From assembly GCF_039535115.1 (NCBI RefSeq), contig NZ_BAAAWO010000001.1:1736001-1800000 (forward strand): a stretch of 64,000 bases of DNA, written 5' to 3'. The position numbers and the translations under genes are program-made. This document shows, in pieces, positions 1-64,000 of the stretch; positions within the stretch are counted from its first letter, which is position 1, and each line of letters starts with the position of its first letter. The notes under the pieces were generated by a model. It was not told the DNA's origin and did not search any database. It worked only from the letters and a program-made list of their open reading frames with translations. The DNA is from Paeniglutamicibacter sulfureus (GTDB taxonomy: Bacteria > Actinomycetota > Actinomycetes > Actinomycetales > Micrococcaceae).

Positions 1-30
1 CTACTTCTAGGCCCAAGGAACCCCGGCACC

Positions 31-1157
31 ATGAATCCAGATTCCGCGCTCGTTGCCCTTTCAGCATCCCTGAACGAGGAAGGGCCGGCCGTGGAGATCC
101 TCCCGGGCACCACGAACAACGAGTACGTCGTGAACCCGGTGGCCGGGGCGGAGCTGGAGGGACTCGAGGGAATCGCGGCGGTGGTGCGCACCTCGGGGTC
201 CACGGGGACCCCGAAGCGCACCGCGCTGTCGATCGATGCACTGGCCTCCTCTTCGATGGCCACGGCCGAATACCTCGGATTCGAGGGCCAGTGGCTGCTC
301 CCGTTGCCGATCCACTTCGTGGCAGGCCTGGCCGTGTTGACCCGCAGCCTGTATGCCGGAACCCGACCGTGGGCGATGGACCTGGAGCAGAGCTTTACCG
401 CCGGGGCTTCAATGAGGCCGCCTCGGCCCTGACCGACCGCAAACGCCTGGTCTCCCTGGTCCCCACCCAGCTGCAGCGACTGTTGGAAGATCCGGACGCG
501 GAGACCATTTCCACGCTGCAACGCTTCGACGCCATCCTGCTGGGCGGGGCACGTGCCCCGCGCGCGGTCCTGAAGGAGGCAGCAAGGCATTCGCTCAAGC
601 TGCACCTCACCTACGGTTCCAGCGAGACCGCCGGTGGCTGCGTCTACGATGCCCGGGCCCTGCCTGGAGTGCAGGTCAAGGTCGTCGACGGACGGATCAT
701 GCTGGGCGGGCCAACCATCGCCTCCGGCTACCTCGGGGACGCCGGCCTGACCGCCAGGCACTTCAGCGTAGACGGGTCGGGGGTGCGCTGGTACGCGACC
801 GACGATCTGGGAAGCTACGCCGACGGCATGCTTTCGGTGTCCGGGAGGGCCGACGACGTCATCATCACCGGCGGTGTCAAGGTTTCGGCGGCCCAGGTCC
901 AGCGCGTCCTCGAGGCCCTGCCCGGTGTCTCGGAGGCGGCGGTGGTTCCCGTGCCGGATGCGCAATGGGGCCAGCAGATCGCCGCCGCCTATGTGGGAAG
1001 CGCCGCCCCCGAGGCCCTGTCAGCGGCCGTGCGCGCATCGCTCGGTGCCGCCGCGGTGCCGCGCCGCCTGCAGGCGCTCGAGGCGCTGCCGCTGCTGCCC
1101 AATGGCAAGGTCGACAGGATGTCGCTCGCCGCCTGGCTGGCTGAAACACCACGCTGA
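31..1157 (+). pseudogene. menE: o-succinylbenzoate--CoA ligase MenE, interrupted by a frameshift
   Basis: MenE activates o-succinylbenzoate with ATP and CoA in menaquinone synthesis. The first reading frame (31-432, ATG after an AAGGAA ribosome site) carries the adenylate-forming P-loop motif TSGSTGTPK at residues 54-62. It then drifts into nonsense after about base 390. The rest of the family sequence continues in another frame from about 390 to 1157, with YATDDLG, GRADDVIITGGVKVS and the C-terminal NGKVDR lysine motif. One missing base near 385-396 would restore a protein of about 375 residues, the usual length. Either this is a real inactivating mutation or a sequence error. menA lies 1.6 kb downstream on the same strand, so a men cluster is likely. 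Because menaquinone is normally the only respiratory quinone here, I lean towards an error or a very recent mutation. Confidence 0.85.
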
Positions 1158-1315
1158 CCTGCCGGCCGCGGATCCTGGCAGCGCGCCGAACCGTCGATAC
1201 GCGCCGGGCTTGGCCTGACGCGGGTGATCCTGACGTATGGTGGGCATTATCACTGGCCAGCTTCGCTTTTGCTGCCCAGGCCAACTGTCGGATCAGCACA
1301 AAGAGGTGTTATTTC

Positions 1316-2683
1316 ATGAGCAAAACAGCCGCACCGCAAGGTGGAACAGCTATTTCCCGGGCCATGCGGCCCGTCAACAACCTTGTCGAACGATTCATCC
1401 CCTCGGCCCTGGTCTTCGCCATTGCCCTCACCTTCATCGTGGCGCTGCTGGCGGTGGTCGTCACCCGTTCCAGCCCGCTGCTCATCGTCCAAAGCTGGGG
1501 CGACGGGCTGGCGGGCCTGTTGGCCTTCATCACCCAGATGGCCCTGGTGCTGATGCTGGGATTCATCCTCGCCAACACCCGGCCGGTGCGAAGGCTCCTG
1601 CGCTTTCTGGGACGCGTCCCGCAGACCGCCCTGGCCGGCTACGTGTTTGTCTTCCTGGTGGCCGCCGTGGCTTCGCTGATCACCTGGGGGCTGGGCCTGG
1701 TGGTCGGCGGGCTACTGGCCCGGGAGGTCGCTGCCCAGGGCCGCGAACGCGGCATCGCCTTCCATTTCCCGATGCTGGTTGCCTCCGGGTTTGCCGGTTT
1801 TGTCGTCTGGCACATGGGCTATTCGGGTTCCGGTCCGCTGACCGCGGCGACGCCCGACTCGTTCATCGCCAAGCAGCTCGGCGGCCCGCTGTCGATTTCC
1901 GAGACCACTTTCTCCTCCTGGAACATGATCGCCGCCGTTGCCGCCATCGTCATGGTTGCCCTGTCCCTGTACCTGGTGGCCCCGCGCGGGAACGACAAGA
2001 TCGTGGAACTGGTCCAGGACGCCCGTGAGGAACTCGTGGCCGTCGACGACGAGGTCACCACGCCCGCCGACAGGCTGGACGCCAGCCGCCTGCCCACGCT
2101 GCTGCTCGGGGCGATGCTGCTGGCCTACCTCGTCATCCACTTCTCCACCGGCGGCACGCTGACCCTGGACATCGTCAACTGGTCCTTCCTGGCCCTGATC
2201 CTGCTGCTGGTGCGCAGCCCGTTCGAGCTGATGGCGCTGACCAAGCACGCGGCATCGAATGTCGGGGAGATCCTGCTGCAGTTCCCGCTCTACGCCGGAA
2301 TCCTGGGCATCATGACCGGGACCGGGCTGATCCAGGTGCTCTCGGATGTGTTCGTGTCGATCTCCACGCCGCAGACCTTCGGCGTGCTGGCGTTTCTCTC
2401 GGCCGGGTTGGTGAACTTCTTTGTTCCCTCGGGCGGTGGGCAGTTTGCCGTGCAGGCGCCGATCATGCTCACCGCGGCGGCGGAACTGGGCGTGGACCCG
2501 TCCATCCCGATCATGGCTGTGGCCTACGGCGACCAGTGGACCAACATGATCCAGCCGTTCTGGGCCTTGCCACTGCTGGCAATTGCCGGGTTGAAGATGC
2601 GTGACATCCTGGGATACACCACGATTGTGCTGGTCGCCTCCGGGATTGTTTTTGCCGCGACCTTGCTGATCGTCTCGTTCTAG
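1316..2683 (+). CDS. AtoE-like short-chain fatty acid transporter
   Basis: A 455-residue polytopic membrane protein that matches the short-chain fatty acid transporter family (AtoE, SCFA_trans). The N-terminal stretch with RFIPSALVFAIALTFIVALLA, the loop GFILANTRPVRR and the later VNFFVPSGGGQFAVQAPI are typical of the family. About ten to twelve hydrophobic segments run through the protein, with one charged cytoplasmic loop around residues 225-255. Start at ATG 1316 is supported by AGAGGTG upstream. It sits between menE and menA on the same strand, with 158 bases before it, so it probably has its own promoter. The transported substrate (butyrate, acetoacetate or another short acid) is inferred from the family only. 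Confidence 0.85.
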   Translation: MSKTAAPQGGTAISRAMRPVNNLVERFIPSALVFAIALTFIVALLAVVVTRSSPLLIVQSWGDGLAGLLAFITQMALVLMLGFILANTRPVRRLLRFLGRVPQTALAGYVFVFLVAAVASLITWGLGLVVGGLLAREVAAQGRERGIAFHFPMLVASGFAGFVVWHMGYSGSGPLTAATPDSFIAKQLGGPLSISETTFSSWNMIAAVAAIVMVALSLYLVAPRGNDKIVELVQDAREELVAVDDEVTTPADRLDASRLPTLLLGAMLLAYLVIHFSTGGTLTLDIVNWSFLALILLLVRSPFELMALTKHAASNVGEILLQFPLYAGILGIMTGTGLIQVLSDVFVSISTPQTFGVLAFLSAGLVNFFVPSGGGQFAVQAPIMLTAAAELGVDPSIPIMAVAYGDQWTNMIQPFWALPLLAIAGLKMRDILGYTTIVLVASGIVFAATLLIVSF

Positions 2684-2772
2684 GTACGTCCCGGGCGCCG
2701 CCGGAATTTCTCCCCTGCCACCGCGCGGGAGAGAATGGTAGCTGCATGTTTTTCCCGGCAGCGAGAGGATTG

Positions 2773-3663
2773 ATGGTGGCTACGATTGCCCAATGGGTTG
2801 AGGGCGCACGCTTGCGGACCCTGCCCATTGTGATTGCGCCGGTGATTATTGGCACGGCGGCCGCCGTGGACACCACCGGAAAACCTGCCTGGCTCGAAGC
2901 CATCCTGGCCCTGGTGGTCGGGCTGCTGCTCCAGGTCGGGGTGAACTATGCCAACGACTACTCCGACGGCATCCGCGGCACCGACGATGTCCGCGTGGGG
3001 CCGTTGCGACTGACCGGCTCCGGCCTGGCAAAACCCACCACGGTCCGCAACGCTGCCTTTGCCTGTTTCGGGCTCGCCGGGATCGTGGGAGCGTTCCTGG
3101 TGGTGTCCACGGCATCCTGGCCGCTGCTATTGGTCGGCCTGGCGGCCATCTTCGCCGCGTGGGGTTACACCGGCGGCAAGAACCCCTATGGCTATCGGGG
3201 GCTGGGCGAGGTATTCGTGTTCATCTTCTTCGGCCTCGTGGCCACGCTGGGGACGGCGTATACCCAGGCACACCAGTTGACGCTGCCTGCCTACATCGGA
3301 GCCGTGGGAACCGGCCTCATCGCCACCGCACTATTGATGGCCAACAACATCCGTGACATCCCCACCGACAAGGAAGTCGGAAAGATGACTCTGGCAGTGC
3401 GGCTGGGAGACCCTGCCGCGCGCATCAGCTACGTCATGATGCTGACCCTGGCCATCCTGTTGCCGCTGGTCATGGTGTCCACGCACGCATGGATGTGGCT
3501 CGTCCTGCTGACGGTACCGTTGTGTGTGCTGCCAAGCTGGACGGTGTTGCGCAATCACGAGCCCGGCGCACTGATCCCGGTGCTCAAGCAGACGGGCATC
3601 ATCAACCTCGTCTACGCGGCGCTTTTCACAGTGGCAATCGTGATGGAGCTGGCTCTGGCCTAG
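2773..3663 (+). CDS. menA: 1,4-dihydroxy-2-naphthoate polyprenyltransferase MenA
   Basis: MenA attaches the polyprenyl tail to 1,4-dihydroxy-2-naphthoate at the membrane, the step before methylation to menaquinone. The two Asp-rich prenyltransferase motifs are visible: NYANDYSDGIRGTD near residue 60 and NNIRDIPTDKEVGK near residue 190, embedded in eight to nine hydrophobic segments. I chose ATG 2773 because GAGAGG lies six to eight bases upstream. An in-frame ATG at 2746 would add nine residues (MFFPAARGL) that do not look conserved. Length 296 is normal. A perfect 17-bp hairpin follows the stop. Confidence 0.92.
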   Translation: MVATIAQWVEGARLRTLPIVIAPVIIGTAAAVDTTGKPAWLEAILALVVGLLLQVGVNYANDYSDGIRGTDDVRVGPLRLTGSGLAKPTTVRNAAFACFGLAGIVGAFLVVSTASWPLLLVGLAAIFAAWGYTGGKNPYGYRGLGEVFVFIFFGLVATLGTAYTQAHQLTLPAYIGAVGTGLIATALLMANNIRDIPTDKEVGKMTLAVRLGDPAARISYVMMLTLAILLPLVMVSTHAWMWLVLLTVPLCVLPSWTVLRNHEPGALIPVLKQTGIINLVYAALFTVAIVMELALA

Positions 3664-3701
3664 CGCTTCCGTCCGCGACCATCGCGTCGGGAAAATTCGT
3701 G

Positions 3702-3739
3702 CCCAGGGGCCCGGTCATCTCCATGACCGGGCCCCTGGG
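3702..3739 (+). terminator. Perfect 17-bp stem-loop after menA
   Basis: Bases 3702-3718 and 3723-3739 are exact reverse complements around a four-base loop (CTCC). The stem is GC-rich and lies 38 bases after the menA stop. There is no long T run, as is common for actinobacterial terminators. It may act in both directions, since the next gene (3924-4193) reads towards it. Confidence 0.7.
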
Positions 3740-3923
3740 TGTTACGGATAGGTACGACTACCAAGGCTTCGTCAGGCCTCATGGTGTTCCAGCCAAGAAC
3801 ACACCTGCGATGGGACGCCGCTCCACGGTCCGTCGACAGGCCTGTAAACATCATTGGGGGCTGGCGGTGGCACCTGGTCCGGTTGCGTCCGCCAGCCCAC
3901 CGCCGAGACACGAATCCGTTGGG

Positions 3924-4193
3924 TTACTGCTCGCCGTCCAGGAACCGGTCTTCGGCTGCCTCGTCGTCAAGGTCTTGCCGGGACTTCTTGGGCCCCTTGG
4001 AGTTGAACATTTTTTGCACGTCGGCGTTGGCCGCCACGCGCAAGTTGTTCAGGAACAGGTAGCTCAGGGCAAACGCGATCACCAGCGCGACTAGGCCCGC
4101 GGTGAATATGGGCCACATCAGGAGATAAGCCAGTGGTAGGAATACTGCGAAAAAGAGGGCCAACCGAATCACGGTGTACTTGAAGAACTGCAC
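3924..4193 (-). CDS. DUF4229 small membrane protein
   Basis: An 89-residue protein with two hydrophobic segments (about residues 8-28 and 31-50) followed by a charged cytoplasmic tail that ends in acidic residues. The layout and the FFKYTVIRLALF start match the actinobacterial DUF4229 family, which is often found beside menaquinone genes. Function unknown. It converges on menA and is divergent from the gene at 4246, with about 50 bases between the two start codons. Confidence 0.8.
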   Translation of the reverse strand: MQFFKYTVIRLALFFAVFLPLAYLLMWPIFTAGLVALVIAFALSYLFLNNLRVAANADVQKMFNSKGPKKSRQDLDDEAAEDRFLDGEQ

Positions 4194-4245
4194 CCGTACA
4201 GTCTAGACGCAGCCAGAACACAGATAAATTCACTAGACTGTATCT

Positions 4246-4683
4246 ATGGTCCGGAACTTTATTTTTATGGCATTGGTTGCACTCGCGATAACCATCTATG
4301 CCTTGATCGAATGCGTGCGCACTCCCTCGAGCGAGGTCCGTTCACTGCCCAAGAGTGGCTGGTTCGCTGCCATCATTTTGCTGCCGCTGATCGGGGCGGG
4401 GCTGTGGTTCTGGCTGGGACGACCCAAGTCGGTTTCCGACGAACGGCCGTCACAGACACGCAGGGGCGCAACCGGAGCGCCCGACGATGATCCCGAGTTC
4501 CTTCGCAACCTGGAAATCCAGCGGCGCAACAAGGCCCGCGAGGAGGAAATGCGCCGCAAGGAAGCCGAATTGAAAGCGCTCGAAAGCAAATTGCGCGAAG
4601 ACGGCAAGCCCGGCGACGAAAACGGCAAGCCGCGCGATGAAGGCGGCAATCCCACGGAAGACACCCCGCGACACACGCCGTAG
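4246..4683 (+). CDS. PLDc_N domain small membrane protein
   Basis: A 145-residue protein. Residues 3-22 and 38-56 are two membrane segments separated by an IECVRTPSSEVRSLPKSGW loop, the pattern of the phospholipase D N-terminal (PLDc_N) module found in many actinobacterial short membrane proteins. There is no catalytic HKD motif. The C-terminal half (from about 65) is strongly charged and probably coiled coil (RRNKAREEEMRRKEAELKAL), ending in a Gly/Asp/Lys-rich disordered tail. Function unknown; lipid-membrane association is the safest guess. Confidence 0.75.
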   Translation: MVRNFIFMALVALAITIYALIECVRTPSSEVRSLPKSGWFAAIILLPLIGAGLWFWLGRPKSVSDERPSQTRRGATGAPDDDPEFLRNLEIQRRNKAREEEMRRKEAELKALESKLREDGKPGDENGKPRDEGGNPTEDTPRHTP

Positions 4684-4707
4684 GGAATATTCCATCGGCA
4701 TCACCCC

Positions 4708-4748
4708 ATGGTCGGATGGCCCACGAATTTCGTGGGCCATCCGACCAT
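4708..4748 (+). terminator. Perfect 20-bp palindromic terminator
   Basis: Bases 4708-4727 are the exact reverse complement of 4729-4748, and the sequence after it (TTGCTTATTTT) is T-rich. It sits 25 bases after the stop of the PLDc_N gene. This is a strong intrinsic terminator that also marks the left border of the mobile-element island. Confidence 0.85.
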
Positions 4749-5089
4749 TTGCTTATTTTCCACTGACGGTAATGATCCAGCCCAGCTTGTGCAGCACACT
4801 CGCCCATCGCGCGGCGCCTTCCATTGTCCGCACAGAGGGCATGCCTGCTCCTGGAGTTTCATTAATGACGGTATTGGTGTCGCGACAATCGGCCCAATAC
4901 TTCGCTTCACGCAACTGCTAGCGGCTGGTGACCCTGCGCGGTGGCGAACTCGAGCATGTGGGTCCGGCACCTTGTGGTGGGGATTCCAAAGTTCGGGACG
5001 TTCTCGTTGCCCGCGATGACTTACGAAGCGGCGCCCGTTGACCAAGCGGCCCCTATAATTTTGGTCCGCGAGAGGCTTATAGGTCAGAA
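4749..5089. other. Gene-free stretch left of the IS1249-like element
   Basis: About 340 bases with no credible gene on either strand. Short open frames here lack ribosome sites and recognisable protein features. A perfect TATAAT hexamer occurs at 5054-5059 but has no -35 element at the right distance. The stretch could be decayed insertion debris. Confidence 0.4.
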
Positions 5090-5165
5090 AGTGTGTCCGT
5101 GAGGGGCCTGCTTCCCAACGATGGCGCGGTAGAACGGGGTTTCTTATAGCCTTGGGCCATTAACC

Positions 5166-6326
5166 GTGAATGGTTCTGGAAATTCGAGGCACTGTGAAGT
5201 ATGTGGATCTCGTCTGAAGCGCAATGGAAAGACAACGGCCGGGACCCAGCGCTGGAGGTGCATTGACTGCGGGGCCAGCAGCGTGCGCAAGCGTGCGGAC
5301 CTGGCCCGCAAGGCCGAGCTGGACCGGTTCGTGCAGTGGCTGATGGGCAAGGATTCCCAGGCCGAGATCGGACCCGGTGGCGGGCGGACCTTCCGCCGCT
5401 CCACGCAGTGGTGCTGGAACATCGAACCCGCGGTCGCGGTGACCGGCGAGATCCACGGCCAGGTCCAGATGGACGGCATCTACCTGGGCCGGGGCTGGTG
5501 CTGCCTGATAGCGATCGCCAACGGGCACGTCATCGGCTGGCAGTGGTGCGACACGGAAAAGTCGGCAGCCTGGCTGGCCCTGATGGAACTGATCCCCGCC
5601 CCGCGCGCGGTGGTCATCGACGGCGGCTCGGGACTGGCATCGGCCCTGTCTCGGGCCTGGCCCGAAACCCGGATCCAGCGCTGCCTCGTCCACGTCCAGC
5701 GCAACGTGCGCACCTACCTGACCCTGCGGCCGCGCACCGATGCCGGGAGGGCCCTGCGCCGCATCTCCCTGGCCCTGACGCGGCTCAAGACCACCGAGGA
5801 GGCCGCCGCCTGGGTCCAGGTGCTGAACCAGTGGAACACCGAGCACGGGGACCTGATCAAGCAACGCACCTACCAGCAGGGGCCCACGGGATTCCGTCCG
5901 GCCGGTGTCCGCTCGGGCCAGGCCTGGTGGTACACCCACGACCGACTGCGCAAGGCCTACCGGCTGATGGAACGCCTGGCCAAGAACGGTCACCTGTTCA
6001 CGTACCTGCATCCGGAGCTCAGCGACGTCGGCGTCGACCCGACGACCAACAGGATCGAGGGCGGGGTCAACACGCACCTGCGCGCCCTGCTGCGCAACCA
6101 TCGAGGGATGCCGCCGGCCCACGCCAAACGCGCCGTCGAATGGTGGCTGTACACCCACACCGAAAACCCTGCCGCGCCGCACACCCTCATCCGTCCCGAA
6201 CACCTGAAGCCGGCACCCAAGGCAGTGCACCGGGAAGAACGGGTCGGACCGGAAACCCTGGGCACGGGATACAGCGCAGAGGAAGGGCTTTGGGCCAGGA
6301 AGGGATGGGCCGGCAGACCCTGCTAA
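5166..6326 (+). CDS. IS1249 family transposase
   Basis: A 386-residue DDE transposase of the IS256 superfamily, IS1249 branch. It has an N-terminal zinc ribbon (C10, C13, C32, C35) as seen in that branch. The likely catalytic triad is D103 (QMDGIYLG), D152 (VVIDGGSG) and E298 (NRIEGGVN). The RCLVHVQRNV box at 172-181 is the C/H signature of IS256-type enzymes. GTG 5166 is the first start in frame. The frame is intact, so the element may be active. A GC hairpin follows at 6349-6369. Confidence 0.88.
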   Translation: MNGSGNSRHCEVCGSRLKRNGKTTAGTQRWRCIDCGASSVRKRADLARKAELDRFVQWLMGKDSQAEIGPGGGRTFRRSTQWCWNIEPAVAVTGEIHGQVQMDGIYLGRGWCCLIAIANGHVIGWQWCDTEKSAAWLALMELIPAPRAVVIDGGSGLASALSRAWPETRIQRCLVHVQRNVRTYLTLRPRTDAGRALRRISLALTRLKTTEEAAAWVQVLNQWNTEHGDLIKQRTYQQGPTGFRPAGVRSGQAWWYTHDRLRKAYRLMERLAKNGHLFTYLHPELSDVGVDPTTNRIEGGVNTHLRALLRNHRGMPPAHAKRAVEWWLYTHTENPAAPHTLIRPEHLKPAPKAVHREERVGPETLGTGYSAEEGLWARKGWAGRPC

Positions 6327-6348
6327 AACCCAAGCCAGACCGTGGAAA

Positions 6349-6369
6349 CCCCGGGTGACACACCCGGGG
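6349..6369 (+). terminator. Hairpin after the IS1249 transposase
   Basis: CCCCGGGTG at 6349-6357 pairs with CACCCGGGG at 6361-6369 around a three-base loop. It follows the transposase stop by 23 bases. Confidence 0.55.
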
Positions 6370-6545
6370 CAGACACACTGTGAGTATTGGAAGTGGCTGG
6401 TCTGGGATTGGCTGGCAGAGTAGGTACTGGCCGTTCCGCCTCGTGGTTGTGGCTCACAGACACACTGGCCCCATCTGGGTGTCTTGAAAAAGACCTGTCC
6501 AACCATGGGGTGGTCGGCCGGCACCTGCTGTTGACCGTCGCGTAA

Positions 6546-6584
6546 TTTGACGATGAAGCCGCCACCGAGTTTGACGACGAACCT
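6546..6584. repeat. Tandem end repeats of the three-gene transposon
   Basis: TTTGACGATGAAGCC (6546-6560) and TTTGACGACGAACCT (6570-6584) are spaced 24 bases apart directly inside a TGTTGACC end. Repeated binding boxes at an end are known for Tn7/Mu/Tn5053-type transposons whose transposase works with an AAA+ ATPase, which fits the genes here. Confidence 0.5.
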
Positions 6585-6593
6585 GCCATAGAA

Positions 6594-6624
6594 ACGCCTC
6601 GCCAGGATGATCTTGGCGAGGCGT
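6594..6624 (-). terminator. Stem-loop after the transposon ATPase gene
   Basis: ACGCCTCGCCA at 6594-6604 pairs with TGGCGAGGCGT at 6614-6624. On the minus strand it lies 44 bases beyond the ATPase stop, so it probably ends the transposition operon. Confidence 0.55.
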
Positions 6625-6668
6625 TCGTGGTCATGCCGGCGGGCTGGTCGGCAGGGGTGCCGGTTGGG

Positions 6669-7484
6669 TTATTCGCTGAATTCGCTCACCGCCGACTGCG
6701 CCGCGGATTGGTCCACGATCGCGCCTTTGGCCGAGCGGGTGGCCATGAGTGCGGCCAGGGCCAGGTTGTTCACGGTGCGCGGGTAGCCACGGGACGCCTG
6801 ATGGATGACGGTGATCGCATCTTCGGAGAACAAGGGATCAGTTCGGCCTGCGAATCCAAGATGTCCCTTGATGTAGTCGCTGGTGTCCTCCAGATTCATC
6901 CCGTTGATGGTGAACCGGGTCCCGATCCGTTGGTCCAGGGCGGCCAGCACCGCCAGTTTCAACCGGCGCCGCAGGGTGGGTTGACCGATGAGCAACAACG
7001 CGAAATGCGACTCCGTATCCATGCTGACGTTTGAGAGCATCCTCAATGATTCGAGGTCTTCGTTGGTCAGCAGGTGTGCTTCATCGATGACAATCACCGG
7101 CAGGCGAGAGCGTTCGTCGAGTTCGCCGGCGAGCAGGGCCGCGGCCTGCGCGGCCAGGGCTCCGGAGAAGAAGGAGGGCGTGGCCCCCAGCGCGGTCACA
7201 ATCGCTGCACGGATCCCGCGGATCCCGATGGTCGGATCCGGGACATAGATGATTTGGTGGCGGGATGGTTCCAGGTGCGCCAGTGCGGCGCGGGCCGCCA
7301 CGGTCTTCCCGGCCCCGACTTCCCCGGCGATCACTCCCATGCGGCGCTGGTCGATGCACCAGGAGATGCGGGCGACCGCCTCGCGGTGCCCGGGGTGCTG
7401 GTTCAGCGCCGCCGGCGGGATATCACGGCCAAAAGGAAGCCGGGAAAAACCAAAATAGCTTTGCAGGCTATCGATCTGGCTCAA
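6669..7484 (-). CDS. ExeA/TniB-like AAA ATPase of the transposon
   Basis: A 271-residue AAA+ ATPase. Walker A is GEVGAGKT (residues 54-61) and Walker B is VIVIDEAH (130-137); the sensor region LLLIGQPTLRRRL follows. Proteins of this type (ExeA-like, related to TniB, IstB and MuB) help the transposase choose and hold target DNA. The start is a TTG at 7484 whose last two bases overlap the TGA stop of the transposase gene, so the two are translationally coupled. The early YFGFSRLPFGRDI motif is typical of the group. Intact. Confidence 0.85.
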   Translation of the reverse strand: MSQIDSLQSYFGFSRLPFGRDIPPAALNQHPGHREAVARISWCIDQRRMGVIAGEVGAGKTVAARAALAHLEPSRHQIIYVPDPTIGIRGIRAAIVTALGATPSFFSGALAAQAAALLAGELDERSRLPVIVIDEAHLLTNEDLESLRMLSNVSMDTESHFALLLIGQPTLRRRLKLAVLAALDQRIGTRFTINGMNLEDTSDYIKGHLGFAGRTDPLFSEDAITVIHQASRGYPRTVNNLALAALMATRSAKGAIVDQSAAQSAVSEFSE

Positions 7485-9028
7485 CGGGCACGCTCCTGGA
7501 TCTCGGCGAAGCTGATCGGTGCGGCCGTGAGGGATTCGCGGTGCCGGGTGGCGACCAGGTCCAGGTAGTTGATCCCGGTGCTGATGTTGGTTGCGGAGTC
7601 GTTGTCCTTCACGGCGTTGGTGACCTTGGAATGCACGTGCCGTCCGATATCCAGTGGCCGGGCCGTCCCCGCCGGGTTTCCCTCGTGGTTGTTCACGGTG
7701 ATTTCCCCGTCCAGGTCGAAGGGGTCATAGATCAGTTCCACCTTGGTGCCGGCCAGCAGCGGGTCGACCTCGTAGGTGTTTGAGTGCAGGGATACGGTCC
7801 CGGTCTTGGTCACCGTGCGGACATCTGACCAGAGGAACGCCTCACGGATCTCGGCCAGGGATTTGCGCACCGGGGTGCGGTGTTCCCAGGATGCTTCCCA
7901 TCGGGCCAGGGGCGTTTGCCCGATGCTGGTGTGTTGTTGGTGGTGATAGACCATGTTCACCCATGCGGTGAACAGCGTGTTCAACTCGTGAAGGGAGCTG
8001 ATCTGCGAGCCGGCCTCCGGGTCGGTGCCCGGGAGCATGGGTGTGTCGGTGACCGTGATTTCACCGAGGAACTGGCTGGTGACCGTGTTGAAGAAGCGTT
8101 CGATCTTGCCCCGTCCCTGGGGCCGGTAGGGGGCCGAATGCACCAGCCTGATCCCGAGTTTGGCGCACGTGCGCGCCAGCGACTTGTCACTCATGGCGGC
8201 CCCGTTGTCCAGGTAGGCGACCTCGGGGATGCCGTGGGTTTGCAGGGCCGGACGCAGGACCGCCGAAAGCCGGATGGCATCCTCGGCATAGGCCCAGCGG
8301 GCGGCGGTGACCATGCGGGAGTGATCATCAAGGAACGCGAACAGAAACGTCTTTCGCCCACCGATCCGTGGCCCGTGCAGGGCATCACCGACCCAGATCT
8401 CGTTGGATTTCTCGGTCTCGAAGCGACCGGTGGCGACCGGGCGGGTGCCGGTGGAAATGTTCCGGGCACGGAAGTAGCGCAGCAGCGTGGTCTCCGAGGG
8501 TGCCTGGCCCATGGCTTCGGTGATGATCCGCTTCACCTGCGCGGCGGTGCGGTTGGGTTTCTCCCGTTTGAGGGTTTCGGCCAGGCTCAGCACGGTCGAA
8601 TCGATGTAGGGGGCGCAGGCTCGTTCGTCCGGTTTCAGCCCGTCAAACCCGTGGTCCCACCACGCTTTGATCCAGCGGTCCAGGGTTTCGCGGGAGAAGC
8701 GGCGGGTGCCACCGAAGGGCCAGGGATGATCAACCTCGGCCAGGGCCCGGACCAGGGGTCCGCGCTGGCGGGAGCTCAACGACCGATCCGCCGCGGCCCG
8801 CACGATTTGGTAGCGGAACAGGGCGATCTTCTCACGGTGCTCCTTGCGCATCAAGGGGGTGTTGGCCCGCGGGGCAGGGTTGGCCGGCACCGGGGAAACG
8901 ACCACCGCCGGCTGCGGCAAGGCATCCTCGCCACCGGTGCTCTCCATGGGGGCCTGCGGCGGCACGGCGGGTGGTCTCGGCGGGGCAGGGACAAGCTGAT
9001 CGGGTAGGTGAAGCGAGGCACTGATCAT
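7481..9028 (-). CDS. DDE transposase with rve core and Mu-type C-terminal domain
   Basis: A 515-residue integrase-fold transposase. The catalytic triad is D215 (VGDALHG), D274 (YLDNGAAM) and E310 (GRGKIERFF), giving the D-D-35-E spacing of retroviral-type enzymes. Residues 85-190 hold HTH domains for binding transposon ends, and the C-terminal part (about 400-480) looks like the Mu transposase beta-barrel. The Pro-rich first 55 residues are probably disordered. ATG 9028 is preceded by GGAAGGA, which settles the start against the much longer upstream open frame. It is coupled to the ATPase gene downstream. Confidence 0.85.
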   Translation of the reverse strand: MISASLHLPDQLVPAPPRPPAVPPQAPMESTGGEDALPQPAVVVSPVPANPAPRANTPLMRKEHREKIALFRYQIVRAAADRSLSSRQRGPLVRALAEVDHPWPFGGTRRFSRETLDRWIKAWWDHGFDGLKPDERACAPYIDSTVLSLAETLKREKPNRTAAQVKRIITEAMGQAPSETTLLRYFRARNISTGTRPVATGRFETEKSNEIWVGDALHGPRIGGRKTFLFAFLDDHSRMVTAARWAYAEDAIRLSAVLRPALQTHGIPEVAYLDNGAAMSDKSLARTCAKLGIRLVHSAPYRPQGRGKIERFFNTVTSQFLGEITVTDTPMLPGTDPEAGSQISSLHELNTLFTAWVNMVYHHQQHTSIGQTPLARWEASWEHRTPVRKSLAEIREAFLWSDVRTVTKTGTVSLHSNTYEVDPLLAGTKVELIYDPFDLDGEITVNNHEGNPAGTARPLDIGRHVHSKVTNAVKDNDSATNISTGINYLDLVATRHRESLTAAPISFAEIQERAR

Positions 9029-9116
9029 CGAAAAGGTTCCTTCCGGCGGGGTGAAACATGGACCCATGTCCTCGCCGGAGATCCGGAAACGACACGTGAA
9101 CCCCACCTTGGCCCAG

Positions 9117-9767
9117 TTAGGCTTCCTGCGGCAGGGCGGGCTGGTGTTGCACCGCCTCGAGACGCTGGCGACCGCTGAAGAACCATGGGCCATGCCCGGC
9201 CAGGGCGGCAACAGGCCACGTCACGTTGGCGACCGGGGCTTGGCCGGGGATTGCCCCGTGGTGGTGGGCCAGCACCCGGGCATGGGCCATGAGCATGCCC
9301 AGCGCGTTGGCCGCGGCCGTGGGCGCCGGAGTCGGCCAGAATCCCAGGGACTCGGCGGTGGCGCGGTGCACCCGTGCGGTGAATTCCGTCAGGATCGCCG
9401 GGGCGTTGGCCCTGAAATCCCGGATCCATCCGCGGACGGTGGTCTGCGGGCGGCCCAGCTGCGCGGCGATTTTCCGGTGCCCCGCTCCGGAGACAATGCT
9501 CGATTCCACGGCGTGCGCGATCACCGCAGCCGCATCGGCTCGACGGGCGGTCAACGCCACCGGCAGCAGGATATGGGTGCTCTGGCACTGATGGCAGCGG
9601 GCCCTGCGTGGCAGAACCCGGCGGTTCACGACCGGCACCTGGTATCTGATGATCCGCTCCCGCCCAAACCCCCACGGCTTCAAGGATCCACTGCACCGGG
9701 GGCAGCTCAGCGTGCGGGAGAAGAGCTGGAATTCGACAGCGGCGGGATCGTGGCTTACGGTGAGCAC
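9117..9767 (-). CDS. DUF6431-like zinc-ribbon/HTH accessory protein of the transposon
   Basis: A 216-residue protein with an N-terminal zinc-binding region (CPRC and CHQC, about residues 22-25 and 58-61) and a helix-turn-helix around residues 95-115 (GHRKIAAQLGRPQTTVRGWIRDF). Proteins of this layout occur directly upstream of the DDE/ATPase pair in actinobacterial elements. A role in end binding or regulation is likely but not shown. It starts at GTG 9767 and ends 88 bases before the transposase gene. It keeps an intact frame, so it is probably under selection with the element. Confidence 0.65.
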   Translation of the reverse strand: MLTVSHDPAAVEFQLFSRTLSCPRCSGSLKPWGFGRERIIRYQVPVVNRRVLPRRARCHQCQSTHILLPVALTARRADAAAVIAHAVESSIVSGAGHRKIAAQLGRPQTTVRGWIRDFRANAPAILTEFTARVHRATAESLGFWPTPAPTAAANALGMLMAHARVLAHHHGAIPGQAPVANVTWPVAALAGHGPWFFSGRQRLEAVQHQPALPQEA

Positions 9768-9850
9768 AGCGCGACTCGTTTCGCGTCAGAACGACCTGGT
9801 GCGGCTTCGAAACTGGCACCGGGTCGTTCGTCTTTAAGATCTGGATCCAA

Positions 9851-10137
9851 AAATCCAAGAACTAGGGTCTGTCGTCAGCCTGACGCCGCCGACGAAGAAG
9901 GTCAAGGGACAGATCCGGGAACGTTGAAGAAACCGTCTCATGGTCAGGCAACGCGACTACCCACGGTCATCCACTGCGACGCGCAACACCTGCCCGGCCC
10001 ACCTCGGTGACTTGATCAGAAGGTTGTCCGTCCCTAAGGGGTCGTGACTCGTCACAGTGTTGTTCCGAAGTGACCTCTACCCGGACCGGTGGCGGCCGAC
10101 AGCGGCCATGACCACATCCGTGAAGAGGAAGGTTCGA
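9851..10137 (+). other. Non-coding left end of the IS110 element; possible bridge RNA region
   Basis: No gene is visible in these 290 bases ahead of the IS110 recombinase. The stretch contains several small hairpins, for example GTGAC-TC-GTCAC near 10047 and GGCC-GACAGC-GGCC near 10095. IS110-group elements are known to encode a bridge RNA in the non-coding end upstream of the recombinase. The position and folding potential fit, but I cannot identify the target-binding or donor-binding loops by eye. Confidence 0.4.
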
Positions 10138-11222
10138 ATGACCGCCATGTCTATAGTCGCGCATTCACATGCGTTTGTCGTCGGTGTTGACACTCACGCA
10201 CGCAACCACGTCTATGCCATCATCAGCGCCAGCACCGGTGAACTAGTCGACACTAGGGAATTCCCCACCACAGGTGCCGGCATCAACCGAGCCATTGCTT
10301 GGGCGGCCCGCCGCACGGGCGCCGACCTCGCCACGCTCTGGGCGATCGAAGGCGCAGCATCCTTTGGGGCCGTCCTCGCCGGTGCCGTAGCCTCCGAGGG
10401 CTACCAGGTTGCAGAGGCGCCTCGGATGGACGCCCGGGCCAACCGCGGCGTCGGCAAATCCGACGAACTCGATGCCCAGCGAATCGCCCGGGCAGTGCTC
10501 CCGTTGGAGGAAAAGCAGTTGCGCCGACCCCGGCTGAACGACGGCATCCGCGCGGCCCTGCGGGTTTTGGTTTCCGCGCGTGATTCCATGACCGGGGCGC
10601 GCACGCGGGCCGTAAATGCGCTGACAGCATTGGTGCGTGTCAACGAGCTGGGCGTGGACGCCCGCAAGTCGCTGACCGGCGAGCAGATCACCGAGGTCTC
10701 GCGGTGGCGTGAGAGAGATGAGAATCTGGCGCTGTCGGTGGCCCGCAAGGAAGCGGTCCGGCTGGCAAAGCACATCGGTGAGCTCGACAAGGACCTGGCC
10801 GGTAACTCCCAGCAGATCACCGCTCTGGTCAAGGTCAGCGAGGCCGCGCCGTTGCTTGAGGTGAAGGGATTCGGTGCCATCACCGCTGCCACCTGTTTGA
10901 CCGTATGGTCCCATCGGGGTCGGGTCCATTCGGAGGCCGCATTCGCTTCCCTCGCCGGGGTGAACCCGATCCCCGCCTCATCGGGGAACACCGTCCGTCA
11001 CCGCCTCAACCGAGGCGGCGACAGGAAGCTGAACAGTGCACTGCACATGGTCGCAGTCACCCGAATGACCCACGACGAGGAAACCCGCCAATACGTCATC
11101 AAACGCGCGGCCGAAGGCCTGTCAACCAAGGAAATTCGCCGGTGTCTCAAGCGATATCTCGCCCGGCGGGTTTATCGCGTCTTCAACGCACATGAAGAGG
11201 CCCTAAGGAACGCTTGACAGAC
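9867..11222 (+). mobile_element. IS110 family insertion sequence
   Basis: The recombinase gene is flanked by GTCTGTC at 9867-9873 and its reverse complement GACAGAC at 11216-11222, a short inverted match that could mark the ends. IS110 elements lack long terminal repeats and have a short right end, which agrees with the repeat overlapping the recombinase stop codon. The limits are tentative. Confidence 0.5.
10138..11217 (+). CDS. IS110 family DEDD transposase/recombinase
   Basis: A 359-residue recombinase. The N-terminal RuvC-like DEDD set is D18 (GVDTH), E71 (AIEGA), D109 and D112 (KSDELDA). The C-terminal Transposase_20 domain carries the GFGAITAATCLTVW segment and the serine motif IPASSGNTVRH (Ser281/282), the expected nucleophile. 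ATG 10138 is chosen because GAAGAGGAAGG lies just upstream and the protein then begins at the conserved position; the open frame extends to 10057 but without such a site. The frame is intact. It lies between a three-gene transposon and an initiator tRNA gene. Confidence 0.88.
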   Translation: MTAMSIVAHSHAFVVGVDTHARNHVYAIISASTGELVDTREFPTTGAGINRAIAWAARRTGADLATLWAIEGAASFGAVLAGAVASEGYQVAEAPRMDARANRGVGKSDELDAQRIARAVLPLEEKQLRRPRLNDGIRAALRVLVSARDSMTGARTRAVNALTALVRVNELGVDARKSLTGEQITEVSRWRERDENLALSVARKEAVRLAKHIGELDKDLAGNSQQITALVKVSEAAPLLEVKGFGAITAATCLTVWSHRGRVHSEAAFASLAGVNPIPASSGNTVRHRLNRGGDRKLNSALHMVAVTRMTHDEETRQYVIKRAAEGLSTKEIRRCLKRYLARRVYRVFNAHEEALRNA

Positions 11223-11276
11223 ATAGAAGGGTCATTTTGTCCTATAGGCCCCGCGAGACGGGATCCTCGTTAAAGC

Positions 11277-11314
11277 AAACAGCCTCTGCTCCCATTCGGG
11301 AACAAAGGCTGTTT
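11277..11314 (-). terminator. Terminator of the initiator tRNA gene
   Basis: AAACAGCCT (11277-11285) pairs with AGGCTGTTT (11306-11314). Read on the minus strand it begins six bases after the tRNA 3' end and is followed by TGCTTTAAC. It is a clear short terminator for the tRNA transcript. Confidence 0.7.
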
Positions 11315-11319
11315 CTTTG

Positions 11320-11393
<74 letters not shown>

Positions 11394-11693
11394 TCGGTAG
11401 ATACAACAATAACAGTGGATGACCCAGCCACCTAATCGAGCGGTCAATTAGGTGAATTTACCTAGAATTGCGGCATATTCAGGCCATCGACGGTCACGTT
11501 CAGCCACTTTCATTGCCTAAAGACCGGCGAACACAGAATATTGCACAGTGAACTCGGTCACCTTCGCCATGGAGTGGGCGCTTCCGGCAGTCTCCCCTGC
11601 GGCAGATCCGCACCGGTGTAGCCGAGCCCCGCCCCTCCGGCGGCTTGGGGCTGCTGCATCCGCCCGCGAGGCCTCTCCCCCGGCACATTAACG
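11394..11693. other. Intergenic region between the tRNA and ccsB
   Basis: About 300 bases without a credible gene. It must contain the promoter of the tRNA gene, read to the left; TTGACC occurs near 11448 on the minus strand but I cannot pair it with a good -10 box. The rest looks like untranslated spacer. Confidence 0.4.
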
Positions 11694-11737
11694 CCGGTGG
11701 CCCCGTACCCGTCATTTGACGCGTACGGGGCCACCGG
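11694..11737 (-). terminator. Terminator after the cytochrome c maturation operon
   Basis: Bases 11694-11708 are the reverse complement of 11723-11737, giving a 15-bp GC-rich stem 16 bases after the ccsB stop (minus strand). Confidence 0.75.
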
Positions 11738-11753
11738 GCTCCAAGGGCTGGCC

Positions 11754-12770
11754 TTAGATGCCGGCGTACGAGTGCAGGCCGTTGAAGTAAATGTTCACGA
11801 TGGTGAAGTTGAAGACGATGCAGAGGTAACCAATGATGCTCAGCCAGGCCGAACGGGCACCTGTCCAACCGCCCGTTGCCCGGGCGTGCAGGTAGCCTGC
11901 GTAGACAACCCAGATGACGAAGCTCCAGACTTCCTTGGTGTCCCAGCCCCAGTAACGGCCCCAGGCTGCCTCGGCCCAGATCGCTCCGGCCATGACTGTG
12001 AAGGTCCACATCACGAAGGCAACCGCATTGATGCGGTAAGCAAAGTTTTCCAGAGGTGCTGCGCCGGGGACCAACCGCATGAACGGCATCTTGTCCTTCT
12101 TGCCTGCGGCAAGTGCATCCATTCGGGCATGTTGCACGAGTTGGAGCACGTTCATGGCGAAGGTGATCGTGAAGAGGGCCGAGGCAAGTACCGCGATGGA
12201 GACGTGAATGATCAACCAGTAGCTCTGCAGAGCGGGCACCAAGTGGGCCACGGGAGTCGGGAAGCCCATGGTGGCGCCGCACAGCATCACGGTGACCAGG
12301 CCGATGACGAAGGTGCCCATGAAGCGAAGGTCCTTTTTCAGCAACACGATCGAAAACACGAGGGCCACCAGGAAGGATCCTGTGGAGAGGAACTCGTACA
12401 TGTTGCCCCAGGGCACGCGAGCGGCCGCAATGCCACGGGCAACCACGGCGAAGCCCTGCAACAGCACGCCCAGCCAAGTCAGGGAAACGGCAACCTTCGC
12501 TGCCATGCGCTTTGCGGAGGCTGCTGTGTAGTCCATGGATTCATTGACCAACGGGTTCGACGAACCGTCCGCCGGAGGGGCATCCCGGACACCGGCCGCA
12601 ACCAAGGTCTTCTGTTCCGATGCGAGCGTTGCTGCATCGATCTCCTGGATCATCTTGCTGGACTTGGCAAGGTCCCATGCGAAGGCGATAAAAGCCGAGG
12701 CGTAGACAATTGCCGCCAGCAACATGAACAAGTCGCTGTACTGTCCCAGGGCCACGTTGATCGTGGGCAT
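11754..12770 (-). CDS. ccsB: Cytochrome c maturation protein CcsB (CcsA/ResC type)
   Basis: The haem-handling partner of ResB in system II cytochrome c maturation. The 338-residue protein has about eight membrane segments and the tryptophan-rich haem motif WGWDTKEVWSFVIW near the C-terminal end. Conserved His residues lie in the flanking loops (for example LIIHVSIAVLASALF). ATG 12770 gives the MPTINVALGQYSDL start; the longer frame would overlap resB. It is the last gene of the operon, 20 bases after resB, and is followed by a terminator. In M. tuberculosis and relatives ResB and CcsB attach haem to c-type cytochromes on the outside of the membrane. Confidence 0.92.
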   Translation of the reverse strand: MPTINVALGQYSDLFMLLAAIVYASAFIAFAWDLAKSSKMIQEIDAATLASEQKTLVAAGVRDAPPADGSSNPLVNESMDYTAASAKRMAAKVAVSLTWLGVLLQGFAVVARGIAAARVPWGNMYEFLSTGSFLVALVFSIVLLKKDLRFMGTFVIGLVTVMLCGATMGFPTPVAHLVPALQSYWLIIHVSIAVLASALFTITFAMNVLQLVQHARMDALAAGKKDKMPFMRLVPGAAPLENFAYRINAVAFVMWTFTVMAGAIWAEAAWGRYWGWDTKEVWSFVIWVVYAGYLHARATGGWTGARSAWLSIIGYLCIVFNFTIVNIYFNGLHSYAGI

Positions 12771-12790
12771 GTCGTTTTCCAAAGGGTCTC

Positions 12791-14410
12791 CTAGACTCCG
12801 GCTCGCGCATTCGCGGGCCACTGCTGCTCAAGAAGCTTACGCAGCTCCTTGGCTTCGGATTCAAGTCGGTGGTCTTCACCACGGGCCAGCAATCCGTATT
12901 CGATTATCCGCTCTTCGCGGCCCGAGCCGTCAACGGAGTTCTTGATTTTCACCCAGGCACGGCGGCGCGGGGTAAAGAGCGAGATGGCCAATCCCAACAA
13001 GGCAAGCGCCGCAAAGATTGCCACCGGGCGCTTGCTGGGGTCATAGGCGATATCCACGCCAATGAAACGCTTGAGCCCGTCAAAGGAAATGCTGCCCTTT
13101 CCATCGGGCAATTCGTACGTCTGCCCGGCACCCAAGACAATTCCGCCTGCATCAAGGTTTCTACTGTTGAGTTCGGTGAGCTCGTCAGTTTCAAGCACGT
13201 ACACATTCTGTGGCGTACCGTCATCCAGTCCCAGGTTCCCGTAGTAGGAGTTCAGCTGCAGCTGCGGGTTGATCGCGTTCGGGTCGCCGGATATTGCAAA
13301 CCCAGTCTCATCGGTCATGGCCGTGGGCAGAAGGAATCCCTGGAATCCAAGTTGCTCGGGATTCGCGTCGGGGACCTTGACGACCATCAACGAGGTGTAC
13401 ATGCCATCCTGGGGCACCGAGACCACGGGACCGCTGAAGGAGATGTCTCCGTTGCCGTCACGTACTGTAACGACGGGGGCGTAGCCGTTGCCAACCAGGT
13501 ACATGTCAGCGCCATCGATGCGCAACGGATGGTTGACCCGAAGTTTTTCCTTCTCAGGTTCGGCATCCGGACTGCGCCGGGTCTCGACCTCGGCCGTGAA
13601 ATCGATTGGCTGGCCGAAGTGTGTCGTGGATTCGCGGTCAAAGGTGATATTGAACTTGTCGAGCTTTACCGAATATGGATCCAGGGAGTCTTCCTGGAAC
13701 CAGGTTCCGGGCTTGAAGGAATCGTAGGACACCAAGGAATTCACGAAGGTCTCCCCCTCGACAAGTACCCGCTGTCCGTTGTACCCGAAGGCGCCACCGA
13801 CTCCAACCGAGGCCAATAGGCCAACGAGGGAGATGTGAAAGAGCAGGTTGCCGATTTCACGACTGTATCCACGTTCCGCGCCTACTGATGGGCTGGCGCC
13901 CTCTGGCCTGGCTTCGGAGCGGTACCCACGCTTCTTGAGAAGCCCGGTGATATCCCGTACGACTTGTTCGTCGCTGATTCCCGACTCGTCAGCAGTCTGG
14001 ATCTCGATGGTGCCGTTCTGGGGCAACCGGTTAAGTCGTGACGGGGTTCTGGGTGGCGGTGTGCGAAGCGCCTGCGCGTGCTTTTTTACGCGCGGCAGGA
14101 TGCACCCGACCAGGGAGATGAACAGCAATAGGTAGATCGCCGAGAACCACACCGAAGAATAGACGTCGAAGAGCTGGAAACGGTCGAGCCATTCCCCGGT
14201 CGTCGGCTTATTGGTCAGGTAGGTTGTCACCTGCTCCGGGTTGATGGAGCGCTGGGGGAAAAGCGACCCGGGTACTGCTGCCACGGCCAAAAGCAGAAGC
14301 AGGAAGAGCGCCGTGCGCATGCTGGTGAGCTGGGTCCAGCCCCATCGGAGCATGCCCTTGAAACCGAGGGCCGGGACCGCTACATCTTTTTTAGAATCTC
14401 TTTTTGCCAT
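12791..14410 (-). CDS. resB: Cytochrome c maturation protein ResB
   Basis: A 539-residue ResB/Ccs1 protein. Three membrane segments occupy the first 220 residues (near 30-50, 85-105 and 190-210), a large extracytoplasmic domain follows, and a last membrane segment lies near residue 485. The start MAKRDSKKDVAVPALGFKGM and the segment TALFLLLLLAVAAVPGSLFPQR are family-typical. It works with CcsB to deliver haem to apocytochrome c. The ATG overlaps the ccdA stop by one base (TAATG), so translation is coupled. Confidence 0.92.
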   Translation of the reverse strand: MAKRDSKKDVAVPALGFKGMLRWGWTQLTSMRTALFLLLLLAVAAVPGSLFPQRSINPEQVTTYLTNKPTTGEWLDRFQLFDVYSSVWFSAIYLLLFISLVGCILPRVKKHAQALRTPPPRTPSRLNRLPQNGTIEIQTADESGISDEQVVRDITGLLKKRGYRSEARPEGASPSVGAERGYSREIGNLLFHISLVGLLASVGVGGAFGYNGQRVLVEGETFVNSLVSYDSFKPGTWFQEDSLDPYSVKLDKFNITFDRESTTHFGQPIDFTAEVETRRSPDAEPEKEKLRVNHPLRIDGADMYLVGNGYAPVVTVRDGNGDISFSGPVVSVPQDGMYTSLMVVKVPDANPEQLGFQGFLLPTAMTDETGFAISGDPNAINPQLQLNSYYGNLGLDDGTPQNVYVLETDELTELNSRNLDAGGIVLGAGQTYELPDGKGSISFDGLKRFIGVDIAYDPSKRPVAIFAALALLGLAISLFTPRRRAWVKIKNSVDGSGREERIIEYGLLARGEDHRLESEAKELRKLLEQQWPANARAGV

Positions 14411-15204
14411 TAGATGGGCAACCTGACCTCATTGGTGAACCAATCCTGTAATTGCGTAACCCAGGAACCCCATAGGCCGGTGGCCATCAAGATTCCCAGA
14501 AGTATCAACATGCCGCCGCCGAAGCGCATGATCGCCAACTGGTGCCGACGGAAGAACTTCATGGCCCCCATGCCACGCCGAAGCGCCGTGGCGATGAAGA
14601 GAAACGGGAGCCCCAGACCCATGCAGTAGAAGAACGTCAACAAGGCACCCTTGGCGGGGTTTGGGTCGATTCCTGTGCTCATGGCCAGCACCGCAGCCAA
14701 CGTAGGGCCGATACATGGCGCCCATCCCAGGCCGAAAGTGACTCCCAGAACCGGAGCACCCCAAAGGCCGGCAGGTGGTTTCCGATGGATCTTCGCATCG
14801 CGTTGCATGAAGGAAAAGCCACCCATGAAAACGACACCCATGAGAATCACTACCGCGCCCAAGACCTGGATGATCCAGGCACCCTCGAATTGCATCCACG
14901 CAGCGATTTGCGAAAAGACCACGCCCGCCAGGACAAAGACGGCAGTGAAGCCCAGGATAAACAGGCCGATGCCTGTGACCATACGGCCGCGCTTTTGATC
15001 TGCGAGGTCGGCACCGGACAGGCCAGTGACGTACCCCAAATAGCCGGGAACCAAAGGCAACACGCAAGGCGACAGAAAGGAGACGAGCCCTGCAAGGATG
15101 GCAACGGGAACCGCGAGAATCAGTGAACCGTCCTGGATGATCTCAGCAAATTGGTTGCCTTGGGCCGGTAGCGTCAAGGCGCCGGCCAGCACGGAGTCGA
15201 TCAC
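14410..15204 (-). CDS. ccdA: Thiol-disulfide transporter CcdA
   Basis: A 264-residue protein with six membrane segments. It carries the two redox cysteines expected for CcdA, one in LSPCVLPLVPGYLGYVTG and one in GLGWAPCIGPTLAAVLA. It moves electrons from cytoplasmic thioredoxin to the TlpA-like protein outside, keeping apocytochrome cysteines reduced. It begins with GTG at 15204, overlapping the TGA of the upstream thioredoxin-like gene (GTGA), so the pair is translationally coupled. Confidence 0.93.
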   Translation of the reverse strand: MIDSVLAGALTLPAQGNQFAEIIQDGSLILAVPVAILAGLVSFLSPCVLPLVPGYLGYVTGLSGADLADQKRGRMVTGIGLFILGFTAVFVLAGVVFSQIAAWMQFEGAWIIQVLGAVVILMGVVFMGGFSFMQRDAKIHRKPPAGLWGAPVLGVTFGLGWAPCIGPTLAAVLAMSTGIDPNPAKGALLTFFYCMGLGLPFLFIATALRRGMGAMKFFRRHQLAIMRFGGGMLILLGILMATGLWGSWVTQLQDWFTNEVRLPI

Positions 15205-15827
15205 AACGACTCGGTGAGAGCCGTGGTTATCAGGGCCTTGAGTGTGGGTTTGTCGGCAACACCAAGAATGCGGGCAGAAACGCGCCCCTGCTTGTCCAGC
15301 ACCAACGTGGTCGGTACGGCCTTAAGCGGAACGTATTTGGTCATGGCGAGTTGGATCGTCCCCTGAGTGTCCTGCACAGAGGGGTATTTGATTCCGAAGG
15401 TGCGCTCAAAGGCTTCTGCCGCTTCCTTCTCATCCCGCACGTTGATGCCGATGAATTCCGCTTTGCCCTTGAACTCCTCATTGAGTTCGACCATGTGCGG
15501 GGCTTCGATCCGGCATGGAGCACAAGCCGCATACCAAAAATTCAAGACAGTAGCCTGCCCGGCCCAAGTGGCCGAATCGATAGTGGTTCCGTCATAGGCC
15601 ACCGCGTTGATCTTTACGGGTTCGGTGCGTGAAGCTGGACCGTATTCCTCCACAGAACCGTCACCGGCAATGTAATTCTTGTTGTTGCCTTCCCTTGCCT
15701 GCTTGGCTAGGGGATCTTCGTCCCCCACACACGCTGCCAGCGGCAGCACGGCGGCACCAAGCAGTGCTGCGCGCAAGAATGTACGTCGTCCCAAGCGCTG
15801 TGCTCGGGACGAGATGGGATCGATCAT
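15201..15827 (-). CDS. TlpA/ResA-like thioredoxin lipoprotein
   Basis: A 208-residue extracytoplasmic thiol-disulfide oxidoreductase. The signal peptide has a twin-arginine motif (GRRTFLRA, Arg14-Arg15) and a lipobox LAAC with Cys33, so it is probably a Tat-exported lipoprotein. The redox site is CAPC at 102-105 in the context FWYAACAPCRIEAP, followed by thioredoxin-fold segments and the cis-proline AVPTT. Start ATG 15827 has GGAGCTTGAG upstream; the longer open frame would add 30 residues ahead of the signal peptide. It is electron acceptor of CcdA and reductant for apocytochrome c. Confidence 0.9.
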   Translation of the reverse strand: MIDPISSRAQRLGRRTFLRAALLGAAVLPLAACVGDEDPLAKQAREGNNKNYIAGDGSVEEYGPASRTEPVKINAVAYDGTTIDSATWAGQATVLNFWYAACAPCRIEAPHMVELNEEFKGKAEFIGINVRDEKEAAEAFERTFGIKYPSVQDTQGTIQLAMTKYVPLKAVPTTLVLDKQGRVSARILGVADKPTLKALITTALTESL

Positions 15828-15831
15828 GATC

Positions 15832-16494
15832 TCAAGCTCCAGGGATGTTCGCAGCGTTCGCCAGAAGGTCCACGCTAGGTTCTGCATATCGGACTGCGAC
15901 CAGACTTTCACCATCAAAGTCCAGGCTAGTCACGGAGGTGAGAGTGCACTCGCGTTTCCGCGGGTCGTGCCATAGGGCTCTGCCCTCGGCGGAGCGGCGT
16001 GTCACCCAGATGGGCAGCTGATGGCTGACCAAAATGGCTTGCGCCCCCCGTCCGCCAAGTTCGACCGCGCGATCACGGTGTTCAACAATGGCGGTCATCA
16101 TTCGTTCCACCTGGTCCCGGTAGGGTTCCCCCCAGGATGGACGAAATGGATTGACGACATAGGACCAATATTTTGGTTCCCTCAGTCGATTCTTGATCTG
16201 GGAAAGTCCTTGGAAGCGGTTCTCCGCTTCGATAATGCGATCATCTGTCATGATTTCCAGGCCCAAAGCCTGCGATGTCGGCATTGCCGTTTCCTGAGCC
16301 CGAACGAGCGGAGACGACACCAAGTAGGTGATATTGGCACCCGCGTTCCGTTGCTCCGTGAAGTATTCCGCGGCGCGCTCGGCCATTTGGTTGCCTAGAT
16401 CGGAAAGGTGAAATTCCGGTAGTCGACCGTAGAGGACCCTGTCCGGGTTATACACTTCGCCGTGACGAAGCAGGTGAACGGTGGCAGTCGACAT
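15832..16494 (-). CDS. Histidine phosphatase family protein
   Basis: A 220-residue phosphoglycerate-mutase-fold phosphatase. The catalytic RHGE box (LLRHGEVYNPDRVLYGRLPEF) is at residues 10-13, the second Arg/Glu set is in LVSSPLVRAQETA, and the second histidine is in AILVSHQLPIWV. The substrate is unknown. It is the first gene of the cytochrome c maturation operon, ending four bases before the TlpA-like start, and this neighbour relation is common in actinobacteria. Confidence 0.88.
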   Translation of the reverse strand: MSTATVHLLRHGEVYNPDRVLYGRLPEFHLSDLGNQMAERAAEYFTEQRNAGANITYLVSSPLVRAQETAMPTSQALGLEIMTDDRIIEAENRFQGLSQIKNRLREPKYWSYVVNPFRPSWGEPYRDQVERMMTAIVEHRDRAVELGGRGAQAILVSHQLPIWVTRRSAEGRALWHDPRKRECTLTSVTSLDFDGESLVAVRYAEPSVDLLANAANIPGA

Positions 16495-16764
16495 AGTTTA
16501 AGTGTCTCAAATCTTTGTACCGTTACCTAAACCGGACACTTGATTTTGCCCACGCACGAGGCTCATGGCGAGCACCGAAAGCGCAATTGCTGAACCGGAA
16601 ACGACATCGCGTCCTCGTCGGCGGCGTGCGATCCCTGTCCCGAGGAAGGACTTCGGCGAGTGTCCCGATCCAATCGGAAAACCATCCTTTCGGAGGGGTG
16701 AAAAGCAATCTTCAACCGATATCGTGAGGGTAAGCCGTAGTTCGTCAAACTAAAGGAGCAGGTC

Positions 16765-17511
16765 ATGTCAACCCCTGAGAATGATCCCGTGAACCCAGAG
16801 AAGCCATCGCAGGAACCGGCACCCCCGCAGTACGGACAGCGCGCACCGCAGGATCCGAATGCCGCCGGACAACCTCCCTACGGCCAACCTCCACAGAACG
16901 GGACTCCGCCAACTAATCCGTACGGCCAGCACCCCAACCCGTACGGCCAGCCCGCCCCAGCAAACAACCCATACGGTCAGCAGCCGCCGCAGACGCCCTA
17001 CGGCCAGCAGCCATACGGCGGCTTCCCCGTTCCGCCGCAAGGCAACTTTGCTCCGCCCCAGATGCCGACCCATCGACCCAAGGAACTGGACACCTCCTTC
17101 TGGGCAATCATCGCGGCCGGCGTCGCATTCCTGCTGAGCTCGGTGTTCGGTTTGAGCACCACCGCGATCATGGAGCAGCTTCGGGCAGTCCCCGAATTGG
17201 AGGAACAGCTTTCGGCTGCTGGCATGAGCGTCTCCGACGCAATTCCCATGATCCAGACCACCGCAATCGTGTTCGCCGTGATCGGCTTGTTGATTTACGT
17301 TCTGATCGCGTTCATGATCCGCAAGGGAAGCGGCGTTGCACGCATCTTCGCGACGATTCTGGCTGTCCTGTCGTTGTTCAGCATTGCCAGCGGGGTCCTG
17401 ACGGCCCTTTCCGTCGTCCTGGGAGTGGTTGGCGTCGTGTTTGCCTGGTTGCGTCCCTCCAGCCAGTACATTGCCGCTCGTCGGGCAGCACGTAAAGCCG
17501 GATACCGCTAA
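16765..17511 (+). CDS. Proline/tyrosine-rich membrane protein with PYGQ repeats
   Basis: A 248-residue protein. Residues 1-105 are a disordered cytoplasmic region rich in Pro, Gln, Asn and Tyr, with repeats of NPYGQ, QPPYGQ and TPYGQQPYG. Residues 112-135, 170-192 and 200-230 are membrane segments. The ribosome site is AAAGGAG ten bases before ATG. Many actinobacterial membrane proteins carry such a low-complexity N-terminal region; the function is unknown. A strong hairpin follows. Confidence 0.75.
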   Translation: MSTPENDPVNPEKPSQEPAPPQYGQRAPQDPNAAGQPPYGQPPQNGTPPTNPYGQHPNPYGQPAPANNPYGQQPPQTPYGQQPYGGFPVPPQGNFAPPQMPTHRPKELDTSFWAIIAAGVAFLLSSVFGLSTTAIMEQLRAVPELEEQLSAAGMSVSDAIPMIQTTAIVFAVIGLLIYVLIAFMIRKGSGVARIFATILAVLSLFSIASGVLTALSVVLGVVGVVFAWLRPSSQYIAARRAARKAGYR

Positions 17512-17530
17512 TCATCAAAACGCTAAGAAG

Positions 17531-17574
17531 TGGTCCGTGGGATTCAGCCGTTGCCGGTGGAATCCCACGGACCA
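17531..17574 (+). terminator. Perfect 15-bp stem-loop, bidirectional
   Basis: TGGTCCGTGGGATTC (17531-17545) is the exact reverse complement of 17560-17574, followed by TTTGAGTTT. It separates the convergent genes for the PYGQ-repeat protein and Rex and probably serves both. Confidence 0.8.
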
Positions 17575-17607
17575 TTTGAGTTTAAGACCGGTTCCCGTGG
17601 GCGATTT

Positions 17608-18384
17608 CTAGGAGTCGAGGTTTTGTGCGTGGTAGGCAAGGATTTGCAGTTCGGTGGCCAAATCAACCTTCCGCAGCACGACCCCTGCCGGGACTTGCAA
17701 CACCACGGGTGCGAAGCTCAATATGCTTCGAACACCACATTGAACCAGCATGTCGCACAAATCTTGCGCCGCTGCCCCAGGCACGGATAGGACGCCAATA
17801 TTGGCATTCGTGGCCGCAACGATTTCGTCCAAGTCGGAAATGTCTTGGACCTGCAGGTCCCCCACCGTCGTGCCAACCACATCTGGCGATGAATCCAGCA
17901 GCGCGACAACTTCAAATCCCCGGCTTCGGAATCCGCCGTATCCGGAAAGTGCGCGACCCAGGTTACCGGCACCGATGATCGCCACGCGCCATTGCCTCAA
18001 AAGCCCCATGGCCTTGGAGATCTGTTCGACCAGGTCGGTCACCGCGTATCCCACCCCACGGGTTCCATAGGACCCAAGCAAAGACAGGTCCTTGCGAAGG
18101 ATCGCAGGATTGACCCCTGCCTCGGTGGCCAGCACACCAGACGAGGTTCGCGCTTCACCGCGCGCCTGCATGGCACCGAGCGCACGCAGGTACTGGGTCA
18201 ATCGCGCCAGGGTCGCTTCAGGGAGAATCCTGCCCAGTGAACCCGCGGGTGTTTGCTCAACCGATGCGCCGGGATCCAGGTCGTGCTCAATCGGAATTTC
18301 GGCAGCAGGGAGCTTCGCTTCGTTGCTTGCTGGTTGGTGTTCGGTGGGCATTCTGCTTTGACTCAATTCCTTGGATACCTTCAT
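17608..18384 (-). CDS. rex: Redox-sensing transcriptional repressor Rex
   Basis: Rex binds DNA when NADH is low and lets go when NADH rises, controlling respiratory genes. The 258-residue protein has an N-terminal winged helix (LPEATLARLTQYLRALG ... GVNPAILRKDLSLLGSYGTRGVGY) and a Rossmann NADH domain with GAGNLGRALSGYGGF. The first 45 residues are an extra variable tail. Its target genes cannot be told from this window; I saw no clear TTGTGAA-type operator before the cytochrome c genes. In this family rex is usually near haem or glutaredoxin genes, as here. Confidence 0.93.
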   Translation of the reverse strand: MKVSKELSQSRMPTEHQPASNEAKLPAAEIPIEHDLDPGASVEQTPAGSLGRILPEATLARLTQYLRALGAMQARGEARTSSGVLATEAGVNPAILRKDLSLLGSYGTRGVGYAVTDLVEQISKAMGLLRQWRVAIIGAGNLGRALSGYGGFRSRGFEVVALLDSSPDVVGTTVGDLQVQDISDLDEIVAATNANIGVLSVPGAAAQDLCDMLVQCGVRSILSFAPVVLQVPAGVVLRKVDLATELQILAYHAQNLDS

Positions 18385-18457
18385 GTCTTTCCAACCAGTT
18401 CTGCCGATGCCACCGCATCACCCTTGGTGTCGCGGACAGGCGGCGGCTTCGTTGCCC

Positions 18458-18712
18458 CTAGCTGCTCAACAATGCCTCAAGGCGCTGGGCATCAATCACC
18501 CAAAAATCCCGTACCCGTCCGTCTACCAACAGCACCGGGACTTCTTCCGAATGTCGCGCCAAGAGTTCCGGGTCCTGATCGATGTCAACGCTTTGCCAGG
18601 TGTAATCCAACCTGCTGGTGACCTCGTCGAGTGTTTCGGCCGCGGCCTTGCAAAGGTGGCATCCGGAACGAACCAACAAAGTAATTTCCCGCGGGGTCTG
18701 CACGCTGCTCAT
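18458..18712 (-). CDS. Glutaredoxin family protein
   Basis: An 84-residue thioredoxin-fold protein with redox motif CHLC (residues 18-21, context LVRSGCHLCKAAAETL) and the cis-proline segment EEVPVLLVDG. It resembles M. tuberculosis Rv0508, which also lies close to a HAD phosphatase gene. It shares the minus strand with rex, 73 bases upstream of it. The partner protein is unknown. Confidence 0.85.
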   Translation of the reverse strand: MSSVQTPREITLLVRSGCHLCKAAAETLDEVTSRLDYTWQSVDIDQDPELLARHSEEVPVLLVDGRVRDFWVIDAQRLEALLSS

Positions 18713-18761
18713 GACCCAACGCTACAGCTCCGGCGAAAAAAGATTGCAATAGACTGGTTGG

Positions 18762-19577
18762 ATGCCCTCCAACCTTTCCCCCGTGACATTTGCTGGGCAC
18801 GAGTCGGCGCCATCGGGCACGTCTGCCGCCTTCTTCGATGTAGACAACACCATGATGCGCGGTGCTTCGCTCTTTGCAGTGGCCCGAAAAATGTATCAAA
18901 GACGGGCATTTACGCTGCGTGAGGTGGCGTGGTTTGCCGTTCGACAGTTGCGGTTCGTCGCCCGGGGAGAGAACCTCGGTGACATCCACGCCATCCGTGA
19001 CCGTGCGCTATTGCTGTCCGCAGGCTTCTCCGTGGCCGACATGGTTGCGCTCGGGGATGAAATTTATGACGAATTCATTGAGTCGAAAATCTGGCCAGGC
19101 ACCCGCGCGATCGCCGAACAGCACCTTCACGCCGGGCGTCGGGTGTGGCTAGTCACCGCCACGCCGCTGGAGGTTGCCGCGGTTATGTCAAGGCGGCTCG
19201 GGCTCAGTGGAGCGCTCGGGACGACCGTGGAGCACATCGAAGGCCTCTACACCGGCCAACTGGTCGGCGAAATCCTCCACGGATCGGCGAAGGCCGGAGC
19301 TGTCCGGATCTTGGCCCGGGACCAAGGGCTGGATCTTGCCGAATGCTGGGGGTACAGCGATTCCCACAACGACATTCCGATGCTTGAGGCCGTGGGTCAT
19401 CCCGTGGCAATTAATCCCGACCGCAGATTGCGACGCCACGCCAAGGACCGCAACTGGCCGGTCTACGACTTCCGAACCGGGCGCAGGGCGGCTGCCTTCG
19501 GCCTGAAGGCAGCCGGCGTCTCGGGAGTCCTCTGGGGCCTGTGGCGCAGCTTCGGTGCATTGCGCCGCCGTCCCTGA
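18762..19577 (+). CDS. HAD-IB family hydrolase (SerB1-like)
   Basis: A 271-residue HAD-superfamily phosphatase. Motif I is FFDVDNTMM with nucleophile Asp26 and acid/base Asp28; motif II is VWLVTATP; motif IV is YSDSHNDIPML. The cap segment between motif I and II is helical, as in subfamily IB. It is similar in type and place to M. tuberculosis Rv0505c (annotated SerB1), but the substrate in this group is uncertain. It is divergent from the glutaredoxin gene, with about 50 bases between starts. Confidence 0.85.
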   Translation: MPSNLSPVTFAGHESAPSGTSAAFFDVDNTMMRGASLFAVARKMYQRRAFTLREVAWFAVRQLRFVARGENLGDIHAIRDRALLLSAGFSVADMVALGDEIYDEFIESKIWPGTRAIAEQHLHAGRRVWLVTATPLEVAAVMSRRLGLSGALGTTVEHIEGLYTGQLVGEILHGSAKAGAVRILARDQGLDLAECWGYSDSHNDIPMLEAVGHPVAINPDRRLRRHAKDRNWPVYDFRTGRRAAAFGLKAAGVSGVLWGLWRSFGALRRRP

Positions 19578-19617
19578 CTCCGGGCAACGGCCGGCACGCC
19601 CGCCGCAAACATGCAAA

Positions 19618-19650
19618 AAGGTGCGTTCCCCATTGCGGGAAACGCACCTT
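19618..19650. terminator. Bidirectional terminator between HAD gene and bS22 gene
   Basis: AAGGTGCGTTCCC (19618-19630) pairs with GGGAAACGCACCTT (19637-19650) with a one-base bulge. A-run before and T-run after make it usable from both sides. Confidence 0.75.
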
Positions 19651-19688
19651 CTTACATACTCAATTCCGGGCAACCCCGGAACTGGTAT

Positions 19689-19787
19689 TTACTTCTTATT
19701 ACGACGCTGGTGGCGGGTCTTACGAAGCAATTTACGGTGCTTCTTCTTGGCCATACGCTTGCGGCGCTTCTTAATAACAGAGCCCAT
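19689..19787 (-). CDS. Small ribosomal protein bS22 (AURKAIP1/COX24-like)
   Basis: A 32-residue, extremely basic protein that begins MGSVIKKRRKRMAKKKHR and ends RRNKK, with 20 Lys or Arg residues. This matches the actinobacterial bS22 protein seen in mycobacterial ribosome structures, bound in the 30S subunit. The ATG at 19787 is preceded by GTGAGGAACC. It is the equivalent of Rv0500B, and the next gene upstream is the equivalent of Rv0500A, so the pair is conserved from mycobacteria to this organism. Confidence 0.9.
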   Translation of the reverse strand: MGSVIKKRRKRMAKKKHRKLLRKTRHQRRNKK

Positions 19788-19931
19788 AATGGTTCCTCAC
19801 AAACTGATTCGATTGCCGACTACTATTTCTTCGGCACCAAAGCACCAGAATAGCCAACTGGACGTTAAACGTTCCTTAACAGATTACCTGCTTCTAGAGC
19901 AGATTCTGACCACTCGTGAAAATCGGCGGCG

Positions 19932-20144
19932 TTAGCCGGTGTTGAAGTCGCGCCCGAACCCGGCAGCCCGCAAGTACTCCTGTACGGCGTTTTCGGGTAC
20001 ACGGTAGGAGCGGCCGAACCTCACGGCCGGCAATTCGCCGGAATGGACGAGTCGGTAAACCGTCATCTTTGACACACGCATCACATCGGCGACCTCGGCG
20101 ACCGTCATGAAACGCGCGCTGGCAAAGTTTTGCGATTCGACCAT
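19932..20144 (-). CDS. Excisionase-type HTH DNA-binding protein (Rv0500A-like)
   Basis: A 70-residue MerR/excisionase-fold protein: RFMTVAEVADVMRVSKMTVYRLVHSGELPAVRFGRSYRVPE is the classic winged HTH of this group. It lies 145 bases upstream of the bS22 gene on the same strand. Despite the excisionase name there is no integrase or phage gene here; in actinobacteria this is a chromosomal regulator of unknown targets. Confidence 0.85.
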   Translation of the reverse strand: MVESQNFASARFMTVAEVADVMRVSKMTVYRLVHSGELPAVRFGRSYRVPENAVQEYLRAAGFGRDFNTG

Positions 20145-20335
20145 TCCCTGTTTCTCCTGACAATTTCACATAGCAATCGTGCCGTGGCGCTGACCGAGGA
20201 ACGTACCCGGTCCGCACCAACACCTCAAGATACCCTATGCCCTTGTGATTCACTTTAGTGGCTCGTGGGGCCAATGTGAACGAAAGCCGGCGTCGTGGGC
20301 TGCCCCATCTCGCCGCCGACACACGGTTGGGGGGC

Positions 20336-21442
20336 TTAGCGCGCGGTCCGTACCGCTTCGGCCAGGGTCGCTAGCATTTCGGCACTCGTGTCCCAGTCCA
20401 TGCACGCGTCGGTGACGGACTGCCCGTAGGTCAACCCCGCCAGGACGTCGGATCCTTGCGCGACGGCATCAGGGTCATGTTTCTGCGCACCGGCCACCAA
20501 GAAACTTTCAGCCATGATTCCGGCAATCATTTGGTCCCCGTCCGCTATGCGGGCGGCCAGCTCGGCGATGACCTCCCGCTGGCGCACGTGGGACTTGCCC
20601 GAGTTCGCATGTGAGGCATCGACGATCACCCGCGGGTTCATGCCGGCGTTGCCCATGGCGGCCGATGCCGCGCCAACAGACTCGGCCGCGAAGTTCGGTC
20701 CGTCGGTGCCGCCACGCAGGATCAGGTGGGCGTCGTCGTTTCCTGCGGTCCTGACTACTGCCGTACGACCATCCTCGCTAATGCCCAGGAAGGACTGTGG
20801 TGCGGAAGCCGCTTGGCAGGCATCGATCGCCACCTGCACCGAGCCGTCGGTCCCGTTTTTGAATCCAACGGGCATGGATAGCCCGGATACCAGCTGCCGG
20901 TGCGTCTGGCTTTCGGTGGTGCGTGCCCCGATGGCGCCCCAGCTGACCAGGTCCGAGAGGTACTGGGCGCTGAGCGGCTCGAGGAATTCGGTGGCCAGTG
21001 GCAGGCCCAGGTTGCTGGCCGCCAACATGAATTCGCGTGCGGCTCGCAGCCCGGCGGACATGTCATGGCTGCCGTCCAGGTGCGGATCGTTGACCAGGCC
21101 CTTCCAGCCCACGGTGGTGCGTGGCTTCTCGAAGTAGCTGCGCATGACCACGAGCAGTTCACCCTCGTGCTGCTTCGCGGCCGCGGCGAGCCTGGTGGCG
21201 TATTCCAGCCCGGCTGCAGGGTCGTGGATAGAGCAAGGGCCCACGATGACCAGCAGACGCTCGTCAAGCCCGGAGAGCACGGCACGGACTTCCTGGCGGG
21301 CCCGCATGATCCGGTAGCCCTGGGCATCGCCCACTGGCAATTCGGCAGTCAGTTCCGCGGGGGTGGGCAGCTCGGTGATTGCCAGCACCCGTTCATTGGT
21401 GTTGACGCGGGCCTGTGTCTCGGCGGCGATGGCGGTGCTCAT
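20336..21442 (-). CDS. aroG: 3-deoxy-7-phosphoheptulonate (DAHP) synthase, class I
   Basis: Joins phosphoenolpyruvate and erythrose 4-phosphate, the first step of aromatic amino acid synthesis. The 368-residue protein has the class I motifs LLVIVGPCSIHDP (metal Cys), MRSYFEKPRTTVGWKGLVNDP, and the C-terminal VIVDASHANSGK and IAGIMAESFLVAG. ATG 21442 follows GAAAGG and gives the family-like start MSTAIAAETQ; an in-frame ATG at 21493 would add 17 Pro/Arg-rich residues. The upstream leader peptide and RNA structures (21616-21675 and 21535-21662) suggest control by the supply of Trp, Tyr and Phe. The gene symbol is by class; the exact feedback type is not visible. Confidence 0.9.
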   Translation of the reverse strand: MSTAIAAETQARVNTNERVLAITELPTPAELTAELPVGDAQGYRIMRARQEVRAVLSGLDERLLVIVGPCSIHDPAAGLEYATRLAAAAKQHEGELLVVMRSYFEKPRTTVGWKGLVNDPHLDGSHDMSAGLRAAREFMLAASNLGLPLATEFLEPLSAQYLSDLVSWGAIGARTTESQTHRQLVSGLSMPVGFKNGTDGSVQVAIDACQAASAPQSFLGISEDGRTAVVRTAGNDDAHLILRGGTDGPNFAAESVGAASAAMGNAGMNPRVIVDASHANSGKSHVRQREVIAELAARIADGDQMIAGIMAESFLVAGAQKHDPDAVAQGSDVLAGLTYGQSVTDACMDWDTSAEMLATLAEAVRTAR

Positions 21443-21534
21443 GGTTTGGGGCCTTTCGGTTTCGGCCCCGCGCCGTGCAGTGGGGGGCCTCATGGTTTCA
21501 ATGCGGCCCCGGCGATCACGCTGCGTATTCCTCC

Positions 21535-21662
21535 AGGGCCGCTATCTTGGAAATAGCGAAGGGCCGGCAAGCATAGCTTGCGGCCCTTGTCGGCTCTGAA
21601 GGTGGGTATGCGAAATTATCGCGTCTTAGGCCCCTCCAGAGCCGACACAAAATACGCATACC
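21535..21662 (-). promoter_or_regulatory. Candidate attenuator RNA ahead of the DAHP synthase gene
   Basis: On the minus strand the leader contains, in order: GGTATGCG (21662-21655, on the Trp-Tyr-Ala codons), TGTCGGCTCTG (21647-21637), then CGCATACC (21612-21605) and CAGAGCCGACA (21598-21588), which are perfect complements of the first two. Because the pairs are interleaved they form a pseudoknot or exclude each other. A GC hairpin follows (21588-21559). Its 5' arm can instead pair with GCGGCCCT at 21542-21535. No long U run follows, so termination or ribosome-site masking are both possible. Confidence 0.65.
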
Positions 21663-21675
21663 AACGATTAGTCAT
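21616..21675 (-). CDS. Aromatic leader peptide upstream of DAHP synthase
   Basis: A 19-codon frame reads MTNRWYAYFVSALEGPKTR and then TAA. Trp5, Tyr6, Tyr8 and Phe9 fall within five codons, which is far from chance and is the signature of a leader peptide that senses charged tRNA-Trp, -Tyr and -Phe. There is no ribosome site. The predicted -10 box ends seven bases before the ATG, so the message is probably leaderless, which is common in actinobacteria. The stop codon lies between the first and second halves of the paired RNA segments, as needed for ribosome-mediated attenuation. Confidence 0.8.
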   Translation of the reverse strand: MTNRWYAYFVSALEGPKTR

Positions 21676-21682
21676 GGATGAG

Positions 21683-21711
21683 AATCTACAGCCGCGCCAC
21701 GCGAATCACAA
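21683..21711 (-). promoter_or_regulatory. Promoter of the aromatic leader / DAHP synthase transcript
   Basis: On the minus strand TTGTGA (21711-21706) and TAGATT (21688-21683) are separated by exactly 17 bases. The ATG of the leader peptide begins eight bases after the -10 box, so transcription should start at or next to the start codon. Confidence 0.65.
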
Positions 21712-21759
21712 ATGGGTTTCCATTCCCGGGCGACACAGTACGTCATGAAGCACGGCAAA

Positions 21760-21813
21760 GGGCGGGCCGGGACAGGCGGGTCCATAATTGTTCCCGTCTG
21801 TCCCTGCCCGCCC
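21760..21813 (-). terminator. Terminator after gdhA
   Basis: Bases 21760-21780 and 21793-21813 form a 21-bp GC-rich stem with few mismatches around a 12-base loop. Read on the minus strand it lies about 35 bases beyond the gdhA stop. Confidence 0.75.
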
Positions 21814-21847
21814 TCTTGAGGCGTAATTCGGCTGGAGGCCTGTCTGC

Positions 21848-23194
<1,347 letters not shown>

Positions 23195-23394
23195 TTATCT
23201 CCTCATCACTTGGGGCAGGCACGAGGGCACGCTGCCGCCATGTCTGGCGACACTGCCCCAGACGTCGAGAATGTCACGGCCGGGCACCGCCGACCCAACC
23301 GGGCGTCATCAATCGGGCACGGACGCGTAATCTTTTTGTGCTGCCGTGTATGCTTTTGCGCCGCACTTTCTGCGGGTGGAACGCCTGGGTACGG

Positions 23395-23847
23395 CTACCG
23401 TTTCCTGCCGAATTTCGGCTTGGGCAGGCGATCCAGGAAGTCATGGGCGCGGCCGGTCACCTGTTCCAGTCCGCGACCCACGGTGCGGCCCAGTTGCGCG
23501 GCGGCCACCGTGGCCTGGCTGGTCCCCTCGTGCGATGCCAACTGCGGATCGGCGTACGGTTCCGCGACCAGGTCGAATGCCGGGGCCGGGGGAACGAAGC
23601 CGTGCACCCAGGTCTGCAGGTTCAGGAACGTTGCGGATTCCAGGGCATAGTAACGGCGCTGTCCGTCGGCGCGCATGGAGACCATGCCCGCCTCGCGCAG
23701 GACCTTGAGGTGCTTGGAAACGGTCGGCTGGGAAACGCCCAGCGCCTCGACCAGGGAACCGACCGAACACGGCTCCTCACGCAGGGAGTCGAGCAACCTG
23801 CGTCGGGTGGGGTCGGCCAGGGCGGAAAAGATATCATCATGAGCCAC
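23395..23847 (-). CDS. ArsR family transcriptional regulator
   Basis: A 150-residue winged-helix protein. The HTH is residues 5-75: DIFSALADPTRRRLLDSL, CSVGSLVEALGVSQPTVSKHLKVLREAGMVSMRADGQRRYYAL. There are no metal-binding CxC or DxH motifs of metal-sensing ArsR proteins, so it belongs to the SdpR-like group. The C-terminal 60 residues are variable and basic. Its target is unknown; the AcuC-like gene ends just upstream on the same strand. Confidence 0.85.
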   Translation of the reverse strand: MAHDDIFSALADPTRRRLLDSLREEPCSVGSLVEALGVSQPTVSKHLKVLREAGMVSMRADGQRRYYALESATFLNLQTWVHGFVPPAPAFDLVAEPYADPQLASHEGTSQATVAAAQLGRTVGRGLEQVTGRAHDFLDRLPKPKFGRKR

Positions 23848-23892
23848 CGCATAACCCTATCCGCATATACGCGCATTGGCATCTTTGCCCGG

Positions 23893-25095
23893 CTAGTCGA
23901 ACCAGGGGTCGAGTCCGAATAGGGGGAATATTTCCTTGCGGGTGGCCATGACCGTGCGGTCCACCGGGTCCGCCGGGTCGTAGCCGACCTCCCAGCTGCG
24001 CCACCACAATTCTGCGTTGTCGCCCATGGACTCGGGGGTGCGGATGCCGTAGCGCTCGAGCACGTAGTCGCGCCAGCTGCGGGGAACGGGAGTCGCCAGC
24101 GGGACCGGCTTGCCCGAGGCCACTGCCACCAGATGGCTCCACGTGCGCGGCACCACCGAGGCGGTGTTGTAGCCGCCCCCGCCGGTGGCGATCCACCGGC
24201 CGCCGCAGAGCCTGCGCGCCAGCTCGGCGATGTCCAGCGCATTCTGGCGCTGTGCATCGACGGTCAGCCGCAGGTTGGACAGGTCGTCGTCCCGGTGCCC
24301 GTCGCAACCGTGCTGGGAGACGATCACCTCCGGTTCGAAGGCCTCCGCCAGCTGCGGGACCACAGCGTGGAAGGCACGCAGCCAGGCGGCGTCCCCCGTG
24401 CGCGGGGGCACCGCGATGTTCACCGCGGTGCCCAGCGCGTTGGGCCCGCCGATCTCGTTGGCGAAACCGGTGCCGGGGAACAGCGACATACCCGTTTCGT
24501 GGATGGAGATGGTCATCACCCGCGGGTCGTCCCAGAAGATCGACTCGGTCCCGTCGCCGTGGTGCGCGTCCACGTCGATGTACAGGACCTTCTTCACTCC
24601 CCCGTCCAGCAATCGCCGGATCGCCAGGGCCGCGTCGTTGTAGATGCAGAAGCCGCTGGCCTTGGATGCGGAGGCATGGTGCATGCCCCCGCCGAAGTTG
24701 ACCACGTGCAGGGCGCGCTCGCCCAGGATGGCATCGGCGGCCAGCAGCGATCCTCCGGCCAGCCGTGCGCTGGCCTCGTGCATCCCTGCATAGGCGGGGT
24801 TGTCCTCGGTGCCCAGGCCGCGCGCCTCATCGGGGATATCGGGGTTGGCACTGACTTCCCGGACGGCGGCGATGTACCGGGGCTCGTGGACTGCAGCCAG
24901 CTCCGCGTCGGTGGCCACCGGCGGGGCTGCCAGGGTGAGATTGGCACGCTCAAAAAGGGCCAGGTCCTTGCAGAGGCGGGCGGTAAGCTCCAGCCGGATC
25001 GGATGCATCGGATGGGTCTCGCTGAAGCGGTACTCCATCATCTGCTCGCTCCAGATCACCTGGGTCGTGGGCAGGGGCTCATTTACGGCAAACAC
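23893..25095 (-). CDS. AcuC-like acetoin utilization / histone deacetylase family protein
   Basis: A 400-residue zinc deacetylase of the class I histone deacetylase fold. It shows the metal and active-site motifs GGGMHHASASKASGFCIYNDAALAI, LYIDVDAHHGDGTESIF and the final WIATGGGGYNTASVVPRTW. AcuC proteins are known to deacetylate and reactivate acetyl-CoA synthetase in Bacillus. An acs gene lies 29 kb away in this window, but the physical distance gives no direct evidence. It is divergent from trkH. Confidence 0.88.
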   Translation of the reverse strand: MFAVNEPLPTTQVIWSEQMMEYRFSETHPMHPIRLELTARLCKDLALFERANLTLAAPPVATDAELAAVHEPRYIAAVREVSANPDIPDEARGLGTEDNPAYAGMHEASARLAGGSLLAADAILGERALHVVNFGGGMHHASASKASGFCIYNDAALAIRRLLDGGVKKVLYIDVDAHHGDGTESIFWDDPRVMTISIHETGMSLFPGTGFANEIGGPNALGTAVNIAVPPRTGDAAWLRAFHAVVPQLAEAFEPEVIVSQHGCDGHRDDDLSNLRLTVDAQRQNALDIAELARRLCGGRWIATGGGGYNTASVVPRTWSHLVAVASGKPVPLATPVPRSWRDYVLERYGIRTPESMGDNAELWWRSWEVGYDPADPVDRTVMATRKEIFPLFGLDPWFD

Positions 25096-25305
25096 CCCTT
25101 CAGGCTACGCGATCGGCACCTACAGTGTGTGCCAAGACACCACCGGCGGCCCGGGCCAACGCCCGCGGAAACCGGCAACGCATGCCCGCACGGCCGCGAG
25201 TCGGCGGGCCAACGGCGAATCCCGAGGTGGCATGGTTTATTGTGGGAGCTTGCGGGGCAGGGCTTCCGCACCGAACTTTTCCACGTCTTGGAGCCGAGCA
25301 AAAAC

Positions 25306-26745
25306 ATGGGATCGTCCCCCTCTGCAGAGTCTGTGCGACGGCCGGGCACCGATAGCGGCGCCCCGGCCCGATGGCGCACACGCCTGGGACTGTGGCGCCG
25401 GATCGCCTCCGACTTCACCGTCCGCTCCCCCGCGCGTCTGGCGCTGGTCACCTTCGCCCTGGTGATCTCCTTGTTCACGTCCGTGCTGGCGCTTCCGGTG
25501 TCATCGGCCAGCGGCGAACCCACGGCCTTTTACGACGCGCTGTTCACCGCCGTCTCCGCGGTGTGCGTCACGGGCCTGACGGTTGTCTCCACCGCCACCC
25601 ACTGGTCCTTCTTCGGGCAACTGGTGATGATCATCGCGGTGTTCGTCGGCGGACTGGGCATCCTGACGCTGGCATCGCTGCTCTCGCTGGCGGTGTCCAA
25701 GCGCCTGGGCGTGCGCGGCAAGCTCCTGGCGCAAAGCTCCATGAACACCTCGGCCGCCTCCACCCTGGGCGAGGTGGGTTCGCTGCTGCGCATCGTGATC
25801 ACCACCTCGGTGGCGATCGAGGTGGCCCTGGCGCTGATGCTCATCCCGCGCTTCCTGATCCTGGGCGAACCGGTCAACGAGGCCATCTGGCACGGCATCT
25901 TCTACTCGATCTCCTCCTTCAACAACGCCGGGTTCACCCCGCACTCCGACGGGCTGGTCCCCTACGAGACCGACCTGTGGATCCTGGTGCCGCTGATGCT
26001 CGGGGTGTTCCTGGGCTCGCTGGGGTTCCCGGTGCTGATGGTGTTGCTGGCGCAGCGCTTCAACACCAAGAAGTGGACGCTGCACGCCAAGCTCACGTTG
26101 CTGGTCACCGCCATCCTGCTGGTGGCGGGCGCGCTGCTGTGGGCGGTGGCGGAGTGGTCCAACCCCGAAACCATCGGCACCATGAACAACTCGGACAAGG
26201 TCATCCACTCGGTCTTCGCCTCGGTGATGACCCGCTCGGGCGGCTTCAACCTGGTGGAGCAGGGCGAGATGAACCAGGTGACAATGCTGCTCTCCAACGC
26301 GCTGATGTTCGCCGGCGGCGGCTCGGCCTCCACGGCCGGAGGCATCAAGGTCACCACCATCGCGGTGATGTTCCTGGCGATCTTCGCCGAGGCCCGCGGC
26401 GACACCGATGTGCGCGCCTTCGGCCGCCGCATCCCCGAGGGCACCATGCGGGTGGCCATCTCGGTCATCGTCCTGGGAGCCACCCTGGTGATGCTGGCCA
26501 CGGCCGCACTGCTGGTGATCAGCGGCACCTCGCTCTCCCGTGCGCTGTTCGAGTCGATTTCCGCCTTCGCCACCGTGGGGTTGAGCACCAACCTGTCGGG
26601 CGAATTGCCGCCGGCGGGCAAGTACGTGCTCTCCGCACTGATGTTTGCCGGCCGAATCGGTACGATTACCCTTGCCGCGGCATTGACCTTGCGCCAACGC
26701 AACCAGCTCTACCACTTCCCCGAAGAGAGGCCGATCATTGGCTGA
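25306..26745 (+). CDS. TrkH/KtrB family potassium transporter
   Basis: The membrane subunit of a Trk/Ktr potassium uptake system, 479 residues. The four selectivity-filter loops can be read as AVCVTGLTV, FNNAGFTP, TRSGGFNLV and FATVGLSTNLSGE, each following a hydrophobic segment. The first 30 residues are a charged cytoplasmic tail. ATG 25306 follows GGAG; the open frame extends far upstream but antisense to the AcuC-like gene. It overlaps the trkA start by eight bases, so the two subunits are translated together. Confidence 0.9.
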   Translation: MGSSPSAESVRRPGTDSGAPARWRTRLGLWRRIASDFTVRSPARLALVTFALVISLFTSVLALPVSSASGEPTAFYDALFTAVSAVCVTGLTVVSTATHWSFFGQLVMIIAVFVGGLGILTLASLLSLAVSKRLGVRGKLLAQSSMNTSAASTLGEVGSLLRIVITTSVAIEVALALMLIPRFLILGEPVNEAIWHGIFYSISSFNNAGFTPHSDGLVPYETDLWILVPLMLGVFLGSLGFPVLMVLLAQRFNTKKWTLHAKLTLLVTAILLVAGALLWAVAEWSNPETIGTMNNSDKVIHSVFASVMTRSGGFNLVEQGEMNQVTMLLSNALMFAGGGSASTAGGIKVTTIAVMFLAIFAEARGDTDVRAFGRRIPEGTMRVAISVIVLGATLVMLATAALLVISGTSLSRALFESISAFATVGLSTNLSGELPPAGKYVLSALMFAGRIGTITLAAALTLRQRNQLYHFPEERPIIG

Positions 26746-27409
26746 CAAGAACACCGACCACAACGCCGCGGTGCTGGTCATCGGCCTGGGCCGCTTCGGC
26801 GCCTCCGTGGCCGAGCAACTGGTGAAGCAGGGCCGCGAGGTGCTGGCCATCGAGCGCAACCAGGAACTGGTCCAAAAGTGGGCATCGGTGCTGACCCACG
26901 TGGTGGAGGCCGACGCCACCAACATCGATGCGCTGCGCCAGCTCGGCGCCCAGGACTTCACCTCGGCGGTGGTCGGGGTCGGAACCTCCATCGAATCCTC
27001 GGTGCTGATCACCGTGAACCTGGTGGACCTGGGCATCGAGCACCTGTGGGTCAAGGCGATCACGCCCTCGCACGGCAAGATCCTCACGCGCATCGGCGCC
27101 AACCACGTGATCTACCCGGAGGCAGATGCCGGGGTGCGCGCCGCGCACCTGGTCGGCGGGCGCATGCTTGACTTCATCGAATTCGACGACGGGTTCGCCA
27201 TCGTGAAGATGTACCCGCCCAAGGAGACCCAGGGCTTCACCCTGGCCGAGTCCCAGGTCCGTTCCAAGTACGGGATCACGGTGGTGGGCGTGAAGTCCCC
27301 CGGCGAGGACTTTACCTATGCCCAGCCCGACACCAAGGTCACCCGGCGCGACGTACTGATCGTCTCCGGGCATGTGGATCTGCTCGAACGCTTCGCCGCC
27401 AGGCCCTAG
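26738..27409 (+). CDS. TrkA/KtrA family potassium uptake regulator
   Basis: A 223-residue cytoplasmic RCK protein that gates the TrkH channel. The Rossmann motif VLVIGLGRFGASVAEQL (residues 12-28) binds nucleotide, and VVEADATNIDALRQLGAQDF carries the acidic residue after strand 2. The C-terminal TrkA-C domain spans about 140-220. It starts at TTG 26738 after GAAGAGAGG, within the end of trkH. The stop codon TAG at 27407 lies inside the stem-loop split by the IS982 insertion. Confidence 0.9.
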   Translation: MADKNTDHNAAVLVIGLGRFGASVAEQLVKQGREVLAIERNQELVQKWASVLTHVVEADATNIDALRQLGAQDFTSAVVGVGTSIESSVLITVNLVDLGIEHLWVKAITPSHGKILTRIGANHVIYPEADAGVRAAHLVGGRMLDFIEFDDGFAIVKMYPPKETQGFTLAESQVRSKYGITVVGVKSPGEDFTYAQPDTKVTRRDVLIVSGHVDLLERFAARP

Positions 27410-27441
27410 ATGAGTCAGTCCTAATTGACGCTTGGAACGAG

Positions 27442-27473
27442 ACAGGGTCCGGGAACTTGTTCCCGGACCCTGT
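27442..27473 (+). terminator. Perfect 15-bp hairpin left of the IS982 transposase
   Basis: ACAGGGTCCGGGAAC (27442-27456) pairs exactly with 27459-27473 around a two-base loop. It lies between the left end of the element and the transposase start. It may stop read-through from trkA into the transposase, as many insertion sequences do. Confidence 0.65.
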
Positions 27474-27505
27474 TAATCGCTGGCGGAGAGTGCTAAGTCT
27501 CGTAT

Positions 27506-28411
27506 GTGAACCCAAAACTGAACACTCTCCTGACCACACTCTACGTCTTACTTACCGATCGTGTCCTGCCGGATTTGGGATATGACCGGACGAGCAAACC
27601 CGGCCGCAAGGCCATCTTGAGCGATGCCGAGCTGCTGTGCCTGGTCGTGGCCCAGCACCTGCTGCACGGGCACTCCTCCGAATCGCGATGGGTCCGCTAT
27701 GCGCGCACCCACCTGAGCGGGCTATTCCCCGGAATCCCGCAGCAATCGGGATACAACAAGCGCGTGCGCGCCGCCGGAACACTGATCAGTGCAGTGATCA
27801 CCGCACTGGCCAAAGACACCGAATCCTGGCACGAGATCCTCCGCCTGCTGGATTCGACCCCCGTCCCGTGCGGCACCAGCCGCGAAACAGTCAAGCGCTC
27901 GGACCTGGCCGGGCACGCCGGCTACGGATACTGCGCCTCGCATTCGCGCTACTTCTGGGGCTTTCGCCTGTACCTGGTCAGCACCCCCGAGGGCATGCCG
28001 GTGATCTGGGGACTGGCCAACCCGAAACTCGGGGAACGCGAGGTCACCGAGGCCCTGCTGCGCCACGACCACCATCTGGTCCGCGACAGGCAGGTCATCC
28101 TTGCCGACAAGGGCTTCGCCGGAAGGGACTTCGAGCGGTTCATCGCCGAGGACCTCGGCGCCCACCTGGTGCGGCCGGACCGCAAGGACGAAAAGCCCAG
28201 GTTCGGGAAGTTCGGCGGCATCCGCCAGTGGATCGAGTCCGTCTTCGACAGCCTCAAGGGCCAGCTCGGGCTCGAACACCACGGCGCCAGAACCCTCGAA
28301 GGTCTCTACGCACGCGTCGCGTCAAAGCTCCTGGCCCTCGCGGCAGGAATCTGGCACAACTGGAAAACCAACGCACCCCGCAAACGCTCCCTAACCGCCT
28401 ACGACCACTGA
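27506..28411 (+). CDS. IS982 family transposase
   Basis: A 301-residue DDE transposase. The likely catalytic residues are D116 (RLLDSTPVP), D201 (ILADKGFAG) and E244 (QWIESVFDSLKGQ), and the C-terminal GLEHHGARTLEGLYARVASKLLAL matches the IS982 group. The start is GTG 27506. The frame is intact. It is the only copy in the window. Confidence 0.88.
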   Translation: MNPKLNTLLTTLYVLLTDRVLPDLGYDRTSKPGRKAILSDAELLCLVVAQHLLHGHSSESRWVRYARTHLSGLFPGIPQQSGYNKRVRAAGTLISAVITALAKDTESWHEILRLLDSTPVPCGTSRETVKRSDLAGHAGYGYCASHSRYFWGFRLYLVSTPEGMPVIWGLANPKLGEREVTEALLRHDHHLVRDRQVILADKGFAGRDFERFIAEDLGAHLVRPDRKDEKPRFGKFGGIRQWIESVFDSLKGQLGLEHHGARTLEGLYARVASKLLALAAGIWHNWKTNAPRKRSLTAYDH

Positions 28412-28517
28412 AATGATTAGGACTTAATCATCTAGGGCCCGCCCGGGTACGCACGCAGGGGGGTCCCACACCCGCAGCGTGACGCCGCGGCCCGAGGGAC
28501 CCCGCCCCTTGCGTTTG

Positions 28518-29378
28518 CTAGGCCAGTTCCCGGGTGATCTGCGCGGCACGGGCCGCTGCGGCCGCGGCCCCGCGGGCGATGACCTGCGGAAGGCCTTCGG
28601 CATCGAAGGTGGCAATGGCCTGTTCGGTGGTGCCGTTGGGGCTGGTCACGCCCTGGCGCAGCGCCGAGGGATCAACCTGCGGGTCGGCAAGCATCTTGCC
28701 CGCCCCGGCCACGGTGGCACGGGCCAGATCGGTGGCCAGCGCCGGATCCAGGCCCAGCTCAACCCCGGCAGCGGCCATGGCCTCGACCAGGTAGAACACG
28801 TAGGCGGGTCCGGAGCCGCTGACCGCCGAGACGGCATCCTGCTGGGATTCGGGGACGACGTGCACCACGCCGGAACCGGCGAACAGGTCCACGACGGCTG
28901 CCAGCGCCGCCGGGGAGACCGTTTCACCGGCACTGAGACCCACCGCGCCGGCGCCGACCTTCAGCGGGGTGTTGGGCATGGAGCGCACCACCGGCTGGCC
29001 CGGGTTCAGGTGTGCCGCAATCATGTCGATGGTGATGGCCGCCGCCACCGAGACCACCACGGCGGAGGGCTTGAGCACGTCCTTGATCTCGTCGCACAGG
29101 GCCGTGATGCCCACGGGCTTGACGCCCAGGAAGACGATGTCCGCGTCCTTGGCCGCCTTGAGGTTGGATTCGGGGTCGTGCTCGCCGATGAGCACCGTGA
29201 CACCGGTCTCGGCGCGCAGGTCGTGCGCCTTCGCGTCGCTGCGCAGGGTAGCGACGATCGCCGCCGGGTCGTAGCCGGCGGCGATGATGCCGCGCAGCAC
29301 CGCCCCGTTCATGGAACCGGTTCCCAGGAAGGCAAGTCTGTTCTCGGCAAGGGACGAAGTCGAAAGCACTGAAGTCAT
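28518..29378 (-). CDS. proC: Pyrroline-5-carboxylate reductase ProC
   Basis: Last step of proline synthesis, reducing pyrroline-5-carboxylate with NADPH. The 286-residue protein has the dinucleotide motif LAFLGTGSMNGAVLRG, the middle PVVRSMPNTPLKVGAGAVG and the C-terminal SGSGPAYVFYLVEAMAAAGVELGL and GVTSPNGTTEQAI signatures. I chose ATG 29378; two earlier starts (29387, 29462) would run into the neighbouring gene. It follows the TIM-barrel and Ppx genes in the same order as in M. tuberculosis Rv0496-Rv0500. Confidence 0.93.
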   Translation of the reverse strand: MTSVLSTSSLAENRLAFLGTGSMNGAVLRGIIAAGYDPAAIVATLRSDAKAHDLRAETGVTVLIGEHDPESNLKAAKDADIVFLGVKPVGITALCDEIKDVLKPSAVVVSVAAAITIDMIAAHLNPGQPVVRSMPNTPLKVGAGAVGLSAGETVSPAALAAVVDLFAGSGVVHVVPESQQDAVSAVSGSGPAYVFYLVEAMAAAGVELGLDPALATDLARATVAGAGKMLADPQVDPSALRQGVTSPNGTTEQAIATFDAEGLPQVIARGAAAAAARAAQITRELA

Positions 29379-29433
29379 GTGCACCATTCTTCCACGCCGC
29401 TCCCTTCGCGGGCCGGGACGTGCACGGGTGCGG

Positions 29434-30273
29434 CTAGATCGAGTGGCTTCCGGCTTCCGCATCCTCGTTCACCGGGGCCAGGTACCGCCGGGCGAACTCA
29501 AGGGTCTCGCCCAGCCATGCCTCGCGCTCCCCCGCGCCGCGGGCCTTGCGCGTGGAGACCTCCACCGCCACCACGCCGTCCCAGGCAGAGTCCCGCAGGT
29601 ACTCGATGGCCTCGATCACCGGCTGGGTGCCGCGGCCCGGCACCAGGTGCTCGTCCTTGCCGTTGTTCATCCCGTCGCACAGGTGCACATGGCTCAGCCG
29701 CGTCCCCAGGTCGCGGAAGGCCACCGCCGAGTCCATGTCGGCGATCGCCGAATGCGAGAAGTCCCAGGTCACGAACTCGTAGGGTTCGGGGACGGGGTTC
29801 CAGTGCGGCAGGTACATCTTTGCCTCGCGTCCCCGCGCACGCCACGGGTACATGTTCTCCACCGCGATCTTCACCCCGTATTCCTCCATGATGCGGCGGA
29901 TGCCGGTGGCGAACTCGGTGGCATAGGTGCCCTGCCAGCGGAACGGCGGGTGTGCAACCACCACGTCGCACCCCACGTCCACCGCCATCGCGGCGGCGGA
30001 TTCGATCTTGTTCCAGGCGGTTCCCCAGACCTGCTGGGTCAGCAGCAGCGTGGGCGCGTGAATGGCCATGATGGGCTGTTCATAGCGTTCGGCCAGCCGG
30101 TTCAGCTGCCGCGCATCCTGGGAGATCTGGTTGCCGGTGACCAGCACCTCGACCCCGTCGTAGCCCAGGTCGTGGGACACCGCAAAGGCGTCGTGGACGT
30201 TCAGCGGGTAGACCGAAGCGCTGGACAGCGCGACGGGGATCGGGGCGTTGCCGCCCGGTGAAGACTCGACCAT
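29434..30273 (-). CDS. Sugar phosphate isomerase/epimerase-type TIM-barrel protein
   Basis: A 279-residue xylose-isomerase-like TIM barrel (AP endonuclease 2 family). Metal ligands of the fold are recognisable in IMAIHAPTLLL, VVAHPPF, IAVENMYPW, WDFSHSAIADMD and LSHVHLCDGMNNGKDEHLVPGRG. It resembles M. tuberculosis Rv0498, which also stands between ppx and proC. The substrate is unknown. The start at 30273 is close (23 bases) to the end of the Ppx gene, so the two are co-transcribed. Confidence 0.8.
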   Translation of the reverse strand: MVESSPGGNAPIPVALSSASVYPLNVHDAFAVSHDLGYDGVEVLVTGNQISQDARQLNRLAERYEQPIMAIHAPTLLLTQQVWGTAWNKIESAAAMAVDVGCDVVVAHPPFRWQGTYATEFATGIRRIMEEYGVKIAVENMYPWRARGREAKMYLPHWNPVPEPYEFVTWDFSHSAIADMDSAVAFRDLGTRLSHVHLCDGMNNGKDEHLVPGRGTQPVIEAIEYLRDSAWDGVVAVEVSTRKARGAGEREAWLGETLEFARRYLAPVNEDAEAGSHSI

Positions 30274-30296
30274 GGAACGTGCCCCTTGTCTTTTCG

Positions 30297-31322
30297 CTAC
30301 AGAACGATGCTGCCCTGGGACATCGACATTACCGAGGAACGGCCCAAGGCTACCTCTCCGACACCCACGCTACTACTGAGCGGGGCGGTCGAGTCAAAAA
30401 GTACGTGGTCAAAACGGCGCAGCATCAGGCCCTCGCGCAGCGCCCACGGGCAGATGCGCAGGGACTTGACCTTCAGCGCGCTCATGGCCTCCAGTGCCAC
30501 GATGGCGCCGGCCAGCAGCTGCGGGGCGCGGATCGCCGAGACCCCCGGAAGCTCGGCACGCTCCTCCCAGTTCATCGCGGTGAGCCGGTTGGTCCAGAGC
30601 TTGAGCGACTCGGCACGCAGCACCCGCTTGACGTAGGGACCCTCGGCGCTGGGTGCGGCGCCGGTGATCCTTGCCAGCGAGCGGAAGGTCTTGGAGGTGC
30701 CGGTGACCACGGTGGGCCGCCCGAACTCGGCCAGCTCGGCCACCGGCTCGGCGAGCACCTCGCGCACGTGGTGGCGCAGCGCCTTGACCTGCTTGATCGA
30801 GGGCGGGTCCTCCGGCAGCCATTCGCGCGTCAGCCGCCCGGCGCCCAGCGGCACCGAGTGCGCGGTGGTGGGGAACTCGTCCACGCCCAGGGCGAGCTCG
30901 AAGGAGCCGCCGCCCATGTCCAGGTTCAGGATCCTATCCGAGCTCCAGCCGAACCAGCGGCGCACCGCGTAGTAGGTCATCCCGGCTTCCTGCTCGCCGG
31001 TCAGCTCCGTGAGGTGGACGCCGGTTTCCGCCACGACCCTGGCCAGGACCTCGGCGCCGTTGGCCGATTCGCGGATCGCCGAGGTGCAGAAGGCCAAAAG
31101 GTCCTCGGCATGGTGGTTGATGGCGAATTGCGCGGCCTCGTGCACGAAGTCCAGCAACTCCGCCTGCCCGGCTTCGTTGATGGCCCCGTGCTCGTCCAGG
31201 TATGCGACGAGCGAGAGCGCCCGCTTGTGCGATGCAAAGGGCACCGGGCGGGCGCCCGGATATGCGTCGACCAGCAACAGGTGAACAGTGTTCGACCCGA
31301 TATCCAGTACGCCCAGCCTCAT
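30297..31322 (-). CDS. Ppx/GppA phosphatase family protein
   Basis: A 341-residue exopolyphosphatase/guanosine pentaphosphatase-type enzyme of the ASKHA fold. The phosphate loops are [16 protein letters not shown] at the N-terminus and [15 protein letters not shown] in the middle; [14 protein letters not shown] is the third nucleotide segment. Short actinobacterial Ppx proteins of this size act on short polyphosphate (Rv0496 type). It probably forms an operon with the TIM-barrel and proC genes. Confidence 0.88.
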
Positions 31323-31362
31323 GGTGTCATCCTCATGTGTGTGGCCTTCTTGCCGCGTGCGG

Positions 31363-34146
31363 CTAGTTGCCGGTCTTCTTGGCAGCGGGCTTCTTGGCAG
31401 GTGCCTTTTTCGCGGGTGCCTTCTTGGCAGGGGCCTTGGCAGCGGTCTTGCGCTTGACCGGGCCGCGGGCCCGCTTGTCGGCCAGCAACTCGATGGCCTT
31501 CTCGCGGGTCAGTTCCTCGAGCGTGGTGTCGCGCGGGATCGTGATGTTGGTGACCCCGTCGGTGATGTAGGCACCGAAGCGTCCCTCCTTGACCACGATG
31601 TTCTTCTCCGAGACCGGGTCCGGGCCGAATTCGGCCAGCGGCGGCACCGCTGCGCGGGCGCCGCGGACCTTGGGCTGCGAGTAGATCTCCAGCGCCTGCT
31701 CGAGGGTGATCGTGAAGATCTCCTCCTCCGAGCCGATCGAGCGCGAATCGGTGCCCTTCTTCAGGTAGGGCCCGAAGCGGCCGTTCTGCACGGTGATCTC
31801 CACGCCCTCGGCGTCAACGCCGAGCACGCGCGGCAGCGAAATCAGCCGCAGGGCCTCTTCCAGCGTGACGGACTCCACCGTCATCGACTTGAACAGCGAA
31901 CCGGTGCGCGGCTTGGCCTTGACCGGCTTCTTCGGCGGCTTCGGCTTGCCGTTCTTGTAGTACTCCACCGGCATGGCGGCCAGTTCCTCGGCCGTGGGCT
32001 CCACGATGACCTCGGTGACGTAGGCGCCGTAGCGCCCGTCCCTGGCCACGATGGTGCGTCCGGTCTCCGGGTCCACGCCCAGCACGTTCTCGCTCGGGCC
32101 CTGGTGTTCCATGAGCTCGATGGCCTTCTCGGCGGTGAGCTCGTCCGGTGCCAGGTCCTCGGGGACGTTGGCGCGCTGCGGGTCGGTGCCCTCGGGGGCG
32201 TCTGCAGGCAGCGGCTTTTCCAGGTACGGGCCGAACTTGCCCACGCGCAGCACGATGCCCGGGGCGATGTCGATGGAGTTGATGGCGCGGGCGTCGATGT
32301 CGCCCAGGTTGTTGACCACCGATTCAAGGCCGGCCTCCCCGCTGTCCTTGGACCCGAAGTAGAAGTCCTTGAGCCAGGCGGTGCGGCCCTTCTGCCCGTG
32401 GGCGATCTCGTCGAGGTCGTCCTCCAGGCGTGCGGTGAAGTCGTAGTCCACGTACTTGCCGAAGTGCTCCTCCAGCAGGCGCACCACGGAGAACGCGATC
32501 CAGCTGGGCACCAGGGCGCCTCCGCGCTTGGTCACGTAGCCGCGGTCCATGATGGTGGAGATGGTCGGGGCGAAGGTGGAGGGGCGCCCGATTTCGCGGG
32601 CCTCCAGCTCGGCGACGATCGAGGCCTCGGTGTAGCGTGCCGGCGGGGAGGTGGTGTGCGGAATCGCGTCGATGCCGGTGCCTGCCAGCGGGTCGGAAAC
32701 CTTTAGCTGCGGCAGGCGCGCCTCCTCGGCGGCCTCGGCTGCCTCTGCCTCGCGGGCTGCGTCGCGGCCCTCCTCGTAGGCGGCCATGAAGCCGCGGAAG
32801 GTGATCACGGTGCCGGAGGCGGAGAACTCGGCTACCTGCCCGGTGGCGGACTCGCCGGCGAGCTTGATGGTCGCGGTGAAGCCCTTGGCGTCGGCCATCT
32901 GCGAGGCCACGGTGCGCTTCCAGATCAGCTCGTAGAGCTTGAACTCGTCGGCCGAAAGCTGGGCGCGGACGGTGGCCGGGCGGCGGAAGGAGTCCCCGGC
33001 CGGGCGGATGGCCTCGTGGGCCTCCTGCGCGTTGTCGCTCTTGCCCTTGTAGGCGCGCATCTTTGCCGGCACCGAGTCGGCGCCGTAGAGTTCGGCGGCC
33101 TGCTTGCGGGCGGCGTTCACGGCCTCGTTGGAGAGGAACACCGAGTCGGTACGCATGTAGGTGATGTAGCCGTTTTCATACAGCCGCTGGGCGACCTGCA
33201 TGGTGGACTTCGAGCTCCAGCGCAGCTTGCGGGAAGCTTCCTGCTGCAGCGTCGAGGTGGTAAACGGCGCGGCCGGGCGGCGGGTGTAGGGCTTCTCGTC
33301 GACCGAGGTGACGGCGAAGTCGGCGTCCTTCAGGCCTTCGGCCAGGGCTGCGGCCTTGGCCTCGTCCAGGTGCGCCACTGCACCGGACTTCGGCGTCTTC
33401 AACTCGCCGCGGTCGGTGAAGTCGCGGCCGGTGGCAACGCGTGCCCCGTCGACCGAAGAGAGCTTGGCGCCGAAGCTTTCACCCGCTGCGGTGGCGAAGG
33501 TTCCGGTCAGGTCCCAGTAGGAGGCGGTGCGGAAGGCCATGCGTTCGCGTTCGCGCTCGACGACCAGGCGCGTGGCCACCGACTGCACGCGGCCGGCGGA
33601 CAGGCCGCGGGCCACCTTGCGCCAGAGCACCGGGGAGATCTCGTAGCCGTAGAGGCGATCCAGCACCCGGCGGGTTTCCTGGGCGTTGACCAAGTCGGTG
33701 TCCAGCTCGCGGATGTTCTCCATCGCGCGGTTGATGCCCTCTTGGGTGATCTCGGTGAAGGCCATGCGGTAGACCGGGACCTTGGGCTTGAGCACCTCGA
33801 GCAGGTGCCACGCGATGGCTTCGCCTTCGCGGTCCGCATCGGTTGCGAGATAGAGCGCATCGGCGCCCTTGAGCTTGGCCTTGAGTTCGGCCACCCGCTT
33901 CTTCTTGTCCGGGTACACGACGTAGTAGGGGTCGAAGTCGTTCTCGACGTCCACGGCGAACTTGCCGTAGGGACCCTTCTTCATTTCCGCCGGAAGATCG
34001 GCGGGTTGCGCCAAATCGCGGATATGCCCCACCGAGGCGTCGACTTCAAAACCCTCGCCCAGGTACTTGGCGATGGACTTGCTCTTTGCCGGGGACTCCA
34101 CGATCACGAGCTTCATTCCGGTCTTTTCCTTGGCCTTGGCGGGCAC
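31363..34146 (-). CDS. topA: DNA topoisomerase I
   Basis: Relaxes negative supercoils. Domains run in the usual order: Toprim at the start ([19 protein letters not shown], with [15 protein letters not shown]), then the cleavage domain with the active-site tyrosine in [10 protein letters not shown], then C-terminal topoisomerase repeats ([39 protein letters not shown]). The tail is Lys/Ala/Pro-rich ([11 protein letters not shown]), the basic end seen in actinobacterial TopA in place of zinc fingers. Start GTG 34146 has AGGAG just upstream and yields [10 protein letters not shown] before the Toprim; 927 residues. Confidence 0.95.
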
Positions 34147-34281
34147 AACACTCCTATTAGCAACCAGTGGTGCACCAAAGTGGGCGCACAGCACATTCCC
34201 TGCTCTAGGTTAGCCGCATTTTTACGCGCCGCGGCAAGCAGCGGGTCCAAGACGCCGTTTTGCGCTACCCGCTGCGGGGCC

Positions 34282-34923
34282 TCAGGGGCCTTGCTCGCCG
34301 CGGATTTCGGGCAGGAAGGAAAGCATGTAGTACAGTCGATCGCCGTCGACGCCGCGCTGCTCGGGTTCGGCCAGGGCCTCGTATTCGTAGAGCAGTCCGT
34401 AGACCTTGGCGATGAACTCCTTGCGCTGGGACTCGGAGAGGAACACCACGCCCGTGGTCGCCGAGGCCCTGTCGGGTTCCGGTTCCTTGCCGGCCTTGCG
34501 TTCTTTGTCACGGCGCGCGATTTCAGCCGAGAGCCGATCGCGGAAGGCATTGAGCTGGACGTTGAGGTAGGCATTCTTCGCGCTGGTCGAATCCGAGAGC
34601 GAACCCAGGACGAGCTGTCCGCCGGCGGCCTTCCAGCGACGCTCGCGCCCGTCGCCCTCGCTGGCGGCGCGGACCACGTAGCCGTATTTTTCCAGGGCGC
34701 GCAGGTGGTAGCTCATGGCGCTGGGCGTCAGTTCACAGCGCGTGGCGAGCTCGGTGGCCGTGCGCGTGGACTGCGAGGCGAAGAGTTCCTCGAGGACCGT
34801 CAGGCGCGCCTCGTGGGCGAGCGCGCGAATAGCTTGCGGGTCGCTGATCGACACCGAAGTGACGGGCATCGGCGACAGGCCGGCGCTCTTGGCGCCGGGT
34901 CCCGAGGAAGTGTTCTGGCTCAT
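34282..34923 (-). CDS. ArsR-type winged-helix transcriptional regulator
   Basis: A 213-residue regulator. The HTH (residues 30-95) reads IRALAHEARLTVLEELFASQ, TATELATRCELTPSAMSYHLRALEKYGYVV, followed by the wing DGRERRWKAA. The second half is helical and charged and may bind a ligand or form dimers. It lies between topA and a methyltransferase gene on the same strand, 11 bases after the latter. No target site is visible. Confidence 0.82.
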   Translation of the reverse strand: MSQNTSSGPGAKSAGLSPMPVTSVSISDPQAIRALAHEARLTVLEELFASQSTRTATELATRCELTPSAMSYHLRALEKYGYVVRAASEGDGRERRWKAAGGQLVLGSLSDSTSAKNAYLNVQLNAFRDRLSAEIARRDKERKAGKEPEPDRASATTGVVFLSESQRKEFIAKVYGLLYEYEALAEPEQRGVDGDRLYYMLSFLPEIRGEQGP

Positions 34924-34934
34924 ATGAAAAAACT

Positions 34935-36545
34935 TTAGCGGTTGTTTCGCATCTCCAAAAGGAAGCCACGCTTAATAAGCCTGAGAACCCCCTCGTGAAG
35001 TCGGTTGGAAAAGTCAGGATCGTCGCCTCCCACCAGCGATTCGAGGGCACCGACTAGGGACGATACGCTCAAATCGCCGTCGCAGGCGGAGACGAAACCG
35101 GCGAGCGCGGTGTCCAGAATTTCGGTTCGCCGCAAACCGGCTCCTTGCCGTAACAAGATCACCCCGGGGTGCTCCGCGCCCGGGCGCTGGTGCCGTTCCT
35201 CGGTGACATCCTCGGCCACCACCAGGTGCAGCTGGCCCGCCTCCCGGGAATCCAGCTCGTCGGCCACGGCGATGTCCCGAGCCAGGTACGGGCCGATGGG
35301 CTGTTCGATGGGGTAGCTGATCGATTCGAAGAGCCTGCCGATGCCCGGGTGCTCCGCTGCCGGGCGCCGCAGCCACACCATGCCGAAGCCGATGGCGGCG
35401 ACGTTGCGGGAGGCGAAGTCGTCGAGGTAGGCACCGTACTGCGCGGCGAAGGCCTCCGGGTCCCGCCCCTGCGAGGCATCGCGCAACCAGGTCTCGGCGT
35501 ACCCGGTGGGGCTGACGACCTCGCGCTGGATGAACCAGGCCTCGGTGTCGCCGGTAAGCCAGGAGCGCGGCCCGGCGCTCCAGTCGGGTTCCTCCTCGGG
35601 GTTCTCCGCGGCGGTGATTTCCCAGTTGGCCAGCATCTGCGCACAGCCCCCGGGCTTCAGGACCCCGGGCAGGGTGCGCACGAGGGTGGCCACCAGGGAA
35701 TCCCCCGGCATCCCGCCGTCGCGGTAGGTGAAGCGCTCGGAATCGTCCTGGCCGGCGGTGCGCGGGGTGATGACGAAGGGCGGGTTGGAAACCACCAGGT
35801 CAAAGCGCTCCCCCGCCACCGGTTCGAGCAGGGAACCCAGGCGCAGGTCCACACGGGCCGAAAGGTCCCCGGGATCGATGTCCAGGGCCTGGTGGTTTAG
35901 CAGCAGGTTGAAGCGCGTGAACCCCAGCGCGCGGACCGAGATGTCGGTGGCGACGACGCGGCGTGCGTGGGAAAGCAGGTGGAAGGCCTGGATGCCGCAG
36001 CCGGTGCCCAGGTCCAGGGCGCTGTCGACCTGCGGGCGGACCGTGGTCTGGGCGAGTGTCAGGGAGGCCTGCCCGATGCCCAGCACGTGGTCGTGGCGCA
36101 GCACGCCGGGCCGCTGGTGGGCACCCAGGTCGCTGGCCACCCAGATCTCCGCGTCGGCATCCGAGGCGTGCGGACGCAGGTCGATCCGGGCCCGGCGGTT
36201 CCGGCTGCCGTCGGCATCCTCGATCAGGCCCAGCGCGCGCAACCCCTCGATCCCGGTGGCGGGGAAAGCGGCGGCGACCTCGTCGTCCCCGACATCGGTG
36301 CCCAGCATGAACATCCCGAGGATGGTTCCCAGCGCGGTTGGCTCGGGCTGGGCCGCGATGCGGCGCAGTGCGGGGATGAGCTGGTTGCGCATCAGCGCCT
36401 CGTGGGCGCTGTCCCCCAGGAACTCCGTGATGGCTTCGTGCGCGTATTCCGCCCGCCGCAGGTCCCCGGCGAGTTGTTCAAGAAGACGGACGTCGTCGCT
36501 GCGCGGCGCATCGGGAACCTGGGAAAAGTTTTCGGTGGAAGTCAC
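34935..36545 (-). CDS. Class I SAM-dependent methyltransferase (HemK/RlmG-like, DUF7059 type)
   Basis: A 536-residue protein with an unknown N-terminal domain (about 1-150), an S-adenosylmethionine domain with motif I DLGTGCGIQ (178-186), an ATDIS acidic loop and the N-methyltransferase catalytic motif NPPF at 254-257, and a C-terminal domain of about 200 residues. NPPF enzymes methylate exocyclic amino groups of bases or glutamine side chains. The substrate cannot be deduced. GTG 36545 gives the start VTSTENFSQ; the longer open frame is antisense to the acetyltransferase gene at 36604. Confidence 0.8.
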   Translation of the reverse strand: MTSTENFSQVPDAPRSDDVRLLEQLAGDLRRAEYAHEAITEFLGDSAHEALMRNQLIPALRRIAAQPEPTALGTILGMFMLGTDVGDDEVAAAFPATGIEGLRALGLIEDADGSRNRRARIDLRPHASDADAEIWVASDLGAHQRPGVLRHDHVLGIGQASLTLAQTTVRPQVDSALDLGTGCGIQAFHLLSHARRVVATDISVRALGFTRFNLLLNHQALDIDPGDLSARVDLRLGSLLEPVAGERFDLVVSNPPFVITPRTAGQDDSERFTYRDGGMPGDSLVATLVRTLPGVLKPGGCAQMLANWEITAAENPEEEPDWSAGPRSWLTGDTEAWFIQREVVSPTGYAETWLRDASQGRDPEAFAAQYGAYLDDFASRNVAAIGFGMVWLRRPAAEHPGIGRLFESISYPIEQPIGPYLARDIAVADELDSREAGQLHLVVAEDVTEERHQRPGAEHPGVILLRQGAGLRRTEILDTALAGFVSACDGDLSVSSLVGALESLVGGDDPDFSNRLHEGVLRLIKRGFLLEMRNNR

Positions 36546-36603
36546 GTCCCACAGTCTAGCGATCCGGGGAAAACGGGGCTCCGTCCTGCCTATGATGGAA
36601 TCC

Positions 36604-37188
36604 ATGATCGAGATCACCACCACACACCTGCAGCAGCTCTCTGCCGGGGAGCTTCGCCCCTCGTCCCGTGCCCTCCCGGCCGATGCCCGGATCGAGCGGG
36701 TCGCGGAGATCACCCCGGAGTTCAGCAAGTTCCTGTACCAGGGCGTGGGCAGCGGCTGGAATTGGTCCGACAGGCTCTCCCTCACCCGCAGCGCCTGGGA
36801 GTCGCTTCTTCGCGCCCCGGGATCCGAGACCCACGTGCTTTACGTCGACGGGGCACCGGGCGGATACGTCGAATTGAGCGGACGGATCGAGGATTCCGGC
36901 ACCGAGGTCGAGATCATGTACTTCGGCCTTTTCCCGCAGTGCATCGGGCGCGGCCTGGGCGGGGCCCTGTTGACGGAGGGTCTATCGCGGGCCTGGGACC
37001 TCGACGCCCGGGTCGGGGGCTTCCCGCCGGTGAGCCGGGTCTGGGTGCACACCTGTTCGCTGGATGGACCGGCGGCCCTGGCCAATTACGAGGCCCGCGG
37101 GTTGCGGATCTTCCACACAGAAACCGAGCTGGTCGAGCCCGGCGACGGGGCGGCCGGGCTGTGGCCGGGGGAATCACTGGCCTCTTAA
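36604..37188 (+). CDS. GNAT family N-acetyltransferase
   Basis: A 194-residue acetyltransferase. The acetyl-CoA binding loop is FPQCIGRGLGGALLTEGL, following the strand TEVEIMYFGLF; the C-terminal NYEARGLRIFHTE is the usual GNAT ending. In-frame ATGs at 36592 and 36595 are also possible starts. It is divergent from the methyltransferase gene with about 58 bases between. The substrate is unknown. Confidence 0.8.
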   Translation: MIEITTTHLQQLSAGELRPSSRALPADARIERVAEITPEFSKFLYQGVGSGWNWSDRLSLTRSAWESLLRAPGSETHVLYVDGAPGGYVELSGRIEDSGTEVEIMYFGLFPQCIGRGLGGALLTEGLSRAWDLDARVGGFPPVSRVWVHTCSLDGPAALANYEARGLRIFHTETELVEPGDGAAGLWPGESLAS

Positions 37189-37283
37189 GCGGCGCGCCAG
37201 GGGGGCTGCGCCTCACCTGCATCCCTGCTGCGTAGTTGTCCACAGTTTCCGAATCCCGCGCCCGCCAATCGCCAGCGGGGTGC

Positions 37284-39116
37284 ATGCTGGTGGACATGGA
37301 CACCGACCGGTTCATCGCACTGGCCACGGGCACCCGTGGCAATCCGGGGCACTCCTTGGCCCCGGACGATGAGCTGCGCGCCCTGCTGGAGGCCCAGCGC
37401 ATCATCCGGGACCTGTCCCGACGCGTTGCCGCCAGCACCACCTCCCCCACCGCCGCGTTGCTCTTCGCCCACGCCGCCGAGGACGGACACCGCGCAGCCG
37501 CACACGCGCAACTGCTGGCCGCCGACACCGCCAGGCGCACCCTGGCCCACGAACTGCCCGAGGCCACTTTCGACGCCATCGCCGCCATCCACCGCGACCC
37601 GGCAGCATACAACGACGGCACCCTGGAATTGCCGGCGGACCCGGCCACCGTACCCACCGGGCGCCTCGTCTTCCGGGACACCGCCGAACTGCTCGCCGGG
37701 ACCCTGAACGTGGGATATTTCCAGGCCCGCGAGCGTGTCAACAGCATCGACCTCCTGCTGCCGGGCACCGACATCCACGGCATTGAGCAGCCACCCCGCT
37801 TCCCGCTCCTGGCGGAAGACTTCGCCAACGGCACCGCCGACCCGAAGGAAATTAGCGCCGCCGCCCGCAGGCTCGAAAAACTCACGCCCCACATCAACCA
37901 GCAACCAGACCCTGCCGTGCTGTCCGGGCAGCTGGAGGCACAGGTCGCCGAATCCGTCCGCCGCGAGGATCCCCGCACCACCGCCAAGCTTCTCGCCGGC
38001 ATCCGGACCGCGCTCGAACACGGCATCAAGGACGTCCCCGCGGAAATCCTGCGCACCAAGGTCGGGCTCTTCTACCGTGGGACCACCGGCGGCATCGGCG
38101 AATTCCTGCTCCGTACCCTCCCGGCCGACACCGCTACCCTTCTGGCCCTCTGCGCACAAACCGACAATCCCCGGACCAAGGCCGGGGACCGCGACGGGCT
38201 GCTCCAACAAGCCCTCGCCACGGCCGAAGACGCCAATGGCCATGGCGGCACTTCCAGTGAATCCACCGACCAGTCGACGAACGCTGGCGCCGGTGCCGGT
38301 GCCGGTGCCGGTGCGAGCTTCCCGGACTTTCTCGTCGACGCCGCCACCGGCCAACCATTGACCGACCAGGCGATCGTCAACTCCCTTTCCTTGGACTCCC
38401 TCGAGATCAACCCGAACAATCTGTTCTCCGGCAACTCAGATGGAGCCACCCGAACCAAGGGAAACGGCTTGGGGGCCGGTGATCCGGTCACCATGAACTC
38501 GACGTCCTTGGGAACAGACGGACTGACGCCGCCCCAACGACATCTTCAAGGCCTGATGAACCTCATCAAGACCGCCGGCAAACCGAGCAACGGGAAGAAG
38601 ACCACAGGTCTGCCCTCACCCAAGACCCTCATCATTGCAACCCTTGCCGAACTCCAGGGCCTGGCCGACACCCACGGCCTCACCAACCACGGCCAACAAC
38701 TTTCCCCCGCGGAATTGCGCCAGGCCCTATGCAACGGCGGAGCCATCCCCGCGGTCATGGGCGGTGACAGCCAGATCCTGGATCTCGGGCAGGAGCAACG
38801 CTTCTTCCCCGACTACATGCGCGAAATCATCCTCGGCATCTACGGCGGATGCATCGTGCCAGGCTGCACCGTGCCTCCCGAGCATTGTGAAATCCACCAT
38901 TTCCAACCATTCGCCACGGGCGGGAAGACTGAGGTCAATTCGGGCGTCCCGGCATGCACCTCGGCCCATCACGGCTTCCACACCGGACTCATGACAGTCG
39001 TCCGCGACACCGACGGACTCTTCAGCGTCATCCTGCCCAAGTTCATGGACCCCGAACAGAAGCCCCGGCGCAACAACTACTGGCGAAGCAACAGCCCCAC
39101 CCCGCCGCTGTTCTAG
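37284..39116 (+). CDS. DUF222 / HNH endonuclease (13E12-type) protein
   Basis: A 610-residue member of the actinobacterial DUF222-HNH family, repeated many times in mycobacterial and Arthrobacter genomes. DUF222 covers about residues 20-330. The HNH site is at the C-terminal end: CIVPGCTVPPEHCEIHHFQPFATGGKT, with zinc cysteines and the HH pair, then NSGVPACTSAHHGFH. In between is a low-complexity linker containing (GCCGGT)4 repeats that code for alternating Ala-Gly. ATG 37284 is my choice; TTG 37236 and ATG 37296 are alternatives. The cell role is unknown. Confidence 0.8.
   Translation: MLVDMDTDRFIALATGTRGNPGHSLAPDDELRALLEAQRIIRDLSRRVAASTTSPTAALLFAHAAEDGHRAAAHAQLLAADTARRTLAHELPEATFDAIAAIHRDPAAYNDGTLELPADPATVPTGRLVFRDTAELLAGTLNVGYFQARERVNSIDLLLPGTDIHGIEQPPRFPLLAEDFANGTADPKEISAAARRLEKLTPHINQQPDPAVLSGQLEAQVAESVRREDPRTTAKLLAGIRTALEHGIKDVPAEILRTKVGLFYRGTTGGIGEFLLRTLPADTATLLALCAQTDNPRTKAGDRDGLLQQALATAEDANGHGGTSSESTDQSTNAGAGAGAGAGASFPDFLVDAATGQPLTDQAIVNSLSLDSLEINPNNLFSGNSDGATRTKGNGLGAGDPVTMNSTSLGTDGLTPPQRHLQGLMNLIKTAGKPSNGKKTTGLPSPKTLIIATLAELQGLADTHGLTNHGQQLSPAELRQALCNGGAIPAVMGGDSQILDLGQEQRFFPDYMREIILGIYGGCIVPGCTVPPEHCEIHHFQPFATGGKTEVNSGVPACTSAHHGFHTGLMTVVRDTDGLFSVILPKFMDPEQKPRRNNYWRSNSPTPPLF
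38289..38312 (+). repeat. Four tandem GCCGGT hexamers in the DUF222-HNH gene
   Basis: Bases 38289-38312 are four exact copies of GCCGGT, coding for Ala-Gly repeats in the linker. Slippage would change the linker length by two residues at a time without shifting the frame. Confidence 0.85.
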
Positions 39117-39294
39117 GATTCGGTTCCCTGAATTGTGGCCCATCGACGGAGCCGTTTTCAGCAGGACCGAGAGCCGGGATTCGGGCATGAAAAAGGACGA
39201 CTCGCCCAGCACTGGCTGGAAGCGAGCCGCCCCATGAGGAGCCGAGGAGTTCGGGACCTGTCACCGCGTGATCCCGGAATTCGCAAACCGTTTA

Positions 39295-40209
39295 CTACAC
39301 CTCGATGCGGTCCTTGGCTTCCGCGACACATTCCGGACACTGGCGCAGCTTCTCATCGGCAGCGCAGTCGGCGCAGAACAGCCGTAGGTTGCGGCAGGAC
39401 AAGTTGGAGCAGTTCTCGAATTTGTTCGTGGGGGCCGAACAGCCCACGCACTGCCCAATGGTCACTGCGTCCTCACTGAACTCCATGTGCATGCGCTTGT
39501 CGAACACGTATAGTGATCCTTCCCATAGGCCCTTGTCGCCGTAGGTCTCCCCGTAGCGCACGATGCCGCCCTGCATCTGGTAGACCTCCGTGAAGCCGCG
39601 CTTGACCATGAGCGAGGACAACACCTCGCAGCGGATGCCGCCGGTGCAATAGGTGACGATCGGCTGGTCCTTCATGTCGTCGTACTTGCCCGATTCGATC
39701 TCGGCAATGAAGTCATGGGTCGTATCGACGTCGGGCACAATGGCGTTCTTGAACTTGCCGATCTGTGCTTCGAAGGCGTTGCGTCCGTCAAAGAAGAGCA
39801 CGTCCTGGCCCGCGGCCTTCTTGGTTTCAACAAGTTCGTGCAGGGCCTCGGGCTTCAGGTGGATTCCGCCGCCCACCACACCGTTTTCGTCGACTTCCAA
39901 TTCACCCGGGGCACCAAAGGAAACCACTTCGTCGCGGACCTTTACGGAAATCCGGGGGAAGTCCTCAGCCGAGCCTTCCGACCACTTGATGTCCATTTTC
40001 TTGAAGGCCGGATACTCCCGGGTGGCCTTGACGTAGGCCTTGACGTTCTTGATCTCACCGCCGACAGTTCCATTGATGCCGTGGCTGGAAATGATGATGC
40101 GGCCTCGCAGGCCCCACCTCTCAAGCAGGGCTCGCTGCCAAAGGCGCACGGCCTCGGGGTCGGCTAGCGGGGTAAAGGCGTAATACAAGACAATTCGGTT
40201 CTGCGACAC
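39295..40209 (-). CDS. trhO: tRNA uridine(34) hydroxylase TrhO (rhodanese family)
   Basis: TrhO forms 5-hydroxyuridine at position 34 of tRNAs. The 304-residue protein has an N-terminal acylphosphatase-like part ([19 protein letters not shown]) and a rhodanese domain with the active cysteine in [11 protein letters not shown]. The C-terminal end holds Cys pairs ([27 protein letters not shown]), a zinc-binding tail found in the family. It stands alone, with the DUF222-HNH gene converging on it. Confidence 0.88.
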
Positions 40210-40346
40210 GCTATTAAGGGTATGGCCTAGAATCCACGTGGCGCACGTGAAGTGGCAACCATCACCGGGTGAACGCTGTGTTTCAAGGTTGCAACAGTTC
40301 GCCTAAATGCACGGCATGTAGGCAGTTCACGGGGTAGGGTCTGAAT

Positions 40347-41015
40347 ATGGGATCTTCTGCAAGCGATGAATTAATCGGCACATGGGTTACGGGCTGGGCT
40401 GGTGCACGAGGCTACGAGAGCAGGCACGAGGGCCGCGTCCATGCCGCCCTGCGCCACGACACCTCGGGCGACTGGGAGTACGTCATTTTCGAGCCATCCA
40501 ATGAGGAATTGGTGGCTGTTGCCGAGACGCTGCACAAGCACCCCAAGCGTCGGCTGACTGCGTTCGCCAACGAGACCACCACACTGGTTGACGCTGCCCG
40601 GGCGGCCGGACTCAAGGTACTCAATGCCGATGAGGTCCTGATGGTCACGGAAATGGGCGGCCACGATGTCGAGGAGCCCCGTCCCTACGACGGCTTCTCG
40701 TTCCAGATCGAACGCGACCAGGCCCACGCCTACGTCTCCATCCACCCTGACGAAGACCCCGAGGTGGTGGCCGCCAGTGGCCACGTGTCGGCCGTGAACG
40801 GCTACGCGATCTTTGACCGCATCATCACGGCGCCGGATTTCCGCCGTCGCGGCCTGGGCAGCCTGACGATGCGCGCATTGGTCTCCCTGGCGCTGGAGCA
40901 CGATGTCGAGGAGGGTCTGCTGATCGCCAGCATCGACGGGCAGCAGCTCTACAAGTCCCTCGGCTGGACCGATCTGGGCAACGTCGTACTCTTTGAAGGA
41001 ACCCAGGAAGCCTAA
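40347..41015 (+). CDS. GNAT family N-acetyltransferase with N-terminal extension
   Basis: A 222-residue protein. The C-terminal half is a GNAT fold with the acetyl-CoA loop APDFRRRGLGSLTMRAL and the following SLALEHDVEEGLLIAS. The N-terminal 110 residues look like a second, degenerate domain of the same kind (EYVIFEPSNEELVAVAETL). GGTAGGG precedes ATG 40347. No clue to the substrate. Confidence 0.75.
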   Translation: MGSSASDELIGTWVTGWAGARGYESRHEGRVHAALRHDTSGDWEYVIFEPSNEELVAVAETLHKHPKRRLTAFANETTTLVDAARAAGLKVLNADEVLMVTEMGGHDVEEPRPYDGFSFQIERDQAHAYVSIHPDEDPEVVAASGHVSAVNGYAIFDRIITAPDFRRRGLGSLTMRALVSLALEHDVEEGLLIASIDGQQLYKSLGWTDLGNVVLFEGTQEA

Positions 41016-41116
41016 CCTGCTCGGGTGCCTGGAAGTGGTGGGTCTCGCTGATGCGAGGCCCGCCACTTTTTTGTGGCCTGGCTGCCGGAGCTTCCCAGCG
41101 ATGCCACAATGAATCA

Positions 41117-43462
41117 GTGAATGCTTACTCGGAACAGATCGCCCAGCTCGGCCACGGGCCAACACCCCAGGCACTGCTCCATTCCCGAATCATCGAGGCC
41201 AGGGAGGCTTTGCCCGGCCCATGGCCGGAGTGGGTACACCCGGACGTCAGGACCGCCTTTGAACGCACCGGCGTGTCATCCCCATGGCTGCACCAGGTAC
41301 AGGCCGCGACCCTCGCCCAAGAAGGCCATCACACTATCGTTGCGACGGGCACCGCCTCGGGCAAATCGTTGGCCTACCAGCTTCCCGCCCTCAATGCGAT
41401 CCACACCTCGTCCTTGGAAAACCAGGCCAGCTTGGTGCCGAACGATGCCACCGTGCTCTATCTGGCACCCACGAAGGCCTTGGCCGCCGATCAGCTCACG
41501 GCCATCGAGGGCTACCGGCTGCCCACGGTGCGGGCCGCCGGCTATGACGGAGACACCGAAATATCGGCCCGTCGCTGGATCCGTGACCACTCGAACTTCA
41601 TTCTCTCCAACCCCGACATGCTGCACTTCGGAATTCTTCCCAACCACACCTGGTGGGCACGGGTGTTGCGCCGGCTCAAATTCGTCATCATCGACGAGGC
41701 ACATTCCTACCGGGGTGTCTTCGGTTCCAACATCGCAAACTTGCTGCGCCGACTGCGCAGGATCTGCGCGCACTACGGGGCCGACCCCGTGTTCATCGGT
41801 GCCTCCGCAACCAGCGCGGATCCGGCCGAGTCCTTCTCCCGGCTCATCGGCGCCCCAGCCAGGGAGGTCACCAACGACTTCTCCCCCAAGGGCTCGGTCA
41901 CCATTGCCCTGTGGGAGCCGCCCCTGACCGAGCTACATGGGGAAAACGGAGCACCAACCCGCCGCACGGTGATTGCCGAAACATCAAACTTGCTGGCCAA
42001 CCTTGTCTGTTCCCAGGTGCGGACACTGGCGTTCATCAAGTCCCGACGCGGCGCGGAAACCATTGCCACCATTACCCGCTCCATGGTGGACCAGGTCCAT
42101 CCTTCCCTTCCCGACCGGGTGGCCGCCTACCGATCCGGGTACCTGCCCGCCGAGCGCAGGGAGCTCGAAAACGCGCTCCGCAACGGGACCCTGCTCGGCG
42201 TTGCCTCGACATCCGCCCTCGAACTGGGCATCGACGTCGCGGGACTCGACGCAGTGCTGGTGGCCGGCTGGCCAGGGACCAGGGCCTCGTTCTTCCAACA
42301 GATCGGCCGGGCCGGACGCGCCGGGCAAGATTCGCTTGCTGTCCTGGTGGCCAGCGACGACCCGCTGGACACATATTTGGTCAACCACCCCGAAGCCATT
42401 TTTGAGGCCGGCGTGGAAGCCACGGTCTTCGACCCGGAGAATCCCTATGTCCTATCCGGACATCTGTGCGCCGCAGCAGAGGAACTCCCGCTGCGGGTCG
42501 AGGACCTTGCCGCCTTCGGGCCCTCCGCGCAGGGCCTGCTCGAATCCCTGGTGCAGCGCGGCTTCCTGCGCCGTCGCCCGGCCGGCTGGTTCTGGACGCA
42601 CCCCGAACATGCAGCTTCCATGGTGAATCTGCGCGCCGATGGCGGCGGGCCGGTGAGCATCATCGAGTCGGACACCGGTGCCCTGCTGGGAACCATGGAC
42701 TCGCCGCAGACCCACTACCAGGCGCACAACGGTGCCATCTACGTGCACCAGGGAGCCACCTATGTGGTTGACGAGCTCAACGAAACCGACCATTGCGTCA
42801 TGGTCACCCGCGCCAACCCGGACTTCTACACCCAGGCCCGGGACATCACCACGGTCGAGGTCATCGAGACCGACCGTTCCGAGGCGTGGGGCCCAATCAC
42901 CGCGAACTTCGGCGACGTGGTGGTGACCACCCAGGTGGTTTCCTTCCAACGCAAGTCGGTCATGAGCAACGAAATCCTCTCCGAGGAACCACTTGAATTG
43001 GAGGCGCGGGACCTGCACACCAAGTCGGTGTGGTTCACCATCCCGGAGAAAAGGTTGTTGGCGGCCGGGATCAGCCCGGAGGAATTCCCCGGCTCACTGC
43101 ATGCGGCCGAACATGCCGCCATCGGGTTGCTCCCACTGGTGGCATCGAGCGACAGGTGGGACATCGGCGGCGTGTCAACGGCGTTGCACATGGACACCGG
43201 CATGCCAACGATTTTCGTGTACGACGGGCACCCCGGCGGCGCCGGATTCGCCGAGCGCGGATTCGACAAGGCGCGGACCTGGATCCGCGCCACCCGCGAC
43301 GCGATCGCCGCCTGCGAATGCGCCACCGGATGCCCCTCGTGCGTGCAGTCCCCCAAGTGCGGCAACAAGAACAACCCGCTGGACAAGGCAGGTGCCGTGC
43401 GCCTGCTCACGGCCCTCCTGCAGGAAGCCCAAGGGGCGGCCGGGCCAGTCCCGAAAGGATAG
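41117..43462 (+). CDS. DEAH-box helicase of the helicase/secretion neighbourhood (DUF1998)
   Basis: A 781-residue superfamily 2 helicase, the Rv3649 type found beside the Tad genes in actinobacteria. Helicase motifs: VATGTASGKSLAYQLP (Walker A), IIDEAHSYRG (DEAH box), IGASATSADP, STSALELGIDVAGLD and GQIGRAGRAG (motif VI). The C-terminal DUF1998 region carries four cysteines in CECATGCPSCVQSPKCGNKNN that probably hold zinc or an iron-sulphur cluster. GTG 41117 gives VNAYSEQIAQLG. It is convergent to the pilus operon, so the two are adjacent but not co-transcribed. Confidence 0.88.
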   Translation: MNAYSEQIAQLGHGPTPQALLHSRIIEAREALPGPWPEWVHPDVRTAFERTGVSSPWLHQVQAATLAQEGHHTIVATGTASGKSLAYQLPALNAIHTSSLENQASLVPNDATVLYLAPTKALAADQLTAIEGYRLPTVRAAGYDGDTEISARRWIRDHSNFILSNPDMLHFGILPNHTWWARVLRRLKFVIIDEAHSYRGVFGSNIANLLRRLRRICAHYGADPVFIGASATSADPAESFSRLIGAPAREVTNDFSPKGSVTIALWEPPLTELHGENGAPTRRTVIAETSNLLANLVCSQVRTLAFIKSRRGAETIATITRSMVDQVHPSLPDRVAAYRSGYLPAERRELENALRNGTLLGVASTSALELGIDVAGLDAVLVAGWPGTRASFFQQIGRAGRAGQDSLAVLVASDDPLDTYLVNHPEAIFEAGVEATVFDPENPYVLSGHLCAAAEELPLRVEDLAAFGPSAQGLLESLVQRGFLRRRPAGWFWTHPEHAASMVNLRADGGGPVSIIESDTGALLGTMDSPQTHYQAHNGAIYVHQGATYVVDELNETDHCVMVTRANPDFYTQARDITTVEVIETDRSEAWGPITANFGDVVVTTQVVSFQRKSVMSNEILSEEPLELEARDLHTKSVWFTIPEKRLLAAGISPEEFPGSLHAAEHAAIGLLPLVASSDRWDIGGVSTALHMDTGMPTIFVYDGHPGGAGFAERGFDKARTWIRATRDAIAACECATGCPSCVQSPKCGNKNNPLDKAGAVRLLTALLQEAQGAAGPVPKG

Positions 43463-43497
43463 GCCCGTACCGCCCGCGGGGTTTCTCCGACGCGCGG

Positions 43498-43893
43498 TCA
43501 GGGACCGCGCCAGGGTTGCGGCGGCGGTCCCGCCCGTGCCACCGAGGTGGCGCGGGTCACCGGCGGCAGCCAGCCAACCGGCGAGACCGACACGTGGACT
43601 TCCACCGTCACCACTTCCCCACCCTTTCCCTGACGGTTGCAGCTGGTCAGGGTGGCCGCATTGGCAGCGGCTGTGCTGGCGGCGACCCCGCACGGATCAC
43701 CCGGAAGCAGGCGGCGGGCGGCGTCCGCTGCGGCCAGGGCCGCCAGATCGGCCGCTGTGCCCGCCTTGGCCCCGGCTTGGGCCACCGCGGTGAACATCAG
43801 CACCACCACCAGCCCGAGCGCGGCCAGGCACACCACGGACAGCATGAGAACGGTTCCGCTGCCGCGTTGCGCTTGGTTCGTCGCCTGGCTCAT
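43498..43893 (-). CDS. Secretion-neighbourhood TadE-like protein (Rv3654c type)
   Basis: A 131-residue pseudopilin-like protein: a short N-terminal tail, one membrane segment (GTVLMLSVVCLAALGLVVVLMFTAVA, about 13-38), then AADLAALAAADA as in Tad minor pilins and two cysteines (GDPC, TSC). It is the last gene of the tad operon; its start overlaps the stop of the preceding TadE gene (ATGA). Confidence 0.8.
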   Translation of the reverse strand: MSQATNQAQRGSGTVLMLSVVCLAALGLVVVLMFTAVAQAGAKAGTAADLAALAAADAARRLLPGDPCGVAASTAAANAATLTSCNRQGKGGEVVTVEVHVSVSPVGWLPPVTRATSVARAGPPPQPWRGP

Positions 43894-44234
43894 GACTGCT
43901 GCTCCGTGCGCGCGCTGGCCTCGGCCCGGAGTTCGACCTCGCCAAGCAGTGGCAAGTGAACCCCGGACCGAACCACGACATGGCCGTATCCGCCGGATTG
44001 GCCACAGCTCACGCTAATCTGGCCACCGGCAATGCGGTGCGCGGTGCCCGTGGCCGTCCCGGAGTCGGAGCCGCGAGCCAGTTCCCTGGCCGCGGCACTG
44101 GCGGCCTGCTGGATGCGCACCTGCTCGCCTCCCACGGCTCCTGCCCCCGCGACCACGGCCAGCAAGATGGCCACGGCGGGCAGCAGCACTGCCACTTCGG
44201 CTGTGCTGCTGCCGGTCTCTGATTGCCTGGCCAT
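43890..44234 (-). CDS. TadE-like pseudopilin (Rv3655c type)
   Basis: A 114-residue protein starting MARQSETGSSTAEVAVLLPAV. The Gly-Ser-Ser-Thr-Ala-Glu segment with the Glu five residues into the hydrophobic helix is the prepilin-type motif of TadE proteins. A region of Gly/Ser/Ala follows. It lies 19 bases downstream of the pilin gene in the same operon. Confidence 0.82.
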   Translation of the reverse strand: MARQSETGSSTAEVAVLLPAVAILLAVVAGAGAVGGEQVRIQQAASAAARELARGSDSGTATGTAHRIAGGQISVSCGQSGGYGHVVVRSGVHLPLLGEVELRAEASARTEQQS

Positions 44235-44253
44235 GGCGCCTGCTCCTTTTTCC

Positions 44254-44472
44254 CTAGAAGGACAGGGCCTGGCGAATCAGGCCCATCAGCAGTCCGCGTA
44301 CGTCGCCGCTGGAGAGAATGCTCACCAGCAGGCCGGCGAAGGCCACCGCGGCCAGCGTGACGATGGCGAATTCAGCGGTGGTGCTGCCTTCCTCGTCGTT
44401 CAGCAGGCCGGCGGGCGGCTCGGTGCGATCGTGCAGGTCGATGTGGCCCGGGGCGTTGTTGTTGTTGTCCAT
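44254..44472 (-). CDS. Flp-type pilin, DUF4244 protein (Rv3656c type)
   Basis: A 72-residue protein: hydrophilic leader of about 30 residues, then DEEGSTTAEFAIVTLAAVAFAGLLV, a prepilin-like cleavage region (G-STTAEF) with Glu at the expected place of the mature helix, and a short C-terminal segment. This is the likely major pilus subunit of the Tad apparatus. The ATG at 44472 lies inside a much longer frame that is not coding before this point. Confidence 0.82.
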   Translation of the reverse strand: MDNNNNAPGHIDLHDRTEPPAGLLNDEEGSTTAEFAIVTLAAVAFAGLLVSILSSGDVRGLLMGLIRQALSF

Positions 44473-44684
44473 GGTCTTGTCCTTTGCTTGTGCTTGTTGA
44501 TCGGTTGCTCCTGGAAGGGGATGGGGCTGGCCGGTGGCCCTGATGGCGGGCGATGGGCGGCTCCCGATTAGAGTCTGTGCCTTGGCTGGCGGCACGGGGA
44601 CGGGCCGGGCACTTGCTGGGGATAACCGCGGCCGGGTCTCGGCACCCGGACAGGTCCGGACCGGGTGCGGGGAAGCACCTGACG

Positions 44685-45230
44685 TTAGAAGTGCGGCATC
44701 AGGGAAATCACGACGGGCACCACGCCCAGGGCAATGAAGGCCGGCAGTGCGCACACCCCCAGCGGGATCACCAGCTTGATGCCGAATTCCGCTCCCCGTG
44801 CCTCGGCTTCCCTGACGGCACGCTTGCGCGCGGCGGCTGCGGACGAACGCAGCAGGGCGGCCGCCGGCGCGCCGGAAAGCTGGGTGAAGCGCAGCGTCTG
44901 CTCGAGTTCCCCGGCCGGTCCGGTGCCCTGGCTCCAAGCCCTGTCCCATCCGACGTTCAGGTCCATCGCGCGCGAGACCCGCAACAGGGACCCGTACCCC
45001 GGGACGTTGGCGCCGATGATCCGCAGCACGGCCCGGACCGGCAGCCCCGATTCCAGCAGCGTGGCACACATTTCCAGCACCAGCGGCACAGGTTCGGACG
45101 GGGGCGTCGGCCGGCCGCGGACGGTGGCGGCCTTGCCGCCGCCGCCCGCGACACGGAAACCGCCGGGTGCTGAAATCGCCATCCACACCGCCGCCCCGGC
45201 CAGGAGCACCGCGGCCAGGGACCCGATCAC
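44685..45230 (-). CDS. TadC-like type II secretion F-domain protein (Rv3657c type)
   Basis: A 181-residue inner-membrane protein. The N-terminal membrane segment (VIGSLAAVLLAGAAVWMAI) is followed by a cytoplasmic T2SSF domain (ELEQTLRFTQLSGAPAAALLRSSAAAARKR) and a C-terminal pair of membrane segments (LVIPLGVCALPAFIALGVVPVVISL). It starts with GTG 45230 overlapping the TGA of tadB, so the two platform proteins are coupled. Confidence 0.83.
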   Translation of the reverse strand: MIGSLAAVLLAGAAVWMAISAPGGFRVAGGGGKAATVRGRPTPPSEPVPLVLEMCATLLESGLPVRAVLRIIGANVPGYGSLLRVSRAMDLNVGWDRAWSQGTGPAGELEQTLRFTQLSGAPAAALLRSSAAAARKRAVREAEARGAEFGIKLVIPLGVCALPAFIALGVVPVVISLMPHF

Positions 45231-45940
45231 GAGGGCACCTTGTTGGTGATGGAGCGCAGCATCCGTGCGCACCAGATTCGGTTGCCCAGCCACAATGCCG
45301 CACCACAGACCAGCGCCACCCGGCCCACCGAATGCGTCGTGAGAACCGCCAGCGGGTTGATGCCGAGCAGTTGTCCCAGCCCCAGCCCGATCCCGGGCAG
45401 GTAGGTCAGCAGCCGGCTAGTGGCCCGTGGTCCGGCGAGAGCCGCCTCGAGGGCGCGATGCATGTCAGCGGCGGTCTCCGCTTCCTCGGCCAGGGTGTCA
45501 AGGAGGTCGGCGAGCGCCGCCCCCGATTCCTCGCTGATGGCAAAGCACCAGGCCAGACGTGTCCAGAGCCGTCCGTGGCCGGGGTATGCCGCCGCGTGGG
45601 CCGCCAGTCCGTCTTGAAGGGTCCCGCCGGTGTGCCATTGGGCCAGGGCCCGGGTGCAGCCGGCGTGGATGTCGGTGGCGGTCCGGGTGGAGTCCACGAC
45701 CCAGATGGTTTGCAGCAGCCCGAAGGCGGAGGCGGGGCTGGTGCCGGCGCGCAGCATGGCAGCGAGCTGGCGGACCAGCTTGGCATAGTCCTCGGCGTCG
45801 GTGGCGAGGTTGGCCCGCCGCCGACGCTTTCTTTCAGGGCGGGCGATAGCGCCAATCGGCCCGCTGCGGCGATGTCCGGGGGCCGGCCATAGCCAGGTTG
45901 CGGCCCCCAGCAGGAGCACGGCACAGGCGAGGGTCACCAT
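45227..45940 (-). CDS. TadB-like type II secretion F-domain protein (Rv3658c type)
   Basis: A 237-residue platform protein with an N-terminal membrane segment, a charged stretch (RPERKRRRR), a T2SSF helical domain (AKLVRQLAAMLRAGTSPASAFGLLQ ... ISEESGAALADLLDTLAEEAETAADMHRALEAALAGPRATSRLLTYLPGIG) and a C-terminal hydrophobic region. Together with TadC it forms the inner-membrane base of the pilus. Confidence 0.83.
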   Translation of the reverse strand: MVTLACAVLLLGAATWLWPAPGHRRSGPIGAIARPERKRRRRANLATDAEDYAKLVRQLAAMLRAGTSPASAFGLLQTIWVVDSTRTATDIHAGCTRALAQWHTGGTLQDGLAAHAAAYPGHGRLWTRLAWCFAISEESGAALADLLDTLAEEAETAADMHRALEAALAGPRATSRLLTYLPGIGLGLGQLLGINPLAVLTTHSVGRVALVCGAALWLGNRIWCARMLRSITNKVPS

Positions 45941-47190
45941 GGGCTGGACTCCCCCGCTGCCTGCAGTCGGGTCCTGAACCAGTCAATGGCTTCGGCGTCG
46001 CAGTTCCCCGGCCCGGTTTCCCGGATCATGCGCACCGCCAGGTTCCCGGCGTCGGTGAGCACCACCCTGCCCAGCTGCACGGGTCCGCGGGTGCCGGTGG
46101 CAGGGTCCCGCCAGACGTGGATGAGCACGTCCAGGGCACTGGCTGCCTGCAGCGCGGTGGCGGCCGCGTCCATGTTCGCCAGTGCCCCCATGGCGGCAAG
46201 CCGTGCCGGCACGGCGGTAACGCTGTTTGCGTGTACGGTGCCTGCGGCCCCCTCGTGGCCGGTGTTCATGGCGCCGAGGAACTCGCGCACCTCCGCTCCC
46301 CGGCATTCGCCGACCACCAAACGGTCGGGGCGCATGCGCAGTGCCTGGCGCACCAGGGTGTCCATCCCGATTTCCCCTGCCCCCTCGACGTTCCCGCCGC
46401 GGCTTTGCAGGCCCACCAGGTGCGGGTGCGCCGGGGCGAGTTCCTGGGAGTCCTCGACCACGAGGATCCGTTCGTCGCCGGGCACCCGGGCCAGCATGGC
46501 AGCCAGCAGCGTGGTCTTGCCCGCCCCCGTGCCACCGGAGACCAGGAAATTCAGTTTCGCCGCCACGATGGCCCCCAGCGCCGCGAGCCAACCGGGGTCC
46601 GCAACCAGCGTCTCCAGCCGCTGGTTCCGGTTGCCCTTGATGCGGATGGACAGCAGCGGCCCGCCGGTGGAGATCGGGGGCAGCACCGCGTGGATGCGGT
46701 AGTTGCCCAAGGAGACGTCGACGAAGGGCTGGGCGTCATCCAGCCGCCGTCCCCCTGCCGCTGCAAGGCGCACGGCCAGGGCGCGGATCTGCCCGGGCTC
46801 GGTGAAGCCAAGGTCGGAGGCGTGCAGCCCGGCGCTGCCGTCCACCCAGACCCTGCCGTTGGCGTCGATGAGGATGTCGGTGGTCCCGGGGACCTGGGCC
46901 AGGCGTTCAAGGATGCCCAGCCCGTGGATGTCGTCGCTCAGGCTGCGCAGCATCTCGGTGCTGCTGGCCGCGCCCATGACGCGTCCCGATGCCCGCACCG
47001 CCGATGCCAGGTCCACTTCGCTCAGGCCGCCTCCCTGTCCCATGGCCCGCAGCCTGACCTCCTCCAGCACCCGGTCGGGCGCGGCAGCGCCCTGGGCAGG
47101 GGCCGGGGAGCCGGCTTCCCAGCGCCTGCGTCCGCGGCGTTCACCGCCGACGGCCGGCCCGCCGGTTGTTCCGGGTGCGTCCGCGGTCAT
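45934..47190 (-). CDS. tadA: TadA/CpaF-type pilus assembly ATPase (Rv3659c type)
   Basis: A 418-residue type IV secretion/GspE ATPase. Walker A is VSGGTGAGKTTLLAAML, the Asp box is ILVVEDSQELAP, and the His box region reads GTVHANSVTAVPARLAAM. The N-terminal domain (ILERLAQVPGTTDILIDANGRVWVD) is the CpaF-type head. ATG 47190 overlaps the TGA of the upstream CpaE-like gene and the gene overlaps the start of tadB by seven bases. It powers pilus assembly. Confidence 0.9.
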   Translation of the reverse strand: MTADAPGTTGGPAVGGERRGRRRWEAGSPAPAQGAAAPDRVLEEVRLRAMGQGGGLSEVDLASAVRASGRVMGAASSTEMLRSLSDDIHGLGILERLAQVPGTTDILIDANGRVWVDGSAGLHASDLGFTEPGQIRALAVRLAAAGGRRLDDAQPFVDVSLGNYRIHAVLPPISTGGPLLSIRIKGNRNQRLETLVADPGWLAALGAIVAAKLNFLVSGGTGAGKTTLLAAMLARVPGDERILVVEDSQELAPAHPHLVGLQSRGGNVEGAGEIGMDTLVRQALRMRPDRLVVGECRGAEVREFLGAMNTGHEGAAGTVHANSVTAVPARLAAMGALANMDAAATALQAASALDVLIHVWRDPATGTRGPVQLGRVVLTDAGNLAVRMIRETGPGNCDAEAIDWFRTRLQAAGESSPW

Positions 47191-48494
47191 GCCGCCTGCC
47201 CCGCTTCGGTTGCAGGTCCCTGGCCCAACATGGCCACGGTGCGCCGCAGCGAGCGGCGCACCAACACGTTCATCAGCGATCCGTCCGCGGCGCCGCGTGC
47301 GATGGCCCGGCTGGGTGCGAAGTATCCGCCGAGCCCGATGCCGGCGCGTTGCGCCAGCGCGCGGGTGTCGGTCCCGGAGGCGAGCTTGCCGGTGAGGACC
47401 AGGTTCCAGTCCCCCGCACGCTCTCCCAGGCGATCGGCCAGCCGCCGCCCGGTGCCGGCCACCGCGTTGGAGGACCGGGCCGCGAGCAGCAGCAATCGGG
47501 TGTTGGCCAGCGCCGCCACGGATGCCGGGACCCCGGTGACATGTCCGGCATCGATCACGATGTGGTCGTAGATCCGCCGGGAAGCTGCCAGCACCTCGGC
47601 CAGCAGCGCCTCGGAGGGCACGAAGCTCCCGGGATTCCGCACCCAGGACAGCACCGCGGTGCCTTGGGCCAGCGGCAGGATCTCGGCCAGTTGGCCCGGG
47701 GAGAGCTGGCCCCGTGAGCTTTCCAGGTCCTCCCAGCCCAGCCCGTCCGGATCCCGGGGCTTGAGCATGGGCCACAGCCCTGCCGAATGCGGGTCGGCAT
47801 CGAGCAGCAGCGTGCGTGATCCTTCCAGTGTCGCGGTGGCAGCCAGCAGGGAGGCAAACGTGCTGGTCCCTGCCCCTCCGCCGGCCCCGGCGACAAGGGT
47901 GATGCGGGCGCGCCCGGAGTGCAGCCCCAGTTCGCCCAGGTATTCCCCGAGCCAGGCCGCGGCCGCCGGAAGCACCGCGACGCGGGCGCCGGGGCTGGTG
48001 GCGGCAGCTCGCCAGAGCACGTCCTGGTGTTCCTCGGTCCCGACGAGAATCAGCGTGGAGGCCGCCAGCCGTGAGCCGATCTCCCCCACGGCGTCCTGCC
48101 CCACCAGGATCACCTCGTCGCGGTAGGCGGCTGCCTGTTCCACCTCCCGGCAGGGCAGCAGCTGGACTCCGGCACCCACGGCAACCGAGGCCAGCGCCTG
48201 GGCGAGCTCCACGTCGCGGCTGAGCAGGATGCACCTGGCCAATTCCGCCGGCCTGGACCCCGCGCGCATCCGGGGAACCTCCACGGGATGCGTGCGCGGC
48301 GCATCGGCCGGTTCCGGGGTCCCGCCCATTTCCTGCTCCCCTTCCCGTGCGGGGACGCGTTCAGGTTCCAGCTCCCGCTCCCGCTCCCGCTCCCGCGCAT
48401 CTTGTCGCGCCCGGGCTGCCCGCAGTGCCGGAAGCTGCAGGGTTCGCTGGCCGGGACCGGGCAGCCGGGCCACAAATCGCATCTCTTCGTTCAT
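47187..48494 (-). CDS. CpaE-like ParA-family protein (Rv3660c type)
   Basis: A 435-residue localisation factor of the Tad system. The C-terminal 250 residues have a ParA/MinD fold starting at ITLVAGAGGGAGTSTFASLLA. In this deviant Walker A the normal catalytic lysine is absent, so ATP turnover may be weak or lost, as in other actinobacterial CpaE homologues. A receiver-like domain lies around 95-200. The N-terminal 85 residues are charged and include an Arg-Glu repeat coded by (GCTCCC)4 on the plus strand. ATG 48494 has GGAAG upstream and opens the tad operon. Confidence 0.82.
   Translation of the reverse strand: MNEEMRFVARLPGPGQRTLQLPALRAARARQDARERERERELEPERVPAREGEQEMGGTPEPADAPRTHPVEVPRMRAGSRPAELARCILLSRDVELAQALASVAVGAGVQLLPCREVEQAAAYRDEVILVGQDAVGEIGSRLAASTLILVGTEEHQDVLWRAAATSPGARVAVLPAAAAWLGEYLGELGLHSGRARITLVAGAGGGAGTSTFASLLAATATLEGSRTLLLDADPHSAGLWPMLKPRDPDGLGWEDLESSRGQLSPGQLAEILPLAQGTAVLSWVRNPGSFVPSEALLAEVLAASRRIYDHIVIDAGHVTGVPASVAALANTRLLLLAARSSNAVAGTGRRLADRLGERAGDWNLVLTGKLASGTDTRALAQRAGIGLGGYFAPSRAIARGAADGSLMNVLVRRSLRRTVAMLGQGPATEAGQAA
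48371..48394 (-). repeat. Four tandem hexamers coding for Arg-Glu repeats in the CpaE-like gene
   Basis: The plus strand reads GCTCCC four times at 48371-48394, giving alternating Arg-Glu on the coding strand. Slippage here would add or remove Arg-Glu pairs without a frameshift. Confidence 0.85.
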
Positions 48495-48684
48495 GCCTTC
48501 CAGCGTGTGCCCGCCCGGTCCCGGGGTGAAGCCCCTTGGGCGCCGGCGGAGGACAACCGGCCGCCGGGCCGGATGCCAGGTGTGAGGGAAAGCGGGAAGG
48601 CCCGCGCCGCGGGCAAGGGCGGAGGGCAAGCACAGGGGGAAGTCGTGGGGACCGGGGCGGGTGGGGAAACTGCGAGAATGGAGC

Positions 48685-50400
48685 GTGCAGCAATTTGCGG
48701 TAGTGGCCACCCACTCCATCTCCCAGCCCGAGTCCGAAGCCGGTTCGGCCACCGCCGTGGTGCAGCTCGTCGATGCGGCGGGCACCGCCCTGATGCCCCC
48801 GGTGCAGGTGTACGGCAATTCCCTGCCCGCCGTGGTGGCGGAGCTGGAGGCCTCGCGCAGGCCGCGCTGGGTCTTCGACTCGGTGCACGACTGGTACCCG
48901 GGATTGTTGTCCGCCGGGGTGCGGATCGAGCGGGTCCACGACCTGGGCCTGGTCCGCGCCATCCTGCGCAACGCGCCCTACGCGGAGCCGGGCGGCTACA
49001 TCGATTCCGTCCGTGCCCTGGCCGATCCCTCCACCGCGGCCCCCGCGCACCTGCTGCCCCCGGCCCGGGTCTCGGAGAACCAGGGAGAGCTGTTTTCCGA
49101 ACCCAAGGACCAGGCAGGGGCGCTGGAGAACGTGCTGGAGGAGTTCCGGGCCCAGCGCGCCGCGGTTCCCGAGACGGAACGCGGGGCCCGGCTGGGGTTG
49201 CTGCTGGCGGCCGAGTCGGCAGGGGCCCTCATCGGCGCAGAAATGACCCATGCGGGGGTGCCCTGGGACGTGGCGGAGCACCACCGGCTGCTGGCCGAGG
49301 CGCTGGGCGAGCGTGTTCCGGCCGGGGTGCGCCCGCCACGCATGGAGGAACTGGCCGCGCAGCTGCGCGCCCTGCTCGATGCCCCGGGGCTGAACCCGGA
49401 TTCGCCCGCCGAACTGCTCAAGGCCATGAACCGGGCCGGCATCGCGGTGTCCAACACCCGTGCCTGGGAGCTGACGGAGATCAAGCACCCGGTGATCGAG
49501 CCGCTGCTGGCCTACAAGAAGATCGCGCGGCTGGCAACCGCCAACGGCTACGCGTGGGTGGACCGCTGGGTGCATGAGGGGCGCTTCCGCCCCGAATACA
49601 TCGTCGGCGGGGTGGTCACCGGGCGCTGGGCCTCCCACGGCGGCGGGGCGCTGCAGATCCCGCACCAGGTCCGTTCGGCCGTGCGCGCCGATGCGGGCAA
49701 GGTGCTGGTGGTGGCCGATGCCGCGCAGCTGGAGCCGCGCATCCTGGCAGCGCTTTCCCGGGACGACGCGCTGGCCACCGCCGCCCGGGGACAGGACCTG
49801 TACCAGGGCATCGCCGATGCCGGGTTCGGCGGTGACCGCGCGCATGCGAAGATCGCCATGCTCGGGGCGATGTATGGGGCGACCACGGGGGAATCGGGAC
49901 GACTGATGCCCAAGCTCAAGGCCACCTACCCGCGCGCCGTGGGCCTGGTGGAGTGGGCGGCCGCGCAGGGCGAGGCGGGGGCGCCGGTGGCCACCTACCT
50001 GGGCCGGGGCACCCCCGAGGTGCCGGCTGCCTGGCGCCAGGCCAAGTCGCGGGCCTCATCGGAGTCCGAGCAGCGCGCAGTGGAGACGGAAGGGCGTTCC
50101 CGCGGGCGCTTCACGCGCAACTTCATCGTCCAGGGCACCGCCGCCGAGTGGGCGCTGTGCTGGATGGGCGAGCTGCGCAGGCGCCTGAACGCCGGAAGGA
50201 CGGCGGGCATCGAAACAGGCGAGCTGGTGTTCTTCCTGCACGACGAGATCATGCTCCATGTCCCGGCCGAGCAGGCAGAGACCGTGGTGGAGCTGGTGCA
50301 TGCCTCGGCCAGGGCGGCCTCGGAACTGCTCTTCGGGCAGATCCCGGTGGATTTCCCCGTCACCGCCGTGGTCGTGGATTCCTACGACCAGGCCAAGTAG
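48685..50400 (+). CDS. Bifunctional 3'-5' exonuclease/DNA polymerase (PolA-like, actinobacterial type)
   Basis: A 571-residue family A DNA polymerase, shorter than normal Pol I and lacking the 5'-3' nuclease domain. Polymerase motif A is VVADAAQLEPRILAAL, motif B is SRGRFTRNFIVQGTAAEW and motif C is FFLHDEIMLHV. The N-terminal third is a degenerate exonuclease-like domain in which I cannot see the normal acidic metal ligands. GTG 48685 follows GAATGGAG. It is divergent from the tad operon. Role unknown, probably repair or translesion synthesis. Confidence 0.85.
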   Translation: MQQFAVVATHSISQPESEAGSATAVVQLVDAAGTALMPPVQVYGNSLPAVVAELEASRRPRWVFDSVHDWYPGLLSAGVRIERVHDLGLVRAILRNAPYAEPGGYIDSVRALADPSTAAPAHLLPPARVSENQGELFSEPKDQAGALENVLEEFRAQRAAVPETERGARLGLLLAAESAGALIGAEMTHAGVPWDVAEHHRLLAEALGERVPAGVRPPRMEELAAQLRALLDAPGLNPDSPAELLKAMNRAGIAVSNTRAWELTEIKHPVIEPLLAYKKIARLATANGYAWVDRWVHEGRFRPEYIVGGVVTGRWASHGGGALQIPHQVRSAVRADAGKVLVVADAAQLEPRILAALSRDDALATAARGQDLYQGIADAGFGGDRAHAKIAMLGAMYGATTGESGRLMPKLKATYPRAVGLVEWAAAQGEAGAPVATYLGRGTPEVPAAWRQAKSRASSESEQRAVETEGRSRGRFTRNFIVQGTAAEWALCWMGELRRRLNAGRTAGIETGELVFFLHDEIMLHVPAEQAETVVELVHASARAASELLFGQIPVDFPVTAVVVDSYDQAK

Positions 50401-50439
50401 CGGGCATCAGGCTGCGGGGAGGGTCGGGCTAGGGTCGGG

Positions 50440-51156
50440 CTAGCGTGCGCGCCGGTCGCCGACGGCCACCGACACCTCGCGCTCCGCATCCCAGGGCAGC
50501 GTCCAGCCCAGGTCGTTGAAGATCCTGTCCAGCAGGATGCCGGTGAAGCCCCAGATGAAGCCGCCGGCCACGTCGAAGGCAGGGGCGCAAAAGCGCTGCC
50601 CGTCGCGCTCCACGACGGCCGAGACCCGGTTTGCGGGGTCCAGCAGGTCGGCGACCGGGGCGCGGAAGACGGCGGATGATTCCGCCACGTCCACCACGAA
50701 CACCTCCGAGGTCTGCTGCCACCAGCCGATGACCGGGGTGACGACGAAGTTGGTGATGGGCAGCTCCGCATCGGGCAGCACCCCGAGGATCTCCACGCCC
50801 GCCGGATCCAGTCCGGTCTCCTCGCGGGCCTCGCGCAGGGCCGCGGCGATCGCGTCCTCGTCCTCCGGGTCCACCTTCCCGCCGGGAAAGGCGACCTGGC
50901 CGGCGTGCTTGCGCAGCGTGTCGGCGCGCGTCACGAAGAGCACGTCAAGGTCGTCGGGGACCGACCTCACCCCGCTGGCAGCCGGCACGTCGTCAAGCCG
51001 GCCGAAGAGGATCAGCACCGCCGCGTGCCGTGCGCTGGCCGGATCCAGCGGGTTGAACACCCAGCTTTTGGGCATCTTGGTCGCCTGTTCCGGGCCGCGG
51101 CCGGCAAGGTGCGCCTTCGCCTGGATCATGGCCAGCAATTCCTCGCGTACGCTCAT
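50440..51156 (-). CDS. NUDIX hydrolase (coenzyme A pyrophosphatase type)
   Basis: A 238-residue hydrolase with the Nudix box [25 protein letters not shown], followed by [20 protein letters not shown] and a C-terminal segment typical of NudL/CoA diphosphatases (M. tuberculosis Rv3672c). It is coupled to nth by a four-base ATGA overlap and shares this neighbour relation with other actinobacteria. Confidence 0.88.
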
Positions 51157-51938
51157 GCCTCCAAACCGTACCCTTCGGCGCGCAGCTCGCGGCGGGTGGC
51201 CCCTGCACGCATCCGCTCCAACAGTTCCTCGCGCCCCGGAGCCAGTTCGTACTTGAGCAACTTGGCGGCCTTCGCCTCATCGGTCTCGCCCTCCCCATAG
51301 GAAGGGCAGAGCGTGGTCAGCGGGCAGGCGCCGCAGGCGGGTTTGCGGGCGTGGCACACCCGGCGGCCGTGAAACACCACGCGGTGGCTGAGCATGGTCC
51401 AGTCCTTCGGGTCGAAGAGCTCGCCGACCGCGTGCTCGATCTTCACCGGGTCGCTCTCCCTGGTCCAGCCGAAGCGGCGGGCCAGGCGCATGAAATGGGT
51501 GTCGACGGTGATGCCCGGGACCCCGAAGGCGTTGCCCAGCACCACGTTCGCGGTCTTTCGCCCCACCCCGGCCAGGGTCACCAGGTCCTCGAGCCGCCCG
51601 GGAACCACTCCGTCGTACTCGTCGACGATGCGCGTGGACAGGGCCAGCAGCGAGTTGGACTTGGCGCGGAAGAACCCGGTGGGACGGATCAGCTCCTGCA
51701 GGACCTCGGGCTCCGCCTGGCTCATCGCCAGGGCGTCGGGGTAGACGGCAAAGAGCGCCGGGGTGACCGCGTTGACCCGCACGTCGGTGGTCTGGGCGGA
51801 AAGCACCGTGGCCACCAGCAGTTCGAAGGCGTTGGTGAAGTCCAGTTCCGGGACCGCATACGGGTAGGCCTGCGCCAGGACGCGGTTGATCTTGCGCGCC
51901 CGGCGTTTGCGCCCCAGCGGGGTTTCGTCGCCCTGCAT
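51153..51938 (-). CDS. nth: Endonuclease III
   Basis: DNA glycosylase/AP lyase that removes oxidised pyrimidines. The 261-residue protein shows the helix-hairpin-helix and catalytic segment [39 protein letters not shown], with Lys in GVGRKTA and Asp in VDTHF. The four iron-sulphur cysteines are in [20 protein letters not shown] 51938 lies two bases after the upstream membrane gene, so the three genes form one transcript. Confidence 0.94.
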
Positions 51939-51940
51939 GG

Positions 51941-53659
51941 CTATTTGTCCGGGAATTGCAGGTCGTCCAGGTTGCGCAGCACTGCCTGCCTGCCGTCGGC
52001 GAGGCTGATGAGGTACTCGGTGCCGCGATCCTCCAGGCACAGGATCCAGACCCCGGGGTGCGCGGTGGAAAGCATCGTGCCGTTGGCCGGATGGAAGACC
52101 GGGCGCGGGTGATTCAGTGCAAACCAGAAGCTGGCGGCTTCCCCGTCGTGGCCGTCGTGGTCGTGGACCTCGGCCTTGGCCCCGAAGGAGGACTCGGACT
52201 CGGCCTTGGCGCGTTCCACGGCAGCTTGGTGGGCGGCGATGTCGGCCCGCGAGAGAGCTGCGGTGGCCTTGATGTCGGCGCCGGTCAGGGGCGTGGCCAT
52301 GGTCGACGGGTGTGCGGATTGATTCGACCCGGCGTCCGCACCCGTGGCAGCGGGTGGCTCGGGCTCGGGGGCCTTGTCTGCGGCAGCGGGCTTGGGATCC
52401 CGACCTGACGTGGCATCGGCATCGGTGCTGCCGCTGCGTCCGGCACCCTGCACCGCCGCGATCCCGCTGGCGGCTCCAGCCACCTCGGGCTTCGAGGGGT
52501 TTTCGGCGGCGGAGTCCGTCGCGGCGTCCTGGGGTTCCGCGTCCTGGGTCGAGGGCAGGCTGTCGGCGTAGGCTGCCTGCGCATCGGTGCGCGTCCCGGC
52601 ACCGGTCTCCGCAGCGGAAGCGGACTCGGACTGGTGGCCGGCCTTGGCTTCGGCGACCGACTTCCATTCCGTGAGCGGGTGCGCGGCATTCGCCTGGTCC
52701 TGGTTGACATCGTCCGACGTACCGTGGGCTTGTTGCCCGTCGCGGGCTTCCGCCTTTTGTGCGTGGGGTGCCTCCGGCTTCACCGATGCCGGCTCAGCCG
52801 AGTCGGCATCTTTGTCAGCTGTAACTGAGGCAGCGGCCTCGGAACCCCGGCGCTGCGTGGCGGCAGGTGTCGATTCCTGCTCCGGGGCGGGGGAATCCTT
52901 CACGGGGGCCGGTGCGGGCACCGCAACCCCGGCGGCCGCTGCGGCGGCCCCCGCGCCGGCCACGGCGACGGGTGCGGAAGCCGAGGCTGACTCCCGGTGG
53001 CCTTCGGACCTGTTGGGCCCGGGCGTGCCGGGTCGTCGGGCGGAAGCTGTCCCGGCGCCGCCGGCACTGCTTGCGCCGAAGCTTTCGGATTCGGCCTCGG
53101 CGGCCTGCCCGTCGGTGGACTCGGCCTTCTTCACCGCAGACTCCTTGGGGGCCAGCGCCACCGGGTGCACATCGGCACCGAGCACCGAGTCGCCGCCGGA
53201 CACGAAGTCGCGGCGGAAGATTCCCAGGTAGGTGGCAAGAGTGGTGCCGGCGATCATGGCCAACGCACCGAGAAGCCCGATCAGGTAGGCCGGGGACATG
53301 GAGGCCACGTAGGAGTTGAAGAAGTAGGCGGCAGCGAACAGGGCCACCACCGAACCTGCCTGGTCGAGGCTCAGCGAGGCAACGCGCACGCGGGTGCGGC
53401 CGGTGAGCCGGCGCCACAGGAACCCGGCGGCGATCCCCAGCGGCAGCAGCAGCGAGACAAAGAGGTGGAAGGGCAGTCCCGGGAAGATCCACATGTTCAC
53501 CGAGACGGACCTGTTCCACGGGATCGGGATCAACGACCCCACGAGCACCAACACCCCGCCGAGAATGACGAGGGCGTCGCGCATCGACAGCGGCCCGAGG
53601 ACCGGCTTGAGCGTGTGCCCGGGTTGCGAACCCTGTGCCTTGGCGTGCACCTTATCCAT
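51941..53659 (-). CDS. Membrane protein with long Ala/Ser/Glu-rich low-complexity domain
   Basis: A 572-residue protein I cannot assign to a family. Residues 30-160 contain four to five membrane segments ([87 protein letters not shown]). Residues 180-470 are very rich in Ala, Ser, Glu, Gly and Pro and are probably disordered. The final 90 residues form a small folded domain with a HDGHDGEA metal-like cluster and [19 protein letters not shown]. It leads the operon with nth and NUDIX. Function unknown. Confidence 0.7.
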
Positions 53660-53989
53660 ATGAAGACCCCGCTTCTGCTATGTGTTGCGTTCTGTCCCTG
53701 CGCCGGCACCGGCATGTGATCCCGCGGCACACCCGTGATCCGGGCGGCCGTTGTCCGGGTTGGCCGGAAAGGCAAAGGCTACTGACAACACTATCCGCGC
53801 AGCGGCACAACCGGCGCGTTTCGGCACACCGGGTCGCCTTTCGGCTCGCATCTGCCGGCGCGGTGCGGCAGGTTGATGCCCGCCGCACCGGACTGCGGTC
53901 AAGCGGCGCTCCAAGACGGCCCGCCCGGGACCGCTGAACGCCATCGGGATGCCGCTCGGCGCACAATCGCCACCCTCCACTGTCATACT
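53660..53989. other. Gene-free region upstream of acs and of the membrane-protein operon
   Basis: Divergent promoter region of about 330 bases between the minus-strand membrane-protein gene and acs. No credible gene. It holds the promoters of both operons; a Crp-like site lies at its right edge (53990-54005). Confidence 0.45.
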
Positions 53990-54005
53990 TGTGACGGGCC
54001 ACACC
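53990..54005 (+). promoter_or_regulatory. Possible Crp-binding site upstream of acs
   Basis: TGTGACGGGCCACACC matches 8 of the 10 fixed positions of TGTGA-N6-TCACA and lies 70 bases before the acs GTG. Its left half is perfect and its right half is weak. Confidence 0.35.
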
Positions 54006-54074
54006 CCGTCGGGCCGCGCGGCTGTAACCTGAATCACAAGACCCATTTGTTTGTTATCGGAAGGACCAAAACCC

Positions 54075-56060
54075 GTGTCGGATACCCACACCCCCACGCT
54101 TGACAACCTCTCGCATGAAACCCGCTCCTTCGCCCCGAGCGCGGAGTTCGCGGCCAATGCCATTGGATCGTCCGCGCAATACGAGGCCGCCACGGCGGAC
54201 CGCCTGGGCTACTGGGCCGACCAGGCACGCAAGACACTGACCTGGGACACCGACTTCACCGAAGTCCTCGACTGGTCGGGCGCCCCGGTGGCCAAGTGGT
54301 TCGCCGACGGCAAGGTCAACGCCGCATACAACGCGCTGGACCGCCACGTCGAAAGCGGGCTCGGCGACCGCGTCGCCATCCACTTCGAGGGTGAGCCGGG
54401 CGACACCCGCACTTACACCTACGCACAGCTGACGACGGCAGTGAAGCAGGCCGCCAACGCCTTCGAGTCCCTCGGCGTGGCCAAGGGCGACCGCGTCGCC
54501 GTCTACCTGCCGATGATCCCGGAGGCCGTGATCACCATGCTGGCCTGCGCCCGCATCGGCGCCATCCACTCGGTGGTCTTCGGCGGCTTCTCCGCCGACG
54601 CCCTGCGCAGCCGCATCGACGATGCGCAGGCCAAGCTCGTGGTCACCGCCGACGGCACCTGGCGCCGCGGCAAGCCCTCGGCGCTCAAGCCCGCCGTCGA
54701 CGAGGCCCTGGCCAAGGAAGGCCACACCGTTGAGAACGTGCTGGTGGTCAAGCGCAACGGACAGGACGTCGCCTGGAACGACGGCCTGGACAAGTGGTGG
54801 TCCGAGACGATCGACACCGCCGACGTCGAGCACACCGCGGTGGGACATGAGGCCGAGCACCCGCTCTTCGTGCTCTACACCTCCGGCACCACCGGCAAGC
54901 CCAAGGGCATCATCCACACCACCGGCGGCTACCTCACCCAGGCCGCCGCCACCCACCGCGACACCTTCGACCTGCACCCCGAGTCGGACGTGTTCTGGTG
55001 CACCGCGGACATCGGCTGGGTCACCGGCCACTCCTACGTCACCTACGCCCCGCTGATCAACGGCGCCACCCAGGTCATGTACGAGGGCACCCCTGATTCC
55101 CCGCACCAGGGCCGCTGGTGGGAGATCATCGAAAAGTACGGGGTCACCATCCTGTACACGGCCCCCACCGCCATCCGCACCTTCATGAAGTGGGGGCGGC
55201 AGATCCCGGATTCCTACGATCTCTCGTCCCTGCGCGTGCTCGGATCGGTGGGCGAACCCATCAACCCCGAGGCGTGGATGTGGTATCGCGACGTCATCGG
55301 CACCAACAACGGGAAAAACGGGGAACGCAAGGATCACCCGACCCCGATCGTCGACACCTGGTGGCAGACCGAAACCGGCGCGCACATGATCGCCCCGCTC
55401 CCGGGCGTCACCGCCACCAAGCCCGGCTCCGCGCAGACCCCGGTCCCCGGCATCACCGTGGACGTGGTCGATGAGATGGGCGTTTCCGTGGGCAACGGCG
55501 AGGGCGGCTTCCTGGTCATCCGCGACCCGTGGCCGGGCATGCTGCGCGGCATCTGGGGCGACATGGACCGCTACAAGGACACCTACTGGTCGCGGTTCGA
55601 GGGCATGTACTTCGCCGGCGACGGCGCCAAGAAAGACGAGGACGGCGACATCTGGCTGCTGGGCCGGGTGGACGACGTCATGAACGTCTCCGGGCACCGC
55701 CTGTCCACCACCGAGATCGAATCCTCCCTGGTCGCCCACCCCTACGTGGCCGAGGCAGCGGTCGTCGGGGCCAAGGACGAGACCACCGGCGAGGCAGTCG
55801 TCGCGTTCGTGATCCTGCAGATCGAGCCGGAAGCAGGCGAGGACGTCGTGGCCACGCTGCGCAACCACGTCGGCAAGGACATCGGCCCGATCGCCAAGCC
55901 GCGCCACATCCTGGTGGTCCCGGAGCTGCCCAAGACCCGTTCGGGCAAGATCATGCGCCGCCTGCTCAAGGACGTCGCCGAGGGGCGCGAGGTCGGGGAC
56001 GCGACCACGCTGGCCGACAACACCGTGATGACGCAGATCGCCGAATCGATGCGCAAGTAG
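54075..56060 (+). CDS. acs: Acetyl-CoA synthetase
   Basis: Converts acetate, ATP and CoA to acetyl-CoA. The 661-residue protein has all family landmarks: [19 protein letters not shown] (AMP loop), [32 protein letters not shown], and the C-terminal [15 protein letters not shown] where the acetylation-regulated lysine lies in SGKIMRR. GTG 54075 follows GAAGGACC. It stands alone with its own promoter region. An AcuC-like deacetylase elsewhere in the window could reverse acetylation of that lysine, by analogy with Bacillus. Confidence 0.96.
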
Positions 56061-56173
56061 CACCTGCACCGGCGGGCGGGGGGAAGGGCTTCGGCTCCTC
56101 CCCCTCTCGTCATTTAACGCAAGAACGGCTTGCCGCCACGGCCCGAACCACGCTGACTGCCTACAGTGGATCC

Positions 56174-56626
56174 ATGAGTGAAAACAACACCCCGCGCATC
56201 CTGGTCCTCAACGGCCCGAACCTCAACCTCCTGGGCACCCGGGAGCCGGAGATCTACGGCCACGAGACCCTGAACGATGTCGAGGAGCTCTGCCGTGCCG
56301 CCGCCGGGACGGCGGGCTACGAGGTCGAGTTCCTGCAGTCAAACCACGAGGGCGTGCTCATCGACGCGATCCATGCGGCCCGGGGCGCCGTGGCGGGCAT
56401 CGTGTTCAACCCGGGTGCGTTCACCCACACCTCCGTGGCCCTGGCCGACGCGATCTCCGGCGTCCAGCTGCCGGTGATCGAGGTCCACATCTCCAATGTG
56501 CACCGCCGCGAGGCCTTCCGCCACCATTCCTATATTTCCCCGGTGGCGGCCTCCATCATTGTGGGCGCGGGCGTCAACGGGTATGTCCTGGGCGTCCAGC
56601 AGCTCATCCACCTCGCCGGGAAGTAG
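56174..56626 (+). CDS. aroQ: Type II 3-dehydroquinate dehydratase
   Basis: Third step of the shikimate pathway. The 150-residue protein has [20 protein letters not shown] (catalytic loop with the Tyr), [57 protein letters not shown], all of the type II dodecameric enzyme. The ATG at 56174 is the natural start; the open frame extends to 55529 only because it shadows acs. The gene stands between acs and a DUF419 gene. Confidence 0.95.
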
Positions 56627-56681
56627 CCCCCGGCGCCCGTGGCCCCTGTGCCGCGGCGGGCCGGATCGGTATCGTGGGGCC

Positions 56682-57026
56682 ATGAGCACCGAAGACGACG
56701 TCCGCAGGCTGTGCCTGGCCCTTCCAGGGGTCGTCGAAAGACCCAGCTGGCAACGCCCGGCGTGGTTCGCCAAGACCCTGATGGCCCGCATGTGGGAAGA
56801 CGATGTGCTCACGGTGAAAACCACTGAGCGCGAGGCCCTGGCGGCCATGGACCCCGGCACCTACTTCTGGACACCGCACCATGGGCGCTCGCCAATGCTG
56901 CTGCTGGTCAGGCTCGAGCGCATCAACCTCGCCGAGCTCGAAGAGCTGCTGCTCGAATCGCACCGGCTGGCAGGCGGCACCGTTTCAGCAGACCTGCCGG
57001 GACACGACACCTCGGAGGCGGGCTGA
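56682..57026 (+). CDS. MmcQ/YjbR family protein (DUF419)
   Basis: A 114-residue cyanobacterial-type double-psi fold protein of the MmcQ/YjbR group: CLALPGVVERPSWQRPAWFAKTLMARMWEDDVLTVKTTEREAL ... TPHHGRSPMLLLVRLERINLAELEELLLESHR. DNA-binding has been suggested for the family but is unproven. The stop overlaps the ATG of the next gene (TGATG), so they are cotranslated. Confidence 0.8.
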   Translation: MSTEDDVRRLCLALPGVVERPSWQRPAWFAKTLMARMWEDDVLTVKTTEREALAAMDPGTYFWTPHHGRSPMLLLVRLERINLAELEELLLESHRLAGGTVSADLPGHDTSEAG

Positions 57027-58021
57027 TGGGCAACGAACCCACGCAGGCCGCCGCGGAGCTGTACCTCGACTACGCCCGGCACTGGTTCACCGGGCACAGC
57101 GAGCTGTACAGCCAGTGGGCCGGAGGGGTCGCCGGCAGCAAGGCACTGCTGGAACTCATCGCGGACCTGCCCGCGCCCAAGCGCCAGCCCAACCTCGTCT
57201 TTGCCGCTGCGCGCTTCCACGGGTGCCACGACGAACCATTTCCAGTCCTGGAGAGCTACCTCGGCCGTCATTGGCCGGAGGTCCGCCGGATCATCATGGG
57301 CCGCGCCACGCAGACCAACGAGGCCGGGCGCTGCGCCACGCTGCTGCCGGCCCTGGCGATGGTGGAGGAGCAGGAAAAACGCCCCCTGGCGTTGATTGAG
57401 GTGGGTCCGTCCGCGGGCCTGTGCCTGCTGCCGGATCTCTATTCCTACTCCTACGACGGAGCGCCGCGGCTGGGCACCGGTTCCCCGTTGCTGCGCTGCA
57501 CCACAACCGGCAATCCGCCGATCCCCCCGGCCCTGCCCGACATCGCCTGGCGGGCAGGGGTCGACCTGAACCCGTTGGACGGCACCGATCCTGACACCGT
57601 GGCGTGGCTCCGGGCCCTGGTCTGGCCCGGGCAGGAGGCACGCCTCGAGCAGCTGGATGCCGCCCTGGCCACCTTGGCCACGCTGAAGTCGGGTGAACTG
57701 CAAGGGGTCGCGGGACCGCCGCTGATCCTGGCCGGGGACCTGAACGAACGCATTGTCGAGCTGGTCGAGGCGGCGCCGAAACATGCAGTGCCGGTGGTCA
57801 TGCACTCGGCGGTGCTGGCCTACTTGGACGAGCCGCGGCGGACCCGCTTTGCAGAAACCATCGCCACTCTGGGCTGCCGCTGGATTTCCAACGAGGCGTT
57901 CTTCATGGATGAATCGAACCAGACCCGGGAGAATTCCGAGGGCAACCACTTCACGCTGGCACTGGACAAAGTTCCCCTGGCCCGCACCGGGCAGCATGGG
58001 GCACAGCTCGATTGGCTCTAA
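57026..58021 (+). CDS. DUF2332 domain-containing protein
   Basis: A 331-residue actinobacterial protein of unknown function (DUF2332). Visible features are TQTNEAGRCATLLPAL, LIEVGPSAGLCLLPDLYSYSYD (a motif reminiscent of SAM or nucleotide binding), GVDLNPLDGTDPDTVAWLRALVWPGQEARLEQLDAAL and VPVVMHSAVLAYLD. No membrane segment. It is coupled to the DUF419 gene; the partnership may be functional. Confidence 0.8.
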   Translation: MGNEPTQAAAELYLDYARHWFTGHSELYSQWAGGVAGSKALLELIADLPAPKRQPNLVFAAARFHGCHDEPFPVLESYLGRHWPEVRRIIMGRATQTNEAGRCATLLPALAMVEEQEKRPLALIEVGPSAGLCLLPDLYSYSYDGAPRLGTGSPLLRCTTTGNPPIPPALPDIAWRAGVDLNPLDGTDPDTVAWLRALVWPGQEARLEQLDAALATLATLKSGELQGVAGPPLILAGDLNERIVELVEAAPKHAVPVVMHSAVLAYLDEPRRTRFAETIATLGCRWISNEAFFMDESNQTRENSEGNHFTLALDKVPLARTGQHGAQLDWL

Positions 58022-58052
58022 GCCAGGTGGCGGCAGCAGCGGGCCCGTGCGC

Positions 58053-59237
58053 TTAGTGCGGCGAGCAAGCGCCCGTGGGAACCGCTTCCCTGGATCCTTC
58101 GGACTTCTCCAATGCCGCATCGAGCTCTTCAAGGGCCAGTGCGTAGCCGACGTCTGCGGCGCCCTTGGCCTTGGCGAAGACCATGCCCACCACGCGGCCC
58201 TGGGAATCGAGCACCGGTCCGCCGGAGTTGCCCTGCTCGACCTTGGCGGCCAGCTGGTAGATGCGCAGCGGCGTCGGTTCGGCGCCGTAGATGTTCTGGA
58301 TCGAGACGGTGCTCAGGGACTCGACCACCGCTCCCATGGCGCGGAACGACCCGCCCCCGGGGTAGCCCAGGAATGCCGCGGTGTCACCGCGCTCCAGGTC
58401 CTCACCGCGCTCCAGAGGCTTCAAGCCAAGTCCCGGCACCTCCAGGACGGCAATGTCGGCAACGGAGTCGAAGTACACGACGCTTCCCGAGAGCACTTGC
58501 CCATCCTGAGTGGTCACGGACGGCTCGGTGATCCCGGCAACCACGTGCGCGTTGGTCATCACCCGGTCCGATGCATAGACAAAGCCGGATCCGGACTGGT
58601 TCACGCCGCAGGCGTAGGCAGTGCCAATGATCTTGACGACCGATCCCTCGGCCGCCTCGACGCCACTGCCAAGGTCCTCCGGCTCGGGAACGTCGATGGC
58701 GACCTTTGGGGCAAAAGGCTCAAAAAGTTCCGGAAGCGTCTGGCCCATGACCTGGGCGCGGGCCTCGGTGACAAAATTGGTGATCGGCTTCGGCGTCCAG
58801 GCCTGGATCGTGGTCAGAACCCGTGAGTCTGCCACTTGCTGGGAAACCCAGGGCACGCCCATCGTCGCTGCCGAAAGTGCGATTGCGGAGATCACCAGGG
58901 CGGCCATGACGGTGTTGGCAACGCCGCCAAGCAACCTGTCAAAGGTCTTCAGCACCGGGAAGTTCAGCCATAAGCGGATTCGGGAGCCGATGGCCATCCC
59001 GATTCCCTGGCCAATCAAGATGAAAATCAACCCGGCGGCAACAATCCAGAAGATTCGCCATCCCGGGTTCGTCACCCACGTCGATACGAGCGGGATTCCG
59101 TAGAACGCGGCTATTCCACCGGCGAGGAAACCAACGATCGCCCCAAGCGTGACAAAGAAGCCTTTACGCAGGCCAGAGGCCAAAAAGCTGATCAAGGAGA
59201 TGATGAGTAGCAGGTCCAGCCATGTCAATCCCAACAT
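58053..59237 (-). CDS. MarP-like membrane serine protease (CvpA + trypsin domain)
   Basis: A 394-residue protease like M. tuberculosis Rv3671c (MarP), which maintains pH balance in acid. Four membrane segments of a CvpA-type domain occupy residues 1-130. The chymotrypsin-like domain has His in VMTNAHVVAG, Asp in VADIAVLEVPG and Ser in EQGNSGGPVLDSQG, so the catalytic triad is complete. It is divergent from crp with 208 bases between, and lies in the same order as in mycobacteria. Confidence 0.9.
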   Translation of the reverse strand: MLGLTWLDLLLIISLISFLASGLRKGFFVTLGAIVGFLAGGIAAFYGIPLVSTWVTNPGWRIFWIVAAGLIFILIGQGIGMAIGSRIRLWLNFPVLKTFDRLLGGVANTVMAALVISAIALSAATMGVPWVSQQVADSRVLTTIQAWTPKPITNFVTEARAQVMGQTLPELFEPFAPKVAIDVPEPEDLGSGVEAAEGSVVKIIGTAYACGVNQSGSGFVYASDRVMTNAHVVAGITEPSVTTQDGQVLSGSVVYFDSVADIAVLEVPGLGLKPLERGEDLERGDTAAFLGYPGGGSFRAMGAVVESLSTVSIQNIYGAEPTPLRIYQLAAKVEQGNSGGPVLDSQGRVVGMVFAKAKGAADVGYALALEELDAALEKSEGSREAVPTGACSPH

Positions 59238-59372
59238 TCAGTGTGGACTCCTGCCCCTCATACCGTGTTGCACGACCCAAAATGGGGCCCAAAACACTAT
59301 TCGTTGCCACGAGTCTAGACCGGCCGCCTGTGTGAAGCCCGCGATTCTAACCACATTTAGCCTGATTTGGCG

Positions 59373-59388
59373 TGTGGAAGCTGTCACA
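59373..59388 (+). promoter_or_regulatory. Crp operator in the crp promoter
   Basis: TGTGGAAGCTGTCACA matches TGTGA-N6-TCACA at nine of ten fixed positions. It overlaps the predicted -35 box of crp (TGTCAC at 59382-59387), so Crp bound here should block its own promoter. It may also affect the divergent marP-like gene. Confidence 0.65.
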
Positions 59389-59410
59389 TGGGCCAACCGT
59401 ACGGCACAAT
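59382..59410 (+). promoter_or_regulatory. crp promoter
   Basis: TGTCAC (59382-59387) and CACAAT (59405-59410) are spaced exactly 17 bases and lie 36 bases ahead of the crp ATG. Confidence 0.45.
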
Positions 59411-59445
59411 TAGGTGAGCGCTAACGACAGTTGACAGGAGATTTT

Positions 59446-60123
59446 ATGGACATCGAGGTACTGCGCCGAGCACCACTCTTCGCTTCATTGAGCGACGAGG
59501 TGTTCTCTGCACTGACTGAAGAACTATCTGAAGTGGATCTGTCCCGTGGCGCCTCGGTCTTCCGCGAGGGCGACCAGGGCGACCAGCTCTACTTCATCGT
59601 TTCGGGCAAGATCAAGCTGGGGCGCACTTCCACGGACGGTCGTGAAAACCTCATTGCCGTTCTCGGCCCGGGCGAATTGTTCGGCGAAATGGCCTTGTTC
59701 GACCCAAGCCCGCGCAACGCCACCGCTACCGCCGTCTCCGAGACGCGTCTGGCCGGCCTTCGCCACGAAAACCTGCGCAAGGTCATCCTGACCAGCCCGG
59801 AGGTTTCGGTCCAGTTGCTGCAGGCCCTGGCTTCGCGCCTGCGCCGCACGAACGAGTCCCTGGCCGACTTGGTCTTCTCGGATGTTCCGGGCCGTGTCGC
59901 CAAGGCACTGCTGGACTTGGCCGACCGCTTCGGTCGTCCGGCCACCGACGGCATCCTGGTTGCACACGAGCTGACGCAGGAAGAACTGGCGCAGCTGGTG
60001 GGTGCCTCGCGCGAAACCGTGAACAAGGCCCTGGCCGAGTTCGTGCAGCGCGGTTGGCTGCGTCTTGAGGCACGCGCCGTCGTGATCCTCGACATCCAGC
60101 GTCTGCGCCAGCGTTCACGCTAA
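59446..60123 (+). CDS. crp: Crp/Fnr family transcriptional regulator (Crp/GlxR)
   Basis: A 225-residue cyclic-nucleotide-binding regulator (M. tuberculosis Rv3676 type). The cNMP-binding cassette is GPGELFGEMALFDPSPRNATATA, with Arg and Thr in the phosphate-binding turn; the C-terminal HTH is LTQEELAQLVGASRETVNKALAEFVQRGWLRLE. ATG 59446 follows AGGAG; the longer frame from TTG 59431 is unlikely. A Crp site lies in its promoter, a sign of autoregulation. A strong terminator follows. Confidence 0.93.
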   Translation: MDIEVLRRAPLFASLSDEVFSALTEELSEVDLSRGASVFREGDQGDQLYFIVSGKIKLGRTSTDGRENLIAVLGPGELFGEMALFDPSPRNATATAVSETRLAGLRHENLRKVILTSPEVSVQLLQALASRLRRTNESLADLVFSDVPGRVAKALLDLADRFGRPATDGILVAHELTQEELAQLVGASRETVNKALAEFVQRGWLRLEARAVVILDIQRLRQRSR

Positions 60124-60138
60124 AGCGCACCATGCAGG

Positions 60139-60185
60139 AACAGGTGTGGCGGGGTTCCTCCTTGGGGAACCCCGCCACACCTGTT
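60139..60185 (+). terminator. Perfect 20-bp terminator after crp
   Basis: Bases 60139-60158 are the exact reverse complement of 60166-60185, seven-base loop, ending in CTGTTTAAG. It also stands before the stop of the NUDIX gene on the other strand and may serve both. Confidence 0.85.
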
Positions 60186-60236
60186 TAAGCCGAATCACGG
60201 CCGGGGCGGCGTTGGCCGGCCCACGGCGGTTCGACG

Positions 60237-61187
60237 TCAGCGACCGCGTCCCAGCCCGCCGCCCTCCGCAGCGGTCGCGGTGGTGACGTCCAAGTAGAAT
60301 TCCCCGCCCACCTGGACAAGTTCGGGATGGTAGCTTTTCAGTTCCCGGCGAACAGAAAGATAGGCGACGGTCCCGCGGGTGGAAGCGATCTTTTCCAGAA
60401 TGACCTCGACTGCGGGGGTCGTGATCTTGCTCAGAGACAGGCCCTTGGTGTCCGGGGCGCCGACCTCATCGCCCAGGGACGTGGTGTTGCGTTGTTCGAT
60501 GACCTCCGCAGCCACCTTCCAGGCGGCCCAGATGCCCTTGCCGCGCAGGAGCGACGGTTCCTGGCGAACCGGGAGTGCCGCGGCAAAGTACCGTGTGTCG
60601 AAGCGCCGCAAAGCAAAGTTTGGGGAGATCCAGTGCGAAAGCGGTCGCAGAAGGTCGGTGCGCAGGCCCAGCCCGCGCTTCCTGAGCACATCCTCCAGGG
60701 ACTTGTCCTGGACGGCAACGGCCTCGCGCACGGCCATCCAGTCTTCACTGTCGCAGTTTTCCACCACGGACAACTCGTCGGTCCCGGCCAGCAGCACGCC
60801 CGTTTCCTCGAACAGTTCCCGGATGGCGCACACGATATGTGCCCTGACCACTCGCTGGTCAAGGATGCCCAGCCGTTTGGACCACTCTGACAGGCTGGGT
60901 CCGTACCAGGGTATTTCGCGTTCGTCGTCGTCTTCAAGGCTTCCGCCAGGGAAGGCGACACTCCCGAGCGGTGAACCGCCCGGACGATATCCAAGGTAAG
61001 TTTCAACACCTTTTGGGGAGTCGCGAATCAGCACCACCGATGATGCAGGGCGGGTCGCCCGGGGTGTGCGGTTTCCGTAGGAAACCCAGTTTTCCGCAGC
61101 GTCATACTGCGCTGGCGGAAGGTCGCAAAGACGGCGCAGCAGCCCCGTGGACGGATTCCGTGGTGTCGCCAGGGAATTCTCGTTCAC
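60237..61187 (-). CDS. NUDIX hydrolase with split Nudix box (NUDT7/19-like)
   Basis: A 316-residue hydrolase. The Nudix box is interrupted: GGSLEDDDERE is separated from the second half RAHIVCAIRELFEETGVLL by an insert of about 30 residues, an arrangement known for NUDT7/NUDT19-type enzymes. The N-terminal Rossmann-like part includes SVVLIRDSPKGVETYLGYRPGGSPLGSVAFPGG. I chose GTG 61187; TTG 61226 is a possible longer start overlapping ridA. The substrate is unknown. Confidence 0.78.
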   Translation of the reverse strand: MNENSLATPRNPSTGLLRRLCDLPPAQYDAAENWVSYGNRTPRATRPASSVVLIRDSPKGVETYLGYRPGGSPLGSVAFPGGSLEDDDEREIPWYGPSLSEWSKRLGILDQRVVRAHIVCAIRELFEETGVLLAGTDELSVVENCDSEDWMAVREAVAVQDKSLEDVLRKRGLGLRTDLLRPLSHWISPNFALRRFDTRYFAAALPVRQEPSLLRGKGIWAAWKVAAEVIEQRNTTSLGDEVGAPDTKGLSLSKITTPAVEVILEKIASTRGTVAYLSVRRELKSYHPELVQVGGEFYLDVTTATAAEGGGLGRGR

Positions 61188-61209
61188 GGGGCCGCCGGAA
61201 TCGGATGGG

Positions 61210-61686
61210 TTACGCAAACTCGACAATCAGTTCAACCTCGACAGGTGCGTCCAGCGGCAGTGCCGCAACACCGACGGCCGAGCGGGCGTGCACGCCCTTG
61301 TCGCCAAGAGCGGCCCCGAGGAATTCGGAGGCCCCATTAATGACTGCGGGCTGGCCGGTGAAGGACGGATCGGAGGCCACGAAGCCCACGACCTTGACCA
61401 CGCGGACAATGCGGTCCAGGTCGCCGATGACATCCTTGATGGCTGCCAGGGCATTCAGTGCACAGGCCTGGGCCTGGCCCGCTGCGGCTTCGGCGGAAAC
61501 AGCCGCGCCGACCTTGCCCGTGACTGTGAGTTCCCCGTTAATAAACGGCAGTTGACCCGAGGTGTAAACCAGGTTGCCGGTGATGGTGGCCGGTACGTAG
61601 GCGGCCACAGGTGCGACGACTGCGGGGAGGCTGTGGCCGAGTTCGGCCAGGCGTGCCTCGATGGCTGAAGAAGTCTCTTGTTGCAT
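61210..61686 (-). CDS. RidA family protein
   Basis: A 158-residue RidA/YjgF-type protein (Rv3678c-like). RidA proteins hydrolyse reactive enamines or imines formed by PLP enzymes. Features are GNLVYTSGQLPFINGELTVTGKVGAAVSAEAAAGQAQACALNALAAIKDVIG and the C-terminal VEVELIVEFA. The canonical Arg105-type imine-hydrolysing residue is not obvious at the expected site, so this may be one of the non-deaminase subgroups. It lies 20 bases downstream of the DUF4177 gene. Confidence 0.82.
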   Translation of the reverse strand: MQQETSSAIEARLAELGHSLPAVVAPVAAYVPATITGNLVYTSGQLPFINGELTVTGKVGAAVSAEAAAGQAQACALNALAAIKDVIGDLDRIVRVVKVVGFVASDPSFTGQPAVINGASEFLGAALGDKGVHARSAVGVAALPLDAPVEVELIVEFA

Positions 61687-61706
61687 GGGTTTTCTCGTTT
61701 CTGTCG

Positions 61707-61862
61707 TTAGGCCTTGGGACGCTTAAGGTAAGCGACCGGTGCATTTCCATTGGGTCCGGGAACGACGGCAACTAGCTCCCAACCGTCGTCTCCCCACTGA
61801 TCCAGGATCTGCTTCGTGGCGTGAATAATAAGTGGCAAAGTGGCGTACTCCCATTTGGTCAT
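61707..61862 (-). CDS. DUF4177 small protein
   Basis: A 51-residue protein beginning MTKWEYATLPLIIHATKQ and containing LDQWGDDGWELVAVVPG. This is the DUF4177 pattern found between ridA and whiB4/ponA2 in mycobacteria. Function unknown. It is divergent from the penicillin-binding protein gene, with 37 bases between the starts. Confidence 0.82.
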   Translation of the reverse strand: MTKWEYATLPLIIHATKQILDQWGDDGWELVAVVPGPNGNAPVAYLKRPKA

Positions 61863-61899
61863 AACCGATACGTTAGCGCGTCCTTGTAAACTAGTAGGT

Positions 61900-64000
61900 A
61901 TGGCAGCTAAAAAGTCCCCGTTTTTTGATACGGCTACCACCCTCGGCAAGATCGTTGCCTTCTTTGGGGTGAGCGCCTTAAGTGGCGTCCTTGCGGCAGG
62001 GCTCATGGTCCCCATTGCGTCCCTTGCCGGCAGCAGTGCGAACGCCGGAACCGAAATCTTTGATGCCCTCCCGGCCAGTTTCAAGGGCGAGCCCATCGCG
62101 CAGCCCTCGAAGATCTTGGCCAAGGACGGTTCCACGATTGCGACGTTCTACTCGGAAAACCGGCAGCCGGTAAAGCTCAAGAACATTTCCAAGGTCATGC
62201 AGAGTGCCATCATCTCCATCGAGGACGAGCGCTTCTACGAGCACAACGGCATCGATGTCCGCGGCATCGCCCGCGCCGCGGTGAACAACTTCACTTCCTC
62301 GTCGCAGCAGGGCGCCTCGACCCTGACCCAGCAGTACGTCAACAACCTGCTGGTGAACGCCGACGTCGTCAACGGCGTGGACCGCTCCGAGATGACGATC
62401 TCCGGCTCCAAGGACATCGCCGACAAGGCACGCGAAGCCAAGCTGGCCATTTCCATCGAAAAGGAAATGACCAAGGACGAAATCCTCGAGGGCTACCTGA
62501 ACCTCGTGCTGTTCTCCGGCCGCAACTACGGCATCCAGGCCGCAGCCCAGCGCTTCTACTCGGTGGACGCCAAGGACCTGAACCTGCAGCAGTCCGCGAT
62601 GCTCGCCGGAATGGTCCAGCTGCCCAACGCCTACAACCCGGAGAAGTACCCGGAACGTAGCCTCAAGCGTCGAAACACCGTGCTGGCTGCCATGCTGCGC
62701 ACCGGTGCCATCGACAAGAACGAATACGACAAGGCAGTGAAGTCCAAGCTGGGCGTCAAGCCGAAAGAGGTCAAGTCCGGTTGCATCGCCGCCGAGGATT
62801 CCGCCTACTTCTGTGACTACGTCACGAGGCTCATCACCACCGATGAGGCTTACGGCAAGACCCGTAAGGATCGCGAAAACCTGCTGTACCGCGGTGGCCT
62901 GACCATCAAGACGACGTTGGACCCGCGCCTGCAGAAGGAAGCGGCGAAGCAGTCCAGGGCCATGATCCCTGCCGACGACAAGTCGAACATCGGCGCGGCC
63001 ATCGTGACGGTCGAACCGGGCACCGGCAACATCCTGGCCATGGGCCAGAACAAGGACTACGTCCCAACGGACAAAAACACCGGCCCGAACACCACCATCA
63101 ACTTTGCCGTCGAGAAAGCACTGGGCGGGGCCGGCGGCTTCCAGGGTGGTTCAACGATGAAGCCCTACACCACGATGGCCTGGCTCGAATCGGGTCGCAA
63201 CATGTGGGACCGGATCAGCGCACCCAATAAGAAGAACTACCCGGCTTCATTCCGTTGGAAGGCCTCATGCCTACCGCGCGGATACACCACCGTTGGCGGC
63301 GGCTGGGATCCAGCCAACGCGGTGAGCGGCTATCCCTCGTCGATGACGGTGGACTATGGCCTGTTCAACTCCGTGAACTCCGCCACCGTGGCCGAGGCCT
63401 CCAAACTTGACCTCTGCGACATTGCCGAGGGCACCGAACGCTTGGGCCTGATCGACTACGACAACGACATCGATCCGGCCACGGGTAAAAAATCAACCCT
63501 GGGACAGCCGATATCGCCGGCCAACCCGGCCTTCGTGATTGGTTCTGCCCGCATCACCCCTCTGGCCCAGGCCACCGCGTTTGCGACCTTTGCCAATAAC
63601 GGCGAGTTCTGCGACAACCGTGCCCTGACCTCGGTCACCGATGCCAAAGGCACCGCATACAAGGTCAAGCCGGTCACTTGCGAGCAGGCAGTCAGCCCCC
63701 AGGTCGTCGCCGATATGAACGGCACCATGACAAAGATTGCCAAACAAAAGGTCACCAAGGGCGCCATCGACTACCCGATCTCCGGCAAGACCGGTACGAA
63801 CAACAAGGCCAACTCGACCTGGTTCGTCGGTTACACCACCGGCATGGCCTCCGCCGCATGGGTCGGCCGTTACGACAAGCAACAGAACCTGGAGACCAAG
63901 AACAAGGTGATCGACGGCATCGCCCGTCGCTGGGTCGACTCCGGAACCTGGGCTTCCCCGCTGTGGACCAACTACATGAAGAAGGTCGGCGATCTCTACC
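61900..64000 (+). CDS. Class A penicillin-binding protein (PonA2 type), cut by the window end
   Basis: Bifunctional peptidoglycan synthase; the first 700 codons are in the window with no stop. A membrane segment lies at residues 15-40. The glycosyltransferase domain has EDERFYEHNGID (Glu108), QGASTLTQQYVNN and EILEGYLNLVLFSGRNYGIQAAAQRFYS. The transpeptidase domain has the active serine motif STMK (Ser418), SVN (Ser491) and KTG (630-632). Equivalent to Rv3682 by position, although whiB4 is missing before it here. A C-terminal PASTA domain would lie beyond the window. Confidence 0.92.
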   Translation, partial: MAAKKSPFFDTATTLGKIVAFFGVSALSGVLAAGLMVPIASLAGSSANAGTEIFDALPASFKGEPIAQPSKILAKDGSTIATFYSENRQPVKLKNISKVMQSAIISIEDERFYEHNGIDVRGIARAAVNNFTSSSQQGASTLTQQYVNNLLVNADVVNGVDRSEMTISGSKDIADKAREAKLAISIEKEMTKDEILEGYLNLVLFSGRNYGIQAAAQRFYSVDAKDLNLQQSAMLAGMVQLPNAYNPEKYPERSLKRRNTVLAAMLRTGAIDKNEYDKAVKSKLGVKPKEVKSGCIAAEDSAYFCDYVTRLITTDEAYGKTRKDRENLLYRGGLTIKTTLDPRLQKEAAKQSRAMIPADDKSNIGAAIVTVEPGTGNILAMGQNKDYVPTDKNTGPNTTINFAVEKALGGAGGFQGGSTMKPYTTMAWLESGRNMWDRISAPNKKNYPASFRWKASCLPRGYTTVGGGWDPANAVSGYPSSMTVDYGLFNSVNSATVAEASKLDLCDIAEGTERLGLIDYDNDIDPATGKKSTLGQPISPANPAFVIGSARITPLAQATAFATFANNGEFCDNRALTSVTDAKGTAYKVKPVTCEQAVSPQVVADMNGTMTKIAKQKVTKGAIDYPISGKTGTNNKANSTWFVGYTTGMASAAWVGRYDKQQNLETKNKVIDGIARRWVDSGTWASPLWTNYMKKVGDLY

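Follow-up and report, generated by a model that had tools for sequence, protein, structure and literature searches.

A candidate ribosome-operated RNA switch with an aromatic leader peptide ahead of a DAHP synthase gene in Paeniglutamicibacter

The aroG locus, its promoter and its leader peptide

The window, a stretch of 64,000 nucleotides, comes from a 4.57 Mb genome of Paeniglutamicibacter. Its minus strand carries a gene for an aroG-type (type I, aroFGH) DAHP synthase at 20336..21442, with its start ATG at 21442, whose product scores 462 bits against TIGR00034 (cut-off, 173.2) and 483.5 bits against NF009395 (cut-off, 343), both NCBIfam models. The leader unit that is the subject of this work lies ahead of this gene, at 21442-21711 of the minus strand, and P. 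sulfureus As4PL has the same leader together with a DAHP synthase that is 99.5% identical over 368 residues. The preceding gene (21848-23191) encodes glutamate dehydrogenase; 3′ of its end stands a long GC hairpin (approximately 21748-21815, minus strand; tail CTTTGCCGTGCTTC), which is probably its terminator. Downstream of aroG there is a 70-aa helix-turn-helix ORF (19932-20144, minus strand), presumably of the BldC/excisionase type, and a very similar stretch adjoins aroG in several relatives.

An Rfam scan of the whole window returned a single tRNA and nothing else, and over 21400-21760 it gave four matches far below their gathering scores (E, 0.22 to 6.3). On these scores, a riboswitch, a T-box, a Trp leader, or another known RNA family was ruled out.

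The original prediction placed a TTGTGA-17-TAGATT promoter and a leaderless 19-codon aromatic peptide ahead of the gene, and both can be read letter for letter. Specifically, the −35 hexamer TTGTGA lies at 21706..21711 and the −10 hexamer TAGATT at 21683..21688 (minus strand), 17 nt apart and with the first base of the latter 13 nt before the leader start codon; the leader ORF, MTNRWYAYFVSALEGPKTR (21616..21675, minus strand), comprises 19 codons with an RWYAYF core. The peptide is conserved in relatives, as is the position of the −10 hexamer, while at about −37 to −35 relatives have only a T-rich stretch. A generic consensus scan of the window did not flag this promoter. TANNNT precedes the leader start codon in 191 of 207 distinct upstream sequences, compared with approximately 17 for shuffled upstreams, and in 188 of the 207 it begins at −13, −12, or −14 (106 at −13 and 76 at −12). 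Since the −10 position is conserved in this way, transcription would start at the leader AUG, within a nucleotide or so.

The leaders favor the codons TAT and TTT, contrary to genome usage: in the first 16 codons of 132 distinct leader ORFs, we counted 189 TAT and 7 TAC, 123 TTT and 29 TTC, whereas 24 long ORFs of the window contain 30 TAT and 183 TAC, 63 TTT and 318 TTC. All of Trp, Tyr, and Phe occur in 175 of 181 distinct leaders, a count that is partly built in, because leaders were chosen for aromatic codons. The spacing to the GGCU motif that follows is not built in: exactly 5 nt separate the last aromatic codon from GGCU in 150 of the 181; in the window, this codon is a Phe codon and the motif reads GGCTC. 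At one locus of the same family that has the pattern (L189, genome G321), GGCTC comes one base sooner after the aromatic codons, and the leader search made no call; its leader frame may be shifted.

Relatives of the leader

DAHP synthase of this type is encoded in 36 of 99 sampled genomes, and an exact match to TGGTATGCGTATTTT..GGCTCTGGAGG upstream identified the leader in all 29 same-family genomes with the enzyme and in none of the rest of the 99. With a pattern free in third positions, 171 of 395 genomes of the family were matched, representing 14 of 32 genera, and TAT GCG TAT TTT was present in all among the matches listed. Outside the family, a leader was found at five of the nine loci fetched upstream of the gene, with the peptides RWYWRFTPAP (twice), RYWFSVSAP, RWYWFVSAP, and RWYAYFESAL; upstream of the gene at four loci of genus g51, none was seen by eye. 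Of 347 genomes of the order that were searched, 14 matched a looser pattern.

A scan of 84,980 species, one genome each, gave 67 stretches. In 55 of them an AroG match starts 155-366 nt downstream on the same strand, in five (L219, L229, L236, L249, and L262) the sequence ends within about 330 nt of the leader, and seven, from other phyla, appear to be chance matches. Named hosts of the leader include Isoptericola, Microbacterium, Luteimicrobium, Ruania, Zhihengliuella, and Kocuria (gene beyond the available sequence), and further Subtercola, Tessaracoccus, Couchioplanes, Winogradskya, and Streptomyces canus. A sample of the phylum had the synthase in 35 of 346 genomes, and its 27 new loci divide into 14 with a leader, 12 without one by the rule used, and one false call (L139); one locus that is leaderless by the main rule, L124, has a possible leader under a looser rule. 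The leaderless loci of this sample and of g51 weigh against the explanation given below. The synthase is present in 93 of 200 genomes of the order of G783 and in 126 of 151 genomes of its family, where leaders were called at 24 of 25 and 26 of 26 new loci, respectively, although six calls of the second set are wrong. Over the whole pool, which is biased in that it was partly drawn by leader patterns and includes some genomes more than once, a leader was called at 273 of the 288 loci where AroG matched, none was called at 14, and one was unscored. The false calls are L139, L303, L306, L307, L308, L310, and L311; L139 was inside the set of 182 distinct sequences used below and was dropped later (leaving 181), and the other six were outside it. 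A wrong-frame leader, L267, was retained.

Relatives of the leader are found in several other actinobacterial families. Conservation of the peptide and of the pairings described below, the absence of which the original prediction had named as counterevidence, is thus present across relatives. Two details of the collection are noted here. In a Nocardioides metagenome bin (L224), the RWYAYF leader is Micrococcaceae-like and the AroG shares 72% identity with that of the window over 190 residues; the contig is possibly mis-binned. In family f22, several AroG matches (L113, L270, L276, and L302) cross one TGA in the aligned frame, which perhaps lies upstream of the true start.

RNA pairings and the choice between them

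The folding energy of the 235-nt leader lies 5.9 standard deviations below that of dinucleotide shuffles (z = −5.9), and none of 200 shuffles was as good. Read along the minus strand, segment A (21655..21662) covers codons Trp5-Tyr6-Ala7, and its complement A′ (21605..21612) follows the stop codon. Segment B (21633..21647) spans codons 10-15, its GGCTC beginning 5 nt after the last Phe codon, and it pairs with the pivot strand B′ (21588..21602), which has B″ as its other partner. Beyond B′ come a terminator-like hairpin T (21559..21588), followed by CGCTATTTCC; hairpin H3 (21540..21558; CGCUAU...AUAGCG), which folds and whose stem is varied in relatives; and B″ (21530..21542), a near copy of B that pairs with B′ or with segment C (21503..21515). 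The pairing of B″ with C forms hairpin H4, with 12 of 13 positions paired. Segment B can also fold locally as GGCUC-UGGAG-GGGCC (21629..21643), with GGGGCC or GGAGCC in relatives; an apparent covariation between the T arm and the GGGGCC of B, seen by eye, was dropped in favor of this local hairpin, which explains it better. In the whole-leader fold, the Tyr-Ala-Tyr-Phe codons (21649-21658) pair with GGAAUACGCA at 21522-21531, beside GGAGG; similar letters recur in part of the genus, and the arrangement recalls the leuA LEU element.

The complementarity of A with A′ and of B with B′, on which the original prediction rested, is real, and B:B′ proved longer than described, with 15 pairs joining 21647-21633 to 21602-21588. 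The second partner it had proposed for the T arm, at 21535-21542, is complementary in the window; among 16 representatives, this pairing occurs in the window and L036 only. As a general pairing it was ruled out, and across lineages this segment (B″) pairs with B′ and C instead.

Among the stems of the 16 representatives, B:B′ ranks first in eight and within the top four in 12. In a set of 182 distinct sequences that includes the false leader L139, it came out ahead of all 60 shuffles in 101 and within the best three in 151. The corresponding figures for B′:B″ are 56 and 104 of 172, and B″:C, scored in 155 of these 172, reached the best 2 of 40 shuffles for 84 of them. Since B, B′, and B″ were picked by best fit and the sequences are related, these counts and the permutation figures below lean towards pairing and are not independent probabilities.

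Covariation was assessed on the 156 of 182 sequences with a GGCU anchor, taking one per leader class (47 classes). B:B′ covaries at five offsets from GGCU (−3, −1, +5, +8, and +9), each exceeding all 500 permutations, through exchanges of C-G with U-A and of G-C with A-U, while offsets −2 and +7 merely equal the best permutation. The same B′ base also covaries with B″, in 44 of 47 classes against a permutation maximum of 38; another B′:B″ base pair is standard in just 26 of 47 classes, which we count against our best explanation. The covariation that the original prediction had called for is therefore borne out for B:B′ at five positions.

Segment A is nucleotide-identical in 29 of 29 same-family loci. 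A:A′, sought solely between B and B′, ranks in the best 3 of 60 shuffles for 62 of 100 RWYAYF sequences and for 31 of 81 others. In 48 of the 100 and seven of the 81, A′ begins at the stop codon or immediately beyond it; otherwise it lies within the ORF. The interleaved order that had been thought to set this leader apart is thus not special to the group: A′ is often inside the ORF, and A, B, A′, B′ was the order looked for, with no alternative orders compared. A sequence of A that is invariant in the family while A′ drifts would also fit a peptide that itself arrests the ribosome, or an RNA that binds a protein, with the pairings secondary. We regard this as very unlikely, as the peptides differ widely between lineages while the aromatic codons and the pairings persist.

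To describe the choice between these pairings, we compared folds with B free and with B masked, the masked state representing a ribosome at the stop codon that covers the leader. The comparison used 135 of 172 sequences, kept because B″ was credible and the helix at least as stable as −8 kcal/mol, a selection that favors the switch. In transcripts ended just after C, masking of B lowers the mean probability of B″:C from 0.83 to 0.26 and raises that of B′:B″ from 0.02 to 0.65. A shift of more than 0.2 with the state of B is present in 95 of the 135 sequences and is reversed in none. When B′ was scrambled, B″:C in the masked state rose from 0.26 to 0.74. The leader class of the window itself has a smaller effect, with B″:C going from 0.87 to 0.68. 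Together, the dependence on B and the result of scrambling B′ indicate a two-state device that passes the state of B to C: B:B′ with B″:C on one side and B′:B″ on the other form an exclusive choice. B″ as a second partner of B′, and C as a further partner of B″, are newly recognized here. The locus thus has mutually exclusive, evolutionarily kept helices adjoining an ORF, and this ORF is short and clusters codons for the product amino acids before a biosynthetic gene, as in attenuators.

Output of the switch and comparison with known systems

A GC hairpin at 21559-21588 had been predicted and is present as T; a generic scan of the window did not flag it as a terminator. Each of the 181 distinct sequences has a called hairpin adjoining B′ (mean, −21 kcal/mol), although in L127, L133, L137, L279, L283, and L284 it is not of the T kind. 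The 12 nt that follow contain 3.8 U on average (range, 0-9, with some stems called too long), and hairpins at gene ends in the window have tails about as imperfect as that of T.

If T is an intrinsic terminator and B:B′ an antiterminator that blocks it when the ribosome stalls, the leader would be a classical attenuator, the mode reported for C. glutamicum aroF in a review (PMC11802643). In certain lineages the evidence points this way. A strong U tract follows T in L128, L129, and L276 (also in L303 and L307), B′ overlaps the lower T stem in L116 and L128, and in L127 a terminator-like hairpin uses B′ as its own 5′ arm. Basal T pairs are clearly lost with B free in 42 of 181 sequences, including nine of 10 distinct sequences from the genus of the window (in L001, 0.00 compared with 0.78 with B masked), and over all lineages the probability of T is 0.82 with B free and 0.89 with B masked. 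However, in the 106 distinct family sequences it is 0.92 in both states, falling by more than 0.2 in one of them; the tail of T is weak and poor in U, and B″ and C are left unaccounted for. Classical attenuation has, in our estimate, somewhat less than an even chance of being correct. B:B′ as a plain antiterminator for the whole family was rejected on the equal probabilities of T. Because an antiterminator that shares a strand with the terminator and prevents it does not emerge from the 106 family sequences, we do not file the leader as a classical attenuator. As such, of the ribosome-mediated attenuation put forward in the original prediction, the leaderless aromatic peptide and the conserved, covarying pairings stand, while its classical terminator/antiterminator pair is unsupported. 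The element would work like a ribosome-mediated attenuator, yet departs from the classical kind in that no such strand-sharing terminator emerged for the family.

The output could instead be the translation start of aroG, whose probable Shine-Dalgarno sequence, GAAAGG (21452..21457, minus strand), lies partly within a GGGGCC/GGCCCC hairpin. Masking of B would then lead to B′:B″, freeing C, which would close the Shine-Dalgarno sequence. Consistent with such a chain, the stretch of C that pairs with B″ overlaps the one that pairs with the Shine-Dalgarno sequence by at least 3 nt in 115 of 155 sequences, in line with the shuffle result for B″:C (84 of 155, within the best 2 of 40); a long helix of C with the Shine-Dalgarno sequence exists in L114, L264, L275, and L302; and minimum-energy folds with B masked give B′:B″ together with this helix in four of seven cases (L018, L203, L275, and L302). 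Enforcing H4 raises access to the Shine-Dalgarno sequence by more than 0.1 in 53 of 135 sequences and lowers it in 25 (some values being undefined), and access to the start codon of the window is 0.74 under B:B′ (0.51 when H4 is added), compared with 0.34 when B is masked. On the other hand, pairing of C with the Shine-Dalgarno sequence reaches the best 2 of 40 shuffles for just 27 of 155 sequences, and it remains closed under enforced B:B′ in L018, L275, and L302. At full length, mean access runs slightly in the wrong direction: for the Shine-Dalgarno sequence it is not raised in the supposed ON state, either in equilibrium folds (0.37 versus 0.40) or with enforced helices (0.37 versus 0.42; 39 of 172 sequences fall by more than 0.1 and 11 rise), and for the start codon over all sequences it is 0.53 versus 0.60 and 0.47 versus 0.56, respectively. 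In the window, Shine-Dalgarno access is flat, at 0.66-0.67 in every state. We therefore consider this translational chain rather unlikely. Between H4 and the aroG start, GGGGCC and GGCCCC blocks alternate (21442-21515, minus strand) and are kept with variation in the genus; these could be a further chain of exclusive hairpins.

That H4 formation depends on B would also suit Rho-dependent or decay control, in which the ribosome-free stretch from B″ to aroG is either exposed or folded into H4, and Rho has been proposed for actinobacterial cys leaders without terminators (PMC1262725). To this we assign a low probability.

These results probably describe a cis-acting RNA switch, operated by the ribosome, through which the supply of charged Trp, Tyr, and Phe tRNA controls the aroG-type DAHP synthase gene. 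The ribosome would load on the RNA 5′ end without a Shine-Dalgarno sequence. With aromatic tRNA short, it would stall at codons 5-9, leaving B wholly or partly open to pair with B′, so that B″ would be free to pair with C. With charged tRNAs, it would advance, cover B, and end nearby; A could then pair with A′, B′ would pair with B″, and C would be left free. A ribosome stalled on the last Phe codon would overlie the start of B, so that Phe starvation should open B only in part, a point against this reading. By analogy, B:B′ under starvation would be the ON state. We commit to ribosome-mediated control and grade its last step: premature end of transcription at or after T seems slightly favored overall, the translation start of aroG would be a distinctly weaker candidate, and action on both a minor one.

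Enteric attenuators of the trp/phe type combine a leader peptide bearing regulatory codons with mutually exclusive helices, and translational attenuators of the erm/cat type respond to drug-induced arrest. In the latter, the position of the ribosome likewise picks between alternating helices; they differ from the present leader in depending on drug arrest rather than amino acid supply. Regulatory codons and exclusive helices are shared with both the enteric trp/phe and the actinobacterial trp attenuators (PMC1262725), but in most relatives of our leader B′ adjoins T rather than lying inside it, and has a partner beyond T. The actinobacterial LEU element before leuA shares a leader peptide, pseudoknot-like pairings, and no need for a canonical terminator (PMC1262725). 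Its codon run pairs with the leuA Shine-Dalgarno sequence (PMC1262725), whereas the codons in the window pair with 21522-21531 and not with the aroG Shine-Dalgarno sequence.

The closest known case is the C. glutamicum aroR leader before aroF, a peptide with Phe-Tyr-Phe (Mentz 2013, PMC4046766), a likeness drawn from its published description rather than from its sequence. The precedent of an attenuator before a DAHP synthase gene in that species, which the original prediction mentioned, is borne out by the literature (PMC4046766, PMC11802643). Both systems have an aromatic leader peptide ahead of a DAHP synthase and ribosome stalling, the latter being our reading for the window. They differ in that control of aroF by stalling is described under Phe, not Tyr, limitation (review, PMC11802643, citing Neshat 2014), so that aroR is reported there without a Tyr response, unlike the response to all three aromatics proposed here. 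One relative, L300 (MRNWRFYFEWGSGR), has F-Y-F as in aroR together with B, B′, and T of the window type, making it a suggestive link to the aroR family. In a 2005 survey of Actinobacteria, no conserved RNA structures are given upstream of phenylalanine/tyrosine operons (PMC1262725), and a Streptomyces lividans table of eight leaders has none for a DAHP synthase gene (PMC8079986). Besides C. glutamicum, no aromatic DAHP synthase leader in actinobacteria was found in the sections retrieved from the open-licence PMC literature (including PMC4833913, PMC7356990, and PMC5784534).

Taken as a whole, the proposal of a widespread actinobacterial family of leaderless, all-aromatic leaders, with a relay chain through B, B′, B″, C, and in places the Shine-Dalgarno sequence, is put forward tentatively, as its chances fall well short of even. 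If it is true, the leader would be a relay attenuator, in which the first pairing depends on where the ribosome stands and its outcome is carried beyond an autonomous hairpin, reaching a site approximately 130 nt further on, and a single leader would gate both transcription and translation of DAHP synthase, unlike the four-segment kind. The aroF leader of C. glutamicum, an amino acid producer, may then belong to a large family, and the B′ switch would offer a defined handle for engineering aromatic production. The finding suggests an RNA answer to the question of how one gene at the entry to the shikimate pathway senses three end products.
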